Origin: Nitrospira sp. CG24C
GTDB taxonomy: Bacteria; Nitrospirota; Nitrospiria; Nitrospirales; Nitrospiraceae
Assembly: GCA_002869885.2 (NCBI GenBank)
Contig: NEWR02000017.1
Coordinates: forward strand, 164,627-228,626
Direction of reading: 5' to 3'
Length of the DNA stretch: 64,000 bases
In this document: positions 1 to 64,000 of the stretch, piece by piece
Layout of the letters: each line of letters begins with the position of its first letter
Numbering within the stretch: the stretch's first letter is position 1
Program-made: the position numbers and the translations under genes
The notes under the pieces: model-generated
What the model was told of the DNA's origin: nothing
Seen by the model: only the letters and a program-made list of their open reading frames with translations
Database searches by the model: none

Positions 1-374
1 TGAGCCAGCTGCGGATAGGCCACCGGGATCTCCAGGAGCTTCGAAGGGGCCGTGGTCTGTCTGCCGATCTGTCCGCCCGACCGGAGCATGCTTCCGATGA
101 GCCTGATCCGCTGTCCTGCCGTTACCTCGACTCCTATTCCATCGAGATCGCCGACCCGGATTCGCGGCCCCTGTAAATCTTGAATGATTGCAACCGGGCG
201 CTGCAGGCGCTCCGCAGCAGCGCGGATCGAGGCGATTGCCGTACGGTGCGAGTCGTGCGTGCCATGAGAAAAGTTTAGACGAGCCACGTCCATTCCGCTG
301 TGAATCAGCCGTTCGAGTATGGATGGTTCGGCGCTGGCCGGACCGATCGTGCACACAATTTTCGCTTTTCGCAT
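1..374 (-). CDS. pyk: Pyruvate kinase, N-terminal part (runs off the window)
   Basis: The minus-strand frame opens with MRKAKIVCTIGPASAEP and continues through MDVARLNFSHG and IIQDLQGPRIRVG, the conserved N-terminal signature of pyruvate kinase (PEP + ADP to pyruvate + ATP, last step of glycolysis). The open frame reaches base 1 without a stop, so about 124 residues are present and the rest, including the K+/Mg2+ and PEP-binding core, lies outside. The ATG at 374 is chosen because it begins exactly at the family consensus. There is no clear Shine-Dalgarno upstream, but a TATAAT box about 30 bases upstream implies a short leader. Confidence 0.93.
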   Translation of the reverse strand, partial: MRKAKIVCTIGPASAEPSILERLIHSGMDVARLNFSHGTHDSHRTAIASIRAAAERLQRPVAIIQDLQGPRIRVGDLDGIGVEVTAGQRIRLIGSMLRSGGQIGRQTTAPSKLLEIPVAYPQLA

Positions 375-401
375 GAAGGAAGGATCACCGGTGAACAGGC
401 G

Positions 402-407
402 ATTATA
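402..407 (-). promoter_or_regulatory. Candidate -10 box for pyk
   Basis: On the minus strand this reads TATAAT, a perfect sigma-70 -10 hexamer, placed so that transcription would begin about 20 bases before the pyk ATG. No good -35 (TTGACA-like) is visible at 16-18 bases spacing, so the call rests on the -10 and position only. Confidence 0.4.
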
Positions 408-440
408 TCGTGTGTATCTTGGGACACACAGGGTTGTGCG

Positions 441-457
441 CTAGCCCGCATTCTAGC
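441..457. repeat. Solo end of repeat family A
   Basis: The sequence CTAGCCCGCATTCTAGC matches the outer end of the 192-bp family A elements seen at 1591 and 8019. No second end or interior follows, so this is a relic or solo end between pyk and the RNase gene. Confidence 0.45.
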
Positions 458-588
458 AAATGGGTCCTGGCGCCGCAAAGCTTCTCTGCCATCCGGCTGA
501 CTCTCACACATTGACCAGCATCAAAACCACATGCTACGGTTTTCCCTCGAGGTTGCACCACGGAGACTGGCGAAAGATTGTGATTGCA

Positions 589-1038
589 ATGAGTCGGCGG
601 TGGATCATCAGCGTCCTGGTCCTCTGGGGGCTCCTTGCCGCGCTTCCCCATGGGCTGCAGACGGATAGCCCGCCCGCCACCTGGCTCGTCGACCGGGCAG
701 AGGCATTGGAATCAACCTCTCCCCTGACGACTTCAGATCGATCTCCGACTGCCCCGCTCCTACAGCATAAGCAAGCCGCGCCTCAGAAGGCCTACGATCT
801 ATTGGCACAACTCCAAGCCCGGTCTGGCAAACCCTTGCCAGGCTATGTCGGAGGGCGCGAGTTCCAGAATCGCGAGCGCCGCCTTCCCCCAGGCCACTAT
901 CGCGAGTACGATGTGAACCCCAAAATACGCGGCCGTTCGCGGGATGCGGAACGGATCGTGATCGAGCAAGACACCGGCAGGGCCTACTATACCGGCAACC
1001 ACTACCGAACGTTCACCCTAATGGATGAGATCCCATGA
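589..1038 (+). CDS. Secreted barnase-like ribonuclease (guanyl-specific RNase N1/T1 family)
   Basis: Predicted 149-residue protein with a hydrophobic N-terminal segment (about residues 5-20) that looks like a signal peptide or anchor, then a variable linker and a C-terminal barnase-type domain (about 75-149). The motifs YREYDVN, SRDAERI and GNHYRTF align with WREADIN, FRNSDRI and DHYQTF of Bacillus barnase. Candidate catalytic residues are E106, R118, R122 and H138, equivalent to barnase E73, R83, R87 and H102, all present. The start at 589 is preferred over in-frame codons from 460 because it places the hydrophobic segment at the N-terminus. Its stop overlaps the start of the barstar-like gene by four bases (ATGA), so toxin and inhibitor should be translationally coupled. 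Role (extracellular nutrient RNase or competition toxin) is inferred. Confidence 0.85.
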   Translation: MSRRWIISVLVLWGLLAALPHGLQTDSPPATWLVDRAEALESTSPLTTSDRSPTAPLLQHKQAAPQKAYDLLAQLQARSGKPLPGYVGGREFQNRERRLPPGHYREYDVNPKIRGRSRDAERIVIEQDTGRAYYTGNHYRTFTLMDEIP

Positions 1039-1592
1039 CCTCAAAACACACCGTAACATTGACCTCGTATCTCCAATCGACAAAGGCTCCCTGGACCTCA
1101 TTGCTGATGGTCAAAGCCGGACAGAGCGCCGAATCGCTGGTGCACCCACCCACCGGGTTGGCACTAAAGATTATCAAGGGCTGTCACTGTAAGACACCGG
1201 CAAATCTGTTTGCGGAATTCGCACGGGCATTGCAGTTCCCCGACTACTTTGGCCACAACTGGGACGCATTAGAGGAATGTCTGGCCGATCTGGAATGGCT
1301 GCCGGCCAAGGGCTATATTCTGCTCATCACCGAAGCAGCCCATCTGTTGCCCGATGACGAAGAAGAGTATGAAACCTTCCTAGAGGTCTTGCGTGATGCG
1401 GGAGAAGCCTGGGGAAGCGGACAGGCGGGAATGGGCGCGCGACAAGCCACGCCCTTTCATGTGCTGTTCGCTGTATCGGAGAGGGAGAAAGCTAAGCGGG
1501 CCCACTGGGGAATGAAAGAAATTAATGTGGAACCGGTTCGGAGGGCGAATGCTCGGCAGAAACCTCTCAAGCGTAAACCTTCACACTCCTAG
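1035..1592 (+). CDS. Barstar-like ribonuclease inhibitor
   Basis: 185 residues. The central part (about residues 35-120) carries the barstar-family pattern: a glycine/aspartate-rich turn followed by FAEFARALQFPDYFGHNWDA and LEECLADLEW, corresponding to the barstar helix and acidic loop that plug the RNase active site. It would act in the cytoplasm to protect the producer from the upstream RNase. It is about twice the length of Bacillus barstar (89 residues), with N-terminal and basic C-terminal extensions. The stop codon TAG lies at the first bases of a 192-bp repeat element, so the last residues may have changed when the repeat arrived. Confidence 0.85.
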   Translation: MTSKHTVTLTSYLQSTKAPWTSLLMVKAGQSAESLVHPPTGLALKIIKGCHCKTPANLFAEFARALQFPDYFGHNWDALEECLADLEWLPAKGYILLITEAAHLLPDDEEEYETFLEVLRDAGEAWGSGQAGMGARQATPFHVLFAVSEREKAKRAHWGMKEINVEPVRRANARQKPLKRKPSHS

Positions 1593-1782
1593 CCCGCATT
1601 ATTCACGAGAGTTCGTGACGAAACCGCTGAGACGCCACACGAGACGGGCATGCGGAGCCGTGAGACCCCGAGGCGTACTTGAACAGTACGTCGAGGGAGT
1701 GAGCGGCGAGCCTGCCCGCCGAAGGCTCGTCGCAGCAGCGAGTCCGCGATTGTAGTAGAAGCGCTCATGAATAATGCGGGCT
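1591..1782. repeat. Family A MITE-like element, 192 bp, complete
   Basis: The ends are near-perfect inverted repeats: AGCCCGCATTATTCACGA at the left against the complement of TCATGAATAATGCGGGCT at the right (17 of 18 match). The interior has no coding capacity but shares blocks with the elements at 8019 and 50474, for example CGAAGGCTCGTCG and a small dyad around a GTAC..GTAC core near 1676-1690. The element has exactly the same length as the copy at 8019-8210. Its left end overlaps the barstar stop codon. Confidence 0.8.
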
Positions 1783-1826
1783 GGCATTCGTTGATAACGA
1801 ACCTGTCATTTAGATTAGAGTGATGA

Positions 1827-1862
1827 ATCTGGTTAGTTTGGTTTATCTGGTTAGTTTGGTTC
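1827..1862 (+). repeat. Tandem 18-bp direct repeat
   Basis: Two head-to-tail copies of ATCTGGTTAGTTTGGTTT (17 of 18 identical) followed by CAACC, lying in the leader of the YidB-like gene. The same GGTTAGTTTGGTT unit recurs in the intergenic hairpins at 26698 and 56362, here without a full complementary arm. Confidence 0.7.
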
Positions 1863-1892
1863 AACCTAAAAATCTGAAGGAAAGGAATCAAC

Positions 1893-2303
1893 ATGGGACT
1901 CATGGATCAATTGGGACAAGCAGCGGGCGGGATGATGGGCGGACAGGCTGGACAGAACCCGCTATTGCAGGCTGTCACGAGTTTGCTCGGACAGAATAGC
2001 AGCGTGGGGGGGTTGGCCGGTATCGTTCAAGCATTCCAAAAGAACGGACTCGGCGACATTGTGAACTCCTGGGTCAGCACAGGGACGAATCTGCCCGTCA
2101 CGCCGGATCAGATCAAGCAGGGCCTGGGGGGCGATTTTCTGAGCCAACTGGCAGGCAAAGCCGGCGTCTCTCCCGATGCCGCGAGCGCTCAGCTGTCTAG
2201 CTTGCTGCCAGACCTCATCGATAAAGTGACACCGAACGGCAAGATTGAAGCCGGCGGGGTCGACCAGTTGCTCAAGATGTTTCAGGGGAAAATGGGAGCG
2301 TAA
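1893..2303 (+). CDS. YidB-like DUF937 family protein
   Basis: 136 residues. Glycine/glutamine-rich N-terminal half (QAAGGMMGGQAGQ) followed by the conserved YidB-type C-terminal region: GDFLSQLAGKAGVSPDAAS and a terminal LLPDLIDKVTPNGKI block with a DQLLKMF end. No signal peptide is apparent. The family is widespread and its function is not established. The ATG is preceded by a good purine-rich ribosome-binding site (GGAAAGGA). It stands alone between a repeat element and an intergenic region. Confidence 0.8.
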   Translation: MGLMDQLGQAAGGMMGGQAGQNPLLQAVTSLLGQNSSVGGLAGIVQAFQKNGLGDIVNSWVSTGTNLPVTPDQIKQGLGGDFLSQLAGKAGVSPDAASAQLSSLLPDLIDKVTPNGKIEAGGVDQLLKMFQGKMGA

Positions 2304-2359
2304 CTTCCGGTAGACCGACAAGAGGAGGCGCCTGTCCTGCTGAGGAGCGCAAAAGAGAG

Positions 2360-2536
2360 TCAAGCTGCGTCGCCAGAGTGTGCGGGGGGACGAGCCCATG
2401 CCTGCCAGCGAGCTTGAACCTTGTGGCGATGAAGGACGCAAATCCCATGCGTTTCCCGAGCATCGTCGAGAGGCGCCTTCTCTCCTACTAGCTCAGATTT
2501 CCCTTCTTGTCGGCACCACGAACAAATGACCTTCAT
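2360..2536 (-). CDS. Small cysteine-rich protein, function unknown
   Basis: 58 residues beginning MKVICSWCRQEGK. The CSWC pair and a later THGIC..H motif suggest a small metal-binding fold. I recall similar short proteins with the same opening in Nitrospira genomes, but have no function for them. A GGAGAGG stretch lies about 13 bases before the ATG, rather far for a ribosome-binding site. It sits alone on the minus strand before hemL, which is divergent. Confidence 0.5.
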   Translation of the reverse strand: MKVICSWCRQEGKSELVGEKAPLDDARETHGICVLHRHKVQARWQAWARPPAHSGDAA

Positions 2537-2783
2537 CGTTAGTATCGTACCTCTCCAGAATTCCCAAGAATGCAAGCCCAAGGCCCAATTCGATTGGTAA
2601 CATGAATCGGTCTATTTGCAAGGAATTACGAAAAATCCCTGTCTTGTGGTGACACAGCCCATGGCAAACAATGCCGAGAATCGTATTTTTCAAACACATT
2701 TTGGCGCAAGTTGCCTTATTGCACCGCATGAGCCTCTCCTTTCTTGACCGAGGCTCGACTGCGTGGTACTGTGCGCCCCCATT

Positions 2784-4067
2784 ATGAAAACCACTCGTTC
2801 CGCCAAGCTGTTTGCCGACGCACAGACATTGATTCCCGGGGGTGTGAATAGCCCGGTGCGCGCCTTTCGCTCTGTCGGAGGCCAGCCCCGGTTTATCAAG
2901 CGTGCCAAAGGCGCCCGCCTCTTCGACGTCGATGGGAACAGCTATCTCGACTACGTCCTGTCATGGGGTCCAATGATTTTGGGTCATGCCGCCCCATCCG
3001 TCATCAGCACGATCAAAAAGGCTGCCGCAATGGGAACCAGTTACGGGGCGCCGACCGAACTGGAAGTCATCCTCGCCCGCATGATCCGGGACGCGTTTCC
3101 CTCGATGGAAAAGGTCCGGCTGGTCAGCTCCGGCACCGAGGCAGTCATGAGCGCGATTCGTGTCGCACGTGGCTTTACGAAGCGAGACAACATTCTCAAG
3201 TTTGAAGGCTGCTATCACGGCCACAGCGACTATTTGCTTGCAAAGGCCGGCTCAGGTTTGGCCACGTTGGGGATCCCGGATTCGCTGGGAGTTCCGGCTG
3301 ATTTTGCGAAACACACCTTGACCGCCCCGTACAACGACATCCGGGCGGTGCAACAGATCGTCAAGGAACATCGGGGCACGTTGGCTTGCATTATTCTTGA
3401 GCCGATCGCAGCGAACATGGGCGTCGTGCCTCCGGCGCCGGAATTTCTTTCGTCCCTCCGCCAGCTGACCGAAGAAAACGACATCCTCCTGATTTTCGAT
3501 GAGGTGATCTCCGGCTTTCGCGTAGCCTACGGGGGAGCCCAATCGCTTTACGGCATTACGCCGGACCTGACGGTGCTGGGGAAAATTATCGGCGGCGGGT
3601 TGCCGGTTGGCGCCTACGGAGGGAGGAAAGAGATCATGGATCTGATTGCGCCGTTGGGGCCGGTCTATCAGGCGGGAACGTTGTCGGGAAATCCGTTAGC
3701 CGTGTCCGCCGGCATTGCGACCCTCAAGCAGCTCAAAGCCCGTGGGGTCTACAAGCAGCTGGAAGAGAAGTCGGCCGCCTTGGCCAAAGGGATTGGAGAG
3801 GCCGCAAAAAAAGCGGGCGTGCCGCTCATGCAAACCAGAGTCGGCTCGATACTGGGAGCCTTCTTTACGTCAGGCCCGGTGGTGGACTGGGATACCGCGA
3901 AACTGTCGGACACGAAACGATACGGGCAATTCTTTCATGCGATGCTAGAACAGGGGGTATATCTAGCCCCCTCGCAATTCGAAGCCGCTTTCCTCTCGAC
4001 CTCCCATTCAAGCCGCGATATTGACTACACGATCAAAGCTGCTGCTGCCGCCTTCAAGAAGCTCTAA
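2784..4067 (+). CDS. hemL: Glutamate-1-semialdehyde 2,1-aminomutase
   Basis: 427 residues, the normal length for HemL. It converts glutamate-1-semialdehyde to 5-aminolevulinate in the C5 pathway to heme and cobalamin, as a cytoplasmic PLP enzyme of the class III aminotransferase fold. Visible signatures: [13 protein letters not shown] near the N-terminus, [24 protein letters not shown] (PLP-binding Asp), and [16 protein letters not shown] with the Schiff-base lysine at about residue 267. The start at 2784 ([10 protein letters not shown]) matches family N-termini better than the in-frame GTG at 2763. Convergent with a small minus-strand gene across a large inverted repeat. Confidence 0.97.
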
Positions 4068-4145
4068 CCCCATCCCCCGTGAAGCGTCGTTCGTATCTCG
4101 GTTGACACAGAGCTGGATCGTTTCAGATACAGCACGGCAATCCTG

Positions 4146-4272
4146 GGAAGCTGTTCAAAACGACCGTCCAGCGAGGCCGCAGCCGATGAAAGCACCGGAG
4201 GCGTAGCCCCCGGCTACGTTGAGGATGCTTTCGAGGTGAGAACGACGCTGGCGGTTGTTTTCAACAGCTTCC
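4146..4272. repeat. Large imperfect inverted repeat, family B related
   Basis: The left arm starts GGAAGCTGTTCAAAACGACC and the right arm ends GGTTGTTTTCAACAGCTTCC, an approximately 127-base hairpin in the gap between two convergent genes. The interior carries GGAGGCGTAGCC and CTACGTTGAGGATG. The ends resemble the family B end (GATGCTGAAAAAGTCCGCC). The right end touches the stop codon of the minus-strand gene. It could act as a bidirectional terminator. Confidence 0.7.
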
Positions 4273-4502
4273 TACTCGTCGTCCTCGTCTTCCGCGTCTA
4301 ATACCTCTTGTCGTTTCTGCTCTTCCATCGCGTTATGTAGGAGCATGCGGACAAACATCGAATAGAGCGAGCCTTTTTCCAGCGTCCCGCCAGGAGGAAT
4401 GGCGATCTTGCCTTCCTTGATCATGCGATCCATCCAGACCTTCTGATCGGGCGCGATCAAGATCGGAATCTCGATCAGCCCCACACGTCCCATCATATCC
4501 AT
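4272..4502 (-). CDS. Small conserved protein with acidic tail, function unknown
   Basis: 76 residues starting MDMMGRVGLIEIPILI and ending in a strongly acidic tail (DAEDEDDE). No transmembrane segment or known motif. The ATG at 4502 is chosen because GGAGG lies seven bases upstream. Another ATG six bases further in is possible. Its TAG stop coincides with the end of an inverted repeat. It may be a small cytoplasmic regulator, but nothing in the sequence proves it. Confidence 0.6.
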   Translation of the reverse strand: MDMMGRVGLIEIPILIAPDQKVWMDRMIKEGKIAIPPGGTLEKGSLYSMFVRMLLHNAMEEQKRQEVLDAEDEDDE

Positions 4503-4604
4503 AGAATCCTCCGTAAAATGTAAGCGAGACAAGCAAGACGTGCGCGACAGACGTGACTTGCGAAGATGAAACATCTGACCCGTCCCGCATTTCGCGCGAG
4601 ACTC

Positions 4605-4635
4605 GCTGTTATAACGCGTATCGCGTTATAACAGC
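4605..4635. promoter_or_regulatory. Perfect 14+14 bp palindrome, likely operator
   Basis: The left arm GCTGTTATAACGCG and the right arm CGCGTTATAACAGC are perfectly complementary around a 3-base spacer (TAT). It lies between the minus-strand small gene (start 4502) and a possible plus-strand reading frame at 4717, where an operator would be expected. There is no T-run, so a terminator is less likely. The binding protein is unknown. Confidence 0.55.
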
Positions 4636-4716
4636 ATGCGGCTTTTTGCATTGTCAATCAAACCGCTCTGGCATGGACTGTGCGTTCCCGCAAGCGTTAT
4701 GACGCAAGGTCGAACC

Positions 4717-5061
4717 ATGTTCGGTGCACTCATCGCCGTCGCTTGCATCCTGATCTTTCCCCATCAGGTCTCGGCACAACAATCCACTGCGCCGCCCTCA
4801 TCGCTCTCCACAAGACCCTTGGCCCCAGGGTCAAGTGAGTCTGAACTTCGCCCATCCTGCGACCTCTGCAGAAAAGCAGAGCGGAGGCCGGGAAGCGACC
4901 TGCGGCCTCAGCGCCTTCGCCGTGAAAAAGGATTGCGTCCGCACAAGAACCCGAGGGGAACCTATCGCTCGTTTGACCAAAGCCTCAAGTCGACATTGCC
5001 TCGTCGCCCACTCGCCCCATCAGAAGATCAGGGACGGCGGGATTCGCAAACAAGGAATTGA
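4717..5061 (+). pseudogene. Possible secreted protein, probably decayed or frameshifted
   Basis: The first 23 residues (MFGALIAVACILIFPHQVSA) form a convincing Sec signal peptide ending in an AXA-like site, followed by a Q/S/P-rich start to the mature chain. After about residue 45 the reading becomes arginine-rich and low in hydrophobic residues, typical of an out-of-frame read. The neighbouring frame from 4835 is open to 5128. A frameshift near 4830 or general decay would explain this. No family recognised. Confidence 0.3.
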
Positions 5062-5133
5062 AAGGCGATTCAAGAACCATTTGTGTTTCCGTCAACGTGA
5101 AATAGGCCGTGGGCCAATAAGGAGTTAGGCGTC

Positions 5134-5388
5134 TCAGTAATGGAAGCGCAACTGAGCGATCATGAGCGCATCCCCCTCTACGCGATATACCATCCGATGC
5201 TCATCATTTATTCGGCGTGACCAGTACCCCGAAAGCGCATGCTTCAAGGGCTCAGGCTTACCCACTCCTGCGAATGGCTCTCGCTGTGTCTCGCGTATCA
5301 GCTTGTTGATTCTCTCAACCATGCGCTTGTCTTGCTTTTGCCAATATACGTAGTCCTCCCATGCGTCGTCAGCGAAAATCAGTTTCAC
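5134..5388 (-). CDS. yoeB: YoeB-family mRNA interferase toxin
   Basis: 84 residues, identical in length to E. coli YoeB, a ribosome-dependent endoribonuclease that cuts mRNA in the A site. The catalytic set is visible at the family positions: E46, R65, H83 and the C-terminal Y84 (sequence ends LRFHY). Other signatures are DDAWEDYVYWQKQD and YWSRRINDEHRMVY. It begins with GTG overlapping the antitoxin stop (GTGA), so translation is coupled to the antitoxin. Confidence 0.95.
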   Translation of the reverse strand: MKLIFADDAWEDYVYWQKQDKRMVERINKLIRETQREPFAGVGKPEPLKHALSGYWSRRINDEHRMVYRVEGDALMIAQLRFHY

Positions 5389-5636
5389 TTGGCCAGCTTC
5401 CGTTGAACGCCTTTTCCGGCGTTCAGTTGTGCAGCGGCCGCAAGAAGACGCTTGGCATTAGCGGGAGTGCGCAAGAGGTATGCGGTTTCTTCCAGCGATT
5501 TGTAGTCTTCCAGCGAGAGCATAACGACCGACTGCTCCCCATTGCGCGTAATGATCAGGGCTTCGTGGTCGTCGCACACGCGGTCCATTGCGCTGGCGAG
5601 ATTTGCGCGAACAGTGGTGTACGTAATAGCATCCAT
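5385..5636 (-). CDS. yefM: YefM/Phd-family antitoxin
   Basis: 83 residues. N-terminal Phd/YefM DNA-binding fold (MDAITYTTVRANLASAMDRV, ITRNGEQSVVMLSLEDYKSL) and a C-terminal toxin-wrapping tail ending QRKLAK. It neutralises the downstream YoeB and represses its own operon. The start at 5636 has GGAGG seven bases upstream. The longer open frame to 5774 has no ribosome-binding site and would swallow the operator. Antitoxin-first order and four-base overlap are the standard arrangement. Confidence 0.93.
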   Translation of the reverse strand: MDAITYTTVRANLASAMDRVCDDHEALIITRNGEQSVVMLSLEDYKSLEETAYLLRTPANAKRLLAAAAQLNAGKGVQRKLAK

Positions 5637-5653
5637 AAGTAGGCCTCCAAATA

Positions 5654-5671
5654 TGTACGTGTTACTGTACA
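5654..5671. promoter_or_regulatory. Candidate YefM-YoeB operator (two TGTAC half-palindromes)
   Basis: TGTACG and TGTACA lie 12 bases apart centre to centre, just upstream of the antitoxin ribosome-binding site. The E. coli YefM-YoeB operator is described as long and short palindromes sharing a TGTACA core at a similar spacing. The site overlaps where the promoter should be, which fits autorepression. Confidence 0.6.
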
Positions 5672-6224
5672 TCTTCTGGCGCCGATTGTCTAGCGCCGCT
5701 GAGATCGCGCCGAACATTTCGTTCCAGTGGACGCGCAAACGCATTTGGCGGGGAAGTATGAATACCTTCGTCAAAAGAAGCTGATTGGGAGTTCAGAATA
5801 TTTCATTGTCAATGGTGGCACAAAGAGCAGCCGTTCCGGAGAACCGCACCAAGTTCAATGTGGCCGCGATACATCCGCTCCTAGTTCTGAATGGCTCAGT
5901 ACCGTATTACTTCGGCTGTGATCCAGCCCTTCTGCGGAATCATCGAGCAGGTAGAGTTCAGGCTTAACACCTCGATCCAACCGGCCATGAGATCTGATAA
6001 CAATTTCGGGAACCATTAATTTGTCTCAGCGGAAGTCGTGATCGGCCGTCGCCAGGCATTCAGAATGCCCCCGTTTCTACGTCCAGCCCGTACTCTTGAA
6101 CAAGAGTTGATCTCTCAAGTAGACTCGCCCTTCATCAGCGTGTTCAGGCGAACGGCTTTGCTGCATGGTCGCTTGCTGCTGGGATGTTCCTTAGGCGTAT
6201 ACAACACATGAAACGGAGGAGCAC
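5672..6224. other. Non-coding stretch without a supported gene
   Basis: About 550 bases between the antitoxin operator and the EthD gene. Short open frames exist on both strands but have no ribosome-binding site or recognisable product. One dyad is visible at 6092-6107 (ACTCTTG, two bases, CAAGAGT), which could be an operator or short hairpin. The last bases contain the ribosome-binding site of the EthD gene. Confidence 0.5.
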
Positions 6225-6548
6225 ATGCCTGGAGTAAAATTCATGGTGATCTACCCTCGTCCGACTGAAATTGCGGCCTTTGAGAAGGTGTATCAGGACG
6301 AGCATGTGCCGATGGCGGTTGAAAAACTGGTCGGCAAGACCAAGTTGGTAGCGACGAAGGTGCTGGCCTCTCCCCAAGGGACGCCGCCGTTTTACCGTAT
6401 CGCCGAGATTCACTTCCCATCGATTGAAGCCCTGGAAGCTTGCGCTTCTTCAGCCGGAGCGCAGGAGACCTTGGCCCATGCTGTGTCTATCTCCACTGGT
6501 GGGAAACCGATCTTTTTGGTCGCTGAGGAGCAAACGTTCACTTTCTAA
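6225..6548 (+). CDS. EthD family protein
   Basis: 107 residues of the dimeric ferredoxin-like EthD fold: MVIYPRPTEIAAFEKVYQDEHVPMAVE near the start, with a conserved pattern of aromatic, Glu-His-Val-Pro residues, and FYRIAEIHFPSIEALEAC in the second half. EthD proteins are small and were first linked to ether degradation; most members have no assigned reaction. Strong ribosome-binding site (GGAGGAG) six bases before the ATG. Closely followed by the YcxB gene, so possibly co-transcribed. Confidence 0.85.
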   Translation: MPGVKFMVIYPRPTEIAAFEKVYQDEHVPMAVEKLVGKTKLVATKVLASPQGTPPFYRIAEIHFPSIEALEACASSAGAQETLAHAVSISTGGKPIFLVAEEQTFTF

Positions 6549-6592
6549 CTTTCGTGAACCAAGGGACGGGCACCGGCGACGGCGTAACTCAC

Positions 6593-7099
6593 ATGGAAAC
6601 CACCACATCCCACGAGGCCACACTCATCTACAGCGAGACGCTGCTTCGCCAGGCCGTGTTCGCATTTTGGCGGCGCTCCGTCGGTGTCGGTTTTTTTGTT
6701 GCGCTCCTAATTGCCGCGCTCGGTCTCGTCATACTCGTGGCCCTGGGCCAGTCCTCTTGGATCATCGGTGGGCTTGCAGCCGTACTGTTGGTGGGCATCG
6801 CGTTCGCCATCGTTGTCTATGTCGTTCACTATCACAGATCGCTGCAGAAATTCCGTCAGATGGGTCAGCCGCGAGCCACGTTCCGCGCTGATGAGTCCTC
6901 GTTCACCATGAGTTCGGACATCGGCACAACCACGCTTCAGTGGTCCGCCGTCAAAGAACTGTGGCAGTTCCAAAGCGTGTGGCTTTTTCTGTACTCCAAG
7001 GCACAGTTCAGCACGTTGCCGCTCGCATGCTTGTCACCTGAAGCGCAGGCGCATATTGTGCAGTGCGTTCGAACGGCCGGCGGCAAAGTCGATGGCTAG
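6593..7099 (+). CDS. YcxB-like membrane protein
   Basis: 168 residues. Two adjacent hydrophobic helices at about 30-53 and 58-80 (VGFFVALLIAALGLVILVAL and WIIGGLAAVLLVGIAFAIVV), then a soluble YcxB-type C-terminal domain (TFRADESSFTMSSDIGTTTL, WSAVKELWQFQSVWLFLYS). The function of YcxB domains is unknown. The ATG at 6593 is preferred over the in-frame GTG at 6554, but neither has a strong ribosome-binding site. The gene ends in CTAG and a tandem-unit hairpin follows 12 bases later. Confidence 0.75.
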   Translation: METTTSHEATLIYSETLLRQAVFAFWRRSVGVGFFVALLIAALGLVILVALGQSSWIIGGLAAVLLVGIAFAIVVYVVHYHRSLQKFRQMGQPRATFRADESSFTMSSDIGTTTLQWSAVKELWQFQSVWLFLYSKAQFSTLPLACLSPEAQAHIVQCVRTAGGKVDG

Positions 7100-7111
7100 C
7101 CTGTCGGCGAT

Positions 7112-7202
7112 CCGTGAGACGTGAATCGTTAACCGTGAAACGATCCGGAGGAAGGTTACTCGGCAATCCTACGTTTCACCTTTCACGTCTTACGTTTCAC
7201 GG
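7112..7202. repeat. Intergenic hairpin of CGTGAAA-type tandem units
   Basis: The left arm is made of repeated CGTGAGA/CGTGAAT/CGTGAAA units, the right arm of their complements (ACGTTTCACC, TTTCACGTCT, TACGTTTCACGG), separated by a 30-base loop. It starts just after the YcxB stop codon. The arms pair imperfectly, and each arm alone is a degenerate direct repeat of about eight bases. Confidence 0.7.
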
Positions 7203-7278
7203 CTCCTAGGACGGTGGCTTGTTATACGGAACCAGATCATACATATTTAAGCATCACCGGACGCTTCGGAGCACTTGA

Positions 7279-7494
7279 ATGACATCGCAATCTGAAACCC
7301 CCTCGAACAAAAAGAGCACGTTTCCTTGGTCCATCGTCTACTTTGTAGGAGCAGTTATCTATACCGCTTTTGCCGGTTGGCTATTCGCAGAATCGTCTCC
7401 ACTGGCATGGGTTTGCATTATCAGCGCACCGCTAGGCTTTTACTTTGCCTGGGGAGCCTGGAAGCAAGAGAAACAAAACAAAGGTGGTGCCTGA
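7279..7494 (+). CDS. Small membrane protein, function unknown
   Basis: 71 residues with two predicted transmembrane helices (about 17-37 and 41-60: WSIVYFVGAVIYTAFAGWLF, LAWVCIISAPLGFYFAWGAW), a polar Ser/Thr/Lys N-terminus and a basic C-terminal tail. No family recognised. It is followed within 70 bases by another unknown gene on the same strand. Confidence 0.55.
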   Translation: MTSQSETPSNKKSTFPWSIVYFVGAVIYTAFAGWLFAESSPLAWVCIISAPLGFYFAWGAWKQEKQNKGGA

Positions 7495-7559
7495 CCATGC
7501 ACGGTAGCGAACCAGACCATTGCGCCATGATTGCCACTCACGCTCCTCGTGGGTGACAG

Positions 7560-8003
7560 ATGCCGGATCTTCCCGATGAACTGATCCGAGCGAATACAAT
7601 CCTTGGCGAGTATGTCGCAATCCATGACGCGATCTTTAAGTTTTCGTGGCGCAGGACTCTCCCAATCCCAGGAATTTTTAAAGCCACTGACTTCGGAGCT
7701 CATTTTAAAGACCTCAATCGGCTGGCGTCTAAACTGGCTCCGCTTTCACTGGCCTTGAAGACACAGTCAGGGTCGTTAGAGGGTTCCCACCAGTACGCTG
7801 AGGCGTTGCTCGAAGCGATCCAAGCGCTCCGGGAGATCTGCAAGCGGTTTCATGAGAAGAGCCAGGGCGATCTCAGCAAGTATCCGATGGCTGAGTACAA
7901 CGCCAACCTCAAGGTCTATGAGAGCCTCATGAATACGTGCCAGGAGCTTGGCGCCGCCCTCAACCAACGCCTGCACGATGACAGTGCCCAACCAGAGAGT
8001 TAA
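7560..8003 (+). CDS. Hypothetical helical protein
   Basis: 147 residues, predicted soluble and mostly alpha-helical, with no signal peptide, no cysteines suited to metal binding except C130-region singles, and no motif I recognise. The reading frame is clean and codon use matches its neighbours. The ribosome-binding site is weak (GGGTGA before the ATG). A family A repeat element begins 15 bases after its stop. Confidence 0.5.
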   Translation: MPDLPDELIRANTILGEYVAIHDAIFKFSWRRTLPIPGIFKATDFGAHFKDLNRLASKLAPLSLALKTQSGSLEGSHQYAEALLEAIQALREICKRFHEKSQGDLSKYPMAEYNANLKVYESLMNTCQELGAALNQRLHDDSAQPES

Positions 8004-8018
8004 CTGAACCTGCCCGCA

Positions 8019-8210
8019 AGCCCGCATTATTTATGACAGTTCGTCGCGAAATCGCTGCGCCACGTTGCGAGAGCGGCGCGCGGAGCCCTGAGGATCTGAG
8101 GCATACTCGTGCAATACGTTGAAGGTCCGAAAGGCGAGCCCGCCGACCGAAGGCTCGTCGTAGCAGCGGATCGACGATTGCAGCAGAAATGTTCATGAAT
8201 AATGCGGGCT
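8019..8210. repeat. Family A MITE-like element, 192 bp, complete
   Basis: Same length and architecture as the element at 1591: left end AGCCCGCATTATTTATGA, right end TCATGAATAATGCGGGCT, and shared interior blocks (GCATACT..ATACGTTGAAGG, CCGAAGGCTCGTCG, GCAGCAGAAATG near the right end). No coding capacity. Interior identity to the first copy is clearly lower than at the ends. Confidence 0.8.
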
Positions 8211-8327
8211 CGCCTTGCCAGTGGATACCCACCGCGCTGCGCACGCTGGCGATCGATGAACTACGTCATGTTAGAGGGACTCTGGCGATGGAGAAGACCA
8301 CGCTGGAAGAGGATACTGGCAGTTGAG

Positions 8328-8477
8328 TTACGGCTTCTTCTTGGACTTCTTGTCTCGATCCATGGGGTTTGGCATGAAAAACCACCAGGCGAGTACGCCT
8401 ATACCGATTGTCCATGCGGCGATGATGAGCCAGCTTCCCAGCCCTGCCATTCCAAAACTTATCCACTCTGATTCCAT
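8328..8477 (-). CDS. Micro-membrane protein of about 49 residues
   Basis: Reads MESEWISFGMAGLGSWLIIA, then AWTIGIGVLAWWFFMP and a highly basic tail DRDKKSKKKP. One transmembrane helix (about residues 10-34) and a positive cytoplasmic end. A tandem ATG allows a start three bases earlier. AAGGAAA about 10 bases upstream serves as ribosome-binding site. It lies 30 bases downstream of ybgC on the same strand, so it is probably co-transcribed. Function unknown. Confidence 0.55.
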   Translation of the reverse strand: MESEWISFGMAGLGSWLIIAAWTIGIGVLAWWFFMPNPMDRDKKSKKKP

Positions 8478-8506
8478 CATAAATAGTAATTTCCTTTTGG
8501 TGATGC

Positions 8507-8887
8507 TTATCTTAATACGCAGATCATCGCCTTGTCGAGGCGCTTCACTTTCCCATTTCCATCCGTTGCCGCCAACCTGGCAGATCCTTCCACGACCACT
8601 CGCCGGCTCTCCCGCTCTCTGATCACATGCGAAAAGGTGAGGGAAGCTGGCGTCATGCCGGAGACGACCGTCTCAACGACCAGCCAGTCCCCATAGCGGG
8701 CTGGAGATCGATAATCCAGTTCCGCATGCACCACGACGAACACCGTGCCTTCTGTCATGAGTCCAGCCACCGACAACCCGCGCTCTTCGAGATACTCAGT
8801 CCGCGCCCGCTCGAAATACTTGAGATAATTCCCATAGTACACTACCCCACCGCAGTCGGTATCTTCGTAGTAGATTTTAATTTCCAT
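8507..8887 (-). CDS. ybgC: YbgC-type acyl-CoA thioesterase (hotdog fold)
   Basis: 126 residues with the 4-hydroxybenzoyl-CoA thioesterase-like signature YYEDTDCGGVVYYGNYLKYF, containing the active-site Asp, followed by ERARTEYLEERGL and a central LDYRSPARYGDWLVVET strand pattern. The family hydrolyses short acyl-CoA thioesters and is often associated with the Tol-Pal system, although no tol genes are present here. Start ATG matches family N-termini. Confidence 0.92.
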   Translation of the reverse strand: MEIKIYYEDTDCGGVVYYGNYLKYFERARTEYLEERGLSVAGLMTEGTVFVVVHAELDYRSPARYGDWLVVETVVSGMTPASLTFSHVIRERESRRVVVEGSARLAATDGNGKVKRLDKAMICVLR

Positions 8888-8955
8888 AGTAATGTCAGAT
8901 GGTTATGCTCAAATCGTTACACCCTATCGCAAGCGACAACTCTTCATTCCGCTTG

Positions 8956-9069
8956 TCATCTTCCTAACCTAACGCAACCCAACGGTAATACATCATTGTT
9001 GGAGAAACAACCGTGAAGTAGTGATCGTTCTCCCCATGCTGCCTTGACGGTCTCCGGAGTCCACGCCAT
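8956..9069 (-). CDS. Possible 37-residue small protein
   Basis: Starts MAWTPETVKAAWGERSLLHG behind a textbook ribosome-binding site (GAGGAGGG six bases before ATG) and ends after GCVRLGR. There is no known family. The strong translation signal is the main argument; the protein could also be the remnant of a longer gene. It would be read divergently from the downstream secreted protein. Confidence 0.3.
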   Translation of the reverse strand: MAWTPETVKAAWGERSLLHGCFSNNDVLPLGCVRLGR

Positions 9070-9148
9070 ACTGCCCTCCTCATGCACATCCTCACTTAAT
9101 ACAGACACCCTGCCGCACTCCTGACGATCTCTTGTGGAGACATGCTCA

Positions 9149-9547
9149 ATGATACGACTGCTTCTCATCGCACTTTCTTTCCTTGTAGTGACTAGTGGAC
9201 CAGCCTATGCGGAGTGGGTAAAGGTGAGTGACACCGACGAAACCGGAAAGACGGTCTACGTGGACCCAGCCACCATACGCCGCAACAGCAATCTCGTGAA
9301 GATGTGGCAATTTTATGACTATAAGACCGTACAAACCGTTGGGGGCAACAGGTTTTTGACTGCCAAGGAACAGTGGGAATTCGACTGTGCGGAGGGGCGC
9401 AGTCGAGTGGTTGCGCGCAAGGAGTTCTCGGGCAATATGGGAAGTGGAACGATGGTTTTTACCAATTCACAAGTAGGTAAGTGGACACCGGTCATTCCAG
9501 GCAGTATAGGTCAAGCTGTGTGGGAAGTTGCTTGTGGCAAAAAGTGA
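9149..9547 (+). CDS. Secreted surface-adhesin-E-like protein
   Basis: 132 residues with a Sec signal peptide (MIRLLLIALSFLVVTSGPAYA, cleavage before EWVKV). The mature part has the pattern seen in short periplasmic proteins of the surface-adhesin protein E type: EWVKVSDTDETGKTVYVDPA, WQFYDYKTVQ, EFDCAEGRSRVV with a cysteine, and a final cysteine in WEVACGKK that could pair with it. The function is not known; such proteins are common as small exported proteins in proteobacteria and Nitrospirota. The ATG at 9149 is chosen because it starts the signal peptide directly. Confidence 0.65.
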   Translation: MIRLLLIALSFLVVTSGPAYAEWVKVSDTDETGKTVYVDPATIRRNSNLVKMWQFYDYKTVQTVGGNRFLTAKEQWEFDCAEGRSRVVARKEFSGNMGSGTMVFTNSQVGKWTPVIPGSIGQAVWEVACGKK

Positions 9548-9564
9548 TCGCCGTGTACAAGCTC

Positions 9565-10821
9565 TTAGAGATTCAGCATCGGAAACTTCGGTAACGATGT
9601 CTCGCTGACGCCTGACAGCTTGACGACCACATCGTACAGCTGCTGAACCCGCTCGGCCTTGACCGGCTCGAAGCCGTGGCCGAGGACTGCATGGTTGGCT
9701 GCATCGAGCAGCGGTTTCATCGTCGGCCACTCGCGCAGAAAGGCCTGGCCCATCTGGTCGCCCAATCCAGCCAGCGCCCGAAACTGCGCCTGCAAGGGCA
9801 GCTTGTATTTGCCGTCAAGATCTTCCAGCCAACAAGATCGACAGGTTTCTTGCAGCGCTTGCGGCAATTGCTCCGGCTGGACGTCCCAAGTTTTGATTTG
9901 GTACTGCTTGAACAGTTGCCTCTGGGCAAAGGCTTCGAGCGCGCGCACGAGCGAAACCATGGCAGCTTCCGAATCGTGCAGCCCATGTAGCCTGCGCCCG
10001 GCATGGGCCAGTAGATCGAGGGCCTGCATGTCTTTCACGGGCGCTGGATCGAGGACGAGCTTTTCCAAGAATCCCGCGTTCGCTTTGATGGCTGGTAACA
10101 GCGACGTGAGCCCTGGTGGTCCACCCCACAGAGCCGCCATCTCGAAAGCCTTCACGGCGGTCTTGAGTTTTTCCCAAGCTTGACGATAGTGAAATCGCTC
10201 CCACAGATCGTAGCCATCGGCCAGGTCTCCAAAGGCCCGGTAGAGGGGTTTCTGCCCGCCGCTCACCCGCGCTTCGATCTCGCGGAACAGCTTCGCCGCT
10301 GCGGCAAACAATCTTCGGTTGAACAGCTCACAGCCCTCGCGGCGTGAAATAGAAGCCGCCTCATCCCACGGATTTCCCTGCGTCCATACGAACGGCTGCC
10401 CGGCGATATCGATCCTGTCCTCCTCTTGTCCCTCTCGTGCCGATACCAGCGACACAATTCGCGAACTGAGAGACAAGGTGACCAGCGTCAATGCGCCGGC
10501 CATGGCTGCGGTAGCTCCGGTCACATCGACGACGAGTTCGCCCGGCTGCACCTCCCAGGTACGCAACATCTCTGGGAGCGTCCGGGCAAGCGTCTGGTAA
10601 CAGCCGACAAATTCGCCGGTTTCCGGAAGGACCACCCAGTCCCACCGCCTGGGCAGGTGCTCGATCTTCGGCTGGACCTCGGATTCTACGAGGGCTTTCG
10701 CCCCTTCCGACAATATGAAACAGAGCGAGTCCGGCTGCAAACGATTGATCGAATAGACTGCCGCCGCCGCATGATCGGTGAGCGCGAGCACTAAGGCTTT
10801 GACTGGTTGGTCTTGCGCCAT
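9565..10821 (-). CDS. Orphan CARF-domain protein, TIGR02710-type (CRISPR-associated family)
   Basis: 418 residues. The N-terminal Rossmann-like CARF domain (about 1-150) opens with VKALVLALTDHAAAAVYSIN and has the diagnostic glycine/threonine ligand loop VVDVTGATAAMAGAL at about 97-111. The C-terminal helical half (about 160-418) contains ELFNRRLFAAAAKLF, LYRAFGDLADGYDLWERF and LVRALEAFAQRQLF, as in TIGR02710 proteins. A possible HEPN-like R-X4-H motif is R277-H282, but the assignment is weak. Known CARF proteins bind cyclic oligoadenylates made by type III CRISPR complexes; no cas gene or array is present in this window. The start at 10821 is chosen because the CARF fold begins there; the frame stays open to 11010. 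Divergent from nfeD. Confidence 0.75.
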   Translation of the reverse strand: MAQDQPVKALVLALTDHAAAAVYSINRLQPDSLCFILSEGAKALVESEVQPKIEHLPRRWDWVVLPETGEFVGCYQTLARTLPEMLRTWEVQPGELVVDVTGATAAMAGALTLVTLSLSSRIVSLVSAREGQEEDRIDIAGQPFVWTQGNPWDEAASISRREGCELFNRRLFAAAAKLFREIEARVSGGQKPLYRAFGDLADGYDLWERFHYRQAWEKLKTAVKAFEMAALWGGPPGLTSLLPAIKANAGFLEKLVLDPAPVKDMQALDLLAHAGRRLHGLHDSEAAMVSLVRALEAFAQRQLFKQYQIKTWDVQPEQLPQALQETCRSCWLEDLDGKYKLPLQAQFRALAGLGDQMGQAFLREWPTMKPLLDAANHAVLGHGFEPVKAERVQQLYDVVVKLSGVSETSLPKFPMLNL

Positions 10822-10951
10822 TGCGCGCGGACTATACCATAGGAATGCGTAAAAGCCTTCCGGCTTGACGGTCTCCGGAAACGCGCTTAGACTTTCATGA
10901 CGATCTCCTAATTCTCGCGTAGTTCTTTCGAACATTGAATGAGGCCCGCCG

Positions 10952-11386
10952 ATGATCTGGTGGTATTGGATGCTTCTCGGTCTCGTGCTGCTCGGCATCG
11001 AGATGGTCACACCCGGAGGCTTCTACATTCTATTCTTTGGGCTGGCAGCCCTGATTGTCGGCAGTCTGGCTGGACTGGAGATCGCTCAAGCGGAATGGCT
11101 CCAGTGGCTGCTATTTTCAGGACTCGCGATTCTGTCTCTGCTGATCTTCCGCGGCCCGCTCTTGGCCTCGCTGAAGAAACGGGATAAGGATCTGCCTGCC
11201 GTGGATACACTCGCCGGTGAAAGCGCGATTCCGAGAGAAGACTTGGCGGTGAGCGGGACCGGCAAGGCCGAACTGCGGGGCACCACCTGGACCGCGCACA
11301 ATGCCGGGGCGACCCCCTTAACGAAGGGCCAACGGTGCAAGGTTGAGCGGATCGAGGGACTCACCATCTGGATATCGGCGGAATGA
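10952..11386 (+). CDS. NfeD-like membrane protein
   Basis: 144 residues: two or three N-terminal hydrophobic helices (WWYWMLLGLVLLGIEMVTPG, FYILFFGLAALIVGSLAG, LQWLLFSGLAILSLLIF) followed by an OB-fold C-terminal domain (LAVSGTGKAELRGTTWTAHN, GQRCKVERIEGLTIWI). This is the short NfeD/YbbK type that partners a stomatin-like protein in membrane quality control. The stomatin gene begins 38 bases downstream, confirming the pair. TGAGG precedes the ATG. Confidence 0.93.
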   Translation: MIWWYWMLLGLVLLGIEMVTPGGFYILFFGLAALIVGSLAGLEIAQAEWLQWLLFSGLAILSLLIFRGPLLASLKKRDKDLPAVDTLAGESAIPREDLAVSGTGKAELRGTTWTAHNAGATPLTKGQRCKVERIEGLTIWISAE

Positions 11387-11423
11387 ACAGGGGCAGCCCG
11401 GAACGAGAACGGAGGAGACGACG

Positions 11424-12365
11424 ATGAGCGAAGGACTGTTCGTACTGCTGGTCTTGGCTGCGCTGGTGCTGATCATCATCGCCAAAACCGCCGTGGTCGT
11501 GCCGCAGCAAAGCGCCTACGTGGTCGAACGACTCGGAAAATATGCGGCCACGCTGGATGCGGGGTTTCATATTCTCCTCCCCTTCATCGACCGTATTCGC
11601 TACAGACATTCGCTCAAGGAAGCGGCCATCGACATCCCGGAACAGGTCTGTATCACGCGCGATAACGTGCAGGTCTCGGTGGACGGCATTTTATACCTCA
11701 AGGTCTTGAACCCTCAGCGCGCTTCGTATGGCATCAGCGATTTTCATTTCGCTCTAATCCAACTGGGACAAACCACGCTGCGAAGCGAGATCGGCAAGAT
11801 CGAACTGGATCGGACGTTCGAGGAGCGGACCAACATCAATATCCAGGTAGTGAACGAACTCGACAAGGCCTCGGAGGCCTGGGGTGTGAAAGTCCTCCGG
11901 TACGAAATCAAGAACATCACCCCGCCGAAGGGCGTATTGGACGCGATGGAAAAGCAGATGCGGGCGGAACGGGAAAAACGGGCAGTGATTCTCACGTCCG
12001 AGGGCGAACGCGATGCGGCGATCAACCAGGCCGAGGGCGAAAAGCAACAAGTGATCAAAGCCTCGGAGGCGAAGAAGCAACAGCAGATCAACGAGGCGGA
12101 AGGCGCCGCATCGGCGATCCTCGCCATTGCCCAAGCCACAGCAGAGGGTCTGCGCAAGGTCGCGGAAACGATCCAGGTTCCGGGAGGTCAGGAAGCCGTC
12201 CAGCTGCGCGTAGCGGAACAGTACATCACCAAGTTTGGCGAACTGGCGAAAACGACCAATACCCTCATCCTGCCAGCGACGGTCTCCGATGTCGGCTCCA
12301 TGATTGCCCTGGCAATGAGCGCGATTCGACAGACAGGCCCCCTCGCCACAATAAAAAAGCCTTAG
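11424..12365 (+). CDS. qmcA: Stomatin/prohibitin-family protein (QmcA-like)
   Basis: 313 residues. One N-terminal membrane anchor (LFVLLVLAALVLIIIAKTAV), then the SPFH domain (VVPQQSAYVVERLGKYAATL, DNVQVSVDGILYLKV), and a long charged coiled coil rich in A/E/Q/K (about 195-265). SPFH proteins form large ring-like membrane microdomain scaffolds. The ATG at 11424 has an excellent ribosome-binding site (GGAGGAG), while the longer frame from 11343 overlaps nfeD. Operon with nfeD. Confidence 0.94.
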   Translation: MSEGLFVLLVLAALVLIIIAKTAVVVPQQSAYVVERLGKYAATLDAGFHILLPFIDRIRYRHSLKEAAIDIPEQVCITRDNVQVSVDGILYLKVLNPQRASYGISDFHFALIQLGQTTLRSEIGKIELDRTFEERTNINIQVVNELDKASEAWGVKVLRYEIKNITPPKGVLDAMEKQMRAEREKRAVILTSEGERDAAINQAEGEKQQVIKASEAKKQQQINEAEGAASAILAIAQATAEGLRKVAETIQVPGGQEAVQLRVAEQYITKFGELAKTTNTLILPATVSDVGSMIALAMSAIRQTGPLATIKKP

Positions 12366-12417
12366 CCCTACGAACCACGTTTGACAGATGGCGGAGGGTT
12401 GCCTAGAATCACTTTCC

Positions 12418-12996
12418 ATGAAAGAACGTGTACTCAGTACGTTTGCCGACAGCGCAACCGTCAAGCAACAGTTCGCGCACGAACATGCCGATCGCATCGT
12501 GCAGGTCGTGAAACTGATGGCCACGGCCTTTCGTGATGGGCACAAAGTGTTGCTCTTCGGCAACGGCGGCAGCGCTACAGATGCGGCCCACATCGCCGCC
12601 GAGTTCGTCGGCCGCTATAAACGGGAGCGGGATCCGCTTCCAGCCATCGCTCTCGCCACCGATATCGCCGCCATTACCTGCATCGCCAACGATTACGGCT
12701 TCGAAGAACTCTTTGCCCGCCAGATCCGCGCCCATGGCCAAAAAGGCGACGTCGCCATCGCCATCAGCACCAGCGGCAATTCGCCCAATGTGTTGAGGGG
12801 TGCAGAGGCAGCGCGGGCCTGTGGCCTCACCACCATCGGCTGGACTGGAGGGACCGGTGGGAAACTGGTCAGTCTGGTGGACTATCCGTTCGTCGTGCCC
12901 TCGACGGTCACAGCTCGCATTCAAGAAAGTCACATCACGCTCGGCCACATCCTGTGTGAACTCATCGAGGAACAGCTCCTTGGCAAAGCCTCCTGA
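12418..12996 (+). CDS. gmhA: Sedoheptulose-7-phosphate isomerase
   Basis: 192 residues, normal for GmhA. It converts D-sedoheptulose 7-phosphate to D-glycero-D-manno-heptose 7-phosphate, the first step to the ADP-heptose of the LPS inner core. SIS-domain signatures: VLLFGNGGSATDAAHIAAEF, and AISTSGNSPNVLRGAEAARA. A late glutamate and histidine (ESHITLGHILCELIE) fit the zinc/active-site set. The start at 12418 follows family length. hldC, a later enzyme of the same pathway, lies 2.9 kb downstream in the same run of genes. Confidence 0.95.
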   Translation: MKERVLSTFADSATVKQQFAHEHADRIVQVVKLMATAFRDGHKVLLFGNGGSATDAAHIAAEFVGRYKRERDPLPAIALATDIAAITCIANDYGFEELFARQIRAHGQKGDVAIAISTSGNSPNVLRGAEAARACGLTTIGWTGGTGGKLVSLVDYPFVVPSTVTARIQESHITLGHILCELIEEQLLGKAS

Positions 12997-13972
12997 CCGA
13001 CATCGGCCACCCGTCACGACTCCAAGCCTGATCCCGCCGATCAATGTGACGGATCTCACGACCTATCCACTCAAGAAACGGCACAGCAAGGTCCGCGTCT
13101 CTGACTTCGCCTCCCCCTGGCGTCGTGGGGACAGCTTCAGCCAGTTTTATCGTTCGCTGCCGGATATCCTTGGCGTCAAATCCTTGCGCTCGGTGGCCAA
13201 AGCCATCGTGAAGGCTCACCGTAAAGGCCGACCCGTCATCGTGGGGCTTGGCGCCCACGTCATCAAAGTCGGATTGAGTCCGATTCTCACGGACCTCATG
13301 CAGCAAGGGATCGTATCAGCCGTGGCCATGAACGGCGCCGGAATCATCCACGATTTCGAATTGGCGCTCATGGGGCACACGTCGGAGGAAGTCGATGCGG
13401 AGATCGATGAGGGACGTTTCGGGATGGCGGAAGAAACCGGCCGCATGCTGAACGAGGCGATCGTCCGCGGGGCTCACGACCGCGAAGGGCTCGGCGAATC
13501 CATCGGCCACTACATCAACCGGCGACAGGGACAGTTTCCCCATCGCGAGACAAGCATCCTGGCGACCGGAGCGAAGCTCGGTATTCCGGTGACCGTGCAC
13601 GTCGCTATCGGTACCGACATCATCCATATGCATCCAGCCGCTGACGGCGCCGCAATTGGCGCAACCTCTCTCTTCGACTTTCGACGGCTTGCAGCCGTCG
13701 TGTCCGGGATGGAAGGGGGCGTATACCTCAATCTTGGCTCCGCCGTCATTTTGCCGGAAGTATTCCTCAAAACTGTGTCGCTTGCGCGCAACCTCGGTCA
13801 TGACCTGACCAACATTACGACCGTGGACATGGACTTCATGGCTCACTACCGCCCCCTCACCAACGTGGTGCGGCGGCCGACCCAGAAGGGCGGAAAAGGC
13901 TATTCCCTGATCGGTCACCACGAAATCATGGTGCCGTTGTTGGCAGCGGCAGTATATGAAGAATTGGGATGA
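12980..13972 (+). CDS. Deoxyhypusine-synthase-like protein, function unknown
   Basis: About 330 residues from a TTG start that overlaps the gmhA end by 17 bases with GAGGA upstream; no ATG is available before the conserved core. The core pattern GRPVIVGLGAHVIKVGLSP, AVAMNGAGIIHDFELALMG and VHVAIGTDIIHMHP resembles the Rossmann-like fold of deoxyhypusine synthase relatives. Bacteria lack eIF5A, so a hypusine role is unlikely. I recall such genes next to heptose genes in other Gram-negative bacteria, which would suggest a link to LPS or polyamine metabolism, but this is inference. Confidence 0.6.
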   Translation: MAKPPDRHRPPVTTPSLIPPINVTDLTTYPLKKRHSKVRVSDFASPWRRGDSFSQFYRSLPDILGVKSLRSVAKAIVKAHRKGRPVIVGLGAHVIKVGLSPILTDLMQQGIVSAVAMNGAGIIHDFELALMGHTSEEVDAEIDEGRFGMAEETGRMLNEAIVRGAHDREGLGESIGHYINRRQGQFPHRETSILATGAKLGIPVTVHVAIGTDIIHMHPAADGAAIGATSLFDFRRLAAVVSGMEGGVYLNLGSAVILPEVFLKTVSLARNLGHDLTNITTVDMDFMAHYRPLTNVVRRPTQKGGKGYSLIGHHEIMVPLLAAAVYEELG

Positions 13973-14625
13973 CCACACAGCAACTGACCCACAGGTGGAA
14001 GGAACTGAATGGACGCTACTTTGCGGGCCTGCTGCCTCCAATCGAGCTCGTCTGGAGCCGCCGGTTGACCTCCTCGGTCGGCCTGTTCGTGAGTCGTCGA
14101 GGACCGAGACCACGACTGGATCGAGATGGTCTTCGCCCACCGACCAAGCGCGAAATTCGCCTCTCTCTTCCTTTGCTCAAGCAAGCGCTCCAACGAAGCG
14201 AATATGGCGAGCAGGAAATCGTCAACACGCTGGCCCACGAAATGATTCATCAATGGCAATTCGACATCCTGAAGCGCCGGCCGAATCATGGATCGGATTT
14301 TCTCCGCAAGATGACCGAGATGAACCGGGACGGTATGCTGGCCATCACCGTCTACCATTCGTTACAGAAGGAAGTCCTCACCCTCGCGCGATTTTCCTGG
14401 CGCTGCCGGCAATGCGGACGAGTGTACCGGCGCCAACGGCGGACGATTGAGCCGCGGCGGCACCATTGCGGTGTCTGCAGAGGGTCATTAGAGGAAATGA
14501 ACCCGTCACACGTCAATGGTCATGTGTCAACGGTCAATCGAGAAACCGGGTCAGAAAGCCCGAAAGTCGAACCGTCATCAAGTTATAACCGGGACCTTCG
14601 ACTTTCAGACGTGAAGACCGTGTGA
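13969..14625 (+). CDS. SprT-like zinc metalloprotease domain protein
   Basis: 218 residues. Zincin motif HEMIHQWQ at about residue 88 (HExxH with the family WQ), N-terminal WKELNGRYFAGLLPPIELVW, and a C-terminal zinc ribbon (CRQCG..CGVCRG). SprT/Spartan relatives are linked to cleavage of DNA-protein crosslinks in eukaryotes; the bacterial role is open. It starts in a four-base overlap (ATGA) with the preceding gene. The last 40 or so residues are encoded inside an intergenic hairpin repeat and look unrelated to the family, so the ancestral protein probably ended earlier. Confidence 0.85.
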   Translation: MTTQQLTHRWKELNGRYFAGLLPPIELVWSRRLTSSVGLFVSRRGPRPRLDRDGLRPPTKREIRLSLPLLKQALQRSEYGEQEIVNTLAHEMIHQWQFDILKRRPNHGSDFLRKMTEMNRDGMLAITVYHSLQKEVLTLARFSWRCRQCGRVYRRQRRTIEPRRHHCGVCRGSLEEMNPSHVNGHVSTVNRETGSESPKVEPSSSYNRDLRLSDVKTV

Positions 14626-14664
14626 CTTCGAAACGATTGACGGAATGACCTGTGACCTGTGACG
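14504..14664. repeat. Nested hairpin of GTCAA/GTCAC-type tandem units
   Basis: The outer left arm (GTCACACGTCAATGGTCATG and onward to 14540) pairs with the right arm CGATTGACGGAATGACCTGT to 14664. Inside it a second hairpin pairs GAAAGTCGAA with TTCGACTTTC. Each arm is a run of degenerate GTCA-based units. It overlaps the 3' end of the SprT-like gene and the leader of the polymerase gene. Confidence 0.65.
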
Positions 14665-14672
14665 ATGCATCG

Positions 14673-15830
14673 ATGATGCGCTGGTCTCGCCAGATCTTGT
14701 TCGGAGATGTCGATGCGATGTTCGCCTCAGCGGCTGTCCTGGCAGACCCAAGCCTTGCAGGTAAACCGGTGGCTGTCGGTGGATCCTCTCCGCGAGGAAT
14801 CATCGCGGCAGCGAGTTATGCGGCCCGTGCGTTCGGCGTTCATTCTGCCATGCCGACAGGCGAAGCCACACGTCTCTGCCCCCAGCTCATTTTGATTCCC
14901 CCCGACAGGCCGCTCTATCGCCGGCTGCATGAACAGATGCAGGCCGTGACCGATCAATTATTCCCTCTCACCGAATGGAGCAGCATCGACGAGTTTTATG
15001 CCGACACGACGCAGCTTCAGACCCGCTACCCCGATCCCCGCTCGCTCGGACAACTCGCGAAGGATGCGCTATACGATGCGACGGGATTGCGCTGCACCAT
15101 CGCCGTCGCAACCGGCAAGACCGTCGCCAAAATCGCCGCGGACAGTCACAAGCCTGATGGATTGGTGGTAGTCCCGCCCGGTACGGAAGAAGCATTCTTA
15201 GCCCAGAGGCCTCTGCGTGCATTGCCGGGAATCGGTCCAAAAACCGCCGCGCGCCTGGAACCGCTTGGGCTCAAGACCATCGGCGAGTTGTTGGACCAAC
15301 GCTGGGATCAACCCTTGCGTCATATCTTCGGCGCGCGACTCCACTGGGTTCGAGAGCTGGCGAGGGGGATCGACCACGAACCGGTGGTGGCCGATCGCGA
15401 ATCCAAAAGCCTCAGCCACGAGACCACCTTCGAACAGGACAGGCATGATCGTCCTTTTCTTGAGCAAACCCTGCGCGGATTCCTCCGTGACTTGGCGCGA
15501 GATCTCCGACAAGAAGGGTTGGCCGCCGGATCCTGCACGGTGAAACTGAAAAATGCCCGCTTCGCCATCACAACCAAACAGCACCGCTTTTCTCACCCGC
15601 TGAACTACGATCCCGACATGTGGCCGACCGTCCAACAAGCGCTGCGGGAGCTCATTCGGCCAAGCACCGAGTACCGCTTAGCCGGGCTCGCGCTCTCCTC
15701 CTTGACTCCCGCGCCGCCAGGGCTATTCGACCAGAAACGGACCAAAGCCATCCAAGCAATGGACGCGCTGATTACCAAGCATGGGTCGTCGGTGATTGGA
15801 TTAGGCGGCGTGAGCCAGGACGACGAGTAA
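14673..15830 (+). CDS. dinB: DNA polymerase IV (Y-family, DinB)
   Basis: 385 residues, error-prone translesion polymerase. Catalytic acidic residues are in FGDVDAMFASAA (first Asp pair) and SSIDEFYAD (Asp-Glu). The helix-hairpin-helix LRALPGIGPKTAARLEPLG and a little-finger domain with LSHETTFEQD follow. The first motif reads DVDAMF rather than the usual DMDAFF, a mild variation. Start choice: ATG at 14673 or 14676 precedes RWSRQILFGDVD; an in-frame GTG at 14652 lies in the hairpin. No beta-clamp motif was confidently identified at the C-terminus. Confidence 0.93.
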   Translation: MMRWSRQILFGDVDAMFASAAVLADPSLAGKPVAVGGSSPRGIIAAASYAARAFGVHSAMPTGEATRLCPQLILIPPDRPLYRRLHEQMQAVTDQLFPLTEWSSIDEFYADTTQLQTRYPDPRSLGQLAKDALYDATGLRCTIAVATGKTVAKIAADSHKPDGLVVVPPGTEEAFLAQRPLRALPGIGPKTAARLEPLGLKTIGELLDQRWDQPLRHIFGARLHWVRELARGIDHEPVVADRESKSLSHETTFEQDRHDRPFLEQTLRGFLRDLARDLRQEGLAAGSCTVKLKNARFAITTKQHRFSHPLNYDPDMWPTVQQALRELIRPSTEYRLAGLALSSLTPAPPGLFDQKRTKAIQAMDALITKHGSSVIGLGGVSQDDE

Positions 15831-15875
15831 TGTTCCTCTCTTTCCATCCAGGCCCGCAGCCGGTATGATGGGGCC

Positions 15876-16358
15876 ATGCCCACGAAGATCCTGACCAAGG
15901 AGCAACTCCTTCCGCTCTTGCAACAAGCCCGCTCGCAGAAGAGACGGATCGTCTTCACCAATGGCTGTTTCGATCTGATGCATGTAGGCCATACGCGTTA
16001 CCTCCAGGCCGCGAAGGATCTGGGTGATCTGCTAGTCGTGGGTGTCAATGGCGACGCATCCGTCAGGACATTGAACAAGGCGCCGGATCGGCCGATTGTC
16101 TCGGAATCGCAGCGGGCAGAGGTGGTCGCTGCGCTCGGCTCGGTCGATTATGTGACCCTCTTCGATGAACCGGACCCCCGCAGCCTGATCGCCGCATTGC
16201 AGCCGGATATCCTCGTCAAAGGCGGAGATTGGGCGGTAGAACAAATTATCGGCCGCGATATTGTGGAGGCGCGCGGCGGAGTCGTCCGTACCATTCCGTT
16301 GGTTCCAGGCGTTTCCACCACGTCGATTATCGAACGCATTCGCTCAACCACCACTTAG
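15876..16358 (+). CDS. hldC: D-glycero-beta-D-manno-heptose 1-phosphate adenylyltransferase
   Basis: 160 residues, single nucleotidyltransferase domain equivalent to the C-terminal half of HldE (RfaE2). Signature VFTNGCFDLMHVGHTRYLQA with the HxGH nucleotidyl-transfer motif, and DILVKGGDWAVEQIIGRDIV later. It makes ADP-heptose for the LPS core and pairs functionally with gmhA in the same run; the kinase is not in this window. The TAG stop is the first part of a family B repeat end. Confidence 0.95.
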   Translation: MPTKILTKEQLLPLLQQARSQKRRIVFTNGCFDLMHVGHTRYLQAAKDLGDLLVVGVNGDASVRTLNKAPDRPIVSESQRAEVVAALGSVDYVTLFDEPDPRSLIAALQPDILVKGGDWAVEQIIGRDIVEARGGVVRTIPLVPGVSTTSIIERIRSTTT

Positions 16359-16457
16359 CAGGATGCTGAAACAGCTCGCCAGCACAAAGAAGGTTAAGGT
16401 TCAGGCTAAGGTTGAGATAAAGAGAGTCTGATCTTCGCTCAACCTCGACCTCAGCCT
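16355..16457. repeat. Family B element with AGGTT/CAACC hairpin, loop subtype
   Basis: It begins TTAGCAGGATGCTGAAACAG, the family B end, at the hldC stop codon. Then come arms AAGGTTAAGGTTCAGGCTAA and CTCAACCTCGACCTCAGCCT around the loop AGAGAGTCTGATCTTCGC. The same loop appears at 23391, 45264 and 45880. The right arm stops five bases before the mfd ATG, so it overlaps the place where the mfd ribosome-binding site should be. Confidence 0.75.
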
Positions 16458-16462
16458 ACACC

Positions 16463-19400
16463 ATGTCCGATACTACCCACACCCCTACAGCATCCCAATG
16501 GTTCGTTCCTGTCGCCTCGGCACTGGCAAGCGAAACAGGACGTCCCTCTGTCACCGGCTTGTGCGGTTCCACAGCCGGGCTTGCCCTCACCACGCTTCTC
16601 CATCCTCAGTCTGGAAAACTGGACAAACGATCATGGCTGATCGTCACCGGATCAGACGAGGCGGCTGAACGCCTCTTCGACGACCTCCACTTTTTCCATG
16701 ATCTGATCGGCATCCCGACGGCGCCCCTCGCCCTCTTCCCGAGATGGGAAACCCTCCCCTACGAGGGCAGCGCGCCCCATGTCGGTCTGATCGCGCGACG
16801 GATGAATACCCTGCGTCACATCCAAACCGCGCCACAGACCTGCCTGGTCACCTCCATCGCAGCCCTGATGCAACGGCTCTTGCCCGTCGCGACCTTTACC
16901 GGCACCACCCTGCAATTCAGACTTCGCGGCACGATCGAACGAGAAGCCCTCACCGGAGGACTCTTACGTCTTGGCTATCGCCGAGTCTCGGTGGTGGAAA
17001 TTCCAGGGGAGTTCAGTATTCGAGGCGGCATTGTGGATATTTTCTCGACGGCCTACGCCGACCCGCTACGTGCCGAGTTTCTCGGTGAAACCGTCGACTC
17101 GCTCCGCCTGTTCGATCCCACCACGCAGAAATCCACCGCGAAGCTGGATCACGCTGTGATCCTTCCCGCCCGGGAATATATCCGTGCAGAGGATTCGCCG
17201 GATGCCCTCGCTCCCATTCCGGTGGATGCCGAGTGGCGCGCGCCGGACCTCTATCCCGGTATGGACAGCCTCTTCGACTATTTCGCCGAACAACCTCTGT
17301 TAGTCCTGGACCAGCCGGCAGCATTGACCGGGGCCTGCGCGGACCTCTGGGCCAAGATCGACGATGGCTATCTCCGCCATGCCGATCGGGAAACGGTCGT
17401 GCCCTACCCGTCACCGGAGCGGTTGTTTCTCTCCTGGACGGAACTCATGGATCGCACGAATGGCTGGTCCACGCTCGCGCTCGAGCCGCTCATGGCGAGT
17501 GATGCATCCTGGAATCCGGTCCAGGCTTTTCCCGCTCAGACTCCGGCCAGCGCAGGTCTTGGGGCTCGTGGTATGCCCTTCAGCCAGACCCTCGCCATCA
17601 TGGATCGCCTGCGGGAAGCCTGTCGCGTGTTGCTTGTCGCAAGAAGTCGCGGCCAGGTGGATCGCCTGCTGGCGCTCTTACGCGAACACGATGTGCCGGC
17701 GATGGAGTGGGCGACGGGAGCCTGGATCTCTTTCGCTAAAACCAAAGCGCCGTTTTACGTCTTGCACGGCGATCTGTCCGCAGGATTTCTCGCTCCGGAG
17801 CTGCGCCTGGCCGTTCTGACGGAAGAGGAACTGTTTGCCAAGGGCGCGCGCCACAAGCCGCAGGCCAAGAGTAAAGCTGCGACCTTCCTCTCCTCGTTAG
17901 AAGATCTCAACGTGGGCGACTATGTTGTCCATGTCCAACATGGCATCGCCAAATACCGAGGCCTTAAACGCCTCTCGGTGCAGGACTTCGACAGCGACTA
18001 TCTGATTCTGGAATTCGCCGGCAGCGATACGCTGTACGTTCCGCTGGAGAAGCTCGGCCATGTACAGCGGTATAGCGGGGCAGACGGCCATGCGCCGCGC
18101 CTGGAGCGTCTTGGCGGCGCCAGTTGGGCCAAAACGACCGCACGGGTGAAGCAAGATATCGAGGAGATGGCCCACGAGTTGGTGGACCTCTATGCCAACC
18201 GTGAGCTCGTGACGCGCCATGCGTATGGATTCGACAGCACGATGTATCACGAGTTCGAAGCGGCATTTGAGTATGAAGAAACGGCGGATCAACTCAAAGC
18301 GATCGAAGACATTGCCCACGACATGGAGTCCAGCAAGCCGATGGACCGATTGGTCTGCGGCGACGTCGGGTACGGAAAAACGGAAGTGGCCATGCGGGCG
18401 GCCTTCAAAGCCGTGGAGGACAATCGCCAGGTCGCCGTGCTCGTTCCCACAACCCTCTTGGCCCACCAACATTACGACAACTTCTCGGAACGGTTCGCCC
18501 CATTCCCGGCTCGCGTGGCCCTGCTATCCCGCTTTCAATCGCCGAAGGAGGCCAAAGCCATTCTCAAAGACGTGGCGTCCGGAAGTGTCGACGTGGTGAT
18601 CGGCACGCACCGGCTCATCCAGAAGGATGTCGTGTTCCACAACCTGGGTCTCGTGATCATCGATGAGGAACAGTGGTTCGGCGTCAAACACAAGGAACGA
18701 TTGAAACAACTCCGCACCCAGGTCGACGTCTTGACGCTCACGGCCACTCCGATTCCACGCACCTTGCAAATGGCCATGGCAAGCGTGCGCGACCTCTCGA
18801 TCATCGAAACTCCCCCGGCTGGCCGCTTGTCCATTCGCACGCAGGTCGTCCGATCGAGCGACAAGCTCATCCGCGAGGCGATCTTGCGGGAACTGGGGCG
18901 TGGCGGACAGGTCTACTTCGTCCATAACCGAGTCGAAACGATGGAGAAGACGGGAGCCTGGCTGCAGCAACTGGTGCCCGATGCGCGCATCGTAATGGCC
19001 CATGGGCAGATGAACGCCAAACCGCTTGAGGCTGTGATGTTGAAGTTCTTTCGCCGGGAGGCGGATGTGTTGATCGCCTCGGCCATTATCCAGTCGGGCA
19101 TCGACGTGCCCCACGCCAACACAATCTTCATCAATCGCGCCGATATGTTCGGCCTCGCGCAGTTGTATCAATTGCGCGGACGAGTGGGCCGAAGCGGCGA
19201 CCAGGCCTACGCCTACTTCCTGGTCCCCGATGAGGGGCAGTTAAGCGACGATGCCCAGAAACGCCTCACGGCCATTCAGCAATTTACCGAACTGGGCGCC
19301 GGCTTCCGCATCGCCGCAGCCGATATGGAAATCCGAGGCGCCGGCAACCTCCTGGGGAAACAGCAATCAGGGCATATCGCCGCGATCGGACTCGACCTCT

Positions 19401-19936
19401 ACATGCAGATGGTGGAACAGGCCGTCCAACGTCTCAAGGGCCAGGTGGTAGAAGAAGAGCTGGACCCCACCCTCCGGCTCCACGTCTCCGCCTTTATTCC
19501 GGATGAATACGTCGCCGATCCCCATCAGCGTCTTTCCTTTTACAAGCGCCTCTCATCCTGCACCCAAGTCGGAGATCTCGCCTTGCTCCATGGCGAAATG
19601 CAGGATCGATATGGGCTGGCCCCGGACTCTGTCGAGCGCCTGTTCGAAGTCATGCAGGTGAGGCTCCAGGCCAAGGCCTTGCGCCTCACCACGATCGAGC
19701 TCAAGACCCACTCTGTCGTCGTCACGCTCGACGCCAAGAGCCAGGTCTCAAGCCAAGCGATTCACCGAATGATGGACCGGTACAAAAAACGGGTATGCTT
19801 CCTATCTCCTCTCTCGTTTGAACTCCAGATGCCGCAGCAGGACTGGCCTTCAATTTTTCGAGAACTCACAGCAACCTTGCAAAGCCTTGGAGGCTGTGAT
19901 ACCAACACCACAATGTCTTCGCAATCATCTCGCTGA
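16463..19936 (+). CDS. mfd: Transcription-repair coupling factor
   Basis: 1157 residues, full length. Mfd displaces RNA polymerase stalled at DNA lesions and recruits UvrA. Order seen: UvrB-homology N-terminal region (about 20-350), RNA-polymerase-interaction CarD-like domain (about 475-560, DYVVHVQHGIAKYRGL), RecG-like helicase with Walker A GDVGYGKTEVA (about 632) and TATPIPRTLQMA, then the TRG region AAADMEIRGAGNLLG and a C-terminal autoinhibitory domain. The DEEQ box reads DEEQWFGV; most Mfd proteins have R instead of W there. No Shine-Dalgarno is visible because a hairpin repeat occupies the leader. Confidence 0.98.
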   Translation: MSDTTHTPTASQWFVPVASALASETGRPSVTGLCGSTAGLALTTLLHPQSGKLDKRSWLIVTGSDEAAERLFDDLHFFHDLIGIPTAPLALFPRWETLPYEGSAPHVGLIARRMNTLRHIQTAPQTCLVTSIAALMQRLLPVATFTGTTLQFRLRGTIEREALTGGLLRLGYRRVSVVEIPGEFSIRGGIVDIFSTAYADPLRAEFLGETVDSLRLFDPTTQKSTAKLDHAVILPAREYIRAEDSPDALAPIPVDAEWRAPDLYPGMDSLFDYFAEQPLLVLDQPAALTGACADLWAKIDDGYLRHADRETVVPYPSPERLFLSWTELMDRTNGWSTLALEPLMASDASWNPVQAFPAQTPASAGLGARGMPFSQTLAIMDRLREACRVLLVARSRGQVDRLLALLREHDVPAMEWATGAWISFAKTKAPFYVLHGDLSAGFLAPELRLAVLTEEELFAKGARHKPQAKSKAATFLSSLEDLNVGDYVVHVQHGIAKYRGLKRLSVQDFDSDYLILEFAGSDTLYVPLEKLGHVQRYSGADGHAPRLERLGGASWAKTTARVKQDIEEMAHELVDLYANRELVTRHAYGFDSTMYHEFEAAFEYEETADQLKAIEDIAHDMESSKPMDRLVCGDVGYGKTEVAMRAAFKAVEDNRQVAVLVPTTLLAHQHYDNFSERFAPFPARVALLSRFQSPKEAKAILKDVASGSVDVVIGTHRLIQKDVVFHNLGLVIIDEEQWFGVKHKERLKQLRTQVDVLTLTATPIPRTLQMAMASVRDLSIIETPPAGRLSIRTQVVRSSDKLIREAILRELGRGGQVYFVHNRVETMEKTGAWLQQLVPDARIVMAHGQMNAKPLEAVMLKFFRREADVLIASAIIQSGIDVPHANTIFINRADMFGLAQLYQLRGRVGRSGDQAYAYFLVPDEGQLSDDAQKRLTAIQQFTELGAGFRIAAADMEIRGAGNLLGKQQSGHIAAIGLDLYMQMVEQAVQRLKGQVVEEELDPTLRLHVSAFIPDEYVADPHQRLSFYKRLSSCTQVGDLALLHGEMQDRYGLAPDSVERLFEVMQVRLQAKALRLTTIELKTHSVVVTLDAKSQVSSQAIHRMMDRYKKRVCFLSPLSFELQMPQQDWPSIFRELTATLQSLGGCDTNTTMSSQSSR

Positions 19937-19953
19937 CAAGGTTTCATGCGCCT

Positions 19954-20853
19954 ATGACTCGAACATCGAACGGATCCTTGAACCTCCTCGCTCTGCGCCT
20001 CTTCACTCTACTCGTCGGCGTTATCGGTGGCAGCCTGCTGTTCCTCACCGGCTGTACGCCACCGCCCGAGGAGGGTGTCGTGGCCCTCGTCAACGGCCGA
20101 CAAATCACGCAGACCGAGTTCGAAGCCCGCTGGGGAGAATTGGCCGAGGCCACCAAAGCGCGGTACGAGAAGGAAGGGGGGAAGCGCCGCTTCCTCGACG
20201 AACTCATCACCCGTGAACTGCTCATGCAGGAGGCGCGCAAGCTAGGACTCGACCAGAACGATGCCATCCGCGATCGCGCGCAACGCTACAGAGAACAACT
20301 GATTCTCGACGAGCTCCTCAAGGATCGAATCAAAACCAAGATCGAACTTTCGAATGAAGAATTGGATGCCTTCTACGAACAACACGCTCAGGAACTCCTG
20401 ACGCCACTAAAAGTAAGAGTGTCACAGATGCTGCTGCCCAATATTTCAGCTGCGAAAGATTTGGAAAAGCAGATCAACCAGGGGGGGCACTTCGCCCAAT
20501 TTGCACAACGCTATTCAATCGACGAAAAATCGAAAGCGAAAGGGGGAGATCTCGGCCCCTACCGCAAGGACTTGGTCGTCCCCGAAGTCGACGAAGTCAT
20601 TCATACCCTCAAGCCCGGATTCGTCAGTGCGCCGATTAAAACGGACGCCGGTTATTACCTCGTCATGATTTCATCGTTGGATACGGAAATTATTCAGGCG
20701 GACGTGGCTGTTCGAGAGCGTCTACGGCAAGAACTGCTCAATGAGAAGCGCCGAAAACGTTTTGACGATGTGATCGTTGACATCCGTGCGAAGGCGACCA
20801 TCCGCCTCAAGGATGCCTCCCGATTCGTGACTGACGACGTCGGCAAACACTGA
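19954..20853 (+). CDS. Peptidyl-prolyl isomerase lipoprotein (PpiC/parvulin type)
   Basis: 299 residues with a lipoprotein signal: hydrophobic stretch then LLFLTGC, lipidated Cys at about 34. SurA-type N-terminal chaperone segment (VVALVNGRQITQTEFEARWG, FLDELITRELLMQEARKLG) and one parvulin domain (about 155-250: KVRVSQMLL, GGHFAQFAQRYS, GGDLGPYRKDLV). It probably folds outer-membrane or secreted proteins in the periplasm. Located 17 bases after mfd and followed by a second SurA-like gene, so the two form a chaperone pair. Confidence 0.9.
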   Translation: MTRTSNGSLNLLALRLFTLLVGVIGGSLLFLTGCTPPPEEGVVALVNGRQITQTEFEARWGELAEATKARYEKEGGKRRFLDELITRELLMQEARKLGLDQNDAIRDRAQRYREQLILDELLKDRIKTKIELSNEELDAFYEQHAQELLTPLKVRVSQMLLPNISAAKDLEKQINQGGHFAQFAQRYSIDEKSKAKGGDLGPYRKDLVVPEVDEVIHTLKPGFVSAPIKTDAGYYLVMISSLDTEIIQADVAVRERLRQELLNEKRRKRFDDVIVDIRAKATIRLKDASRFVTDDVGKH

Positions 20854-20959
20854 ATCGTCGCGGATCGACATTCTCCTCAAATCCTTCCCAATTCGTGTAC
20901 AATCCACCAAGCTCTCGCCGACCGGTCGATCCCATAGGCGAAAGACAAGTTCCATATCC

Positions 20960-21988
20960 ATGATCACAATCCGTCCATTCGTCATAATGGCACCAGGCTG
21001 GCTGAGATACACGATCCTCTTCGCGTTCGGGCTGATCGCACAAACGTCCCTTCTATCTGCCGCGCAGATAGAAGATGGCATTGTCGCGATCGTCAACTCG
21101 GACCTCATCATGCTGTCCGAGATGAAACGGGAGCTCGCCCCGGAACGGGAACGGATTCAGAAAGAGTATCGCGGCGATTCCCTCGCGCGTCGGCTCAAGA
21201 CAGCGGAGTACATGGCGCTGACCACGATGATCGAGCGCAAGTTGCAACTCCAGGAAGCCAAGGCGCGTAACATCGTGGTGACCGATCAGGAGGTCCGGCA
21301 AGCCATCCAGCAGATGAAGCAACAGGGGAGAACGATCGACGAGGCAAACCCCGCGGACATGAAAAGCGCCAGAGAACAACTGATGCTGTTCAGGATCGTC
21401 GACCGCGACGTGCGAAGCGCGGTGATAGCCGGAGACTCCGACCTGAAACGGTATTTCCAGGAACACCGCGATCGATTTGCGCTGTCGGAAGAATACACGC
21501 TCAGCCAAATTCTCATTCAGGCGCGTTCACCGAGCGATACCGCCGACGCGAGGGAAAAAGTTCGTGAGGTAATGACGCGGCTCAAGCAGGGGGAATCCTT
21601 CGAGGATTTGGCGTTGCGCTTTTCCGACGGCCCCAATGCTTCCCATGGAGGACACCTGGGCTTAGTACGGCAGGGAGAGCTCTTGCCGGAAATCGAGCGC
21701 ACGATCGCCACCATGGTGCCTGGCGGCATCTCTGATACGATCGAGACCCCGGATGGCTTTCACATTGTGCGCCTGGAGGACAAGAAACCCAAACAGTTCC
21801 GCCCCTACGAGCAAGTCCGCACTGAAATTCAGGGGCTCGTCTTTCAGCAGAAAAGTGAAGATGCCTTCCAATCGTGGCTGGCCAATCTCAAGAACAAGGC
21901 CTACATCGAAATCAAGTTCGAATCCGCTCTTTCAGAACCGCCCACAACCGCTCCCGCCCCTCGCCCGTCACCGACGAGTAAGCAATAA
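20960..21988 (+). CDS. surA: SurA-like periplasmic peptidyl-prolyl isomerase
   Basis: 342 residues. Signal peptide (WLRYTILFAFGLIAQTSLLSAA), SurA N-terminal domain beginning EDGIVAIVNSDLIMLSEMKR, one rotamase/parvulin domain (about 180-275: EEYTLSQILIQARS, LGLVRQGELLPEIE, GFHIVRLEDKK), and a proline-rich tail. Only one parvulin domain instead of the two of E. coli SurA. Acts on outer-membrane protein biogenesis. Its 3' end overlaps the convergent engB gene by 77 bases. Confidence 0.88.
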   Translation: MITIRPFVIMAPGWLRYTILFAFGLIAQTSLLSAAQIEDGIVAIVNSDLIMLSEMKRELAPERERIQKEYRGDSLARRLKTAEYMALTTMIERKLQLQEAKARNIVVTDQEVRQAIQQMKQQGRTIDEANPADMKSAREQLMLFRIVDRDVRSAVIAGDSDLKRYFQEHRDRFALSEEYTLSQILIQARSPSDTADAREKVREVMTRLKQGESFEDLALRFSDGPNASHGGHLGLVRQGELLPEIERTIATMVPGGISDTIETPDGFHIVRLEDKKPKQFRPYEQVRTEIQGLVFQQKSEDAFQSWLANLKNKAYIEIKFESALSEPPTTAPAPRPSPTSKQ

Positions 21989-22514
21989 GTTCGCCGCCCT
22001 CGACCAATCCCAGCCCATCCCGCAGCCGACGAAGCGCACCGACACGTTCGCTCATTTTTAACTTGTCCACTTTCGTCGCGACCACAATGGGAGGCCGCCC
22101 GGCGGACAGAAGCCAGGCGATCGTCTCCCTGTCCTGTTCGCTCAGCACCCGGCTTTCCACCAATACCACCACCGCGCGCAGCTGTTCACTGCCGTTGAGA
22201 TACTGTTCGATCAACGGCGCCCACTGAGCCCGCAAGGCTTTCGACACCTTCGCGTAGCCGTATCCCGGCAAATCCACGACCACGAATCGCGCCAAGGCAG
22301 GATCGTCGCTGGTGACCCGAAAGAGGTTGACCAAGCGGGTCTTTCCCGGCGTCCGGCTCACCTTCGCCAGCCCCTTGCGCTGCAAGAGGGAGTTGATGAG
22401 AGATGACTTTCCGACGTTCGACCGCCCAATGAAGGCGACTTCCGGGAGTTCACTTTGCAGAAACTGCTCTGGCCCCGCACAACTTCTGATAAACTCGGCA
22501 TTCAAGATTTTCAA
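21912..22514 (-). CDS. engB: Ribosome-biogenesis GTPase EngB/YsxC
   Basis: 200 residues. TRAFAC GTPase with G1 FIGRSNVGKSSLINSL, G2 T in SRTPGKTR, G3 VVDLPGYGYAKVSK, G4 TKVDKLK and G5 SSVTGEG. The family (YihA/YsxC) assists 50S subunit assembly and is usually essential. The start ATG gives the standard N-terminus MKILNAEFIRSCAGPEQFL. The 3' end runs antisense into surA for 77 bases, so a longer C-terminus than usual is possible. Confidence 0.96.
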   Translation of the reverse strand: MKILNAEFIRSCAGPEQFLQSELPEVAFIGRSNVGKSSLINSLLQRKGLAKVSRTPGKTRLVNLFRVTSDDPALARFVVVDLPGYGYAKVSKALRAQWAPLIEQYLNGSEQLRAVVVLVESRVLSEQDRETIAWLLSAGRPPIVVATKVDKLKMSERVGALRRLRDGLGLVEGGELIAYSSVTGEGRERLWAVLKERIRT

Positions 22515-22576
22515 TAGTCACCCCATAGGCAAGAGGCGCAGGTTTCTCACCTCGTACCTTTCATACGCATCGAACT

Positions 22577-23383
22577 ATGCCGAAGTCAACCGCACGATCC
22601 CGCCGCATGAAGGCCTACTTGATTATTGGCCTCTGCCTCCCGGTCGGCGCGGTCCTCTTCATCTGGTTGCTCATCATGCCCGACGTTTCGGCCTTGCGGA
22701 CGGCCAATCCGCCCACGACAGCCCTGATGGAAGCGCGGCGGGCTCAGGCGCAAGGCCGCAAGATCGAACGCCAATGGGTGTGGGTTTCGCTCTCACGTAT
22801 CTCGCCCCACCTCCGCCAGGCGGTCGTGGCAGGGGAAGATGCGTCGTTCTTCACCCACGAAGGGTTCGATTGGGAGGGGATCAAGGACGCGGCTCTGTAT
22901 AACCTCGAAGCGGGCAAGCTCAAGCGTGGGGGGAGCACCATTACGCAGCAGCTGGCCAAAAACCTGTACCTGTCATCCGAACGGTCCATGCTTCGAAAGG
23001 CGCGCGAAGCGCTGATTACGCGGTCCCTAGAACAGCATCTCACGAAGGAGCGTATTCTCGAGCTGTATCTCAATGTCGTTGAATGGGGGCAGGGTGTCTA
23101 TGGCGCGGAGGCAGCGGCTCGTCACCACTTCAAGAAATCCTCGCATAACTTGACTGCCGACGAGGCAGCATGGCTGGCTGCCATCTTGCCGTCGCCACGC
23201 CGATACGACCCGATTCGAAAAACCATTTTCCTGTCTCGTCGCCACGACCGGATCCTCAAATGGATTACTCGTGGATCTACCCAACCTCCCCAGCTAGAGC
23301 CAGAGCCAAAGCCGGAGCCAGACTCAGAACGAGAGTCAGACCCAGAACCAGAACCAGAGCAAAAAATAGAAACTGAACCGTAA
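22577..23383 (+). CDS. mtgA: Monofunctional biosynthetic peptidoglycan transglycosylase
   Basis: 268 residues. N-terminal transmembrane anchor (about 13-34) then a glycosyltransferase family 51 domain: catalytic Glu at about 87 in VVAGEDASFFTHEGFDWEGI, KRGGSTITQQLAKNLYLS, RKAREALITRSLEQHLTKER and ILELYLNVVEWGQGVYGAE. It polymerises lipid II into glycan strands. The C-terminus carries an unusual 35-residue Glu/Pro/Asp/Ser-rich tail (EPEPKPEPDSERESDPEPEP). The part from W199 onward is duplicated 1.25 kb downstream. Confidence 0.95.
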   Translation: MPKSTARSRRMKAYLIIGLCLPVGAVLFIWLLIMPDVSALRTANPPTTALMEARRAQAQGRKIERQWVWVSLSRISPHLRQAVVAGEDASFFTHEGFDWEGIKDAALYNLEAGKLKRGGSTITQQLAKNLYLSSERSMLRKAREALITRSLEQHLTKERILELYLNVVEWGQGVYGAEAAARHHFKKSSHNLTADEAAWLAAILPSPRRYDPIRKTIFLSRRHDRILKWITRGSTQPPQLEPEPKPEPDSERESDPEPEPEQKIETEP

Positions 23384-23390
23384 CGATATT

Positions 23391-23470
23391 GGGACTGGGC
23401 TGAGGTCAAGGTCGAGCAAAGATCAGACTCTCTGTATCTCAACCTTAGCCTAAACCTCAACCTTCTTCGT
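23391..23470. repeat. Family B hairpin, loop subtype, inverted orientation
   Basis: Arms GGCTGAGGTCAAGGTCGAGC and CTCAACCTTAGCCTAAACCT with the loop reading GATCAGACTCTCTGTATC, the reverse complement of the loop at 16355. It lies between convergent mtgA and VOC genes, and its right part encodes the last residues of VOC copy 1. Confidence 0.7.
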
Positions 23471-23915
23471 GCCGACGGGCTGGCTCAGGGGAGTCGCCGA
23501 CCTCACCATAATCTCGCTCGCCGAAGATGGCCGTTTCATGCGTGTAATGTTTGAATTCGAGCAGGTTGTGGGAGGGATCTTCGAGGAAAAATGTGCGGTG
23601 TTCGATGCGGGTTCCGGGGAACCGCACACGTGGCTGCTGGTAAAACATCAGCCCCTTGGCTTTAGCCTGATCAACCAAGGCTTGCCACGCCTCCTGAGAA
23701 GACAGGACCAACCCGAAATGGCGTGGATAGATCCCCGGCTGAGACGGTGGCGGTCCTGGTGTCAAATGCGCCACAAGTTGATGCCCCGCGAGTCCGAACG
23801 TGACGGCATGGCGCGATTCCCGACCCAACGTACAACCAAGTCCTTCGACATAGAAGCGTTTCGCCGCCGCCACATCATGCGTAGGGAAAGCCAGGTGAAA
23901 GAGTACGTCCTTCAT
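23457..23915 (-). CDS. VOC (glyoxalase/dioxygenase-like) protein, copy 1
   Basis: 152 residues. Vicinal-oxygen-chelate fold with the beta-alpha-beta pattern: FHLAFPTHDVAAAKRFYVEG at the start, HQLVAHLTPGPPPSQPGIYP, and the C-terminal metal-ligand Glu in FFLEDPSHNLLEFKHY. No substrate can be assigned; the DPSHNLLEFK ending is typical of VOC family members annotated as glyoxalase or bleomycin resistance-like. GAGGAG precedes the ATG. The ATG overlaps the stop of the truncated peptidase fragment (ATGA). The C-terminal tail (EPARRHEEG) is supplied by the hairpin repeat and differs from copy 2. Confidence 0.88.
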   Translation of the reverse strand: MKDVLFHLAFPTHDVAAAKRFYVEGLGCTLGRESRHAVTFGLAGHQLVAHLTPGPPPSQPGIYPRHFGLVLSSQEAWQALVDQAKAKGLMFYQQPRVRFPGTRIEHRTFFLEDPSHNLLEFKHYTHETAIFGERDYGEVGDSPEPARRHEEG

Positions 23916-24423
23916 GGAAATTCTCCTCGAACAGTCGGCGGACCAGTCCCGTTCCACCAACCTGCAGCCATATAGGGAGTCACATGCCTGACGGCAAATC
24001 GGCCGTCCGGCGAGAGGACTAAGGCTCCAGCCGACCCACGGATCCGAGACACGAGCATACGCAATACCTGTCGTGCGGCGACGGCAGGGCTCTTTCCCAT
24101 GGCCAGAAGATCGCAGATGCTCTTGGCGATTACAAGACGGATAATACCTTCGCCCATTCCCGTCATCGACACAGCACCACTTTGATTGTCCGCGTACACA
24201 CCACAGCCGATGAGTGGCGTGTCGCCGACCCGCCCCGGCAACATCGACTCGATACCTCCGGTCGAAGCCCCTGCCGCCACCGTCCCGAACCGATCCAAAG
24301 CGACAGCGCCGACGGTTCCATGCCGGTCCCTTGTTAAACGTTTCTGTTTCGCGAGAATCCGGTCATAAGAGAGACGCCGAGGCACGCCGGTGGAGCGATG
24401 CCGATCGAGTTTGAAATGTCGGG
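23912..24423 (-). pseudogene. Truncated isoaspartyl peptidase/L-asparaginase (C-terminal 169 residues)
   Basis: Duplicate of residues about 127-295 of the intact gene at 25077-25964. It retains the Thr nucleophile motif HGTVGAVALD and all of the beta-subunit sequence through GGWWNGTG-type C-terminus, but lacks the alpha-subunit start. The open frame continues upstream into duplicated mtgA DNA read antisense (MATRQEGGFSYG), so a chimeric product is possible but not expected to fold as the family does. Created by the tandem duplication. Confidence 0.85.
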
Positions 24424-24424
24424 C

Positions 24425-24676
24425 TGGCTGGCTGCCATCTTGCCGTCGCCGCGTCGATACGACCCCATACGAAAAACCACCTTCCTGTCTCGTCGCCACG
24501 ACCGGATACTCAAATGGATTACTCGGGGATTTCCCCAGTCTCCCCAGCTAGAACCAGAGCCAAAGTCAGAACGAGAGTCAGACCCAGAATCAGACCCAGA
24601 ACCAGACCAACATTCGGCAGAGCCCTTAGGCCAGGAGCAGAAGGGAGGCTACAACGAATCGCCGACCTCACCATAA
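24425..24676 (+). pseudogene. Duplicated mtgA C-terminal fragment
   Basis: Encodes WLAAILPSPRRYDPIRKT and the following DRILKWITRG, matching mtgA from W199, followed by a diverged Glu/Pro/Ser tail (SERESDPESDPEPDQ). It lacks the anchor and the whole catalytic region. The open frame starts a few codons earlier at 24398 by chance. No ribosome-binding site. It runs convergently into VOC copy 2. Confidence 0.85.
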
Positions 24677-25080
24677 TCTCGCTCGCCGAAGATGGCCGAT
24701 TCATGCGTGTAATGTTTGAATTCGAGCAGGTTCTGGGAGGGATCTTCGAGGAAAAATGTGCGGTGTTCGATGCGGGTGCCAGGGAACCGCACCCGCGGCT
24801 GCTGGAAAAATGTCAGCCCCTTGGCCTTTGCCTGATCGACCAAGGCCTGCCACGCCTCCTGAGAAGGCAGGACCAACCCGAAATGGCGTGGATAGATCCC
24901 CGGCTGAGACGGTGGCGATCCTGGCGTCAAATGCGCCACGAGTTGATGCCCGGCGAGTCCGAACATGACGGAGTGGCTCGACTCCCGACCCAGAGTACAA
25001 CCAAGTCCTTCGACGTAGAAGCGTTTCGCAGCCGCCACATCATGCGTGGGGAAAGCCAGGTGAAAGAGTACGTCCTTCAT
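24649..25080 (-). CDS. VOC (glyoxalase/dioxygenase-like) protein, copy 2
   Basis: 143 residues, paralogue of the gene at 23457 with only about ten substitutions (for example LTFFQQPRV for LMFYQQPRV) and a shorter tail ending VGDSL. The metal-ligand region FFLEDPSQNLLEFKHY is intact, as are the frame and ribosome-binding region, which suggests both copies are functional. It overlaps the stop of the intact peptidase gene by four bases (ATGA), the ancestral arrangement. Confidence 0.88.
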   Translation of the reverse strand: MKDVLFHLAFPTHDVAAAKRFYVEGLGCTLGRESSHSVMFGLAGHQLVAHLTPGSPPSQPGIYPRHFGLVLPSQEAWQALVDQAKAKGLTFFQQPRVRFPGTRIEHRTFFLEDPSQNLLEFKHYTHESAIFGERDYGEVGDSL

Positions 25081-25964
25081 GGAAATTCCCCTCGAACAAT
25101 CGGCAGGCCAGTCCCGTTCCACCAACCTGCAGCCATATAGGGAGTCACATGCCTGATGGCAAATCGCCCATCCGGCGAGAGGACTAAGGCTCCAGCCGAT
25201 CCGTTGATACGAGACACGAGCATGCGCAACTGCTGTCGAGCGGCGACCGTAGGGCTCTTCCCCATCGCCAAACGATCGCAGATGCTCTTGGCAATTACAA
25301 GGCGGATGATGCCTTCGCCGATGCCCGTCATCGACACGGCGCCGCTCCGATTATCCGCGTAGACCCCACAGCCGATGAGTGGCGTGTCGCCGACCCGCCC
25401 TGGCAACATCGACTCGATACCCCCAGTCGAAGCCCCTGCCGCCACCGCCCCAAACCGATCCAGGGCGACAGCGCCGACAGTTCCGTGCCAGTCTCTTGTT
25501 AAACGTTTCTGTTTCGCGAGTGTCCGGTCATAAGAGAGACGCCGAGGCACGCCGGTGGAGCGATGCCGATCGAGTTTGAAATGTCGGGTAAATCTGCTGG
25601 CGAGTGGGCCGACTAATAAAACATGGTCCGTCGCTTCCATGACCAATCTGGCCGCCGTAATCGGATGCAGTATCCCTTCGAGCGAGGCCACGGCGCCGGC
25701 TTCAAGGTGGGTCCCTTCCATGATTGCGGCATCCATTCGCTGCACCCCGTCCAGTTGACGCTTCGCTCCTCGTCCCGCATTGAACAGGCCCGATTGTTCC
25801 AGGAGGCCGATTGTACATTCAACGGCATTCAGCGCAGGGCCTCCCAGCGCAAGGATGCCATGGCCGGCCTTGAGCGCGTCGGCTAAACAAGTGGCCTGCG
25901 CCGGCGTCACCGGCCGGGAACCGGCGCCTCCATGGGCAAGGATGAGAGGACGGGAGCTGGTCAA
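25077..25964 (-). CDS. iaaA: Isoaspartyl peptidase/L-asparaginase (Ntn hydrolase)
   Basis: 295 residues. Family signatures: LILAHGGAGS at the start, GLFNAGRGAKRQLDGVQRMD, and the autocleavage site with nucleophile T162 in DWHGTVGAVALD, followed by GASTGGIESMLPGRVGDTPL. The precursor cuts itself before T162 into alpha and beta chains, and the enzyme hydrolyses beta-aspartyl dipeptides and asparagine. A TTG start overlaps the upstream stop (TTGA), implying coupling with the preceding gene. Part of a hyp-iaaA-VOC operon. Its 3' two-thirds was duplicated upstream. Confidence 0.92.
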   Translation of the reverse strand: MTSSRPLILAHGGAGSRPVTPAQATCLADALKAGHGILALGGPALNAVECTIGLLEQSGLFNAGRGAKRQLDGVQRMDAAIMEGTHLEAGAVASLEGILHPITAARLVMEATDHVLLVGPLASRFTRHFKLDRHRSTGVPRRLSYDRTLAKQKRLTRDWHGTVGAVALDRFGAVAAGASTGGIESMLPGRVGDTPLIGCGVYADNRSGAVSMTGIGEGIIRLVIAKSICDRLAMGKSPTVAARQQLRMLVSRINGSAGALVLSPDGRFAIRHVTPYMAAGWWNGTGLPIVRGEFP

Positions 25965-26527
25965 TTGAGGAGAAGATTCCGAGCCTGCCGGTACGTTGGA
26001 TCTTTCATGCGATCCAGATCGGATCGCACGAACCCCAGGCCGGTGACACAGAGCTCGAAGTTGTCGGAGAGTTTTCTGAACAGAGGCGGTTCCTCTGGTG
26101 ACGGACCATCAGCCATTTGCGCGACAATCCCGTAAGAGCGCTTTCCCGTTTTCATGTAGTCTACGAGAAAATCCTTGTGGTAGATCAATCCGGCTGTCTT
26201 GAGGCGGCGCAGATATTCCGGAAACAGCCCCGCCATGAAGAGCGTGAAATCGCCGATATGCTGATGCACGTCACGCTCACGATCCATCGACTGGGCTTCG
26301 AGCAATACTTCCGACTCAAACAAGAGATCCACCACCGTATCGATCGGTTGATCTTGCTGATTTCTGATTTTATACAGTTGGTCGCTGTGGGTAAAGTCGA
26401 CGAGCAGGTTGGTGACGTAGCTGGTGACGTTGGGGTCTGGCCACCCGAGATGTTCCGTAAAACTCTTCTCGGTCAAGGCGCCAAACAGCTGACGGAGCGG
26501 ATGCCGTGGCGGAACTTGCGTTCCCAT
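25961..26527 (-). CDS. Conserved hypothetical protein
   Basis: 188 residues, no signal peptide or transmembrane segment. It begins MGTQVPPRHPLRQLFGALTE and has TSYVTNLLVDFTHSDQLYKI and DFTLFMAGLFPEYLRRLK blocks that read like a well-folded helical domain. I recall similar uncharacterised proteins in other Gram-negative genomes, with no function. The ATG at 26527 has GGAGAGG upstream, better than the longer frame to 26626. First gene of the operon with iaaA and VOC copy 2. Confidence 0.6.
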   Translation of the reverse strand: MGTQVPPRHPLRQLFGALTEKSFTEHLGWPDPNVTSYVTNLLVDFTHSDQLYKIRNQQDQPIDTVVDLLFESEVLLEAQSMDRERDVHQHIGDFTLFMAGLFPEYLRRLKTAGLIYHKDFLVDYMKTGKRSYGIVAQMADGPSPEEPPLFRKLSDNFELCVTGLGFVRSDLDRMKDPTYRQARNLLLN

Positions 26528-26697
26528 ATCCACCTCTCCCACATTCCAAAAACGTATGAGTCTAGTATAGCAGACGATAGTCGATGTGCCGAAACTGGCT
26601 CCACCAGTCCCTCTTTCGGTCTCCATAGGTCAGACTTGAGCACAGGTCGGAACCTGCAGATTGTTCAACACGCCGTCTTGTTCGTTTGTGGCATCCC

Positions 26698-26742
26698 GGT
26701 TAGTCTGGTTCAACCAAATAAACAAGACAGACCAAACGAACC
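26698..26742. repeat. Hairpin of GGTTAGTCTGGTT-type units
   Basis: Arms GGTTAGTCTGGTT and AGACCAAACGAACC around a short A-rich loop (CAACCAAATAAACAAGAC). It lies nine bases 3' of the dtd stop on the minus strand. The unit is the same as at 1827 and 56362. Confidence 0.65.
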
Positions 26743-26751
26743 AGCTGGTTT

Positions 26752-27198
26752 TCACGCTTCACGGCTATCGAGCACAAAAGTCACCGGTCCGTCGTTCAGC
26801 AGCTCGACCTGCATGTGCGTGGCAAAGACCCCGGTCTCCACATGAGTACCCTGGTCTCGCAGCCCTACCGCAACCTGATCATATAGTCGTTTTGCCTCAT
26901 CCGAGGGCGCCGCATCGTCAAAGCTTGGGCGGCGGCCATTCGCCGTCCGTCCGAGGAGCGTGAACTGGGACACCAGCAAGACCGATCCTCCGTTGTCTAC
27001 TAACGAGCGATTCATTTTCCCCTGTTCATCGGAAAAGATCCGAAGCGTGCGAACCTTCTCGATAAGAAACCGGCCATCCGATTCTCCATCGCCTTTCGCC
27101 ACTCCCAGCAAAACCAGGAGACCAGATTCGATCTGCCCCACGGTCTTGCCCTCAACGCGAACCGACGCACTCGTCACCCGCTGAATCACGGCTTTCAT
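26752..27198 (-). CDS. dtd: D-aminoacyl-tRNA deacylase
   Basis: 148 residues, standard length. Dtd removes D-amino acids (and glycine) mischarged on tRNA. Motifs: [20 protein letters not shown], active-site [23 protein letters not shown], and the Gly-Pro motif NDGPVTF near the C-terminus. It is three bases downstream of ogt, so it is part of a murJ-ogt-dtd operon. Confidence 0.96.
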
Positions 27199-27201
27199 GG
27201 G

Positions 27202-27774
27202 TTACGGCCGTTCCTGTCGAAGTTCGCCCAGGGTTCCTTCAAGAGTGAGCAGCTTTCGTTTAGTAGGCAAGCCGCCTGAGAATCCGCCGAGCGACGCATC
27301 CTGCGCCACGATGCGATGGCAAGGAATCACGATCGGCATGGGATTCGCCCCCACTGCATTGCCGACAGCGCGAGCATACCGTCCGCCCCCTACGCGAAGT
27401 GCCACCCATTGATAGGATCGAAGACGGCCGTAGGCGATACCTCGAAGAGTCCGCCAGACCTTCTGCTGAAAACTCGTCCCTCGTGAAAGGTCCAACGGCA
27501 AATCGAAGGACCGGCGTGTTCCCGCCAGATAGCTGGTCAATTGCGCCTGCGCCTCGCGCAATCGTGGAGAAGACCGGCCCTCCTGGGGCTCGACTGAGGC
27601 CGCTTGCAACTCGGACAGCACAATCTGCCGCGAGGCCTTCGGCAACACCACAGCATCGATCCCTTTCGTCGTTTCCGACAGACCCATCCATCCCCAGGGC
27701 GTGCGGAAGACGCAGGCCCTGACACCTAATGAGTGAGGGGAAAGGGATGAGAGTAAAGGCTGTCGTTTACCCAT
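27202..27774 (-). CDS. ogt: Methylated-DNA-protein cysteine methyltransferase
   Basis: 190 residues. Suicide repair enzyme for O6-methylguanine. Active-site PIVIPCHRIV with the acceptor cysteine, the DNA-binding helix-turn-helix LRGIAYGRLRSYQWVA, the arginine finger in RYARAVGNAVGANP and the C-terminal GGFSGGLPTKRKLLTLEG. The N-terminal domain is short. It lies between murJ and dtd with gaps of only three bases on each side, so all three are co-transcribed. Confidence 0.94.
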   Translation of the reverse strand: MGKRQPLLSSLSPHSLGVRACVFRTPWGWMGLSETTKGIDAVVLPKASRQIVLSELQAASVEPQEGRSSPRLREAQAQLTSYLAGTRRSFDLPLDLSRGTSFQQKVWRTLRGIAYGRLRSYQWVALRVGGGRYARAVGNAVGANPMPIVIPCHRIVAQDASLGGFSGGLPTKRKLLTLEGTLGELRQERP

Positions 27775-27777
27775 TGT

Positions 27778-29391
27778 TCAGGCCACTCCTCGCTTCAGTT
27801 TCCGTCTGACCATTCCCCAAACCAAGCCGAGCTCTTCTGACTGCAGCAGGGCATGGACACCCAGATAACCGCCCGCGCTCAATCCGATGGCTACGAAGAG
27901 CATAACCGATTTTTCGATCCATTCACCCGGATGGGTCCAGACCTGGGCTGCCGCCACCCAGGCGCAGATTACAATTAACGGCACAGATGCGACCAACACA
28001 CGCAACGACGAACGCCCCACAGAACCCCAATCCACGCCGCCTAACCGACGGTGAAGCACCGCGACCAAGATACCCCCATTGACCATTGCCGCCAGAGCTG
28101 TGGCCAAGGCGAGGCCAGCCGCCCCCAGAGACGACATCAGCAGGAGCGAGAATACGAGATTGGCCGCGACCGCGATACCCGCAGAGATAGCCGGCGTGCG
28201 CGTATCTTGTAGCGAATAGAAAGCCGAGACGATGATGCGGACGCCTCCAAAGGCCCAGAGGCCGACGGAATAGCAGAGCACCGCCAGCGCGGTCTCAGCA
28301 GTATCGTGCGCCGTAAAGGTCCCGTGCTCGAAGAACAAATGGATGATCGGCTGACGCAAGAGCATCAGGCCTAGCATCGCCGGCAGGATGATAAAAAGGA
28401 TCATGCGAAGGCCGAATCCCAACGTCTTCCGCAATTCATCCATATCTCCGCGCGCGGCCTGCGCCGAGAGCGTCGGCAAAATGGCTGTGGCCAGCGCCAC
28501 GCCAAAAATCCCAAGCGGAAACTGAATCAACCGCATGCCATAGAAAAGATAGGTCGGCCCACCGGCAAAGAAGGAGGCGAGAATCGTGCTTACGGTAATG
28601 TTGATCTGCGTCACGGAGAGACCGAGGAGCGAGGGCACCATCAGCGCGCCGATCCGCCGTACGCCAGGATGACCCGGCGCGAATCGAAATCCGAACAACA
28701 TACCGCGCCGACGCAATCCGGGCAACTGCATGGCAAATTGTGCCGCGCCGCCCGCCACCACCCCGATAGCCACGCCATGGATCGGCTCCGCCATCATCGG
28801 CGATACAAAATACGCGAAGCCTATAATGAAAATGTTGAAGAACACCGGCGAGAACGCCGGCGCCGCAAAGGCGCGCATGGAATTCAGGATGCCCATGGCC
28901 AGCGCCGCCAGGCTGATAAAGATCAGGTAAGGGAACATGATCCGCGTGAGCAGCGTGGTCATGCTCAGCTTCGCCGGATCGTCATGAAACCCCGGCGCCA
29001 GGAGCCAGACGATTCCGGACGCCAGAATCACACCAAGAATTGTGATCCCGGTCACGATCGTCAGCAGCGTTGTAAAAACAGCGCTCGCCAGTTCCCAGGC
29101 GTCCCGTTTCGACTTTTGGGTCTGATATTCCGTGAAGACCGGAATGAAGGCGGAAGACATCGACCCTTCCGCAAACAATTCGCGAAGCAAGTTGGGGACA
29201 CGATAGGCCACGAAGAAAGCATCTGCCGCAGGTGTTGCCCCAAAAAGATTCGCCAACACCATATCGCGGACGAACCCGAGGATGCGGCTGGAGAAGGTGG
29301 CCGCGCCGATCACACCGGCTGCTTTGACCACCGATCGAGTCTCATCCTGCGGTGTTTGTGGAGAACCGGTCGGCATGATGGGATCAGGCAT
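27778..29391 (-). CDS. murJ: Lipid II flippase MurJ
   Basis: About 537 residues with 14 expected transmembrane helices of the MATE/MVF type. N-terminal signature AATFSSRILGFVRDMVLANL followed by DAFFVAYRVPNLLRELFAEG and MSSAFIPVF, the MurJ hallmark. It flips lipid II across the inner membrane for peptidoglycan synthesis, which fits mtgA nearby. Start: ATG at 29391 (MPDPIMPTG) or the in-frame ATG at 29376; the GTG at 29457 seems too far upstream. First gene of the operon. Confidence 0.95.
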   Translation of the reverse strand: MPDPIMPTGSPQTPQDETRSVVKAAGVIGAATFSSRILGFVRDMVLANLFGATPAADAFFVAYRVPNLLRELFAEGSMSSAFIPVFTEYQTQKSKRDAWELASAVFTTLLTIVTGITILGVILASGIVWLLAPGFHDDPAKLSMTTLLTRIMFPYLIFISLAALAMGILNSMRAFAAPAFSPVFFNIFIIGFAYFVSPMMAEPIHGVAIGVVAGGAAQFAMQLPGLRRRGMLFGFRFAPGHPGVRRIGALMVPSLLGLSVTQINITVSTILASFFAGGPTYLFYGMRLIQFPLGIFGVALATAILPTLSAQAARGDMDELRKTLGFGLRMILFIILPAMLGLMLLRQPIIHLFFEHGTFTAHDTAETALAVLCYSVGLWAFGGVRIIVSAFYSLQDTRTPAISAGIAVAANLVFSLLLMSSLGAAGLALATALAAMVNGGILVAVLHRRLGGVDWGSVGRSSLRVLVASVPLIVICAWVAAAQVWTHPGEWIEKSVMLFVAIGLSAGGYLGVHALLQSEELGLVWGMVRRKLKRGVA

Positions 29392-29533
29392 GGCCCTGGA
29401 TTCTAACGGAACATCACCAAGCAGTCTATTGCACGACTCTAAGGAAGCCTGAACCAATACGACCGGGGGCTAGGCATTGGCTTTCGCGCTGGATATCGTC
29501 CATGCTACGATTTGTTTCGATTATTCCCTCTGT

Positions 29534-29854
29534 ATGGAGATCGTGCTCGTGTCTCTTGAACGCTCCTCAAATTTACCGGGTGGATTCCAAGTCCGGCACC
29601 ACACCCTCGGCATCTACCAGGGGAGCGCGATCGAGCTGGCGTTTTGGTATCCCTCATCCGGGATGCCGGAATATGGATTGTGCCGATTTGCCACGAAGGA
29701 GAAGGCTGAATCGTATCGTACCTACCTCTGCTCCTTTGCTTGCCCAGAGCCGCTTGACGAGAAGGATCTCACTATCGAACCCTATGACCTTGCTGCGCAT
29801 GAGGAACTAATCAATAACCATCCGCTTCATTCTGCCTGGGAAACTCCGACCTAG
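29534..29854 (+). CDS. Hypothetical protein
   Basis: 106 residues starting MEIVLVSLERSSNLPGGF. Soluble, slightly acidic, three cysteines (CRFA, LCSFAC). No motif recognised. An upstream in-frame start at 29477 exists, but the ATG at 29534 begins the compact domain-like part. It ends in CTAG, where a family B repeat begins. Confidence 0.45.
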   Translation: MEIVLVSLERSSNLPGGFQVRHHTLGIYQGSAIELAFWYPSSGMPEYGLCRFATKEKAESYRTYLCSFACPEPLDEKDLTIEPYDLAAHEELINNHPLHSAWETPT

Positions 29855-29981
29855 CATGATGCTGAAAAAACCCGCCAGCTTCGTTCTTGCAAATCGTGAA
29901 AAGTAAGACGTGAAAGGTGAAACGTGGGACTGCGGGGCTCTCTTCCTCAGAAGCCTTTCACGTGTAGCGATTCACGTCTCA
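29851..29981. repeat. Family B end plus CGTGAAA-type hairpin
   Basis: It starts CTAGCATGATGCTGAAAAAA, then CCCGCCAGCTTCGTTC, the family B end, overlapping the stop codon of the preceding gene. Then arms CGTGAAAAGTAAGACGTGAA and CCTTTCACGTGTAGCGATTC around a GC-rich loop. It sits between convergent genes. Confidence 0.7.
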
Positions 29982-30001
29982 CAAACCACTGGTTGGCCTG
30001 G

Positions 30002-30520
30002 TCAGGCGGCAACAGCGGCTTTGCCAGAGGATTTGACCGGTTGATCCAGCGTCTGGGCTTGGACAAAAGCAAGCAGGCGCTTGCTCTCATGCGCGGCCCG
30101 AAGGAACTTGAATGCGATGCCGCGAGCGCTCACAGAACGGACTATCGCGGCCACTTCAAGAGGATGTTCACCGTCATCAAGCGACAATTGCAGATAGAAG
30201 ATGTCGTCCGTATGGACCTGGGCCCTGCTCTTGATGATACAACCGCCCATCGAGAGATCAAGCACGGTTCCCTCACCGCGAACCTTGCCCCCAGAAAATG
30301 AGAGAAAGAGTCGTACGGGAATCCGGAGATGCTCGCGGCGATCGATTGGATGCGTGGAGTGGTCCAGCCAAAGACGGGACGCCAGAAAGCGGTGACTGCA
30401 CGATGGACAGCGGAACGGCGACACAAAGAGGAAAGAGGCAAAATGTTCGCGTGGGGATTGCGGCTGCGTCCGTAAGAGGCCGTCCTTCCGGCACTGTGGA
30501 CAGTTTAGGATACGCCCCAT
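30002..30520 (-). CDS. PilZ-domain protein with N-terminal zinc ribbon
   Basis: 172 residues. N-terminal CPQC..RCPSC pairs suggest a zinc ribbon (residues 7-41). A PilZ domain follows with the cyclic-di-GMP signature RREHLR (RxxxR) and VLDLSMGGC (DxSxxG) at about 60-95. Probably a c-di-GMP receptor whose output is unknown. Other PilZ proteins occur at 42159 and 53545, so the strain makes substantial use of c-di-GMP. Confidence 0.88.
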   Translation of the reverse strand: MGRILNCPQCRKDGLLRTQPQSPREHFASFLFVSPFRCPSCSHRFLASRLWLDHSTHPIDRREHLRIPVRLFLSFSGGKVRGEGTVLDLSMGGCIIKSRAQVHTDDIFYLQLSLDDGEHPLEVAAIVRSVSARGIAFKFLRAAHESKRLLAFVQAQTLDQPVKSSGKAAVAA

Positions 30521-30986
30521 ACCATCTGTTCCCTCTCGTTCCCATGCTCGAACTTGGCAGTATCTTGACCACCGATAGACGATCTCTTCCTCTCTGTCAA
30601 GGAATCAACGGTTCTCTGCGGAAACCTCAATCTCCTCAGCGGCTGTTGTGCGGATAGCTGCTATGTATTTAAGGTAAGCGGCGCGAAGTTGCAGCCTATA
30701 TGACGACTCACTTCAGAGTCTGCATCCACATACTAATGCCATGAAGATGAACTTCGGCTTTAGTGATTTGTCTGACTTGCGGCTCAAGCTGATCGAAAGC
30801 GCCCGCCCCGCGATAGCCGGATCGAGAATCATAACACAACTCCTCCCGCTTCCTCGCCGTATAGAGAGCCGGCCCATGTGATCGATCAGGTTAAACGGTG
30901 TCACTTGGATGATGACCTCGGTCCCGTCGCACAGCCCATCTTTGACTACTGGGCCGACTTGCCCAATACCCGATCCAGGCACGGAG
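30521..30986. other. Intergenic stretch without a convincing gene
   Basis: About 465 bases between the PilZ gene and the adhesin remnant. A minus-strand open frame of 98 codons (30713-31009) overlaps the adhesin end by 23 bases; it begins MMNRGTGSSVPGSGIGQ and has no family resemblance and a cysteine-laden end, so I do not call it. It may be decayed DNA downstream of the adhesin. Confidence 0.4.
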
Positions 30987-32258
30987 CTACCCGTTCCCCT
31001 GTTCATCATCCTTACGGCGCCCCAGCATCGAGGTAAAAGAACTGGTCAGGGCGGATCCACGGCGGAGGAGCCACACCATGAGTCCTGCAGACAACGCGGT
31101 CACAATGACACGCTCTTCAATCGCTTGTTCAAGAATGTCGGCTTCCTTGGTCAAACGCTCTTCGAAATTGTGGCCCATGGATAACACCTTCTTGACCAGA
31201 GGTGACAGCGGATCCGGCGGAAGGTCCGACTGCTCTTGGGGCACGATATCCTCAGGTTCCACATGCTCCATGCTGGTGAACGTTTTACTCACCATTTTCT
31301 CGCGCACCGCTGGTTCGTTGTGTCTATCAACGATTTTCACCTGCACAATATCAGGGCTCTGTCGACCTGGCGACCACGTCGGCTCCGAAGATGGTGCCGT
31401 CACAGGCATCTGAACACCCACGGAAGGTGGCCCAGGAAGGTCCGTAAAAGGAACGGAGGCAGGCCCCGAGGCTGGGGGCCATCCAAGCGGGGGAGGGAAA
31501 AATGGCATGACCGTAAAGTTAAACGTCGTCGCTGCAATCGTACCCCCCGCACCATCACTGACCGTAAACGTCACACTGTCGCCCGTGCCGGCAGATCCGT
31601 TGTGGACATACACCAACCGCCCCGCATTGATGTCCGCTTGAGTAAAGCTGGTGATCGCCACGCCAGGGGTTGTGGTCAATTCAAGTCGGCCATTCAGGGG
31701 CGCACTCAACACCGTGTAAAGCAATTGAGCCGGTGTGTTATCCACGTCCGTGACTTGCAATTGATCTGACGTAATGGGATCAGAAAATCCTGCAAGGACG
31801 ATCGCGCCTGCGTTCGTCATGAGAATCGGGGCGCTATTCCCCCCCGCTGGCGTCACCGTAATCGTCACGGTTGCGGTGTCAGTTAAGACGCCGTCGCTCA
31901 CCGTATAGGTAAACGTGTCCGTGCCGGTGAAGTTCAGCGCCGGGGTGTAGGTAAAGGTGCCGTCGCCGTTACTCACGACCGTGCCTCCGTTGGCACTCAC
32001 CGCATCAAAGGCCGTGATGTTACCGGCGTTGAGCACCGACTCCGGATCGTTGTCGTTACCCAGCACGTTACCGGTAGTCACTGCCGTATTTTGTATGGTC
32101 GTAGCCGTGTCATCGCCTGCCACCGGCGCCTCATTCACGTTCGTCACGTTCACCGTGATGTTCTGCGTGTCGAGCAAGCTCCCCGCATCCGTCGCCGTCA
32201 CCGCTAGCTGATCCGTCTTAATGCTAGGACGAACAAGACCTGATTGGATTATACGCAA
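30987..32258 (-). pseudogene. 5'-truncated cadherin/VCBS-repeat adhesin
   Basis: The open frame of 423 codons starts in mid-repeat (TDQLAVTATDAGSLLDTQNI) with only a TTG available, no signal peptide and no ribosome-binding site. Then come a cadherin-like tandem domain (NVNEAPVAGDDTATTIQN, NGDGTFTYTPALNFTGTDTF), a second repeat of related type (SAPILMTNAGAIVLAGF, DSVTFTVSDGAGG), a proline-rich linker and a C-terminal part with coiled coil and one transmembrane helix (about 380-400: VIVTALSAGLMVWLLRRG). Intact homologues would be giant surface proteins; here the 5' portion is missing, so this is a remnant, unless expressed from an unusual start. Confidence 0.75.
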
Positions 32259-32543
32259 GAGTACTCAATTACCGTGATTTGTCATCTTTTTTCGGCTATT
32301 GGTACATCACTTTACCGGCATGCTCATGGTCAAACTTGAGAAAAAATCCCTGCCACCGAGGGTGATTGTCGGAACCATACGACGAGTCATGCACTCAACT
32401 TTAGCCACGAACAAACCGGTAACGATTGCACAAACCGTGTTTTTCCTTTTTGCGTCTTATATTTCTTGGTAGCTTGCTACGAGAGGTTGGGAATGTGACC
32501 GTTTCGGTCGACCACAACTCCATCCACCGTCAAGGAGATCGCT

Positions 32544-32906
32544 ATGAAAAAAGAGACTGGATCACCGATGAATACAACGAGCCCGTCCCCCGCAAAGCCA
32601 TCACCAATAACCCAAGCTGCCAATGCCACCCCGACGGTCCAGTTTGACGTTTCCAATCTTAAGAGTTCCTACGCCAATGTGTGCAATGTATCGTCGACCC
32701 GCGAAGAAGTGGTGTTGGCCTTTGGCGTCAATGATGTGTGGGAGCGGGCGCAGACGAATATCCAGGTTCAGATGACGAACCGTATCGTACTGAACCCCTA
32801 TGCGGCGAAACGGTTAGCTGCCGTGCTCAATCGTGTGGTCACCGAATATGAGTCCAAGTTTGGGACGTTGAAGAACGACCCAAGACCACAGGCCAATGCA
32901 GCCTAA
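32544..32906 (+). CDS. DUF3467 family protein
   Basis: 120 residues. The core VQFDVSNLKSSYANVCNVSS, REEVVLAFGVN and VLNPYAAKRLAAVLNRVVTE is the DUF3467 domain, found in many bacteria and archaea with no assigned function. The N-terminal 28 residues are Ser/Pro/Thr-rich and presumably disordered. Good ribosome-binding site (AAGGAGAT) seven bases before the ATG. Single gene flanked by non-coding DNA. Confidence 0.85.
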   Translation: MKKETGSPMNTTSPSPAKPSPITQAANATPTVQFDVSNLKSSYANVCNVSSTREEVVLAFGVNDVWERAQTNIQVQMTNRIVLNPYAAKRLAAVLNRVVTEYESKFGTLKNDPRPQANAA

Positions 32907-32979
32907 GAGAAAGGAACCTCACCAGACATCCCTCTGACCAGAGAGAGCGCTTCAACAGCCTTGTCGTTGATTTGATTGG

Positions 32980-34254
32980 TTATTGATTACAGGGGGTAAC
33001 TGCCCGGCCCGCCAGAAATCCCGTCGACCAGGCCCATTGAAAGTTGAACCCGCCGATCCGGCCATCGCAGTCGAGGATCTCTCCGACTAGATAGAGGCCC
33101 GGTACCAGCTTGGATTCCATCGTCCGGAAGTCGATCTCTTCGAGAGGAACCCCACCCGCCGTCACTTCTGCGTAATTCCAGCCGCGATCCTGGTCGATGG
33201 GAAAGGGAAACTTTGTGAGCGCCGCGAGTAACCGATCTCGGTTTTTTCTCGGCAGTTGCGCAACCGCCGTCTTGGGATCACATTCGACATGGGAACAAAG
33301 CGCCTCAGCAAATCGCTCCGGTATCTGTTGCGCCCATGTCTTCAGCAAGGATCGCCGTGGATTATCCATCGCTTGTACCATAAGCCACGACTTCGCCTGT
33401 TCTTGCGTCTGACCGATCAAGAAGTTTCCGTAGACCTCGACGGTCTCTCCCTGCTCATGCCCGACGGTCCAAAAGCGGCTCGCGTCCATCACGACCGGCC
33501 CACTGATCCCAAAGTGCGTCCAGAGCAAGCTTCCCGTCCGACAGTCGACCTTGCGGCCCTTCACCATTGTCGTCATCTCGACCTCGTGCGAGAGGCCGGA
33601 GAGCTGCTTGTGGAATATCGTGTCCTCAAGAATGAGCGGGACGAGTGCCGGGACAGTGGCCGTCACATGATGACCGAGTCGCCGAGCGAGGCTGTACCCA
33701 AACCCATCACTCCCAGATTTAGGGATTGATCGCCCTCCGGTCGCCAAAATGACCTTCCTTGCCTGTAAGACTCCTTGCGAATGATGAATCGAAAATCCAT
33801 GGTTATGATCCGTGACAGGCTCGATCTTATCCACGCGATGGTTCGGCTGAATCTCAACTCCAAGTTCACGACAACGCTCAATAAGCGCCAACAGGACGGT
33901 CCTGGCTTTGTCGGTCACCGGAAAAAGCTTACCGGTCTCCTCGCGTTTGAGCTCGACCCCTAACGAGGCAAACCACTTCACCGCCTGCTCAACGGAAAAC
34001 GCCGCCAGCACATTCTTGATGATATGGCGATTGCCGAAGAAATCAGTAGAGGTGACAACCTCGTGCGTGACATTGCAACGACCTCCGCCTGAGACGAGGA
34101 TTTTGGCACCGATCGTTTTCGCACCATCGAGCAATACGATCCTTTGCGAACGGTCGCCCTTCGTGGCCGCCTCTGCAGAGAATATTGAAGCCGCCAGACC
34201 GGCGGCGCCCGCACCGATCACTGCAATATCGTACCGATCGTTCTGTATAGACAT
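32980..34254 (-). CDS. NAD(P)/FAD-dependent oxidoreductase, BaiN/HI0933 (YhiN) family
   Basis: 424 residues. N-terminal FAD dinucleotide-binding motif YDIAVIGAGAAGLAASIFSA, then the family marker ILVSGGGRCNVTH and a mid-region VILATGGRSIPKSGSDG. The C-terminal motif GGFNFQWAWSTGFLAG binds FAD again. The substrate of this widespread family is not known in general; BaiN of gut clostridia acts in bile-acid dehydroxylation. Divergent from a small zinc-ribbon gene with palindromes between them. Confidence 0.9.
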   Translation of the reverse strand: MSIQNDRYDIAVIGAGAAGLAASIFSAEAATKGDRSQRIVLLDGAKTIGAKILVSGGGRCNVTHEVVTSTDFFGNRHIIKNVLAAFSVEQAVKWFASLGVELKREETGKLFPVTDKARTVLLALIERCRELGVEIQPNHRVDKIEPVTDHNHGFSIHHSQGVLQARKVILATGGRSIPKSGSDGFGYSLARRLGHHVTATVPALVPLILEDTIFHKQLSGLSHEVEMTTMVKGRKVDCRTGSLLWTHFGISGPVVMDASRFWTVGHEQGETVEVYGNFLIGQTQEQAKSWLMVQAMDNPRRSLLKTWAQQIPERFAEALCSHVECDPKTAVAQLPRKNRDRLLAALTKFPFPIDQDRGWNYAEVTAGGVPLEEIDFRTMESKLVPGLYLVGEILDCDGRIGGFNFQWAWSTGFLAGRAVTPCNQ

Positions 34255-34263
34255 TAGAGAGTT

Positions 34264-34301
34264 TTAACTGCCAGTTAACATCGTATTAATCTTGCGATGT
34301 T
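34264..34301. promoter_or_regulatory. Two dyads in a divergent intergenic region
   Basis: A perfect 15-base palindrome TTAACTGCCAGTTAA at 34264-34278 and a second dyad AACATCG..CGATGTT at 34277-34301, immediately upstream of the BaiN-type gene on the minus strand and 66 bases from the zinc-ribbon gene. They look like operator sites for a dimeric regulator. No regulator gene is adjacent. Confidence 0.4.
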
Positions 34302-34366
34302 AGAGTTGACCTCGTGAAAGGCCGACTCGTCGGCGCTGGAACCCATGAGAGCAGGAGGTGGACACA

Positions 34367-34537
34367 ATGACCTGTCTAAAATGCAAAGGACTGATGGTAA
34401 AAGAATGGCGACCGGAGTTTTCTCAGGAAGCTTCGGTCCTCCGCTGTATCAATTGCGGGCTGGTCCTCGATCCGTTGATTGCACAGAATCGCGTGACCCC
34501 GTTGCAGACGAAGCAGCGGATCCTGAATGCCGCTTAA
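34367..34537 (+). CDS. 56-residue zinc-ribbon protein
   Basis: Reads MTCLKCKGLMVKEWRPEFSQ, with a second knuckle VLRCINCGLVLDPLIAQNR. The two CxxC pairs are spaced as in a rubredoxin-like zinc ribbon of transcription-factor type. Excellent ribosome-binding site (GGAGGTG) seven bases upstream. I recall very similar small genes in Nitrospira but know no function. An inverted-repeat terminator follows. Confidence 0.75.
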   Translation: MTCLKCKGLMVKEWRPEFSQEASVLRCINCGLVLDPLIAQNRVTPLQTKQRILNAA

Positions 34538-34562
34538 CGGTTCTTTTGAGATCGTGAGCCAG

Positions 34563-34598
34563 TTCGGTTGGCGCGGATGACTTACCGAGCCGACCGAA
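34563..34598. terminator. Hairpin terminator between convergent genes
   Basis: TTCGGTTGGC and GCCGACCGAA form a 10-bp stem (one wobble pair) around a 16-base loop, between the zinc-ribbon gene and the convergent exonuclease gene. It lacks a T-run, so termination would not be classical Rho-independent. Confidence 0.45.
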
Positions 34599-34627
34599 TT
34601 GGGCAGATGTGGACGTTGCGTTTGTGG

Positions 34628-35401
34628 TTAGACCGAAAACTCCGCCCATAAGAATGTGTGATCTGAGGGGTCTTTCGCTCGCCGCGGCCCGACGTCCACC
34701 TCTACCTTGACACAGTGCTTTGCCAACGGGGCCGTCGCCAAAATATGGTCGATGCGCCAGCCTCTATTCGCTTCCAGCGAGCCAGGCGCTCGGTAATCCC
34801 AAAACGTATATTGCTGCCGGTCCGGATAGAGTTTCACGAACATATCCTGAAATCCCCACGCCAACGTGTTTTCGTACACTCGCCGCACATCTTCGTGATA
34901 GCAGACATGCTTGAGATGTTTTTCAGGACTGTGCACGTCCATCGGTCGCGGAGCGACATTCATGTCGCCACACCAGATAGCCGGTTTGTTCGGCGACAGA
35001 TGTTTCTCGAAATACCTGCGGAGTCGATTGTACCAGCCAAGCTTGTATTGATACTTGGGTGAGTCGATTTCGAAGCCCTGTGGCACGTAGGTATTCACAA
35101 TGGGAATCCCCTTGATCATCACGCGCAAGAGCCGTGCGTCCTCCGAGTCGCCCCCATCGTCAAACCCGTAGGCCACTGCGTCCGGCTTCTCACGGCTCAA
35201 TATCGCGACGCCGTTATACGACTTCATCCCCCTGTAGGTGATTTCATATCCGGATTCCGCCAGCGCCAGCAGCGGAAACTCGCTGTCCTGGACTTTGGTT
35301 TCTTGAAGACAAAGCACGTCGGGCTTCTGCTGGGCCAGCCAATCGAGCACAATCGGCAAACGCTTGCGGAGAGAATTGACGTTGAACGTAGCGACCTTCA
35401 T
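34628..35401 (-). CDS. xthA: Exonuclease III / AP endonuclease
   Basis: 257 residues. Endonuclease/exonuclease/phosphatase fold with MKVATFNVNSLRKRLPIVLD, catalytic Glu in VLCLQETKVQD, IVNTYVPQG, AIWCGDMNVAP (Asp-Asn), and the C-terminal RIDHILAT and DPSDHTFLWAEF (catalytic His). Repairs abasic sites in base-excision repair. The ATG at 35401 starts the standard N-terminus; the upstream frame to 35455 is unlike the family. Confidence 0.96.
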   Translation of the reverse strand: MKVATFNVNSLRKRLPIVLDWLAQQKPDVLCLQETKVQDSEFPLLALAESGYEITYRGMKSYNGVAILSREKPDAVAYGFDDGGDSEDARLLRVMIKGIPIVNTYVPQGFEIDSPKYQYKLGWYNRLRRYFEKHLSPNKPAIWCGDMNVAPRPMDVHSPEKHLKHVCYHEDVRRVYENTLAWGFQDMFVKLYPDRQQYTFWDYRAPGSLEANRGWRIDHILATAPLAKHCVKVEVDVGPRRAKDPSDHTFLWAEFSV

Positions 35402-35519
35402 GCAGGAACCCGTGATATGGATGTTCAGGCCGCCGCATCCTAGCAAAAGGCCCACGGGGGAACAAGCCGAGGGATATCATCAATGAAATAGTTGGCCCGA
35501 GAGGTTCTCTACATAGAAC

Positions 35520-35550
35520 GGCCCTCAGGAGGTCTTTCCTCCTGAGGGCC
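35520..35550. terminator. Perfect 13-bp stem hairpin
   Basis: GGCCCTCAGGAGG and CCTCCTGAGGGCC pair perfectly around a TCTTT loop, 26 bases 3' of the lysine-rich periplasmic gene on the minus strand. No T-run follows on either strand, but the strength of the stem and position support a terminator or an mRNA-stabilising 3' end. Confidence 0.6.
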
Positions 35551-35575
35551 GGCACACTGATGCGACTGCGAAAAC

Positions 35576-35929
35576 TTATGGAGCGGTAACAGAAGTAGGG
35601 GCGGTAGGAACTGTCGCTTTCAGGTCTTGCTCCATCGACCGAGCAGCGTCCTTCGCTTCTCCAACCTTGGATTTTCCCGCGACTTTGTGCGCCTTCATCT
35701 TCTCCCTCATTTCATGGCGCTTCGCCTTGATCGCACCTTTGCGGGCTTTCATCTTGCCCTTCATCTCTTCCTTCTTTGCCTTCATATCGCTCTTCATCGC
35801 GTTTTTCTCAGCCTTCATCTCGTCTTTCACGCCACCCATCTCGCTCTTCATGGCTTCGTCAGCCAAGGCCAGCGAGCTGGCTCCAATCAGACACAATGCT
35901 GCAAACCCGATGACGATCAGTTTCTGCAT
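35576..35929 (-). CDS. Exported Lys/Met/Glu-rich coiled-coil protein
   Basis: 117 residues: signal peptide (MQKLIVIGFAALCLIGASSL, cleavage near ALADE) then repeated MKxxMKxxKxEMK units from about residue 27 to 85, strongly helical and amphipathic, ending in a Thr/Pro/Val tail. Methionine-rich and lysine-rich periplasmic proteins can bind metals or the cell wall, but no function can be assigned. The ATG at 35929 has GGGAGGTG upstream. Confidence 0.7.
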   Translation of the reverse strand: MQKLIVIGFAALCLIGASSLALADEAMKSEMGGVKDEMKAEKNAMKSDMKAKKEEMKGKMKARKGAIKAKRHEMREKMKAHKVAGKSKVGEAKDAARSMEQDLKATVPTAPTSVTAP

Positions 35930-36237
35930 TGGACACCTCCCGGAATAGATAATAGTGAGTCGTGATGGTTTCTTCACAAGGAAAAACCAGCCTGCGCCCC
36001 TTTTTCAAACCTGTCAAGAATTAGCCCGCATTGCTCATGATGGTTTGCCGGAATTCGGCTAGAGATCAGGCGAGGGGCGCTAGGCAAGAGGAAAGTTATC
36101 CCTTCTGGTCGTCCTTAGACTCTAACACCGCGCCTCTCGCCCATACATTGGCGCTTGCAACAGCGAGGAGAAACCCGTCAAGCACAGTTGAACTATCGAT
36201 GTGCGGCAACCGAGTAGGTATGGATTACCCTGTCAGA
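35930..36237. other. Intergenic stretch with solo repeat end
   Basis: About 300 bases between two minus-strand genes. It contains the solo family A end at 36023 and the promoter region of the lysine-rich gene. Plus-strand open frames are shadows of the neighbouring gene. Nothing else recognised. Confidence 0.5.
36023..36040. repeat. Solo end of repeat family A
   Basis: AGCCCGCATTGCTCATGA matches the family A terminus (16 of 18 with the element at 1591 read outward) and is preceded by TT rather than CT. No partner end is found nearby. Confidence 0.55.
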
Positions 36238-36663
36238 CTATTTACTGGCGTTGAGCGAATCATGGGTTCCCGGCACACATTCTTCACGTTTCCACTGCTT
36301 CAAGATCTTCTGTTCGTTGAAGATCAGGGTATAGCGGTAGCAATACAACATTTCTTTGGGCCCTTCCCCCGGCTTTCCTATCAACGAGGTGGCTTGCGTC
36401 GCGGCATTGGACAGACCAGCAAAGTGCAACGAGCTCAATTCCTTTTCGGCCAAGGGCACACGATAGGTCCAGACCGAGTCCCCTCCGAGAACCGGTGTCT
36501 TGGCCGTATGGGGCGACCCGAACTTCTCAGTCACTTCGTCTTGAGTGAGTCGATCCACACCTTTTTTGAAATAGCCGTCGCGCCACGGACCTCCGCAGGC
36601 GAGCATCCCTCCCGCGAGGAGGAGCATCACCACTGTGAATACGTGCTGACGTATTCGTCTCAT
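36238..36663 (-). CDS. Lipoprotein with SmpA/BamE-like region
   Basis: 141 residues. Lipoprotein signal with VVMLLLAGGMLAC (Cys about 23). The mature start VDRLTQDEVTEKFGSPHTAK followed by VWTYRVP resembles the SmpA/OmlA (BamE) fold found in small outer-membrane lipoproteins, but similarity is limited to that stretch. Its ATG overlaps the stop of the upstream small membrane protein (ATGA), so the two are coupled. Confidence 0.6.
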   Translation of the reverse strand: MRRIRQHVFTVVMLLLAGGMLACGGPWRDGYFKKGVDRLTQDEVTEKFGSPHTAKTPVLGGDSVWTYRVPLAEKELSSLHFAGLSNAATQATSLIGKPGEGPKEMLYCYRYTLIFNEQKILKQWKREECVPGTHDSLNASK

Positions 36664-36902
36664 GACTTGGGTTGGTCCTTGAACTCGTGCATACGCCTCA
36701 CGGAACAATAGAGCGCATAACCTTGGGCCAACATGCCGGTGACAAGCAAGCCCAATGCCGTTTTCATCCACGGCCCTCCTGTGTCTTCCAGTCCATAGAT
36801 CCCGACGACGAACCCGAGCGCGATCGCCACAATTCCTATGAATCGCGCGATCATCCCTTTCGTCCGCAAGTTAATGGAGTTCGGATCATTGTGTTTTGCC
36901 AT
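36660..36902 (-). CDS. Small membrane protein, function unknown
   Basis: 80 residues starting MAKHNDPNSINLRTKGMIAR with two predicted helices (FIGIVAIALGFVVGIYGL and MKTALGLLVTGMLAQGYALY) and a basic C-terminal tail. No family recognised. Coupled to the lipoprotein gene downstream by a four-base overlap. The ATG at 36902 is chosen because it opens the polar N-terminus before the first helix. Confidence 0.6.
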   Translation of the reverse strand: MAKHNDPNSINLRTKGMIARFIGIVAIALGFVVGIYGLEDTGGPWMKTALGLLVTGMLAQGYALYCSVRRMHEFKDQPKS

Positions 36903-37049
36903 AATAGATTCGGAGTACGCTACACTGGACAGCGCTGCCGGTTCAACTCCGCTTTGCGCGAAAGGTTTTTGCACGTAACTCCAAAGAGACCGCCGCGTCT
37001 TGGACGCCCTCATCTTCACCGGGCTCGGCAAGAACATCCAGCCTCTTCC

Positions 37050-38426
37050 TCATGCACCCAACCGTTCGACAATGGATTCTGCCGGATAGGTTAGGATTTC
37101 TGCCAGTGTGGGATGATAGTGCGGCATGCGCAAGAGGTCGGCTGCAGTCCCATGGTAATACATCACCGCGATCAGCTCGTGAATCAGTTCACCTGCTTCC
37201 GGGCCGACGATCTCCGCGCCAAGAATCTCACCGGTCTGTGGCGCCGTGAGCAACTTCACAAACCCCTGCGTCGCACCAAGACAGAGCGCTTTGCCATGGT
37301 CGACGAAAGGATAGGAGGCTGTGAGATACGGAATCCCATCGGCCTTCGCACGCGATTCATTGAGTCCCAGCACTGCGACCTGCGGATCGGTAAAGACCAC
37401 TTCCGTATCCAGCCGATGATCGATTGTCTTCGCCGGTTGATCTGCATGAGTTGCGTTGTACCCCGCAATCTCTCCCTGCAGGATGGCGAGATGCACAATG
37501 GGCGAGACATCGTTCACATCGCCCACGGCATAGATATGTGCTTGCGACGTGCACATCATGCCATCGACCACAATGCGCCCGTCGTCGACTGTCACTTCCG
37601 CCAGATCGAGGCGAAGCCCTTCGATATTGGGCTGCCGGCCTAACGCCTGGAGAATTTCCTCGCCGACGTAGGATTGTTCCCGTCCGTCTTTCACCGCCCA
37701 TACCGTCTTCCCTGTTGCGTCATGAGTCACATGCAGCAATTGCGCGCCCGTAACGACTTCGATGCCCTCACCGATCAAGGAGGCCTCAAGCGCGCGTCCG
37801 ACATCCTCATCCATCTCAGAAAGCAGCGTACGCCCCCGTTGAAGAATCGTGACCTTCGTCCCAAGTCGAGCAAAGAATTGGCCGAGCTCAAGAGCGACGG
37901 CCCCGCCACCCAGCACGATCAACGAGCCCGGCTGGGTACGGAGATCCAGGATCGTGTCGCTCGTGAAATATCCGGCTTGGGTCAAACCAGGTATCGGAAC
38001 CTCACTGGGCCTCGACCCGGTGGCTAGAATGAACGAGCCGGCCGACAAAATGGTGTCTCCAGCGAGGATTTCGTGGGGAGACCGGAAAACCGCTCGCGAT
38101 TGATAGAGCGTGAGCCTCGGGTCTTGAAGCTGCTGAATGCGATAGTCGGCAAACTCCCGGACCAACCGATCCTTCCGGTCCACGATTGCCGACAGATCGG
38201 CCTGGACCGAAACTGGAGAGAGTCCAAACTCCTTCGCTCGCCTGAAAAGGGCCGCGACTTCGGCAGAACGCAGGATAGCCTTTGTCGGCATGCAACCACG
38301 CAGGATACAGAGCCCCCCGAGCGGGCCATGATCCACAATCGCTACGTCGGCGCCGGCATCGCGCGCAGTCCGTGTCGCAGCATAGCCCGCAGACCCGCCG
38401 CCGATAATCACCACATCATGAGTCAT
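37050..38426 (-). CDS. Pyridine nucleotide-disulfide oxidoreductase (Lpd/MerA-like)
   Basis: 458 residues. FAD motif DVVIIGGGSAGYAATRTARD, redox-active disulfide in GGLCILRGCMPTKA (CxxxxC), NAD(P) motif LIVLGGGAVALELGQFFARL, and the dimerisation domain with the catalytic MPHYHPTLAEIL (His). This organisation fits dihydrolipoamide dehydrogenase, mercuric reductase or glutathione-reductase relatives; no lipoyl complex genes are near, and no N-terminal MerA metal-binding domain is present, so the substrate is open. The ATG at 38426 gives the typical N-terminus. Confidence 0.88.
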   Translation of the reverse strand: MTHDVVIIGGGSAGYAATRTARDAGADVAIVDHGPLGGLCILRGCMPTKAILRSAEVAALFRRAKEFGLSPVSVQADLSAIVDRKDRLVREFADYRIQQLQDPRLTLYQSRAVFRSPHEILAGDTILSAGSFILATGSRPSEVPIPGLTQAGYFTSDTILDLRTQPGSLIVLGGGAVALELGQFFARLGTKVTILQRGRTLLSEMDEDVGRALEASLIGEGIEVVTGAQLLHVTHDATGKTVWAVKDGREQSYVGEEILQALGRQPNIEGLRLDLAEVTVDDGRIVVDGMMCTSQAHIYAVGDVNDVSPIVHLAILQGEIAGYNATHADQPAKTIDHRLDTEVVFTDPQVAVLGLNESRAKADGIPYLTASYPFVDHGKALCLGATQGFVKLLTAPQTGEILGAEIVGPEAGELIHELIAVMYYHGTAADLLRMPHYHPTLAEILTYPAESIVERLGA

Positions 38427-38433
38427 TCGTTCT

Positions 38434-38449
38434 GCCCGCATTGTTCAAA
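38434..38449. repeat. Partial family A end
   Basis: GCCCGCATTGTTCAAA resembles the family A terminus and lies just upstream of the disulfide oxidoreductase start. Low-complexity coincidence cannot be excluded. Confidence 0.35.
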
Positions 38450-38631
38450 GTGGGAGGATACCACTACCCCACAGGATGCTGCCATGCCGAACCGATGTGG
38501 AGGTATATGTGGACTGTTCATGTAGGCCTACAGAAGGCGACGGAATTGATCGTGCAGAAGAATGGAAACCCCGAAAAAATGTGGCCATTAAGGCCCACGA
38601 GAGGGTATAGCCATTGCATTGTTCAGAGCCC

Positions 38632-40898
38632 ATGCGGTGGCATCAACTCTCTATAGGACTTGGCTTGATCTGCATCACCTTAGTCGCCTGCACGGCGGAG
38701 GATACGAACGCCCCTATCACAAGCGGAGGCGGCACACCGACAGCCCCGCCACCGGCCTCACCACCTCCAATCACTCCACCCCCATCGCCACCTGTTACGG
38801 CCGGCGCATTTCCTATTCTGTTCGTCACACAAGTTCCGGTGAGCGGAGACTTCACCGCCATCACGGCGACCTTCGGCAATCACAATCCCAGCATGCAGCA
38901 AGCGCCGCGCGGCGGCGATCTCTGGATTCGTTATCTTGACGGCACGCTGAAGAATCTGACCAAGACCACCGGCTTCGGCATGGAAAGCTTGCAGCTCGAT
39001 CAGGCCATCGCCGTACGCGACCCTAGCGTGCATTGGGATGGTCAAAAGGCGATTTTCTCAATGGCGATCGGCGCGCCGACACAACAGTTCCAAGTGAAGG
39101 ACTTTGTCTGGCAGCTCTACGAAATCACCGGCCTCGGTAAGAACCAGCTGCCGGTCATCGCCAAGGTGCCGAATCAGCCGCAGGACTACAACAACGTCTC
39201 CCCGATCTATGGCACAGACGACCGGATCATCTTCACCTCCGACCGCCCACGCAGCGGTGAACGCCACCTCCATCCGCAGCACGACGAATACGAATCAACA
39301 GCGGTCGTGTCGGGGCTCTGGAGTCTGAATCCGACGAACGGCGATCTGTTCTTGATGAACCACGCCCCTTCCGGCAACTTCACGCCAATCATCGATAGTT
39401 TCGGACGCGTCGTCTTCACACAGTGGGACCACCTCAAGCGGGATCAGCAAGCAGACGCCGACAAATACGCGGGCGGCACGAATGGAACCTTTACCTGGGC
39501 GAGCGAAGCGGTTAATGCGCAGAAGGATGCGACACTGATCGGCTCCGAGTCGTTTCCTGAGCCGCGCGTCGACCAGGAAGTCGCCGGCACAAACATGAAA
39601 AGCACGACTTCAATCAATTTTTCCCCTGGACCATTTTGGAAGACGGCACAGAAGGCGAAACGCTGAACCACCTCGGACGGCAGGAGTTGCACAGCTATCT
39701 GCCTTCAAGCCTCAACAACGATCCGAACATAATCGAATTTTTCGGCCAGCTGGCAAGGTTCAACCAGAATGCGATCACCAATCTGTTTCAAATCAGGGAA
39801 GATCCCCTGAACCCCGGCCGGTATTACGCGATCGATGCAACCGAATTCGGCACGCGCGCCGCCGGACAGATCGTGAGCCTTGATGCGCCGCCGAGCCAGA
39901 ATGCCGATCAGATCGCAATCACCTACGTCACGCACCGCGACACGAGCGGCTTCAACGAAGACAACCAACCGCCTAAACCGAATCATTCCGGCCATTATCG
40001 TGATCCGCTGCCGCTTTCGGACGGCACGCTCATCGTGGCGCACACGGCAGAAACCAGAGCCGATGGGCCGACGGGCAATGCGAATCCATCGCGCTACGAC
40101 TTTCGATTGAAGACGACGAAGCTGCTCCCGAACGGATTCCGGGGGACGGACCAACCCCTCACCGCTGGCCTGAACAAGACGGTCTCCTATTGGGATCCGG
40201 ATAAGAAGCTCACCTACAGCGGGAATCTCTGGGAACTGCAACCGGTGGAAGTAAAACCGCGCACCAGGCCGGCCAAACTCACGAACGCGCTGCCGTCGCC
40301 TGAGCAACAAGTCTTCCAGCAGCTCGGCATCGATATGAATGCGTTGCGTGTCTATCTCATCGAGAATAATCTCGCCCTCGCCGTCACGCGGAACGTCACG
40401 ACACGCGACGGCTTCGACAAACAGCAGCCCTTTAATTTGCGTGTGCCCGGCGGCGTCCAGCATGTAGGAGCAGGCGGCAAGATCTACGATGTCCAACATT
40501 TGCAGATCTTCCAGGCCGATCAGGTGCGCGGCATCGGCGGGATCAACAATCCGAAATCCGGTCGGCGAGTCTTAGCGAAGACGTTGCACGACGGCAATGC
40601 CGTCGTGAGCAACATGCCCAATCCGGCCGGTCCGGCAGGCAGCGTCAAGATCGCGGCGGACGGATCGGCCGCGGCCTTCGTCCCCGCGCGGCGCGCGCTC
40701 TCCTGGCAATTGACCGATCCGCAAGGCACGCCGGTCGTGCGCGAACGGTACTGGGTGACATTCCAGCCCGGCGAAGTCCGCGTTTGCACCTCCTGTCACG
40801 GCATCAACAACAAGGATCAAGCCGGGCAAGCGGCCCCGACCAACCAACCTCAAGCGCTGCTGGAATTGCTCCAATACTGGAAAGCGCAACACCCCTGA
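38632..40898 (+). pseudogene. HzsA-related lipoprotein with a C-terminal heme c site, frameshifted
   Basis: Two overlapping frames together encode one protein of about 755 residues. The first part has a lipobox (ICITLVAC), a proline-rich linker and a beta-propeller-like region with YGTDDRIIFTSDRPRSG. The second contains the HzsA-like middle part and a CTSCH heme c motif at 40785-40799, where the chain ends shortly after. The frames join cleanly if one base is added near 39601: the first frame turns to TSINFSPGPFWK while the other reads DFNQFFPWTILEDGTEG, the natural continuation. HzsA-related proteins are not proven hydrazine synthases. A sequencing or assembly error is an alternative to a real mutation. 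Confidence 0.8.
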
Positions 40899-40955
40899 TT
40901 GCCCGCCGCCGACTCTCTCGTTGTCGCGCGTCTCGGATTTCCCTATACTGCGTCC

Positions 40956-41168
40956 ATGATCCAACCGGGCCTCTATCGGCACTATAAAGGTCACGAGTAT
41001 GAGGTGCTGGGAGTGGCCCGTCACTCAGAAACGGAAGAGGAATATGTGGTCTATCGGGCGCTTTACGGCGACCGCGGGCTATGGATCAGACCAACGGCGA
41101 TGTTCCTGGAAACTGTAACCGTCGATGGTCGTCCTTGTCCGCGGTTTCAATTCCTTGCTGCTCCTTAG
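40956..41168 (+). CDS. DUF1653 family protein
   Basis: 70 residues: MIQPGLYRHYKGHEYEVLGV, ARHSETEEEYVVYRALYGD and LWIRPTAMFLETV. This is the compact SH3-like DUF1653 domain, found as a standalone small protein with no known role. The ATG at 40956 starts the conserved domain exactly. Follows the HzsA-related gene by 57 bases on the same strand. Confidence 0.88.
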   Translation: MIQPGLYRHYKGHEYEVLGVARHSETEEEYVVYRALYGDRGLWIRPTAMFLETVTVDGRPCPRFQFLAAP

Positions 41169-41297
41169 TAGCTACTCAGATCCTTGTATCTCGTCCCGAA
41201 TCCTGCTCTCCACTTTGCCCCAACAGTCGTTCAGGCAACGCCCTTCAGGCTTAAGTACTTACCGCTAGCCTCCGATACAGACGATACGAGGTCAGCC

Positions 41298-41918
41298 ATG
41301 CCGATTATACGCGCGGTCGATGGCATCGTCGAAATGCATCCTACGCTACCGGTGTCTCCACGTTCTCCCGCAACGCAGGCCGACGCGGATAGACGGGATC
41401 GTTCGAAAGAGCAGCAGCGCCAGACAGCTGACCATGCAGCGCGTCTGGCTCAACAGGCCTATCAACAACAGGTACAGCAAGCCCCCGCACTCTCGCCGGC
41501 CCTCCTTGCACAGGACTTAATGACTTCCCCCGTATCATGGTTGCCGTCCGACAGTACGTTGCTGGAGGCATGGACTGTGATGAAACACCAGGGAATTCGC
41601 CACCTCCCTGTGACATCGGTCGACGGCACGTTGGTCGGAATGATATCGAGCCAGGATCTGCTGCCTTATGCGCATGAACTGGAATCCGTCAATCAGTCTG
41701 GACCGTTCGCCGAGCACAAGCTCCCCCATGTGATGAACAGCCGGGTCTTGTCTGCCACTCCGACGACAGAGATCCGTGAGATCGCCCACATCATGCTAGA
41801 GGAGCACGTAGGTGGGATCCCGATTCTCGACAGCTCCCATCATCTGATCGGCATTCTAACAATCAGCGATATTCTCCGTGCCATCGTCCACCGAAGCCCT
41901 CTCGATCTCAGGACGTAA
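41298..41918 (+). CDS. Protein with two CBS domains
   Basis: 206 residues. A disordered Gln/Ala-rich N-terminal stretch (about 20-70) and then two CBS motifs: LAQDLMTSPVSWLPSDSTLL with GIRHLPVTSVDGTLVGMISS, and HVMNSRVLSATPTTEI with GGIPILDSSHHLIGILTISD. CBS pairs usually bind adenine nucleotides and regulate. No catalytic domain is attached. The ATG at 41298 is preferred over the longer frame at 41184. GAGGTCA is a weak ribosome-binding site. Confidence 0.85.
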   Translation: MPIIRAVDGIVEMHPTLPVSPRSPATQADADRRDRSKEQQRQTADHAARLAQQAYQQQVQQAPALSPALLAQDLMTSPVSWLPSDSTLLEAWTVMKHQGIRHLPVTSVDGTLVGMISSQDLLPYAHELESVNQSGPFAEHKLPHVMNSRVLSATPTTEIREIAHIMLEEHVGGIPILDSSHHLIGILTISDILRAIVHRSPLDLRT

Positions 41919-42158
41919 CCACCGACTCAACGCTCTGATTATTTTTTAGTGCTCTTGCGGCCATTAGATTTCGAGGTGCTCACCGCCTGTTCCGTCACAC
42001 CTTCCTCTTGGGCAAGAACTTCCCCCTCGAACGTACTCCCCCCACCGTAGGTCTGGGCAACCTTTCGTTTACAGCTTAGACTCACCAAAGTAATACCGGT
42101 CGTGAAAGGTGGGGGGATCTTTCCGCGTGAGAACGACAGGGGAGGATGAAGGGGCTCA

Positions 42159-44432
42159 ATGACGGTCCTTAACGCATTCTTCAGTACGCCGATCGCCTTC
42201 GGGCTTTCAGGCCTGGCGCTTTTCGTCATCGGCCTCCTGATCAAACAGAATCGGGGCAGGAAGCTGATGTTGACGCTCAGCCTCTTTCTCTATGCCAGGT
42301 ATATGGTATGGCGTCTGCTCTACACGATCCCCACTGATGACCTGGCCTCCATGGCCCTCGGATCGGTCGTCTATTTGGCGGAACTCTACGGGCTCTGTCA
42401 GTTCTGTTTCTTCACCTATCAGTCCTGGTCACCGACGGAACGGACCGCGGCCCCCATCACCACCTATCGCACAGTGGATATCATGGTGACGGTCGTGGAC
42501 GAGCCGCTCTCGATCCTTCGGCAAACCTTGATCAGCTGTCTCGCGCAGGAATATCCCCGCGACCGATATACGGTATACGTCCTGGATGACGGTCATCGCG
42601 ATGAAGCCCGGCAATTGGCCGCCTCGCTCGGCTGCGAATACATCCGGCGCCCGGACCGACCTCGTCACGCAAAAGCCGGAAACTTGAACCATGCTCTCCA
42701 GCTCAGCCACGGGGAATTGGTCGCGATCTTCGATGTGGATCACATTCCAGCCCGAACATTTCTCAAAGACACCGTCGGATTTTTTGACGATCCGAAGGTC
42801 GCAATCGTGCAAACGCCTCATCACTTCTACAATCCGGATATTTTCCAACGGAACCTGCGCGTCGGCGAGGAGGTGAAGAACGAACAGGCGCTCTTCTTCC
42901 GTTCGCTCCAAGCCGGCCGTGATACCCACAACAGCGCTTTCTTTGCTGGCAGCGGCGGCCTCCTCCGCCGAGAACCCTTGATGGAAATCGGGGGATTCCA
43001 GACCCAGACCATCACAGAAGACATTCATACCAGCATGAATCTGCATGCCAGGGGCTACCGCTCCTGCTACCTCAATAAGGTGCTGTCGGCAGGCCTGATG
43101 CCGGAAACCTTCGACGGATACTTGAAACAACGAAAACGCTGGGCCATGGGATGCATTCAGGTCTTGCTCAGGGATAATCCGTTGACCAAGCGCGGGCTGA
43201 GCCTGGCTCAGCGGATCGACTATTTCGGATCGATCTTCTATTTCTTCTTCGGCCTCCCGCGCTTGATTTGTCTCCTTGCGCCGTTGGCGAGCCTGCTCTT
43301 CTCGACCTCACCGTTGAAAGCCGACATGCTGGCCCTGAGCAACTTCTTCTTCTCGTTCTTTCTAGCCTCCGCACTCGTGATGCGACCGGTCAGCCGGGGA
43401 TCGCGCAATCCCTTCTGGTCGGACGTGTATGAGATCGCCATGTGTTTTGCCCTCAGTCTCGTTGCCCTCAAGGCGCTGGCTGCGCCGCGCAAAGAACGGC
43501 CGTTCGAGGTGACACCGAAAGGGCAACGGGTGAAGAAGAGCTCCACGACTGAATTGTCCTTGGCCTGGCCTCATCTGATTACATTCGGCCTGCTCGTCAT
43601 CGGTTTGGCGTTAGGCATCCGGCATTGGTCGCAAGGCGTCGGCGATCCAGGCTTGCCGGTTAGCCTCTTTTGGGGAAGCGCCAACCTCCTCCTCCTCACC
43701 ATCGCCTTGTTCGTCGCCAGCGAGCAAGCCCAGGGGCGGCAGGGGTTCCGGCTCAAACGCGATTTTGCCGGCGGGCTGTTCGTGGACGGAGAAGGAGTCT
43801 CGGCACGCGTCATCGACGTGAACGAACAGGGAGCTGCGGTGACCGTAGACCGACCCATCTTTACGCTGCAGGAGACCGTCAAGTTCGCACTGACTTCGTC
43901 ACGAGGCCTGCTGGTCACAGTCACCGCCCGCATCATTCGGCAGGAGCCGAATCCGTCAGGCGGGATTGACGTGGGCCTCCAATTCGATGAGCTGGATGAA
44001 CACACACGCCAAATTCTGGTCGATAAAATGTATGGGGATCCCATTCCCTGGGAAGACGGCTACCGTATCCAACCAGGGATCGGCAGCAGCCTCCGGTCAC
44101 TCCTCCAGGCTCTGACCATCCCATGGCGTCCCCTCACCTGGAATCGCCGGAGCATGATTCGCGTCACGGGAGGAATCCTGTGTCAAATCACCGCGCCGTC
44201 GTCGGTGTGGCAAGGCCGCGTGGAAGACATGTCCTTCACCGGCGTCAGCGCCCTCTTTTCTGGAGCCCCACAAGACTCGCTGGCCGGCACCCTGCTGGAA
44301 CTTCCCGGAGTCACGCTGAAAGTCAGTCCTGTGGGGATGGTCCGCAAACGGAGGAAAATGCTCGTGCACTTCCAGGTCGTGAGTATCGAGTCCGGTGAGG
44401 AACAGTGGCGTCGCTTGCACTATGCGCACTAA
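42159..44432 (+). CDS. bcsA: BcsA-like cellulose synthase with PilZ module(s)
   Basis: 757 residues. Glycosyltransferase 2 core with Asp motifs DDGHRDE (about 143) and DVDH (about 192), TED (about 285) and QRKRW (about 324), the processive beta-glycan synthase set. N-terminal and central transmembrane helices surround it. Two PilZ-like segments follow: VIDVNEQGAAV (about 545) and RRSMIR with DMSFTGV (about 664-690), the expected c-di-GMP binding site. The chain polymerises UDP-glucose at the inner membrane. The usual bcsB and bcsC are absent from the window; only a BcsS-like gene follows. Confidence 0.9.
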   Translation: MTVLNAFFSTPIAFGLSGLALFVIGLLIKQNRGRKLMLTLSLFLYARYMVWRLLYTIPTDDLASMALGSVVYLAELYGLCQFCFFTYQSWSPTERTAAPITTYRTVDIMVTVVDEPLSILRQTLISCLAQEYPRDRYTVYVLDDGHRDEARQLAASLGCEYIRRPDRPRHAKAGNLNHALQLSHGELVAIFDVDHIPARTFLKDTVGFFDDPKVAIVQTPHHFYNPDIFQRNLRVGEEVKNEQALFFRSLQAGRDTHNSAFFAGSGGLLRREPLMEIGGFQTQTITEDIHTSMNLHARGYRSCYLNKVLSAGLMPETFDGYLKQRKRWAMGCIQVLLRDNPLTKRGLSLAQRIDYFGSIFYFFFGLPRLICLLAPLASLLFSTSPLKADMLALSNFFFSFFLASALVMRPVSRGSRNPFWSDVYEIAMCFALSLVALKALAAPRKERPFEVTPKGQRVKKSSTTELSLAWPHLITFGLLVIGLALGIRHWSQGVGDPGLPVSLFWGSANLLLLTIALFVASEQAQGRQGFRLKRDFAGGLFVDGEGVSARVIDVNEQGAAVTVDRPIFTLQETVKFALTSSRGLLVTVTARIIRQEPNPSGGIDVGLQFDELDEHTRQILVDKMYGDPIPWEDGYRIQPGIGSSLRSLLQALTIPWRPLTWNRRSMIRVTGGILCQITAPSSVWQGRVEDMSFTGVSALFSGAPQDSLAGTLLELPGVTLKVSPVGMVRKRRKMLVHFQVVSIESGEEQWRRLHYAH

Positions 44433-44496
44433 CGCTCGGCTTAACCGGGAATCAGGGTGTACGATGAGATCGTCGCATCTTCACGAGGGAGCCCCT

Positions 44497-45267
44497 ATGG
44501 ACGAGGACAACCATGTTTTTTCAGCTGATGTACGGCCTGCCCGATGGTTGATGCGTCTGAGAACGATAGCGAGACTTACGCGACTAGTGCTAGCGGGATG
44601 CATCCTGCCATGCCTGCCTCTCGTGAGCGAGGCGGGAGATGTCTTCACGGGGTTTCAGATCGACAATAAGAGCCAGTACTTTGGCTACCTCGGCGTCAGA
44701 ACCCCGATTTTACAGGATTCAGCCGTATCCGGCTTGTTCGTTCAGGCCATATCTTCTGGGCTTGGCTATAACTTTAAGACCAATGGACAACTCCTGGATG
44801 CCAATATCCAATCTATTGTTCCGTCGCTCGGCATTACCAAAACACTCGGTAGCTGGACCCTTTCCGCCCTTGCCGGCCCTCAGATGCGCAGAATCGAAGA
44901 ACAGCGGCTGAACGCGAGCAACACGATCAATTATCAGGCCGGCGTGTACGGCCAACTTGAAGCGCTCTATTGGCATGAAAAATGGAACCTTCACGCCATA
45001 GGGTCATATGCTGACCTCGATAATTTCTTCTGGAGCCGGCTACGCGGGAAAGTGCTGGCCTATAAGCCCGATAAGAGCTGTTGCGCGACGTATCTCGGCT
45101 GGGATGTGACAGGAATGGGTAATGCCGATTTCCGAGGGATCATGACGGGGCCCATCGCTGAAGTTCAGGTCAGCAAAGTGTTTTTGCTCGTCCGGGGTGG
45201 ATACCAACACAATACGACCTTCCACAGCGGGGCTTATGGAGGATTTGAAATCTATTTCCCCTTCTAG
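44497..45267 (+). CDS. BcsS-like outer-membrane beta-barrel protein
   Basis: 256 residues. Signal peptide (LTRLVLAGCILPCLPLVSEA) and then alternating beta strands GFQIDNKSQYFGYLGVRTPI, WTLSALAGPQMRRIEE, HAIGSYADLDNFFWSRLRG, ending in an aromatic EIYFPF, as in an outer-membrane barrel. The sequence resembles the BcsS cellulose-biosynthesis family, and its position 64 bases after bcsA supports this. Start is uncertain: ATG at 44497, 44464 or 44551. It ends in CTAG, where a family B repeat begins. Confidence 0.65.
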   Translation: MDEDNHVFSADVRPARWLMRLRTIARLTRLVLAGCILPCLPLVSEAGDVFTGFQIDNKSQYFGYLGVRTPILQDSAVSGLFVQAISSGLGYNFKTNGQLLDANIQSIVPSLGITKTLGSWTLSALAGPQMRRIEEQRLNASNTINYQAGVYGQLEALYWHEKWNLHAIGSYADLDNFFWSRLRGKVLAYKPDKSCCATYLGWDVTGMGNADFRGIMTGPIAEVQVSKVFLLVRGGYQHNTTFHSGAYGGFEIYFPF

Positions 45268-45380
45268 CCCGCAGGATGCTGAAAAAGTCCTCCAGCACGG
45301 AGAAGGTTGAGGTTCAGGTCAAGGCTGAGAAAAAGGTGTCTGATCTTCGCTCAACCTTGACCTCGACCTCAGCCTGCTGA
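45264..45380. repeat. Family B element, loop subtype, left of MEKHLA gene
   Basis: Starts CTAGCCCGCAGGATGCTGAA, joining a family A-like end to the family B end, then arms GAGAAGGTTGAGGTTCAGGT and CTCAACCTTGACCTCGACCT around the loop GTGTCTGATCTTCGC. A second copy in opposite orientation lies at 45880, on the other side of the MEKHLA gene. Confidence 0.75.
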
Positions 45381-45392
45381 AAGCCTCGCTTG

Positions 45393-45863
45393 TCAGCTCA
45401 ACCAGGTCCATTGCGCAAAAGTCGCTGCTTGCCCGACTCTCTGTCCTCCTGCATCCATGATATTCCAGATGAGAGCGTCCTCGACGAGAAAACGACGGCC
45501 TGTTGAAGTAATTCTCACGCCTCGATAGGTGTCGAGATACCCCCTGGTTCTGGCTTGTTCCAACATCCACTCGCGTTCAGCCCGACTCGTGGGCTCCGCC
45601 GTCAGCCGCGACGGAGTCTCCACGAGTTGTTCCCAGGTCATCTCCCACAAGTCCAATGCGATCTGATTGCCGTAATTGAGGAGCGGATCCTCTTCCATTC
45701 CGTGGGATACAACAATAAAGGGGGACTGGAAGAGCGCGTGGGCCTGATAGGCCTGATCGCCCACTCGTTCGAGGAGGTCACGCCCTGTCCAATGACGGAA
45801 ACTGTTGAGGAGTAGCTGCGACCACTCCATGATGACGGGATCGGTCCATATCTGAGAGGTCAC
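45393..45863 (-). CDS. MEKHLA domain protein
   Basis: 156 residues: ALDLWEMTWEQLVETPSRLT, RAEREWMLEQARTRGYLDTY and RGVRITSTGRRFLVEDALIW with a terminal GQAATFAQW, the MEKHLA domain pattern (PAS-like, first named from plant HD-ZIP III proteins). Function unknown in bacteria. The gene stands between two inverted family B repeats and is read against the surrounding genes, so it may have moved in as a unit. Confidence 0.85.
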   Translation of the reverse strand: MTSQIWTDPVIMEWSQLLLNSFRHWTGRDLLERVGDQAYQAHALFQSPFIVVSHGMEEDPLLNYGNQIALDLWEMTWEQLVETPSRLTAEPTSRAEREWMLEQARTRGYLDTYRGVRITSTGRRFLVEDALIWNIMDAGGQRVGQAATFAQWTWLS

Positions 45864-45879
45864 GGCACACAGCTTTCCC

Positions 45880-45992
45880 GAAGGTTAAGGCTCAGGTCGA
45901 GGCTGAGATAGGGAGAGTCTGCTCTTCGCTCAACCTTGACCTTGGCCTCAACCTTCTCCGTGCTGGCGGACTTTTTCTAAGCATCCTGCTAG
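45880..45992. repeat. Family B element, loop subtype, right of MEKHLA gene
   Basis: Arms AAGGTTAAGGCTCAGGTCGA and CTCAACCTTGACCTTGGCCT around GAGAGTCTGCTCTTCGC, then CCGTGCTGGCGGACTTTTTC and GCATCCTGCTAG, the complement of the family B end including CTAG. It is in the opposite orientation to the copy at 45264, so the pair forms an inverted frame around the MEKHLA gene. Confidence 0.75.
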
Positions 45993-46123
45993 GCGGTGTA
46001 CCACGTCCGGTCGGTCAACGCAAGAATATGGTGAGGGCTCTTGTGCAGACCATAGGAGGACTCTGTATAATGTGCATCCTCTCGGAGATACCATCCGGAG
46101 AGACCGATCATTGAGGAGTATGT

Positions 46124-47527
46124 ATGGCCGCGCAGACCCTCTTCGACAAAATATGGGAGTCTCACGTCGTCCGTTCAGAGCCAGACGGGACCACCCTGCT
46201 CTATATCGATCGTCAGCTGGTTCACGAAGTAACATCGCCTCAGGCATTTGAAGGGCTCAAGCTCTCGGGCCGACGGCCGCGACGGCCTGGTGTCACGTTG
46301 GCGGTGCCGGATCACAACGTTCCGACTACCGATCGGACCCTGGGCATCGCCGATCCCCTCAGTGCGATACAAATTAGGACGCTGGAGGAAAATTGCCGTG
46401 ACTTCGGCATCACGCTCTTTGGTATGAACGACATCCGCCAAGGTGTGGTGCACGTGATCGGACCAGAACAGGGCTTTACCCTGCCTGGGACGACCATCGT
46501 ATGCGGCGATTCACACACGTCGACACATGGAGCGTTCGGCGCATTAGCCTTCGGCATCGGCACCAGCGAAGTGGAGCATGTGCTGGCCACCCAGTGCTTG
46601 GTGCAGAAACGACCCAAGACTATGGAGATTCGCGTCGACGGGGTGCTGCCGGCGCTCTGCTCGGCAAAGGACGTGATTCTGGCGATCATCGGCAAAATCG
46701 GCACAGCCGGCGGAACCGGCTATGTCATCGAGTATACGGGCTCAGCGATCCGCGCCCTCAGCATGGAAGGGCGTATGACGCTCTGCAATATGTCGATCGA
46801 GGGCGGCGCACGCGCCGGGATGGTCGCGCCGGACGAGCACACCGTCGCCTATATCAAAGGGCGCCCGCTAGCTCCAAAGGGAGAACTGTTCGAGCAGGCC
46901 GTGCGTGCGTGGCAGCAGCTCAAGACCGATGCGAACGCGACCTACAATACGACTGTCACGATGCGGGCCGAGGACATCGCGCCGCAAGTCAGCTGGGGCA
47001 CGAGTCCCGGGATGGTGACCGGCATCGATCAACGAGTGCCGGACCCGCGCACGATCACCGACGAGAACCAGCGCCAGGCTACAGCACGGGCGCTGGAATA
47101 CATGGGCCTCACCCCGGACATGCCCATGACCGATATCAAGATCGACAAGGTGTTCATCGGATCCTGCACGAATGCGCGTATCGAAGATCTTCGCCTGGCC
47201 GCGAGCTTGGCGAAGGGCAGGCACGTCGCAAAGTCCGTTCACGCGATGGTCGTGCCCGGTTCCGGTCTCGTGAAGCAGCAGGCCGAACAGGAAGGGCTCG
47301 ACCGATTGTTCAAAGAAGCGGGATTCGAGTGGCGGGAAGCAGGCTGCAGTATGTGTCTGGCAATGAACGCCGACGTGCTTCAGCCTGGAGAGCGCTGCGC
47401 CTCGACCAGCAATCGTAATTTCGAAGGGCGACAGGGGGCTGGCGGCCGGACTCATCTTGTGTCGCCGGCCATGGCAGTAGCCGCAGCAGTCGAAGGCCAT
47501 TTTGTCGATATCAGGACATGGTCATGA
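46124..47527 (+). CDS. leuC: 3-isopropylmalate dehydratase large subunit
   Basis: 467 residues, standard for LeuC. Aconitase-family enzyme isomerising 2- to 3-isopropylmalate in leucine synthesis. 4Fe-4S cysteines are in [12 protein letters not shown] and [11 protein letters not shown], and the third cysteine lies in [26 protein letters not shown] precedes the ATG. A hairpin of CGCCTAACG units separates it from leuD by 108 bases. Confidence 0.97.
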
Positions 47528-47530
47528 GAA

Positions 47531-47627
47531 TCGTGAGGCGTAAGGGGTTAGGCGTGAGGGGATCGATGACGGATTGCAACAGATATCTCGCGCCTGACGC
47601 TTCACGCCTAACGCCTAACGCCTAACG
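47531..47627. repeat. Hairpin of GGCGTAA/CGCCTAACG-type units between leuC and leuD
   Basis: The left arm CGTGAGGCGTAAGGGGTTAG (to 47561) is a run of G-rich units; the right arm contains three consecutive CGCCTAA-type units, TTCACGCCTAACGCCTAACG to 47627. The arms are complementary over about 25 bases. It lies three bases after the leuC stop and eight before the leuD ATG. GAGGAA within its right end may serve as the leuD ribosome-binding site. Confidence 0.75.
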
Positions 47628-47635
47628 AGGAATTT

Positions 47636-48277
47636 ATGCAAGCCTTTACGACACTCACGGGGTTAGTGGCCCCATTAGACCGGGTCAATGTCGATACCGA
47701 CCAAATCATCCCGAAGCAATTTCTCAAGACGATCAAGCGGACGGGGCTCCGCGAAGGATTATTCTACGATTGGCGCAAGCAGAAAGACGGGTCACAGGAT
47801 CCGATGTTTTTTTTGAATCAACCGCGCTTCCTAGGCGCGACAATTCTGTTGACGCGCGATAACTTTGGCTGTGGATCGTCGCGTGAACATGCCCCCTGGG
47901 CACTCCTCGACCAGGGTTTCCGTTGTGTCATCGCGCCGAGCTTCGCCGACATCTTTTACAACAACTGCTTCCAAAACGGCATCTTGCCTGTGGTATTGAA
48001 GGCCGATGAAGTTCTGGCCATGATGAACGACGTCCTTGCGACGCCCGGATACCAGCTGACCGTGGACCTCGGGAAACAAATGGTGGCCAGCCCGAACGGC
48101 ACCAGCGCTCGCTTCGAGATCGATCCTTTCAGAAAAGACTGTTTGTATCGCGGTCTCGACGCCATCGGCTTGACGTTGCAACACGAGACCGCCATTACCT
48201 CCTACGAGGCTCGACGAAAGTCCGAGGCCCCCTGGTTATTCACGGATCTTCACCAGAACATTGGGAAAGCTCGATGA
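47636..48277 (+). CDS. leuD: 3-isopropylmalate dehydratase small subunit
   Basis: 213 residues. Swivelling domain of the LeuCD enzyme: [60 protein letters not shown] and [13 protein letters not shown]. Forms a heterodimer with LeuC. Overlaps the next gene by four bases (ATGA). Confidence 0.97.
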
Positions 48278-48618
48278 TAAAGCTGTTTGTACTATTCCTG
48301 TTCTTCATCGGCGCGGCCTATCTGCTCATCGCCTTCAACTACAGCTATTCCGACGGTAGTCGAGCCGGCTACATTCAGAAGTTTTCCAACAAAGGGTGGG
48401 TCTGCAAGACCCACGAGGGCGAGTTGGCGATGACCACCGTGCCAGGGCTCGCGCCGGTGCTCTGGCCGTTCACCGTCTCGGATGACAAGGTCGCATCACA
48501 AATCTCGCAGATGATGGGGAAACGGTTGGTGCTTCACTATAAAGAGCACCGGTACCTGCCGACGACCTGCTTCGGGGAGACCGCCTACTTTGTCGATCGT
48601 GTCGAGGTCGCTGAATAA
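48274..48618 (+). CDS. Membrane-anchored protein of unknown function
   Basis: 114 residues. One N-terminal membrane helix ([20 protein letters not shown]) and an extracytoplasmic domain with [40 protein letters not shown] and [20 protein letters not shown]; the two cysteines could form a disulfide. I recall such proteins misannotated as 6-phosphogluconate dehydrogenase, which the sequence does not support. Four-base overlap with leuD. Confidence 0.7.
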
Positions 48619-48684
48619 GCTCTCTCCTTTTGGCCTCCCCTGCCAGCACGCCCAAGCGCCTACCTCGCTCTATTCCCAGAAGTC

Positions 48685-49257
48685 TCACGGCTGATTCACA
48701 TTCATACCGTCACGGACACACCAACTTTGCACGCTGTGGGCCCAGTTGATGAAGGTCGCGCCGCCGCCCAATCCGAAATGCACGGCCCACGAACCCCTGG
48801 CATCCTCATCGACCCTCGTCGCCGACCAATAAACAGTCGATTGGATGGTCAGAAACGGATGGCCCGGCGGAAGAGTCGGACCAGGCGGAGCGATAGAGGT
48901 ATCCACCAGACTCGTCAGCTCTTGGAGTGACGGAAGCCGCCAGCCTTTCTGCCCCCCGACATTCTTCTCAATGCAGGTACGGCGGGCCGCAATCCATCTG
49001 GCGCTCGTCATCTGTGGTGACCTCTCCCAGATCAGGCCAGTTTCTTTATCCAACACCGCCTCGTTGTTAAAAGCCGGCAGGATGACAAACCGCTGGGCTG
49101 TCGGCAGAGGCTTACCCTGGCCATGGATAACGCCCGGCAGATCGGCCGGCACTCCTTGTGCGCCCGCTTGCGCCTCTCTACCACCACAAACTGCTAGGAA
49201 CAGTCCACCCAGCACCAGCCCACTGATCATGACGGTGAGAATTCGTCGTCTCCTCAT
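48685..49257 (-). CDS. Exported DUF1566 (Lcl-like) protein
   Basis: 190 residues. Signal peptide MRRRRILTVMISGLVLGGLF followed by an exported chain with the DUF1566 pattern: LDKETGLIWERSPQ, SARWIAARRTCIEK, GWRLPSLQELTSLVD and a WSATRV strand ending WCVRDG. Members are found in secreted and cell-surface proteins; the role is unknown. The start at 49257 begins the signal peptide. Overlaps no neighbour. Confidence 0.8.
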   Translation of the reverse strand: MRRRRILTVMISGLVLGGLFLAVCGGREAQAGAQGVPADLPGVIHGQGKPLPTAQRFVILPAFNNEAVLDKETGLIWERSPQMTSARWIAARRTCIEKNVGGQKGWRLPSLQELTSLVDTSIAPPGPTLPPGHPFLTIQSTVYWSATRVDEDARGSWAVHFGLGGGATFINWAHSVQSWCVRDGMNVNQP

Positions 49258-49273
49258 CACTTTCTCTTTTAGC

Positions 49274-49295
49274 CAACATTGTTCATGCGGGCTAG
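49274..49295. repeat. Solo end of repeat family A at the corA stop
   Basis: CAACATTGTTCATGCGGGCT and then AG; read on the minus strand it is CTAGCCCGCATGAACA, the family A end, and its TAG is the stop codon of corA. Confidence 0.6.
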
Positions 49296-50347
49296 ATCCA
49301 CTTCTTACTTTTGAAAAATCCCAGCATGGCAATCACGATCGCCACCATCAGCCCGAGTACCAGCGGGTAGCCCCATTCCCATTTCAGTTCCGGCATGTGC
49401 TCGAAATTCATCCCATAGATACCGACGATGAAGGTTAGCGGCATGAAGATCGTCGTAATGATCGTTAGAACTTTCATGACGGCATTCAGCCGATAGCTAA
49501 TGCTCGACAGATAGATATCGAGACCGGCCGAGACCATTTCACGAAGCGTCTCGATGGTATCCACGATTTGAACCACATGATCGTATACATCACGGAAGAA
49601 TATCTTGGTCGACTCTTGCAAGAAGGGGCTTTCCGATCGGGAGAGATTGTTCGCCGCTTCACGGAGGGGCCACACCGCCCGCCGCAGAAACAGCAACTGC
49701 CGTTTGAGCGCATGAATCTGGCGCAGCGTCTCCGGCTTCGGATGACTGACCACGAGATCTTGCAACACTTCGATTTTCTCGCCTAACACCTCCAACACCT
49801 CGAAATATCGATCGACAACGGCGTCGACCAGCGCATGGAGCAGATAGTCCGCCCCGGACTGCCGCAAGCGGCCCTTGCCACCACGAAGACGATCCCGCAC
49901 CGATGTGAAGACGTCGGCCCCGTTTTCCTGAAAGGATAGGACAAAGTTCGGTCCGAGAACCAGACTCACCTGTTCGACGATGATCTCCTGCCGGTCAGTG
50001 ACCGAGAGCATCTTCATGACGAGGAACAAGCAGGTCTCGTAGTCTTCGAGCTTCGGCCGCTGATCGGTGTTGGCAATGTCTTCGAGGAGAAGGGGATGGA
50101 GCTTGAACTGCTTCCCGAACGATTCCAGAACATCCATCTTGTGGACGCCCCCAACATCCACCCAGGTGATGGACTCATCGGTCGGTGGTGCAAGCCCTTC
50201 GACCGACAAATCTGAGCGTTCGTCGCAACGGCTACCCGCGTAGTTAAAGGATGTGATCGTCACCTTGTCCGGTTTTTTTTCGCCGATATGGACAAGCGTG
50301 CCCGGGGGGAGCCCCGTCTTTCTGGATCGTTTCTGGACCAGCTTCAT
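49292..50347 (-). CDS. corA: CorA-family magnesium/divalent cation transporter
   Basis: 351 residues. Large N-terminal cytoplasmic alpha/beta domain, a long stalk helix, and two C-terminal transmembrane helices with the selectivity motif YGMNF (IFMPLTFIVGIYGMNFEHMP) and a basic end KSKKWI. A pentameric Mg2+ channel of the inner membrane. The ATG at 50347 starts MKLVQKRSRKTG; longer frames run into the repeat. The TAG stop is supplied by a family A repeat end. Confidence 0.93.
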   Translation of the reverse strand: MKLVQKRSRKTGLPPGTLVHIGEKKPDKVTITSFNYAGSRCDERSDLSVEGLAPPTDESITWVDVGGVHKMDVLESFGKQFKLHPLLLEDIANTDQRPKLEDYETCLFLVMKMLSVTDRQEIIVEQVSLVLGPNFVLSFQENGADVFTSVRDRLRGGKGRLRQSGADYLLHALVDAVVDRYFEVLEVLGEKIEVLQDLVVSHPKPETLRQIHALKRQLLFLRRAVWPLREAANNLSRSESPFLQESTKIFFRDVYDHVVQIVDTIETLREMVSAGLDIYLSSISYRLNAVMKVLTIITTIFMPLTFIVGIYGMNFEHMPELKWEWGYPLVLGLMVAIVIAMLGFFKSKKWI

Positions 50348-50473
50348 GGTAGAGACCTCGCAATATCCCCTGCTTGTACGCAGGTTCTCTGCGATGGTCA
50401 AGTGGACCGTCTCGCTGGTCGCCAGGATGCCGTCTTTCTTCTTTGCCGATCCTGCAAGACCTGCTACTCTTCC

Positions 50474-50739
50474 AACCCACATTATTCACGAGGGTTCGTG
50501 ACGAAACCGCTGAGACGCCACGCGAGACGGGCGCGCGGAACCGCGAAGGAAGGAGGCATACTTGACACAGTATGTTGACTGACTGAGCGGCGAGCCCGCC
50601 CGCCGTCAGGTACGTCGCCACCGCGCTTGCGAGGTCGAGCGCCCTTTGTATGATCCTGGCGCGAAGAAAGAATACCGCAATGAGTTCTGATTTTCGGACT
50701 CGGCGGTTGCAGGAGAAGCCTTCGTGAATCATGCGGGCT
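50474..50739. repeat. Family A MITE-like element, 266 bp variant
   Basis: Left end AACCCACATTATTCACGA and right end TCGTGAATCATGCGGGCT. The first half tracks the 192-bp copies closely (GTTCGTGACGAAACCGCTGA, GGAGGCATACTTGACACAGT with a small dyad). About 74 extra bases occur between the two halves. It lies in the 417-base gap between corA and the CysQ-like gene, and is the only element found in a divergent promoter region. Confidence 0.7.
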
Positions 50740-50764
50740 AAGTCCATTCTACGAGGCATACAAC

Positions 50765-51568
50765 ATGGAACGAGAATTGGCAACGCTGGTCGACGCGGTT
50801 CAGAAGGCCGGCGCGAGGGTGCGTGAACTGGTCAGGGTTGGGTTCGAAGTGCAGACGAAACCGGATCGTTCGCCGGTCACCACTGTGGATTACGAGGTCG
50901 ATCGCGTCCTGCATGAGATGCAGCGCCGGGAGTTTCCACAAGATGGATGGCTCTCAGAAGAGTCTCCTGACGATCCGGCTCGACTCACCAACCGGCGCGT
51001 CTGGATTGTAGACCCCATCGACGGCACAAAGGCCTTAGTAAATCGGATGCCGGAGTTCTGCATTTCTGCCGCGTTGATTGAACGAGGCGCACCGATTGTC
51101 GCCGCGATCCTCAATCCCTCGACCGACGAACTCTTCACGGCAGTGCGCGGCGGCGGACTGTTCTTGAATGGCGCGCGCGTCACCCCCTCACCCGGTCGTG
51201 ACGTCAATCCCGTCATTATGGTCAGTGCGTGGGAACTCCGGAGCGGCCGATGGTCGGCGCTCGCCGAGACTGCTCGGTGCCACCCCATGTACTCCATTGC
51301 CAACGCCCTGGCCCTGGTCGCCGCCGGTCGCGTCCAAGCGACTTTCACCATCGAGCCGGAGAACGAATGGGATCTTGCGGCCGGAGTCTTGCTCGTCGAA
51401 GAAAGTGGCGGCGCCATCAGCGACGCGGTGGGGAATCCCTTCGTCTTCAATCAGCCGATACCAAGGTTTCGTGGCGTCATCGCTGTCGCCGCCTCAACCG
51501 ACAGAGATCTGCGCGCCGACCTCCAGACCCATGCCGCACGGGCCTGCTCGCATCCAGAACAGAAATGA
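50765..51568 (+). CDS. cysQ: 3'(2'),5'-bisphosphate nucleotidase / inositol-phosphatase family
   Basis: 267 residues of the lithium-sensitive Mg2+-dependent phosphatase fold. Motif A WIVDPIDGTKALVNRMPEFC with the metal-binding Asp pair, upstream DYEVDR and SEESPDD, and motif B NEWDLAAGVLLVEESGG. In sulfate assimilation CysQ removes adenosine 3',5'-bisphosphate; inositol monophosphatase activity is a second possibility. The ATG at 50765 is close to the family start. Confidence 0.85.
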   Translation: MERELATLVDAVQKAGARVRELVRVGFEVQTKPDRSPVTTVDYEVDRVLHEMQRREFPQDGWLSEESPDDPARLTNRRVWIVDPIDGTKALVNRMPEFCISAALIERGAPIVAAILNPSTDELFTAVRGGGLFLNGARVTPSPGRDVNPVIMVSAWELRSGRWSALAETARCHPMYSIANALALVAAGRVQATFTIEPENEWDLAAGVLLVEESGGAISDAVGNPFVFNQPIPRFRGVIAVAASTDRDLRADLQTHAARACSHPEQK

Positions 51569-51763
51569 GACCCTCTATTCCATAGTCTCACCTTTCCCCT
51601 CAAACTTGTTGCAGGCTCCTGCGTCAAATAAGTTCTCGAAGGATCACATTGCTTTTTGAAATTCGTTGTGAACGACGAAAATACTTCTATACTGATAATT
51701 GGAACGGTCGGGAGTCACCGGAACTGAAATCGTGTTCCTTCCTGGACACACGTAACAGAAACT

Positions 51764-53515
51764 ATGCAGACGTCGTCCCAAAAAACCATCGAACCACATG
51801 CTTACGACCCCTTAATCCAAGGGGGGTTCATCCTCCAGGCGGATTTCGTGAAAGCTGTTAAGGAGTCCGTGAGGGGATCAACCGACTTGGAAGGTTTGCT
51901 TCTCGGAAGATACCGAATCCCGAAAGCCGTGCTCGGAAAGACTTTGAGTACCTTCTTCGACTGCCCCTATATTCCTTACGACGGACGAACCCTGGCCGAT
52001 CCCCAACTCCTCAATAATCTGAGCCACGATTACCTCCGCAGACACCATTGGCTCCCGTTGAAGCAACAGGGTGATATTCTGGATGTCCTGATCGACAACC
52101 CCCATGATCTCGATAGAGGTCATGACATCCGACGTTCCTTCCCTGGTCTGACGATACGGTTTGCCCTGGGTCTTCGGTGTGACATCGAGCGGTTTCTCAG
52201 CGCCACGATCGGAGACGCCGACAGTGGGTCCATTGCGGATACATTGGGCGAGCTGGTCAACGACGCTCACCAGGAGCAGTCTTTCGACATCGAATCTGAC
52301 GGCATTGACGAGAACGATTCCGCGATCGTACGGCTCGCGAATCAGATTATTGCCGAGGCATACAAGCACGAGGCGTCTGACATCCATGTCGAACCCTACT
52401 CGGATCGCAAGGAAACAGCGATCCGTTTTCGCGTGGATGGTACCTGTTCCACCTATATGCGGATTCCCGCGATTTATCGCCGAGCCTTGGTGTCCCGTAT
52501 CAAGATCATGTCCAACCTGGATATTGCTGAACGCCGGAAACCACAGGACGGGAAGATCCGATTCAAGCTGAACCAGGATAGGGAAATCGAACTGCGCGTG
52601 GCCACCGTGCCGACCGCCGGTAACAATGAAGACATTGTCATGCGCTTGCTCACGGCGAGAGAGCCCCTTCCTCTCGAGGCCATGGAGTTTGCTCCGGCCA
52701 CGCTCAAAGCGCTCCTGGAAATCGCCGAGAAACCGCACGGTATCATCTTGTGCGTAGGCCCGACCGGATCCGGAAAGACGACGACCCTGCATGCCCTGCT
52801 TCGTCATATCAATACAGACGAACGGAAAATCTGGACGGCGGAAGATCCTATCGAGATCACCCAGGATGGCCTTCGGCAAGTGCAGGTCCATCCAAAAATT
52901 GGGTTTACCTTTGTCTCCGCCATGCGGTCGTTCTTACGAGCCGACCCTGATGTCATCATGATCGGTGAGATGCGGGATAAGGAAACTGCCGATGTGGCTA
53001 TCGAGGCCTCGCTGACCGGACACCTGGTCTTGAGCACCTTGCACACGAACGGGGCGGTCGAGACTGTAATCCGTCTCCTCGACCTGGGATGCGACTCCTT
53101 CAACTTTGCCGATGCCATGCAGGGGGTGATCGCTAAACGCCTCTGCAAACGGATCTGCGTCAATTGTAAAGAGCCGTACCATCCAACGGCGCAGGAGTAC
53201 GACAAACTGGCTCATTGGTACGGTATACAGGCCTGGGACATGCTCGGAGTGGGCTATCGCGAGGACTTCCAGCTCTATCGAGGGCGTGGCTGCGATGCCT
53301 GCAGCCAGACAGGCCTCAAGGGTCGGGTCGCCTTACACGAACTCCTATGTGGATCGGATGAAATGCGAAACCTGATCCAGAACCGCGCCAAAACGACAGA
53401 GATGCAGTGCCTGGCCGAGAAGGAAGGGATGGTGACACTCGTGCAGGACGGAATTCAAAAAATACTCGCCGGCTTGACCACCTATGAGCAAGTCAGAACA
53501 GTTGCCATGAGGTAG
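51764..53515 (+). CDS. PilB/GspE-type assembly ATPase
   Basis: 583 residues. N-terminal MshEN-like half (about 20-170), then the secretion ATPase: ASDIHVEPYSDRKETAIRFR, Walker A GPTGSGKTTTLH (about 331), Asp box TAEDPIEI, Walker B DVIMIGEMRD (about 395), His box ASLTGHLVLSTLHTN, and a zinc knuckle CVNC..CDAC (about 465-510). Drives type IV pilus or type II secretion assembly. No other pilus genes are near; a PilZ protein lies convergently. So it is an orphan in this window. Confidence 0.9.
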   Translation: MQTSSQKTIEPHAYDPLIQGGFILQADFVKAVKESVRGSTDLEGLLLGRYRIPKAVLGKTLSTFFDCPYIPYDGRTLADPQLLNNLSHDYLRRHHWLPLKQQGDILDVLIDNPHDLDRGHDIRRSFPGLTIRFALGLRCDIERFLSATIGDADSGSIADTLGELVNDAHQEQSFDIESDGIDENDSAIVRLANQIIAEAYKHEASDIHVEPYSDRKETAIRFRVDGTCSTYMRIPAIYRRALVSRIKIMSNLDIAERRKPQDGKIRFKLNQDREIELRVATVPTAGNNEDIVMRLLTAREPLPLEAMEFAPATLKALLEIAEKPHGIILCVGPTGSGKTTTLHALLRHINTDERKIWTAEDPIEITQDGLRQVQVHPKIGFTFVSAMRSFLRADPDVIMIGEMRDKETADVAIEASLTGHLVLSTLHTNGAVETVIRLLDLGCDSFNFADAMQGVIAKRLCKRICVNCKEPYHPTAQEYDKLAHWYGIQAWDMLGVGYREDFQLYRGRGCDACSQTGLKGRVALHELLCGSDEMRNLIQNRAKTTEMQCLAEKEGMVTLVQDGIQKILAGLTTYEQVRTVAMR

Positions 53516-53544
53516 CCGCTAGGGTCTCATCGCAGATGCCTCAT

Positions 53545-53859
53545 TCAGCTCGTTGATTCCAGCGCCTTCACGAACTGCTTCAGCCGCTCTCTTTCTTCAG
53601 GGCGAATCTTGATAAACTCAACACCGAACCTTCTCGCGGAAGCCCACCGGACTGCTGCCAGATCGACCAGGATCGGCTCCTCTCGCTCTCGGAGTTGCAT
53701 CGTCAATTGCAGATAGACTCCAAGGCCAGCGACGGCGTCCGACGTGATGGCGCAGCCCTCCGCCGTCACATTCAAAATTGTGCCCCCGTCGGAAAGCTGG
53801 TCTCCACTGAACGACACGGGAAGTTGCACCGCGAATCGGGTATGCTTGCGTCCTTCCAT
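53545..53859 (-). CDS. Single PilZ-domain protein
   Basis: 104 residues. PilZ domain with MEGRKHTRFAV (RxxxR-type start) and ILNVTAEGCAI (N/DxSxxG-type loop, with T instead of S), followed by RRFGVEFIKIRPEERERLK. Binding of c-di-GMP is plausible; the variant loop makes it uncertain. Convergent with the pilus ATPase gene, 29 bases apart. Confidence 0.85.
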   Translation of the reverse strand: MEGRKHTRFAVQLPVSFSGDQLSDGGTILNVTAEGCAITSDAVAGLGVYLQLTMQLREREEPILVDLAAVRWASARRFGVEFIKIRPEERERLKQFVKALESTS

Positions 53860-53983
53860 AAGGTTCCCTGCCGATCATCGGCTATGGCGCGAGAAGCTTC
53901 TCACGATGCCGACGACATCTCTCTGCTTCGGAATAATCTGTCGAGAACTGGATCGTAATTCCACCATCTCGATCATTCGCATT

Positions 53984-54048
53984 CTAACAGGGTCATGAAA
54001 AAGTCCGCCAGTTGAAAGATCACGGCTGAGATCGAAAGCGTATGCTAG
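53984..54048. repeat. Family B end 3' of the aminotransferase gene
   Basis: CATGAAAAAGTCCGCCAGTT matches the family B end with one altered position (GGTCATG for GGATGCTG). The block ends at a CTAG that forms the TAG stop of the minus-strand aminotransferase gene. The interior between is short and irregular. Confidence 0.5.
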
Positions 54049-55202
54049 GCAAGCCGCGCAAGCCTCCGGCAAGCGTCGTCGATATCGGAATCGATTTTCG
54101 CATAGCTGAATCGAATGAACTGTTTCCCCTCAGCCCCGGAGAAGAAGGCTTCCCCCGGCACGCCGGCCAAGCCGATCGTCTCAAGAAGAAACATTGCTCG
54201 TGCTTTTCCCGTTGTGCCAGGCAGGCGCGACGCATCGGCCAGCACATAGTATGCGCCTCGCGGAATCGACGGTGTCAGACCGGCCTTCGCCAAGGCCTGG
54301 CAGAACCGATCGCGTTTCTGTTGATAGTCGCGCGCCAGATCGCGGTAGAACGAGTCCGGGAGTTCCTGGATACCCGCCGCCACCCCCGCCTGCAACGGCG
54401 TCGGGGCACAGACATAGAGCAGGTCGTTCATGGCGCCGATCGCCTGAGCCCACCTCGCTGCAGCGACGCTGTAACCAATGCGCCAGCCGGTGATGCTAAA
54501 AGTCTTGGAGTAGCCGCCGAGAGTAATCGTGCGGTCGGCCATGCCCGGCAGAGTTGCAAGGCTCACATGGGTACGGCCGTCATATAGAAAGTATTCGTAG
54601 ATTTCATCGGTAAATACGAACAGATCATGCTGTTGTGCGATCGCCGCAATACACTCCAGCTCGCTCCTGCTGAATACTTTTCCGGAAGGATTGCCGGGCG
54701 AATTCACGATGATCGCCCTGGTTCGAGGCGTGATGACGCGCTCGATATCGGCCCCGGAAAAGCTCCAATCGGGGGCTCGCATCTTCACCACAACCGGAAC
54801 CGCCTCAACCGCGAGTAGCGCGCTGATGTGATACTGATAATAGGGCTCGAAGAGGACAACCTCGTCCCCGGGATCGAGCAGGGCCAGGCAGGCACAATGA
54901 AAGGCCCCGGTGGCTCCCGCACTGACTGTCACGTCTGTTTCCGGATCAGCCACAATGCCGTTGTACTGCACGAGCTTCTTGGCGATCGCCTGCCGCAGTT
55001 CGGACAATCCATCGAATCGCGAATAGACATTCTTCCCCTGCTCCATCGCCTGCGCCGCAGCTCGAAGCACCGTCGGTGGAACCGGCGTGTCGCAGACCCC
55101 TTGTGCCATGTTGAGGCCCTTCGCCTCGATACAGGCCTGGGTCATCGCTCGAATCTCCGAATGGGCCAATCCGGCCATTCGTTGGTTGATGTGCCGTTTC
55201 AT
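54045..55202 (-). CDS. Class I/II PLP aminotransferase
   Basis: 385 residues. Fold-type I enzyme with NMAQGVCDTPVPP at the N-terminus, VTVSAGATGAFHCACLALLD, the PLP-phosphate and ring motif NSPGNPSGKVFS, FTDEIYEYF (Asp) and the Schiff-base lysine in GGYSKTFSITGWRIGY. The pattern matches the aspartate/aromatic or methionine-salvage aminotransferases of the AAT-I family; substrate not determined. Strong ribosome-binding site (GAGGAGGAG) before the ATG. The stop is TAG within CTAG at the edge of a repeat. Confidence 0.92.
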   Translation of the reverse strand: MKRHINQRMAGLAHSEIRAMTQACIEAKGLNMAQGVCDTPVPPTVLRAAAQAMEQGKNVYSRFDGLSELRQAIAKKLVQYNGIVADPETDVTVSAGATGAFHCACLALLDPGDEVVLFEPYYQYHISALLAVEAVPVVVKMRAPDWSFSGADIERVITPRTRAIIVNSPGNPSGKVFSRSELECIAAIAQQHDLFVFTDEIYEYFLYDGRTHVSLATLPGMADRTITLGGYSKTFSITGWRIGYSVAAARWAQAIGAMNDLLYVCAPTPLQAGVAAGIQELPDSFYRDLARDYQQKRDRFCQALAKAGLTPSIPRGAYYVLADASRLPGTTGKARAMFLLETIGLAGVPGEAFFSGAEGKQFIRFSYAKIDSDIDDACRRLARLA

Positions 55203-55515
55203 CGTCGCACTCCTCCTCGATCAAAGATTCTCTCTTGTCGCAGACCAATTCCATACAGGTCAAGCCCTCTTCTACTCAGACCGTGAAATAAGCCGATTCC
55301 GATACGATGGCCAAGTTTCAATCTCTGACCATGAAGTCGCGATAGCGGAACGTCAAGACCACCGGCTCAGGCTTGCCGTCTATTCTTTTTTAGAAGGATG
55401 ACTTCGAGGGCGAGTGCGCGTGATCTCTCTACAGGAGGGTGTCAGGTAACGTCTCTTATCCAAGCGCAGATCGGCATGGTATTCCGCATATAAGGGCCAA
55501 TCTCTAGCCCATCCC
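55203..55515. other. Intergenic stretch
   Basis: About 310 bases between the aminotransferase and the lytic transglycosylase, both on the minus strand. Contains no supported gene and no repeat that I can match. It should hold the promoter of the aminotransferase. Confidence 0.5.
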
Positions 55516-56076
55516 TTATTTGTTATTATTCTTGAGAGAAGGTTGCGGGTGAGAACGAAACACCTCGTAGTACCGCAGCACTTTCCTTATGTAGGCACGG
55601 GTTTCTCGAATGTGCGGGACTTTGTGACCTTTGACCCGATGGACGCCGGCGTTATAGGCCGCCAGGGCCAAGGGAAGTTCGCCTTGGTAAAGGTTCAGCA
55701 GGTGCCGCAGTTGCTTCGCGCCTCCGCGGATGTTCTGGATCGGGTCGTAGACATCGTTCACACGCAACGTGGCCGCGGTAGCCGGCGTGAGTTGCATTAA
55801 ACCGACTGCGCCTTTGCGAGACACGGCATGCTGGCGAAATCCAGATTCGGCCTTGATGACAGCACGTAGCAATGCAGGGTCGAGACGATATTTTTTGGCG
55901 TACCATTTGATGGCCCGATGGATTTCCTGGTTAGAATACCGAGGGTAGACACTGTCATAGTCGGGCCGCGTCGGCGTAGGGACTGCAGCAACCAGCAGAC
56001 ACAACAGCGCCAGCGCACAAGAGATGCGCAGCAAGCGTGAATAGAGTGGTCTGCGCCTCCCGTTGTCGATAGCCAT
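55516..56076 (-). CDS. Lytic transglycosylase (SLT domain)
   Basis: 186 residues. N-terminal hydrophobic segment (RLLRISCALALLCLLVAAVP) as signal or anchor, then an SLT domain with the catalytic Glu in RAVIKAESGFRQHAVSRKGA, VGLMQLTPATAATLRVND, IRGGAKQLRHLLNLYQGE and PLALAAYNAG. Cleaves glycan strands with anhydro-sugar formation in the periplasm. Start at 56076 (MAIDNGRRR) is chosen over 56136 because it gives a compact signal region. Confidence 0.92.
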   Translation of the reverse strand: MAIDNGRRRPLYSRLLRISCALALLCLLVAAVPTPTRPDYDSVYPRYSNQEIHRAIKWYAKKYRLDPALLRAVIKAESGFRQHAVSRKGAVGLMQLTPATAATLRVNDVYDPIQNIRGGAKQLRHLLNLYQGELPLALAAYNAGVHRVKGHKVPHIRETRAYIRKVLRYYEVFRSHPQPSLKNNNK

Positions 56077-56361
56077 GATGTGCGGTTGGATACCTGTGCG
56101 CAAAGCAGCCTCCATAAGAAGCCTGAAAAGCCTCAAGATCCATGCCGAAATGGTTCTCCGCTAACGTGCGGATAGGACAGGGGAAACGGTGGTTATGCCT
56201 TATACCGTGCTGTGGTGCGATCTGCACAGAGTGGACTTTTGGGAACTGTTGCCCCTCACGGGTGGCACAGTTCTTTCACGATGAAAACTTCTCGGAAGTT
56301 ATCAATAAAAGAATCGGGAACGGCTGCGCAGGCTCAGGCGAGGCGGGTTGGCAGGGTTTAG
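56077..56361. other. Intergenic stretch upstream of the transglycosylase
   Basis: About 285 bases on the far side of the lytic transglycosylase start, up to the hairpin at 56362. It contains an alternative start region for the transglycosylase and no recognisable gene. Confidence 0.45.
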
Positions 56362-56436
56362 CTGGTCTATCCAGTTAGTTTGGTTCAACCAACAAACCGG
56401 ATAGACCGAATAGACCAAATGAACAAGGCTGGCTAG
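56362..56436. repeat. Hairpin of GGTCTAT/GGTTAG-type units
   Basis: Left arm CTGGTCTATCCAGTTAGTTT GGTTCAACC and right arm AACCGGATAGACCGAATAGA through CCAAATGAAC are complementary by units. The same GGTTAGTTTGGTTCAACC unit is found at 1845. It ends with CTAG, which is the stop of the LOG-like gene on the minus strand. Confidence 0.7.
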
Positions 56437-56942
56437 AGCAGATCGCCGATCAGCTTCACCGCCTCTTCAGGCGAGGCAGCGGCATGGACGAGATGGGGCG
56501 CGAGATTTTTGAACAGGCCCACCCCGGCCTTGTCGGCCCCCAACAGAATGACGGTCTTCTTTGCCTTGAGCGCTAATGCAACTTCTGAAACCGTCCCAGT
56601 ACCGCCGAGCCCGCAAGCCACGATGATGTCGCTGGACATGACGTTCACGTTGTTGCGCGCTTGGCCCAGGTCCGTGACAATCGCCACATCCACATACCGG
56701 GACACCCGTGCTTTGCCATCCGGGAGAATCCCGATGGTCAAGCTGCCGGGCACCGACTTCGCCCCCTCACTGGCCGCGTCCATCACGCCGCTCGCACGTC
56801 CTCCTGTCAACACCACCCACCCTTGACGCGCGATGAGTTCTCCCAAAGTTTTGGCGTCGGCCAATTCCCGGAGACCGGCTTTGGCTGGGCCCATGACACC
56901 GATCACTGGTTTTCTGGTCGATTGCCGAATCGGACGTTTCAC
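56433..56942 (-). CDS. LOG-like (TIGR00725 type) nucleotide-binding protein
   Basis: 169 residues. Rossmann-like SLOG fold: PVIGVMGPAKAGLRELADAK, LTGGRASGVMDAASEGAKS and the loop ACGLGGTGTVSEVALALKA. Members are called LOG or DprA/SLOG-like and may bind nucleotides or nucleotide messengers; no enzyme activity can be assigned. The GTG at 56942 with TGAGG upstream is preferred over the GTG at 56975. The TAG stop is within a CTAG at the edge of a hairpin repeat. Confidence 0.8.
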   Translation of the reverse strand: MKRPIRQSTRKPVIGVMGPAKAGLRELADAKTLGELIARQGWVVLTGGRASGVMDAASEGAKSVPGSLTIGILPDGKARVSRYVDVAIVTDLGQARNNVNVMSSDIIVACGLGGTGTVSEVALALKAKKTVILLGADKAGVGLFKNLAPHLVHAAASPEEAVKLIGDLL

Positions 56943-57070
56943 GAAGCGCACCTCAGTGGGCAAGAGTATTGGCACAGATTGCTGGATTCAGAAATATACA
57001 CTGAGGGTGGAGGGTTTGTCGCGCGATTCTTGCGGGGGCAGGCCGATAGAAAGAAGCCGTCTGGTTTGAG

Positions 57071-57691
57071 TTACGGTTTTCCCCACAACTCTTCCAGCCG
57101 CTGGGCGCGACCACAATTGTATTTGTAGAGTTTGTAGCGGATGGGATTCTTCTTGTAGAAGTCTTGGTGATATTCCTCGGCGGGATAGAACTGCAGAGCC
57201 ATCGCGATCTGAGTGACGATCGGTTCTTTGAATCGTCTCGACTGCTCGATCGACTGCTTAGAGCTGTCCGATGCGCGTTTCTCTTCGTCGGTGCGAAAGA
57301 AAATGGCGGAGCGATACTGATTACCGTGGTCGCAGAACTGAGCGTTCGGTGTGATCGGATCGACGTTGTGCCAAAAAGCATCTAGGAGCTTTTGGTAACT
57401 CACTTTAGCCGGATCATAGACCACTTCGACCGATTCCGTGTGCCCTGTCCGTCCAGCAGATACCTCTTTGTAGGTCGGATTGGAAACCGTCCCTCCCATA
57501 TATCCTGAAGTTGCAGACAGCACCCCCTCAACCTTCTCAAAGACTTCTTCCATGCACCAGAAACAACCCCCTGCGAAGTAGGCCTTGCCCGACGTCGCAT
57601 CCGCTGCCGCTAGACCGGTCGATGGTACGTTCCATGCTCCAATGAGGAGAACGGCCACGGTAAGAACCGATCGGGTGATTTGTCTTCTCAT
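57071..57691 (-). CDS. msrA: Peptide methionine sulfoxide reductase, exported
   Basis: 206 residues. Signal-like N-terminus (VLTVAVLLIGAWNVP) then MsrA: catalytic FAGGCFWCMEEVFEKVEG with nucleophile C43, GYMGGTVSNPTYKEVSAGRT, GHTESVEVVYDP and a C-terminal YKYNCGRAQRLEELWG. Reduces methionine sulfoxide in periplasmic proteins. Good ribosome-binding site (AAGGAGGG) before the ATG. Confidence 0.95.
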   Translation of the reverse strand: MRRQITRSVLTVAVLLIGAWNVPSTGLAAADATSGKAYFAGGCFWCMEEVFEKVEGVLSATSGYMGGTVSNPTYKEVSAGRTGHTESVEVVYDPAKVSYQKLLDAFWHNVDPITPNAQFCDHGNQYRSAIFFRTDEEKRASDSSKQSIEQSRRFKEPIVTQIAMALQFYPAEEYHQDFYKKNPIRYKLYKYNCGRAQRLEELWGKP

Positions 57692-57793
57692 GAAACGGCC
57701 CTCCTTACTCACTCAGTCGAATGGCTTAGTAAAGCCTTACAACTTCTCTACGGGCATGGCATCGATTCGGATGTTCCTGTAAGATCGTAGCCC

Positions 57794-58264
57794 ATGCGGA
57801 CTATTGCCTATTCCCTCGTGTGCTTTCTCCTTGTCGCCATGATCGGGTGCGCCTCATGGCTGATGAAAGGCGAACCCCCTGAGGTCCTGGTCACAAATGT
57901 GATGCCCCTGGAGGGAACCGCGTTCGAGCAACGATTGCACGTGGATCTCCGTATCCGCAACCCGAACGATTTCGATCTGTTCGTTACGGGCATCGACTTT
58001 ACGCTCAATCTCAACGGGAAACGGCTGGCCCGAGGATTGAGCAACACAACCATCACAGTCCCTCGACTCAGCGATGCCGTTGTCTCAGTTCAGACAAGCA
58101 CCTCGACCTTCGATGTGGTACGCCAGCTTTTCAGCTTCTCCCAGGCGCAAGACCTCTCATACAACATCACGGGCCGTCTCCACCTCAAAGACGGCCGCCT
58201 GCCCTTCGATAACTCCGGCACTCTCCTCGAAAAAGGCCAGCTCTCCGGCGCACCATCTCCGTAG
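57794..58264 (+). CDS. LEA14-like lipoprotein
   Basis: 156 residues. Lipoprotein signal with FLLVAMIGC (Cys about 19). The LEA type 2 / WHy beta-sandwich pattern follows: LHVDLRIRNPNDFDLFVTGI, FTLNLNGKRLARGL and LSYNITGRLHLKDGRLPFD. These domains are linked to desiccation or stress tolerance in plants; in bacteria they are usually lipoproteins of unknown function. The ATG is separate from the divergent msrA. Confidence 0.85.
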   Translation: MRTIAYSLVCFLLVAMIGCASWLMKGEPPEVLVTNVMPLEGTAFEQRLHVDLRIRNPNDFDLFVTGIDFTLNLNGKRLARGLSNTTITVPRLSDAVVSVQTSTSTFDVVRQLFSFSQAQDLSYNITGRLHLKDGRLPFDNSGTLLEKGQLSGAPSP

Positions 58265-58271
58265 CAGCCCA

Positions 58272-59909
58272 TCACATTCGAGAATCAGCTGGAATGAAGT
58301 CGGCATGGGCCCAGGCTTTCTTGAAACGATCTTCAGCCTCAGCTGCCTGATCATTCTTTTGTTGAGCCCGAAGGCTCTGGATCAATCCGGTCAGCGCCCA
58401 CCCATTGTCCGGATGGCGTAGAAGATCCGCGTGATAGACCGCTTCCGCGTCAGATGGGCGCTCGGCCAGCAAGAGCACAGCCCCAAGATGATGCCGTACG
58501 GATAATGGCCAGAGCGGCGGTTCCGAGTAGGGAAGCGCCTCTTCCATCTTAATCGCCTCCTCGAACAGCCTGATCGCGTCCTCATAGCGCTGGCGGCGGG
58601 CGGCGATCTCTCCTGACAGTATCCGCTCCGCAATCTTGAGAAGCGCCCGCTGGGTCTTTTCTTCCGTCGTGCGATCCCGGCGGATCTGCTTTGTGAGGCC
58701 GGCAAGAACGACATGTTCACCCTCAGCCCCGGGAAGCCGGCCGGTCGCAACAAGGGCGAGTCCTCGTCCCAGCCTCCACATCCCGTCCATCAAACGCAAT
58801 CCCTTGGGCGGCGCAGGCTCTTTGAGTAACTCCTCCCACCGGCCGAACCGAATCATCGAAAAGATCGGCGTCGGGAGGTAGAGTTCTTTCGAGCGATCTT
58901 TGCCGACTTCCTCCACGGTAATCGTCGCCGCCACGTCACGAGCCGCTTTCATGGCTTCGACATTGCGACCCTCCATCGCCAAGGACGCCCAGAGAAAGTG
59001 GAGATTGTGTCTGTAATAACCATCGGCATACTCGCCGGTTGGGTGTTGACTGGCGAAGTACTGCTCATCGACGTGGGCTGCCTGCCGATTCCCTTCCACC
59101 GCCTCGTGGTACTTCCCAACCCGCATGTAAATGTGGGCGGGCATATGAACGAGATGGCCGGCACCCGGCATGAGACCCGGCAGCCGTTCCGCACAGGGCA
59201 AAGCCCGCTCCGGTTGCAACGATGCCTCGACCGCATGCAGGTAAAAATGGCAGGCCCCTGGGTGATCGGGATTCTTCGCAAGCACGGACTCGAGCGTGTT
59301 GACGATCTCGTCGGTGCCAGGCTGCGGTCGTCCATCCGGTTTCCAGAAATCCCAAGGCCGCAGATCCATCAGCGCTTCCGCAAACAGCGTGGCCGCATCG
59401 CCATCTTCAGGAAACCGCTGCGCCACCGATCGCATAGCCTTCGCATAGGCCTCATCGAGTCCCTTGCGCTTGACCCCCTTCCGGCCCACATACCGTGTGA
59501 CCAAGGCCTCGATGTAGGCCTGCTCCGCGGGGGCGATGTGGCCTGCTAACCGACGAGCCTTCTGAGCCATCTCGATGGCACGACGTTCGTCTTTCTTCTC
59601 CATAACACTATTGATGTTGGGGCCGAGCGCCAGCGCAATCCCCCAATAGGGCATAGCAGCCTGCGGATCGAGTTGGGCCGCAGCCTCAAATGACCGGATC
59701 GCTTCTTCGTGGTTGAAGGTATAGACGAGTCGAAGCCCCTGATCGAAATACCGTTGGGCCTGTTCCGATGTGGTGGTGATGGGATGGTGGAGGGAGCCCA
59801 GATTATCGAAGAACGGCGGAGCATCAGTCTGGTCGGCAGGCGCAGCTTCCGCCAGTGAAACCATTCCAAGCCAACAGGCCATACCTGCAACCAAGAATGG
59901 AGCGAACAT
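58272..59909 (-). CDS. Exported TPR protein
   Basis: 545 residues with a signal peptide (LVAGMACWLGMVSLAEAA). It starts as RYFDQGLRLVYTFNHEEAIR, a TPR unit, with further helical repeats (AARRQRYEDAIRLFEEAIKM, HLGAVLLLAERPSDAEAVYH). The opening FFDNLGSLHHPITTTSEQAQ and the central YMRVGKYHEAVEGNRQAAHV are the pattern of a conserved exported TPR family. Function unknown. Start at 59909 begins the signal peptide; the longer frame runs into the hairpin. Confidence 0.8.
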   Translation of the reverse strand: MFAPFLVAGMACWLGMVSLAEAAPADQTDAPPFFDNLGSLHHPITTTSEQAQRYFDQGLRLVYTFNHEEAIRSFEAAAQLDPQAAMPYWGIALALGPNINSVMEKKDERRAIEMAQKARRLAGHIAPAEQAYIEALVTRYVGRKGVKRKGLDEAYAKAMRSVAQRFPEDGDAATLFAEALMDLRPWDFWKPDGRPQPGTDEIVNTLESVLAKNPDHPGACHFYLHAVEASLQPERALPCAERLPGLMPGAGHLVHMPAHIYMRVGKYHEAVEGNRQAAHVDEQYFASQHPTGEYADGYYRHNLHFLWASLAMEGRNVEAMKAARDVAATITVEEVGKDRSKELYLPTPIFSMIRFGRWEELLKEPAPPKGLRLMDGMWRLGRGLALVATGRLPGAEGEHVVLAGLTKQIRRDRTTEEKTQRALLKIAERILSGEIAARRQRYEDAIRLFEEAIKMEEALPYSEPPLWPLSVRHHLGAVLLLAERPSDAEAVYHADLLRHPDNGWALTGLIQSLRAQQKNDQAAEAEDRFKKAWAHADFIPADSRM

Positions 59910-59930
59910 CGATTTTCCCCTAACGCCCGC

Positions 59931-60050
59931 GTGAAACGTCAAATGTGAAATGTTTTGGAAGAAGAGCACACGATAGTCCTACGTTTCACTTTTTGCGTCT
60001 CACGTTTGACCTTTCACGTTTTTCGAGAGCGACCTTTTCAGCATCCTGCC
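59931..60050. repeat. CGTGAAA-type hairpin with family B end
   Basis: Left arm GTGAAACGTCAAATGTGAAA and right arm TACGTTTCACTTTTTGCGTC through CACGTTTGACCTTTCACG, followed by CCTTTTCAGCATCCTGCC, a family B end. The end lies five bases from the stop codon of the lipoprotein gene at 60055. Confidence 0.7.
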
Positions 60051-60054
60051 AGGT

Positions 60055-60444
60055 TTACTGCGATCGTCCGTCCTGATCGATGTTTCGAATAAAGACTGCG
60101 CGGCCCCTGTCATCCACAAAGGCTTCGATCCGATCTCCGACATGGGCCGGCCGATCGATTCGAGTATTTTCGTCATGCGACACGCGATGTTCGACGCCAC
60201 TCACGTCCTGAAGCACATAGGCCCCACCCTCGACCGCCGTCACCTGTCCTGGCAGAGATAAGATATTGGTCGGCATAGTGGGCCGCATCTGGCCGGTTGG
60301 TTGGGCTCCCAACGTCCCCCACACGATCCCCTGTCCAAGATCCTCTTGCTTCGAAGTTCCCACAATGTTGCAGCCGGCGCCCAAGAGACTCATTCCCAGG
60401 ACAATCACGATACAGCACCTTGTCATCCACACCATGTCTATCAT
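60055..60444 (-). CDS. Small lipoprotein
   Basis: 129 residues. Lipobox VLGMSLLGAGC with the lipidated Cys at about 25. The mature chain has SLPGQVTAVEGGAYVLQDVS and GDRIEAFVDDRGRAVFIRNI, suggesting a small beta-barrel (OB or SH3-like) fold. No family named. A family B repeat follows the stop immediately. Confidence 0.65.
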   Translation of the reverse strand: MIDMVWMTRCCIVIVLGMSLLGAGCNIVGTSKQEDLGQGIVWGTLGAQPTGQMRPTMPTNILSLPGQVTAVEGGAYVLQDVSGVEHRVSHDENTRIDRPAHVGDRIEAFVDDRGRAVFIRNIDQDGRSQ

Positions 60445-60473
60445 CTTTCTTGTCCGCTCACAGCGGGCAAACC

Positions 60474-61817
60474 TCAGAATCGGGTGACGCTTGAAAAGTT
60501 GAAATCGCGCAGTGTCATTGCCGGCACGAGCAGCTTGCCGGTTTCAGACGTGATCGCTTCAGTTGGACTGGTGAAGGCCTCGATCCGGTTGAAGACTCGC
60601 AGCGGGCTCTCGTGAAACCGAAAATTCTTCACTGCCGACACAATTATTCCGTTCTCGACGAGAAACGTGCCGTCTCTCGTCATACCAGTCAGGGTGAGAT
60701 CGGTTGGATTGACCGTCCGGATGTACCAGAAGTTCGTCACGAGTATGGCTCTCTCTGTTCCCTTGATTAACTCCTGTAATGTCGGCAAGGACGACCCTCC
60801 TCCTGAGAGACAGGGCGCGTCGAGCGTGGGGATTCGGTCGATCCCTCGCGCCTTCGCGGTGAACCGATCGTACGCAAGCTGTGCGAGCCGCCCCTCTGAA
60901 ATCCAGTCGGATGCCACGGTCGGCAATCCATCGGTGGTGAACCCAATGCCTAAAAGATCCTCGTGTGCCGGCAGATTACGGAGCGTCAGTCGCTTGTCGA
61001 CGATCGGCTGGCCCAACTTGCCCGAGAAGGCGCTCATGCCTTTCTCGTAAGACTTCGCATCGAGCATCCAGAGCAGCGAAGACCACAGCCCCGCGACGGC
61101 AGCCGGCTCAAGAATCACGGTATAGCGGCCCGGCGGCAGCTCGCGCACCTCCAGGCCTCGCTTGGCCTTATCGATCGCGGTGAGTGTCCGCTCCTGGACC
61201 CTCAGATGATCGATGGACCGATGGGCCGAGGCGCCCCAGCCAGTGGCCTCGCCGGCCTGAACTGTGAGGCTGAATCGTGCATCGGTTCGCTCTTCATGGG
61301 CAAAGAGTCCCGTACTCGCAGCCACTCCGACTGTCGCGACCGACGAGGACACAATCCCGGCGGCGCCAAGATTTTCCATCCGGCATTGCCCGATCGCCTC
61401 GTTTGCATATTCCAGCCGACGGGCCGGCCCGGCCACGACAGTTTCAGCTCGCGTTGTAGGAGACGTCACATATTGCCGTGGCTCTACCGGCGAGAGATAT
61501 TCCGGATCGTCCGGCGACAAATGCGCGATCTGCACAGCTCTGGCCACCGTCTCTTGCACCGATCCCGCGGTAAAGTCCGTCGTACCGGCGGTGCCATGAC
61601 GCCGCCCAAACGCCACCGTCACATTCAAAGACCCGCGCCTCGTATCGACGTTCTGGATCACCTGATTGTTTGCAAACCGCGTCGTTCCGCTCTGCTGATC
61701 GTGCAACGACAGCAGCGTGTGGTCGCCGGTCGAATGTTTCAGGACCAGGTCCGCGAGAAATCGGAACTCCTCACGGCTCGTCAGCTTCGGCCAGGTCTTG
61801 TGACCGGTTGTGCTCAT
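60474..61817 (-). CDS. TldE/PmbA-like protein
   Basis: 447 residues, the non-catalytic partner in the TldD-TldE protease system. Visible features: FANNQVIQNVDTRRGSLNVT, GLFAHEERTDARFSLTVQAG and WISEGRLAQLAYDRFTAKAR, ending with a RDFNFSSVTRF tail. No HExxxH motif, as expected for TldE. Its ATG overlaps the stop of tldD by four bases. In known systems TldDE degrades flexible peptides such as microcin precursors and the CcdA antitoxin. Confidence 0.88.
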   Translation of the reverse strand: MSTTGHKTWPKLTSREEFRFLADLVLKHSTGDHTLLSLHDQQSGTTRFANNQVIQNVDTRRGSLNVTVAFGRRHGTAGTTDFTAGSVQETVARAVQIAHLSPDDPEYLSPVEPRQYVTSPTTRAETVVAGPARRLEYANEAIGQCRMENLGAAGIVSSSVATVGVAASTGLFAHEERTDARFSLTVQAGEATGWGASAHRSIDHLRVQERTLTAIDKAKRGLEVRELPPGRYTVILEPAAVAGLWSSLLWMLDAKSYEKGMSAFSGKLGQPIVDKRLTLRNLPAHEDLLGIGFTTDGLPTVASDWISEGRLAQLAYDRFTAKARGIDRIPTLDAPCLSGGGSSLPTLQELIKGTERAILVTNFWYIRTVNPTDLTLTGMTRDGTFLVENGIIVSAVKNFRFHESPLRVFNRIEAFTSPTEAITSETGKLLVPAMTLRDFNFSSVTRF

Positions 61818-63271
61818 AATCCGGCCTGCCCTCCGATGACGTTCACGTTACGGAACCGCGCATGGGAGGCCGCGTGGGTCATCCAGCCGGACTGGGCAGG
61901 CTGACCCTTGCCGCACGTGATAAATCCGTACCGGCGGCGGTGCGACCGATCTGCGACTCCGTCGCAGCTACTCCAGAACTCCGGCGTAATCCCATGGTAG
62001 ACGACATCACGAACCATGTGGGTACGTTTGCCATTCTCGATCATCCAGAACGCGTCTCCACCGAACTGGAAGTTATACCGTCGTTGATCGATGCTGTAGG
62101 ACCCGTGGCCTTCAATGTAGATGCCCCGCTTGACGTCTGCCAGCAGCTCGTCGAGAGTGGCAACGCCCGGTTCAAGGCCGATGTTCGCGATGCGGACGAT
62201 CGGAACACTACCCCAGCTGTCTGCCCGGTTGGACCCGCGCGAGCGACTCTCACCGACTTTCGGCGCGACTTCGCGGTTCGTGCAATAACCGATAAAGATC
62301 CCATCGCGCACGATATCCCACTTTTGACAGGCCACACCGTCGTCGTCGTAACCGGTCGCGGCGAGGGTCTCCGGTTCACAGTTGTCAGCCACAAGACTCA
62401 CGTGCGGAGAGCCATAGCGAAAGGTGCCTCGTTTGTCGGTTGTGAGAAAGCTGGTGCCGGCATAGTTGGCCTCGTACCCGAGCGTGCGGTCGAGCTCGCT
62501 CGGATGACCGCAGGATTCATGCATGGTGAGCGACAGATGTTCCGGATCGAGGATGAGATCGTACAGGCCCGGCTCGGTGGTGGGCGCCTTCACTTTCTCG
62601 ACGGCCTGAGACGCGATGCGCGGAGCCTCGGCCAGAAAATTTGCGTCCTCGATCAATTCATAGCCCATCCGAAGATGCGGCGTATTGAAGCTCCGCGAAG
62701 CAAATCGCCCGTCATGAACCGCCGTGGCATCGAAATCTCCGCTCAGGGCAAGGAGGTCGAACTCCAGACGCGACCCTTCGGTCGACACAAAGAGTTTGCG
62801 GTCCTGACGAGCCCACAGGCTCGCACTGCTCCGCACGATGCCGGGCTGCCGATGGACATATTCCATCGTCTCTAGTAACAGCGCGGTTTTTCTTTCAAGC
62901 GCGACGGCAAATGGATCGATACGCTGTGCCGTGACAACCCGGTCTCGATGGACCGGCTCATCGGCAAGCTTCACCCTTTCACTCGCGAGAGACGCAGAGC
63001 CTTTCGCGATCTCGATCGCCAACTCAGCCACACGCGGCGCCTCTTCAAGCGACAGCACCGAACTGGCGGCAAAGCCCCAGGCGCCGTGATAGAGGACGCG
63101 GATCCCAAACCCTCTGTCCTGCGACTCTCGAATGGACGCGATCCGGCGATCTTCGCCGCGAATGGTCTGGGTTCTGCTGTCGAGAATCCGGATATCGCCG
63201 TACTCGGCCCCGGATGCGATAATACGTTTCAGCGCGAGCTCGGCGAGTTCATCCCAGATTGGAGCGCTCAT
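61814..63271 (-). CDS. tldD: TldD-like metalloprotease subunit
   Basis: 485 residues. Zinc motif HESCGHPSELD (HExxxH form) in LSLTMHESCGHPSE, with downstream YGSPHVSLVADNCEPETLA and EVAPKVGESRSRGSNRADSW. N-terminal DELAELALKRIIASGAEYGD matches the family. It forms the hetero-oligomeric protease with the TldE-like protein encoded next. The ATG at 63271 begins the standard N-terminus. Confidence 0.92.
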   Translation of the reverse strand: MSAPIWDELAELALKRIIASGAEYGDIRILDSRTQTIRGEDRRIASIRESQDRGFGIRVLYHGAWGFAASSVLSLEEAPRVAELAIEIAKGSASLASERVKLADEPVHRDRVVTAQRIDPFAVALERKTALLLETMEYVHRQPGIVRSSASLWARQDRKLFVSTEGSRLEFDLLALSGDFDATAVHDGRFASRSFNTPHLRMGYELIEDANFLAEAPRIASQAVEKVKAPTTEPGLYDLILDPEHLSLTMHESCGHPSELDRTLGYEANYAGTSFLTTDKRGTFRYGSPHVSLVADNCEPETLAATGYDDDGVACQKWDIVRDGIFIGYCTNREVAPKVGESRSRGSNRADSWGSVPIVRIANIGLEPGVATLDELLADVKRGIYIEGHGSYSIDQRRYNFQFGGDAFWMIENGKRTHMVRDVVYHGITPEFWSSCDGVADRSHRRRYGFITCGKGQPAQSGWMTHAASHARFRNVNVIGGQAGL

Positions 63272-63382
63272 CGCGTGACCGCCTTGGTGAGGAGAGGGAA
63301 GGGGCGAAAACGACGTTAGTATAGCAGGATCTGGCGGGAGATCGCAGAGGAAGTAAAAGGATCTGCTGCGAGCGGGGATTGT

Positions 63383-64000
63383 TTAGAATAGTCCGGCGAT
63401 ACCGGTGCTGATTTTTTCTTGGATGATCGGCGTGGCTTCCGGAATGTCCAAATCTTTTTGCCGAACATGGCCGACCGTCCGCATCTGCTGGACCTTCAAT
63501 AGGGGACTGTCGCTCTTCCGATCGGCGACTGTCCCTGTGACACCCGGCTGACCAATCGTCTTGCCGAGCTTTCGATCGGTGATCTGCACGTCGGTCACGC
63601 ACAGGTAGATCACGCCCTCTTCCTTCGGCGGTGCTTGCATGCCGGGGAAGCCTCCTTGCCCGCCGCTCATGGCCATGGCCCGAGCCATCATCGCGTTGAT
63701 ATCGGGCATCCCGCCCATCCCAGCCATTCCGCCACCCGACTTATCACCGGCAGAGACCAAGGTTGCGCCGCCGCTGCTGATACCGGCGCCGGGGCCGGCT
63801 TTCACTACGCTTTCCGGTGTGACACCCTCCGCTGCCTTGTGACAGTAAATCACCTTGGCTTGAATCCAATAGTTTGCCTGCTGTGGATCTTTGAGCAGTT
63901 GATAACCCTTCGCTTCAAGTTTGCTGTTGACCTCGTTTAACGTCACCTGCTGATTCTCGGAGGCGTTGCGGAGTTGCGTGTAGACGGTTCGGTTGGTATT
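63383..64000 (-). CDS. TraT-like complement-resistance protein, C-terminal part
   Basis: The frame continues to the end of the window on the minus strand. It reads TNRTVYTQLRNASENQQVTL then NEVNSKLEAKGYQLLKDPQQ and ANYWIQAKVIYCHKAAEG, as in TraT (variable-loop lipoprotein family): alanine/glycine-rich central region (GGGMAGMGGMPDINAMMARA) and VYLCVTDVQITDRKLGKTIG. The start and lipobox lie outside. TraT mediates surface exclusion and serum resistance on plasmids, but chromosomal relatives are common, so this is not evidence of conjugation. Confidence 0.8.
   Translation of the reverse strand, partial: NTNRTVYTQLRNASENQQVTLNEVNSKLEAKGYQLLKDPQQANYWIQAKVIYCHKAAEGVTPESVVKAGPGAGISSGGATLVSAGDKSGGGMAGMGGMPDINAMMARAMAMSGGQGGFPGMQAPPKEEGVIYLCVTDVQITDRKLGKTIGQPGVTGTVADRKSDSPLLKVQQMRTVGHVRQKDLDIPEATPIIQEKISTGIAGLF

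What the first reader, a model, noticed from the sequence alone, without database searches (positions are those of the whole stretch)
7112..7202. Intergenic hairpins built from short tandem units that differ by locus
At least ten intergenic sites hold imperfect inverted arms, each arm itself a degenerate tandem of 6-8-base units: CGTGAAA (7112, 29895, 59931), GTCAA/GTCAC (14504), AGGTT/CAACC (16355, 23391, 45264, 45880), GGTTAG/GGTCTAT (26698, 56362), GGCGTAA/CGCCTAA (47531). The units vary but the architecture is preserved, and nearly all lie within a few dozen bases 3' of a stop codon. That suggests selection for structure rather than sequence, or a copying process that generates tandem units.
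Basis: partly seen in the sequence, partly recalled or inferred. Interest (0 to 1): 0.7.

Follow-up and report, generated by a model that had tools for sequence, protein, structure and literature searches.

The report
Swappable hairpin inserts after Nitrospira genes
In this Nitrospira-like genome many genes are followed by short hairpin-forming DNA inserts whose arms are built from small repeated words; some sit inside a tiny mobile element, which makes them look like spreading repeats rather than purpose-built transcription stops.

Summary
In 864 kb of this Nitrospiraceae genome, 186 strong intergenic hairpins were found (6.0 per shuffle); 103 of 165 long-armed ones have internally periodic arms. 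In co-directional gaps they lie a median of 23 bp after the stop. Units form 17 clusters, the largest (56) a 9-mer.

The interpretation needs revising. (1) Two layers exist. One is a ~200-bp MITE (end GCAGGATGCTGAAAAAG, TA flanks) that often starts one base after a TAG/TAA stop and contains a ~123-bp palindrome with compensatory changes. The other is tandem-unit hairpins (TUHs), mostly free-standing, some beside a MITE end. (2) The TUHs tested are not shared: the leuC-leuD hairpin is missing from 29 of 29 relatives examined. (3) Upstream of mfd, a relative has the identical MITE left end but the palindromic core where this genome has a TUH. A second locus shows a similar exchange. (4) Arms share a unit, but variants are only weakly mirrored; G:U does not exceed A:C. 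RNA-level selection is not shown.

Convergent heptamer arrays near stops are published for Xanthomonas. New here are the many unit types, the MITE link and the core exchange. The transposase and the process that makes TUHs remain unknown.

The parts
4148..4270 (-).
   Evidence: inverted repeat I3; row 1 of alignment A1
7109..7205 (+). tandem-unit hairpin, 7-mer CGTGAAA family, 9 bases after the stop at 7099
   Evidence: 0 of 300 shuffles, lag 7; loop like five other copies, by eye
14504..14665 (.). long imperfect hairpin with GTCAATG-like arms and an inner stem at 14549-14619
   Evidence: inner stem P 0.06, lag 8 P 0.023; outer arms read by eye
16360..16383 (+). MITE left end, one base after the TAG stop at 16356-16358
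   Evidence: 2 mismatches to consensus; identical in relative L305
16391..16462 (+). tandem-unit hairpin, 6-mer AGGTTC, occupying the interior of the MITE
   Evidence: tandem array 16391-16413; stem P 0.003; relative L305 has the A-type core here
23398..23456 (+). tandem-unit hairpin, 6-mer, after the stop at 23383
   Evidence: stem P 0.063, lag 6 P 0.003
26698..26742 (-). short tandem-unit hairpin, 9-mer GGTYTRTYT-like, after the minus-strand stop at 26752
   Evidence: stem P 0.05, arms of 12
29856..29879 (+). MITE left end, one base after a TAG whose frame is open for 126 codons
   Evidence: 2 mismatches
29895..29976 (+). tandem-unit hairpin, CGTGAAA family, joined to an A-type left arm
   Evidence: 0 of 300 shuffles
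45273..45296 (+). MITE left end after the TAG at 45265-45267
   Evidence: exact match; 3 of 3 relatives have 11-13 bases between the aligned protein ends instead
45301..45378 (+). tandem-unit hairpin, 6-mer AGGTTC
   Evidence: 0 of 300 shuffles, lag 6; absent in 3 of 3 orthologous gaps
45880..45956 (-). tandem-unit hairpin, 6-mer
   Evidence: 0 of 300 shuffles; absent in 10 of 10 orthologous gaps
45964..45987 (-). degenerate MITE left end next to that hairpin, preceded by TAGC on the minus strand
   Evidence: 3 mismatches over its first 15 bases; sequence
47531..47628 (+). tandem-unit hairpin, 7-mer GGCGTTA, between leuC stop and leuD ribosome site
   Evidence: 0 of 300 shuffles, lag 7; absent in 29 of 29 relatives
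56332..56439 (-). tandem-unit hairpin, 9-mer family, abutting the minus-strand stop at 56433
   Evidence: 0 of 300 shuffles, lag 9; relatives have MITE copies with other cores after the same stop
59930..60018 (-). tandem-unit hairpin, CGTGAAA family
   Evidence: P 0.003, lag 7
60024..60047 (-). MITE left end next to it, 7 bases after the minus-strand stop at 60055
   Evidence: 1 mismatch over its first 15 bases

Best explanation
These are two interlocking kinds of non-autonomous palindromic DNA repeat in Nitrospiraceae. (a) One is a ~200-bp MITE: its ends are inverted repeats of GCAGGATGCTGAAAAAG, it is flanked by TA, and its left part is a ~123-bp near-perfect palindrome. It inserts at TA, so the left end (GC or AC) turns that TA into, or sits on, a TAG/TAA stop; this is why many copies start one base after a stop. 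(b) The other is the tandem-unit hairpin (TUH): two convergent arrays of a degenerate 6-9 bp unit around a loop, with the G-rich strand pointing inward in nearly all. TUHs arrive whole at gene ends, alone or in place of the MITE's interior. They are tolerated where they do not break genes or promoters. Their arms then decay largely independently. Shown: the families, placement, presence/absence between species, TA flanks, core exchange at two loci, and phase-specific unit conservation. Inferred: transposition of the MITE by an unidentified TA-targeting enzyme in trans, and spread of TUHs by copying rather than by de novo slippage at each site.
For: MITE left end: 114 copies in this genome at <= 2 mismatches, reversed control 0. 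It occurs in 85 of 295 phylum genomes: 77 of 79 in the same family, 8 elsewhere with 1-3 copies. Length and TA: of left-right end pairs 200-209 bp apart, 27 of 47 are followed by TA; at 120-129 bp 4 of 109 (pairs, not elements). Stops: 40 of 59 left ends follow TAGC (27) or TAAC (13); in 31 of these 40 the frame ending there is open >= 60 codons (8 and 0 in the other frames). TGA is the commonest stop, 247 of 664. Gain/loss: leuC-leuD hairpin absent in 29 of 29 relatives. Upstream of mfd 9 of 22 loci carry the left end, 13 do not. L305 (94% identity over 84 residues) has the same left end with an A-type core where this genome has a 6-mer TUH. After the stop at 56433, G318 and G153 have a divergent MITE end with A-type core, G085 the same end with a degenerate 7-mer-like core, this genome a 9-mer TUH (G085 core read by eye). 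TUH families: 17 unit clusters among 103. The 9-mer is patchy in the genus, 3 to 585 pattern hits in 10 genomes. Six of 11 CGTGAAA copies have a similar loop, by eye. Units: in the 9-mer G2 and T3 are 98% conserved, position 6 is A/G 46:46 and position 8 C/T 44:54. The 5' arm is G-rich in 64 of 68 TUHs of co-directional gaps, C-rich in 2.
Against: No autonomous transposase was found. DDE_3 hits occur in 15 of 26 genus genomes; in 24 fetched loci no hit is bracketed by two good MITE ends (best: L330, 1 and 5 mismatches, 2 kb apart). G077 has 126 MITE ends and neither DDE_3 nor Y1_Tnp hits. Loops within the 9-mer family share little (0.092 against 0.032 between families), which fits de novo formation almost as well as copying. 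80 of 103 TUHs have no MITE end nearby by a loose test (23 have; by a stricter test 15), and their facing stops are near background (20 of 64 TGA). Core exchange is seen at two loci only. In 374 kb around leuC of 11 genus relatives only 3 periodic hairpins were found, so TUHs are not abundant in all members. Position-specific unit conservation suggests selection or a recognition rule that plain neutral decay does not give.
Confidence: 0.62

Rival explanations
1. The hairpins are selected transcription terminators, mRNA 3' end stabilisers or translation brakes, and any sequence that folds will do.
For: Enriched after stops and between convergent genes. The MITE palindrome has AAAAAG...CTTTTT around a GC stem and many compensatory pairs. 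REPs within 15 nt of a stop are reported to stall ribosomes (PMC12306157, passages).
Against: G:U mismatches do not clearly exceed A:C (TUH 125 v 109, P 0.16; A-type 1 v 9; other hairpins 28 v 31). Only 2 of 68 TUHs in co-directional gaps are followed by T4 or more within 14 bases, but the non-periodic hairpins give 1 of 43, so this test hardly discriminates. At five window sites no TUH was seen in the orthologous gaps examined (3 to 11 each), while a terminator-like hairpin at 35519 was kept in 2 of 5. One lies inside the leuC-leuD pair.
Confidence: 0.15
2. Each array is made on the spot by slippage plus fold-back copying at a short inverted repeat, so unit and arms arise together at each locus.
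For: 17 unit clusters, several with one or two members. Loops differ strongly within families. Both arms share a unit and are slightly more alike than arms of different elements. Different cores appear inside one MITE end.
Against: One 9-mer unit accounts for 56 of 103 TUHs and recurs in other genera, with the same invariant positions across 116 arms here. Arms are not mirror copies of one another.
Confidence: 0.17
3. The arrays are inward-facing clusters of binding sites for a DNA-binding protein (nucleoid protein, gyrase or DNA-uptake receptor), placed at gene ends by function.
For: Phase-specific conservation with invariant GT in the four families tabulated, and near-constant polarity.
Against: Unit words differ widely between clusters, some without GT, and pattern hits vary from 3 to 585 within one genus. 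No protein was looked for.
Confidence: 0.08

Closest known systems
GGGAATC / GGGGA(C/T)T heptamer repeats of Xanthomonas and Nostoc (PMC4692102; sections 10 and 15 and passages read)
   Same: Degenerate heptamer arrays with fixed and free positions, close after stop codons, more common between convergent than divergent genes, and in Xanthomonas 70 and 75 convergent pairs that can form stem-loops
   Different: One G-rich, quadruplex-forming unit family described per genome, 83% kept at the same gene context between two Xanthomonas species. Here 17 unit clusters, mostly 9- and 7-mers without G-tracts, not found at the orthologous sites examined, and some lie in a MITE
MITEs such as the Correia element (review PMC10969869, passages read; its TA duplication is recalled)
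   Same: Short, many copies, terminal inverted repeats, TA flanks, presence/absence between species
   Different: Frequent seat one base after TAG/TAA, a ~123-bp inner palindrome, and an interior that can be a tandem-unit hairpin
BrickBuilt MITE of Porphyromonas gingivalis (PMC4596501, abstract and outline read)
   Same: A MITE that contains tandem repeats
   Different: 23-bp direct repeats in one array, not two convergent arrays forming hairpin arms
TAACTGA repeats of Beggiatoaceae (PMC4679880, passages read)
   Same: Intergenic heptamer direct repeats
   Different: Mostly upstream of start codons; a single inverted case reported
REP/BIME elements and RAYT (PMC3733652, PMC2817692: search listings only; PMC12306157: passages)
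   Same: Palindromes concentrated after genes
   Different: No link to a Y1 transposase found; ends are TA-flanked inverted repeats
Cyanobacterial STRR heptamers (recalled; one lag-7 hairpin among 10 in 50 kb of Trichormus plasmid NC_007410, 20648-20782)
   Same: Heptamer array, here with a G-rich 5' arm
   Different: Only one example examined

Membership tests
MITE | terminal inverted repeats at both ends | tested here: met
   left and right end pairs with a second peak at 200-209 bp (47 pairs)
MITE | target-site duplication | tested here: met
   TA after the right end in 27 of 47 pairs of 200-209 bp against 4 of 109 at 120-129 bp; left ends preceded by TAGC/TAAC in 40 of 59. Exact restoration of one TA in an empty site was not shown
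MITE | many dispersed copies and empty sites in relatives | tested here: met
   114 copies; 13 of 22 loci lack it upstream of mfd
MITE | autonomous relative with matching ends | tested here: inconclusive
   DDE_3 and Y1_Tnp searched; no hit bracketed by two good MITE ends
Convergent heptamer arrays (Xanthomonas type) | degenerate heptamers in convergent pairs after stops | tested here: met
   lag 7 in 32 of 103 TUHs, lag 9 in 63; polarity 64 of 68; the 9-mer majority departs from a heptamer
Convergent heptamer arrays (Xanthomonas type) | G-tracts able to form quadruplexes | tested here: not met
   four of the largest clusters (9-mer, GTGAAAC, GTTCGAG, GTTCTGA; 78 of 103 TUHs) hold no GGG in their units; some small ones do
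Convergent heptamer arrays (Xanthomonas type) | mostly kept at the same genes between species | tested here: not met
   no TUH in 3, 3, 10, 11 and 3 orthologous gaps at five window sites; no species as close as the Xanthomonas pair may have been compared
Intrinsic terminator | T-tract directly after the stem | tested here: inconclusive
   2 of 68 TUHs and 2 of 14 A-type, but also only 1 of 43 other hairpins
REP/RAYT | linked Y1 transposase | tested here: not met
   one Y1_Tnp in this genome, no MITE end and only one weak hairpin (score 12) in its 3.3-kb locus; none in G077
Integron attC site | integrase gene and cassette array | not tested
   considered because GCCTAAC in 47531-47628 resembles an attC core (recalled); dispersal makes it unlikely

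The most novel reading that the evidence does not exclude
Tandem-unit hairpins are a distinct class of element whose heritable rule is a format (two inward-facing arrays of a phased 6-9 bp word, GT fixed in the main ones) rather than a sequence. They arise when a palindrome such as the MITE core is cut or stalls replication and is resynthesised by slippage-prone snap-back copying. Words can then be exchanged, and successful words spread through the genome.
Probability: 0.15. Interest if true: 0.8.

Novelty: new variant of a known kind. Interest (0 to 1): 0.52.

Why it matters
Short hairpins after genes are usually read as terminators. Here a large share look like mobile or replaceable DNA that differs between related species. 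An insertion rule (TA plus G or A gives a stop codon) could place elements exactly at gene ends. The core exchange gives a natural system for asking how tandem-built palindromes are made. The repeats occur in many nitrifier genomes known from metagenomes, where they may disturb assembly and terminator prediction (inference).

Tried and rejected
RAYT/REP origin: one Y1_Tnp in this genome, not flanked by the element, and none in G077, which has 126 ends. IS630-type partner: 24 loci with DDE_3 hits were scanned; several hold MITE-end matches of 1-5 mismatches, none brackets the gene with two good ends. Autonomous copy: one search lists 21 rows of end pairs longer than 460 bp with TA on both sides; I read two (1,456 bp in L258, 2,740 bp on contig C2). 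They hold an aminotransferase-like gene and other frames, judged by eye without a family search; the rest were not read. Known RNA family: no Rfam match in the window. G:U excess: not found. The reversed-pattern control for the 9-mer is useless because the unit reads the same backwards.

Literature: searches pairing Nitrospira with palindromic intergenic repeats, inverted repeats and terminators gave 0 papers, with MITE and intergenic 1, with REP 5. From their listings none describes these elements, but a table row in PMC12306157 counts predicted palindromes in Nitrospira moscoviensis (passage). Only open-access papers are held.

Limits: the hairpin scan allows no gaps; gene starts are rough; A1 uses 28 of 29 full-length copies (one cut short left out) that share ancestry and were chosen by matching ends; the named loci were chosen by the MITE end, so their TUH density (9.6 per 100 kb) is biased, and the relatives' loci near leuC (0.80 per 100 kb) are one region. 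The 29 leuC relatives are the best-matching of 67 with a hit.

Full report
Check of the observation. The 11 sites were scored against shuffles. Eight have stems at P <= 0.003 and three are marginal (0.05 to 0.063); internal period had P < 0.03 at 11 of 11. The wider test used the window plus 800 kb of the same genome, home-made gene calls (664 genes) and an ungapped stem score. It found 186 hairpins in 171.8 kb of intergenic DNA against 6.0 per shuffle, densest between convergent genes (1.89 per kb) and sparsest between divergent ones (0.56). Of 165 with arms of at least 16 bases, 103 are periodic (3.3 expected), at lag 9 in 63, 7 in 32, 8 in 5 and 6 in 3. A 50-kb E. coli control, scanned whole, gave 2 hairpins, none periodic; the same whole-sequence scan gave 256 hairpins and 120 periodic in the 864 kb.

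The genome. The window is G000:C9:164627-228626 of a 2.99-Mb genome. Its MITE end is exact in at least 114 stretches of named genomes; the 80 listed are titled Nitrospira, Nitrospiraceae, Nitrospirae or Nitrospirota.

Layer one, a MITE. It opens a palindrome of 120-124 bp in 28 aligned copies. RNAalifold predicts 25 pairs, 12 with changes on both sides; two-sided cells number 37, one-sided 6, broken or gapped 21. The copies were chosen by matching outer 8 bases; outside these, 7 of 17 pairs have two-sided changes, in 23 cells. A second inverted end lies about 200 bp from the first: at 200-209 bp, 27 of 47 right ends are followed by TA; at 120-129 bp, 4 of 109. I read this as a TA-inserting MITE whose left part is the palindrome. 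The link of TA duplication to the Tc1/mariner-IS630 type is recalled, and no transposase with these ends was found.

Seat at stop codons. Of 59 left ends, 40 are preceded by TAGC (27) or TAAC (13) and 23 start exactly one base after a called same-strand stop. For the 40, the frame closed by that TAG/TAA is open for at least 60 codons in 31, against 8 and 0 in the other frames. TGA is the commonest stop overall, 247 of 664. Insertion at TA with G or A as first element base would explain this; the stop is then either reused or made. At 45268 three relatives have a stop at the same place without the element, so it was reused there.

Layer two, tandem-unit hairpins. The 103 fall into 17 unit clusters. 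The largest is the 9-mer (56), then GTGAAAC (11), GTTCGAG (8) and smaller ones. In the 9-mer, G2 and T3 are 98% conserved, T7 94%, T9 92%, while position 6 is A/G 46:46 and position 8 C/T 44:54. CGTGAAA, GTTCGAA and AGTTCTG show a similar mix of fixed and free positions. The 5' arm is G-rich in 64 of 68 hairpins in co-directional gaps, C-rich in 2. This polarity holds on both strands, since a palindrome looks the same from each.

What the arms do not show. Each arm resembles its partner (0.578) little more than another element's arm (0.536) in 40 of 54 nine-mer hairpins; for 8 CGTGAAA hairpins it is 0.598 against 0.522. Both gaps are inflated by the choice of good hairpins. G:U mismatches are 125 against 109 A:C (P 0.16). 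Only 2 of 68 are followed by a T-run, but so are only 1 of 43 non-periodic hairpins, so that test says little. Neither compensatory evolution of the tandem arms nor a terminator role is shown; neither is excluded.

Turnover. The leuC-leuD hairpin is missing in 29 of 29 relatives examined (the best-matching of 67): 25 have spacers of at most 20 bases, and the four longer ones hold no stem scoring above 8. At four other window sites (29895, 45301, 45880, 56332) no tandem-unit hairpin was found in 3, 3, 10 and 3 orthologous gaps; one gap at 29895 holds a MITE palindrome. Upstream of mfd, of 22 loci examined (2 weak paralogues left out; one far match in L292 taken as chance), 9 carry the MITE end and 13 do not. 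L305 (94% identity, but over 84 residues only; genome 75% complete) has the same 24-base left end, then the palindromic core and a tail; this genome has the 6-mer hairpin instead, and the two join again at TACACYATGTC. After the minus-strand stop at 56433, G318 and G153 carry a divergent MITE end with the A-type core, G085 the same 21 bases and then a degenerate 7-mer-like core (read by eye; below the score cut), and this genome a 9-mer TUH without a clear MITE end. These are the evidence for core exchange: two loci. The 9-mer is patchy: 585 pattern hits here, 3 to 431 in nine other genus members, and in the other 285 genomes 0 to 5 except 14 with 6 to 96.

Relation to known systems. PMC4692102 (passages and two sections read) already reports degenerate heptamer arrays near stops in Xanthomonas with 70 and 75 convergent pairs. 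The kind is therefore known. The Nitrospira case differs in the number of words, the 9-mer, the lack of G-tracts in the main words, the absence at orthologous sites and the link to a MITE.

Mechanism, and how sure. MITE with TA insertion: likely (about 0.85). TUHs as spreading DNA repeats rather than terminators or on-site products: about 0.6. The process that makes a palindrome from two convergent arrays, and why GT is fixed in the main words, is not explained by anything I ran.

Noticed in passing
window 9565-11010 (-): Encodes a TIGR02710-family CRISPR-associated CARF protein; no CRISPR array was looked for nearby.
   Followed up: no
L258:13408-14863: An aminotransferase-like gene (by eye) lies between two MITE ends, 1,456 bp in all, with TA on both sides: possible gene capture between MITE ends.
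   Followed up: partly
L102:9064-9270 and several other A-type copies: The loop of the MITE palindrome can carry further repeated modules, such as GAGCTGTCTTGGCAGCTCGGGATGGGCGGGTGA or a ~90-base insert, so elements are nested.
   Followed up: no
G000 9-mer family: The 9-mer unit GGTYTRTYT reads the same backwards (mirror-symmetric), which made the reversed-pattern control useless; whether this matters is unknown.
   Followed up: no
L277:20648-20782 (Trichormus plasmid NC_007410): A hairpin with lag-7 G-rich 5' arm and C-rich 3' arm, like the Nitrospira ones.
   Followed up: no
window 45989-46165 (-): A 58-codon frame ends in TAG right before a MITE left end; possibly a real small gene upstream of leuC.
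   Followed up: no
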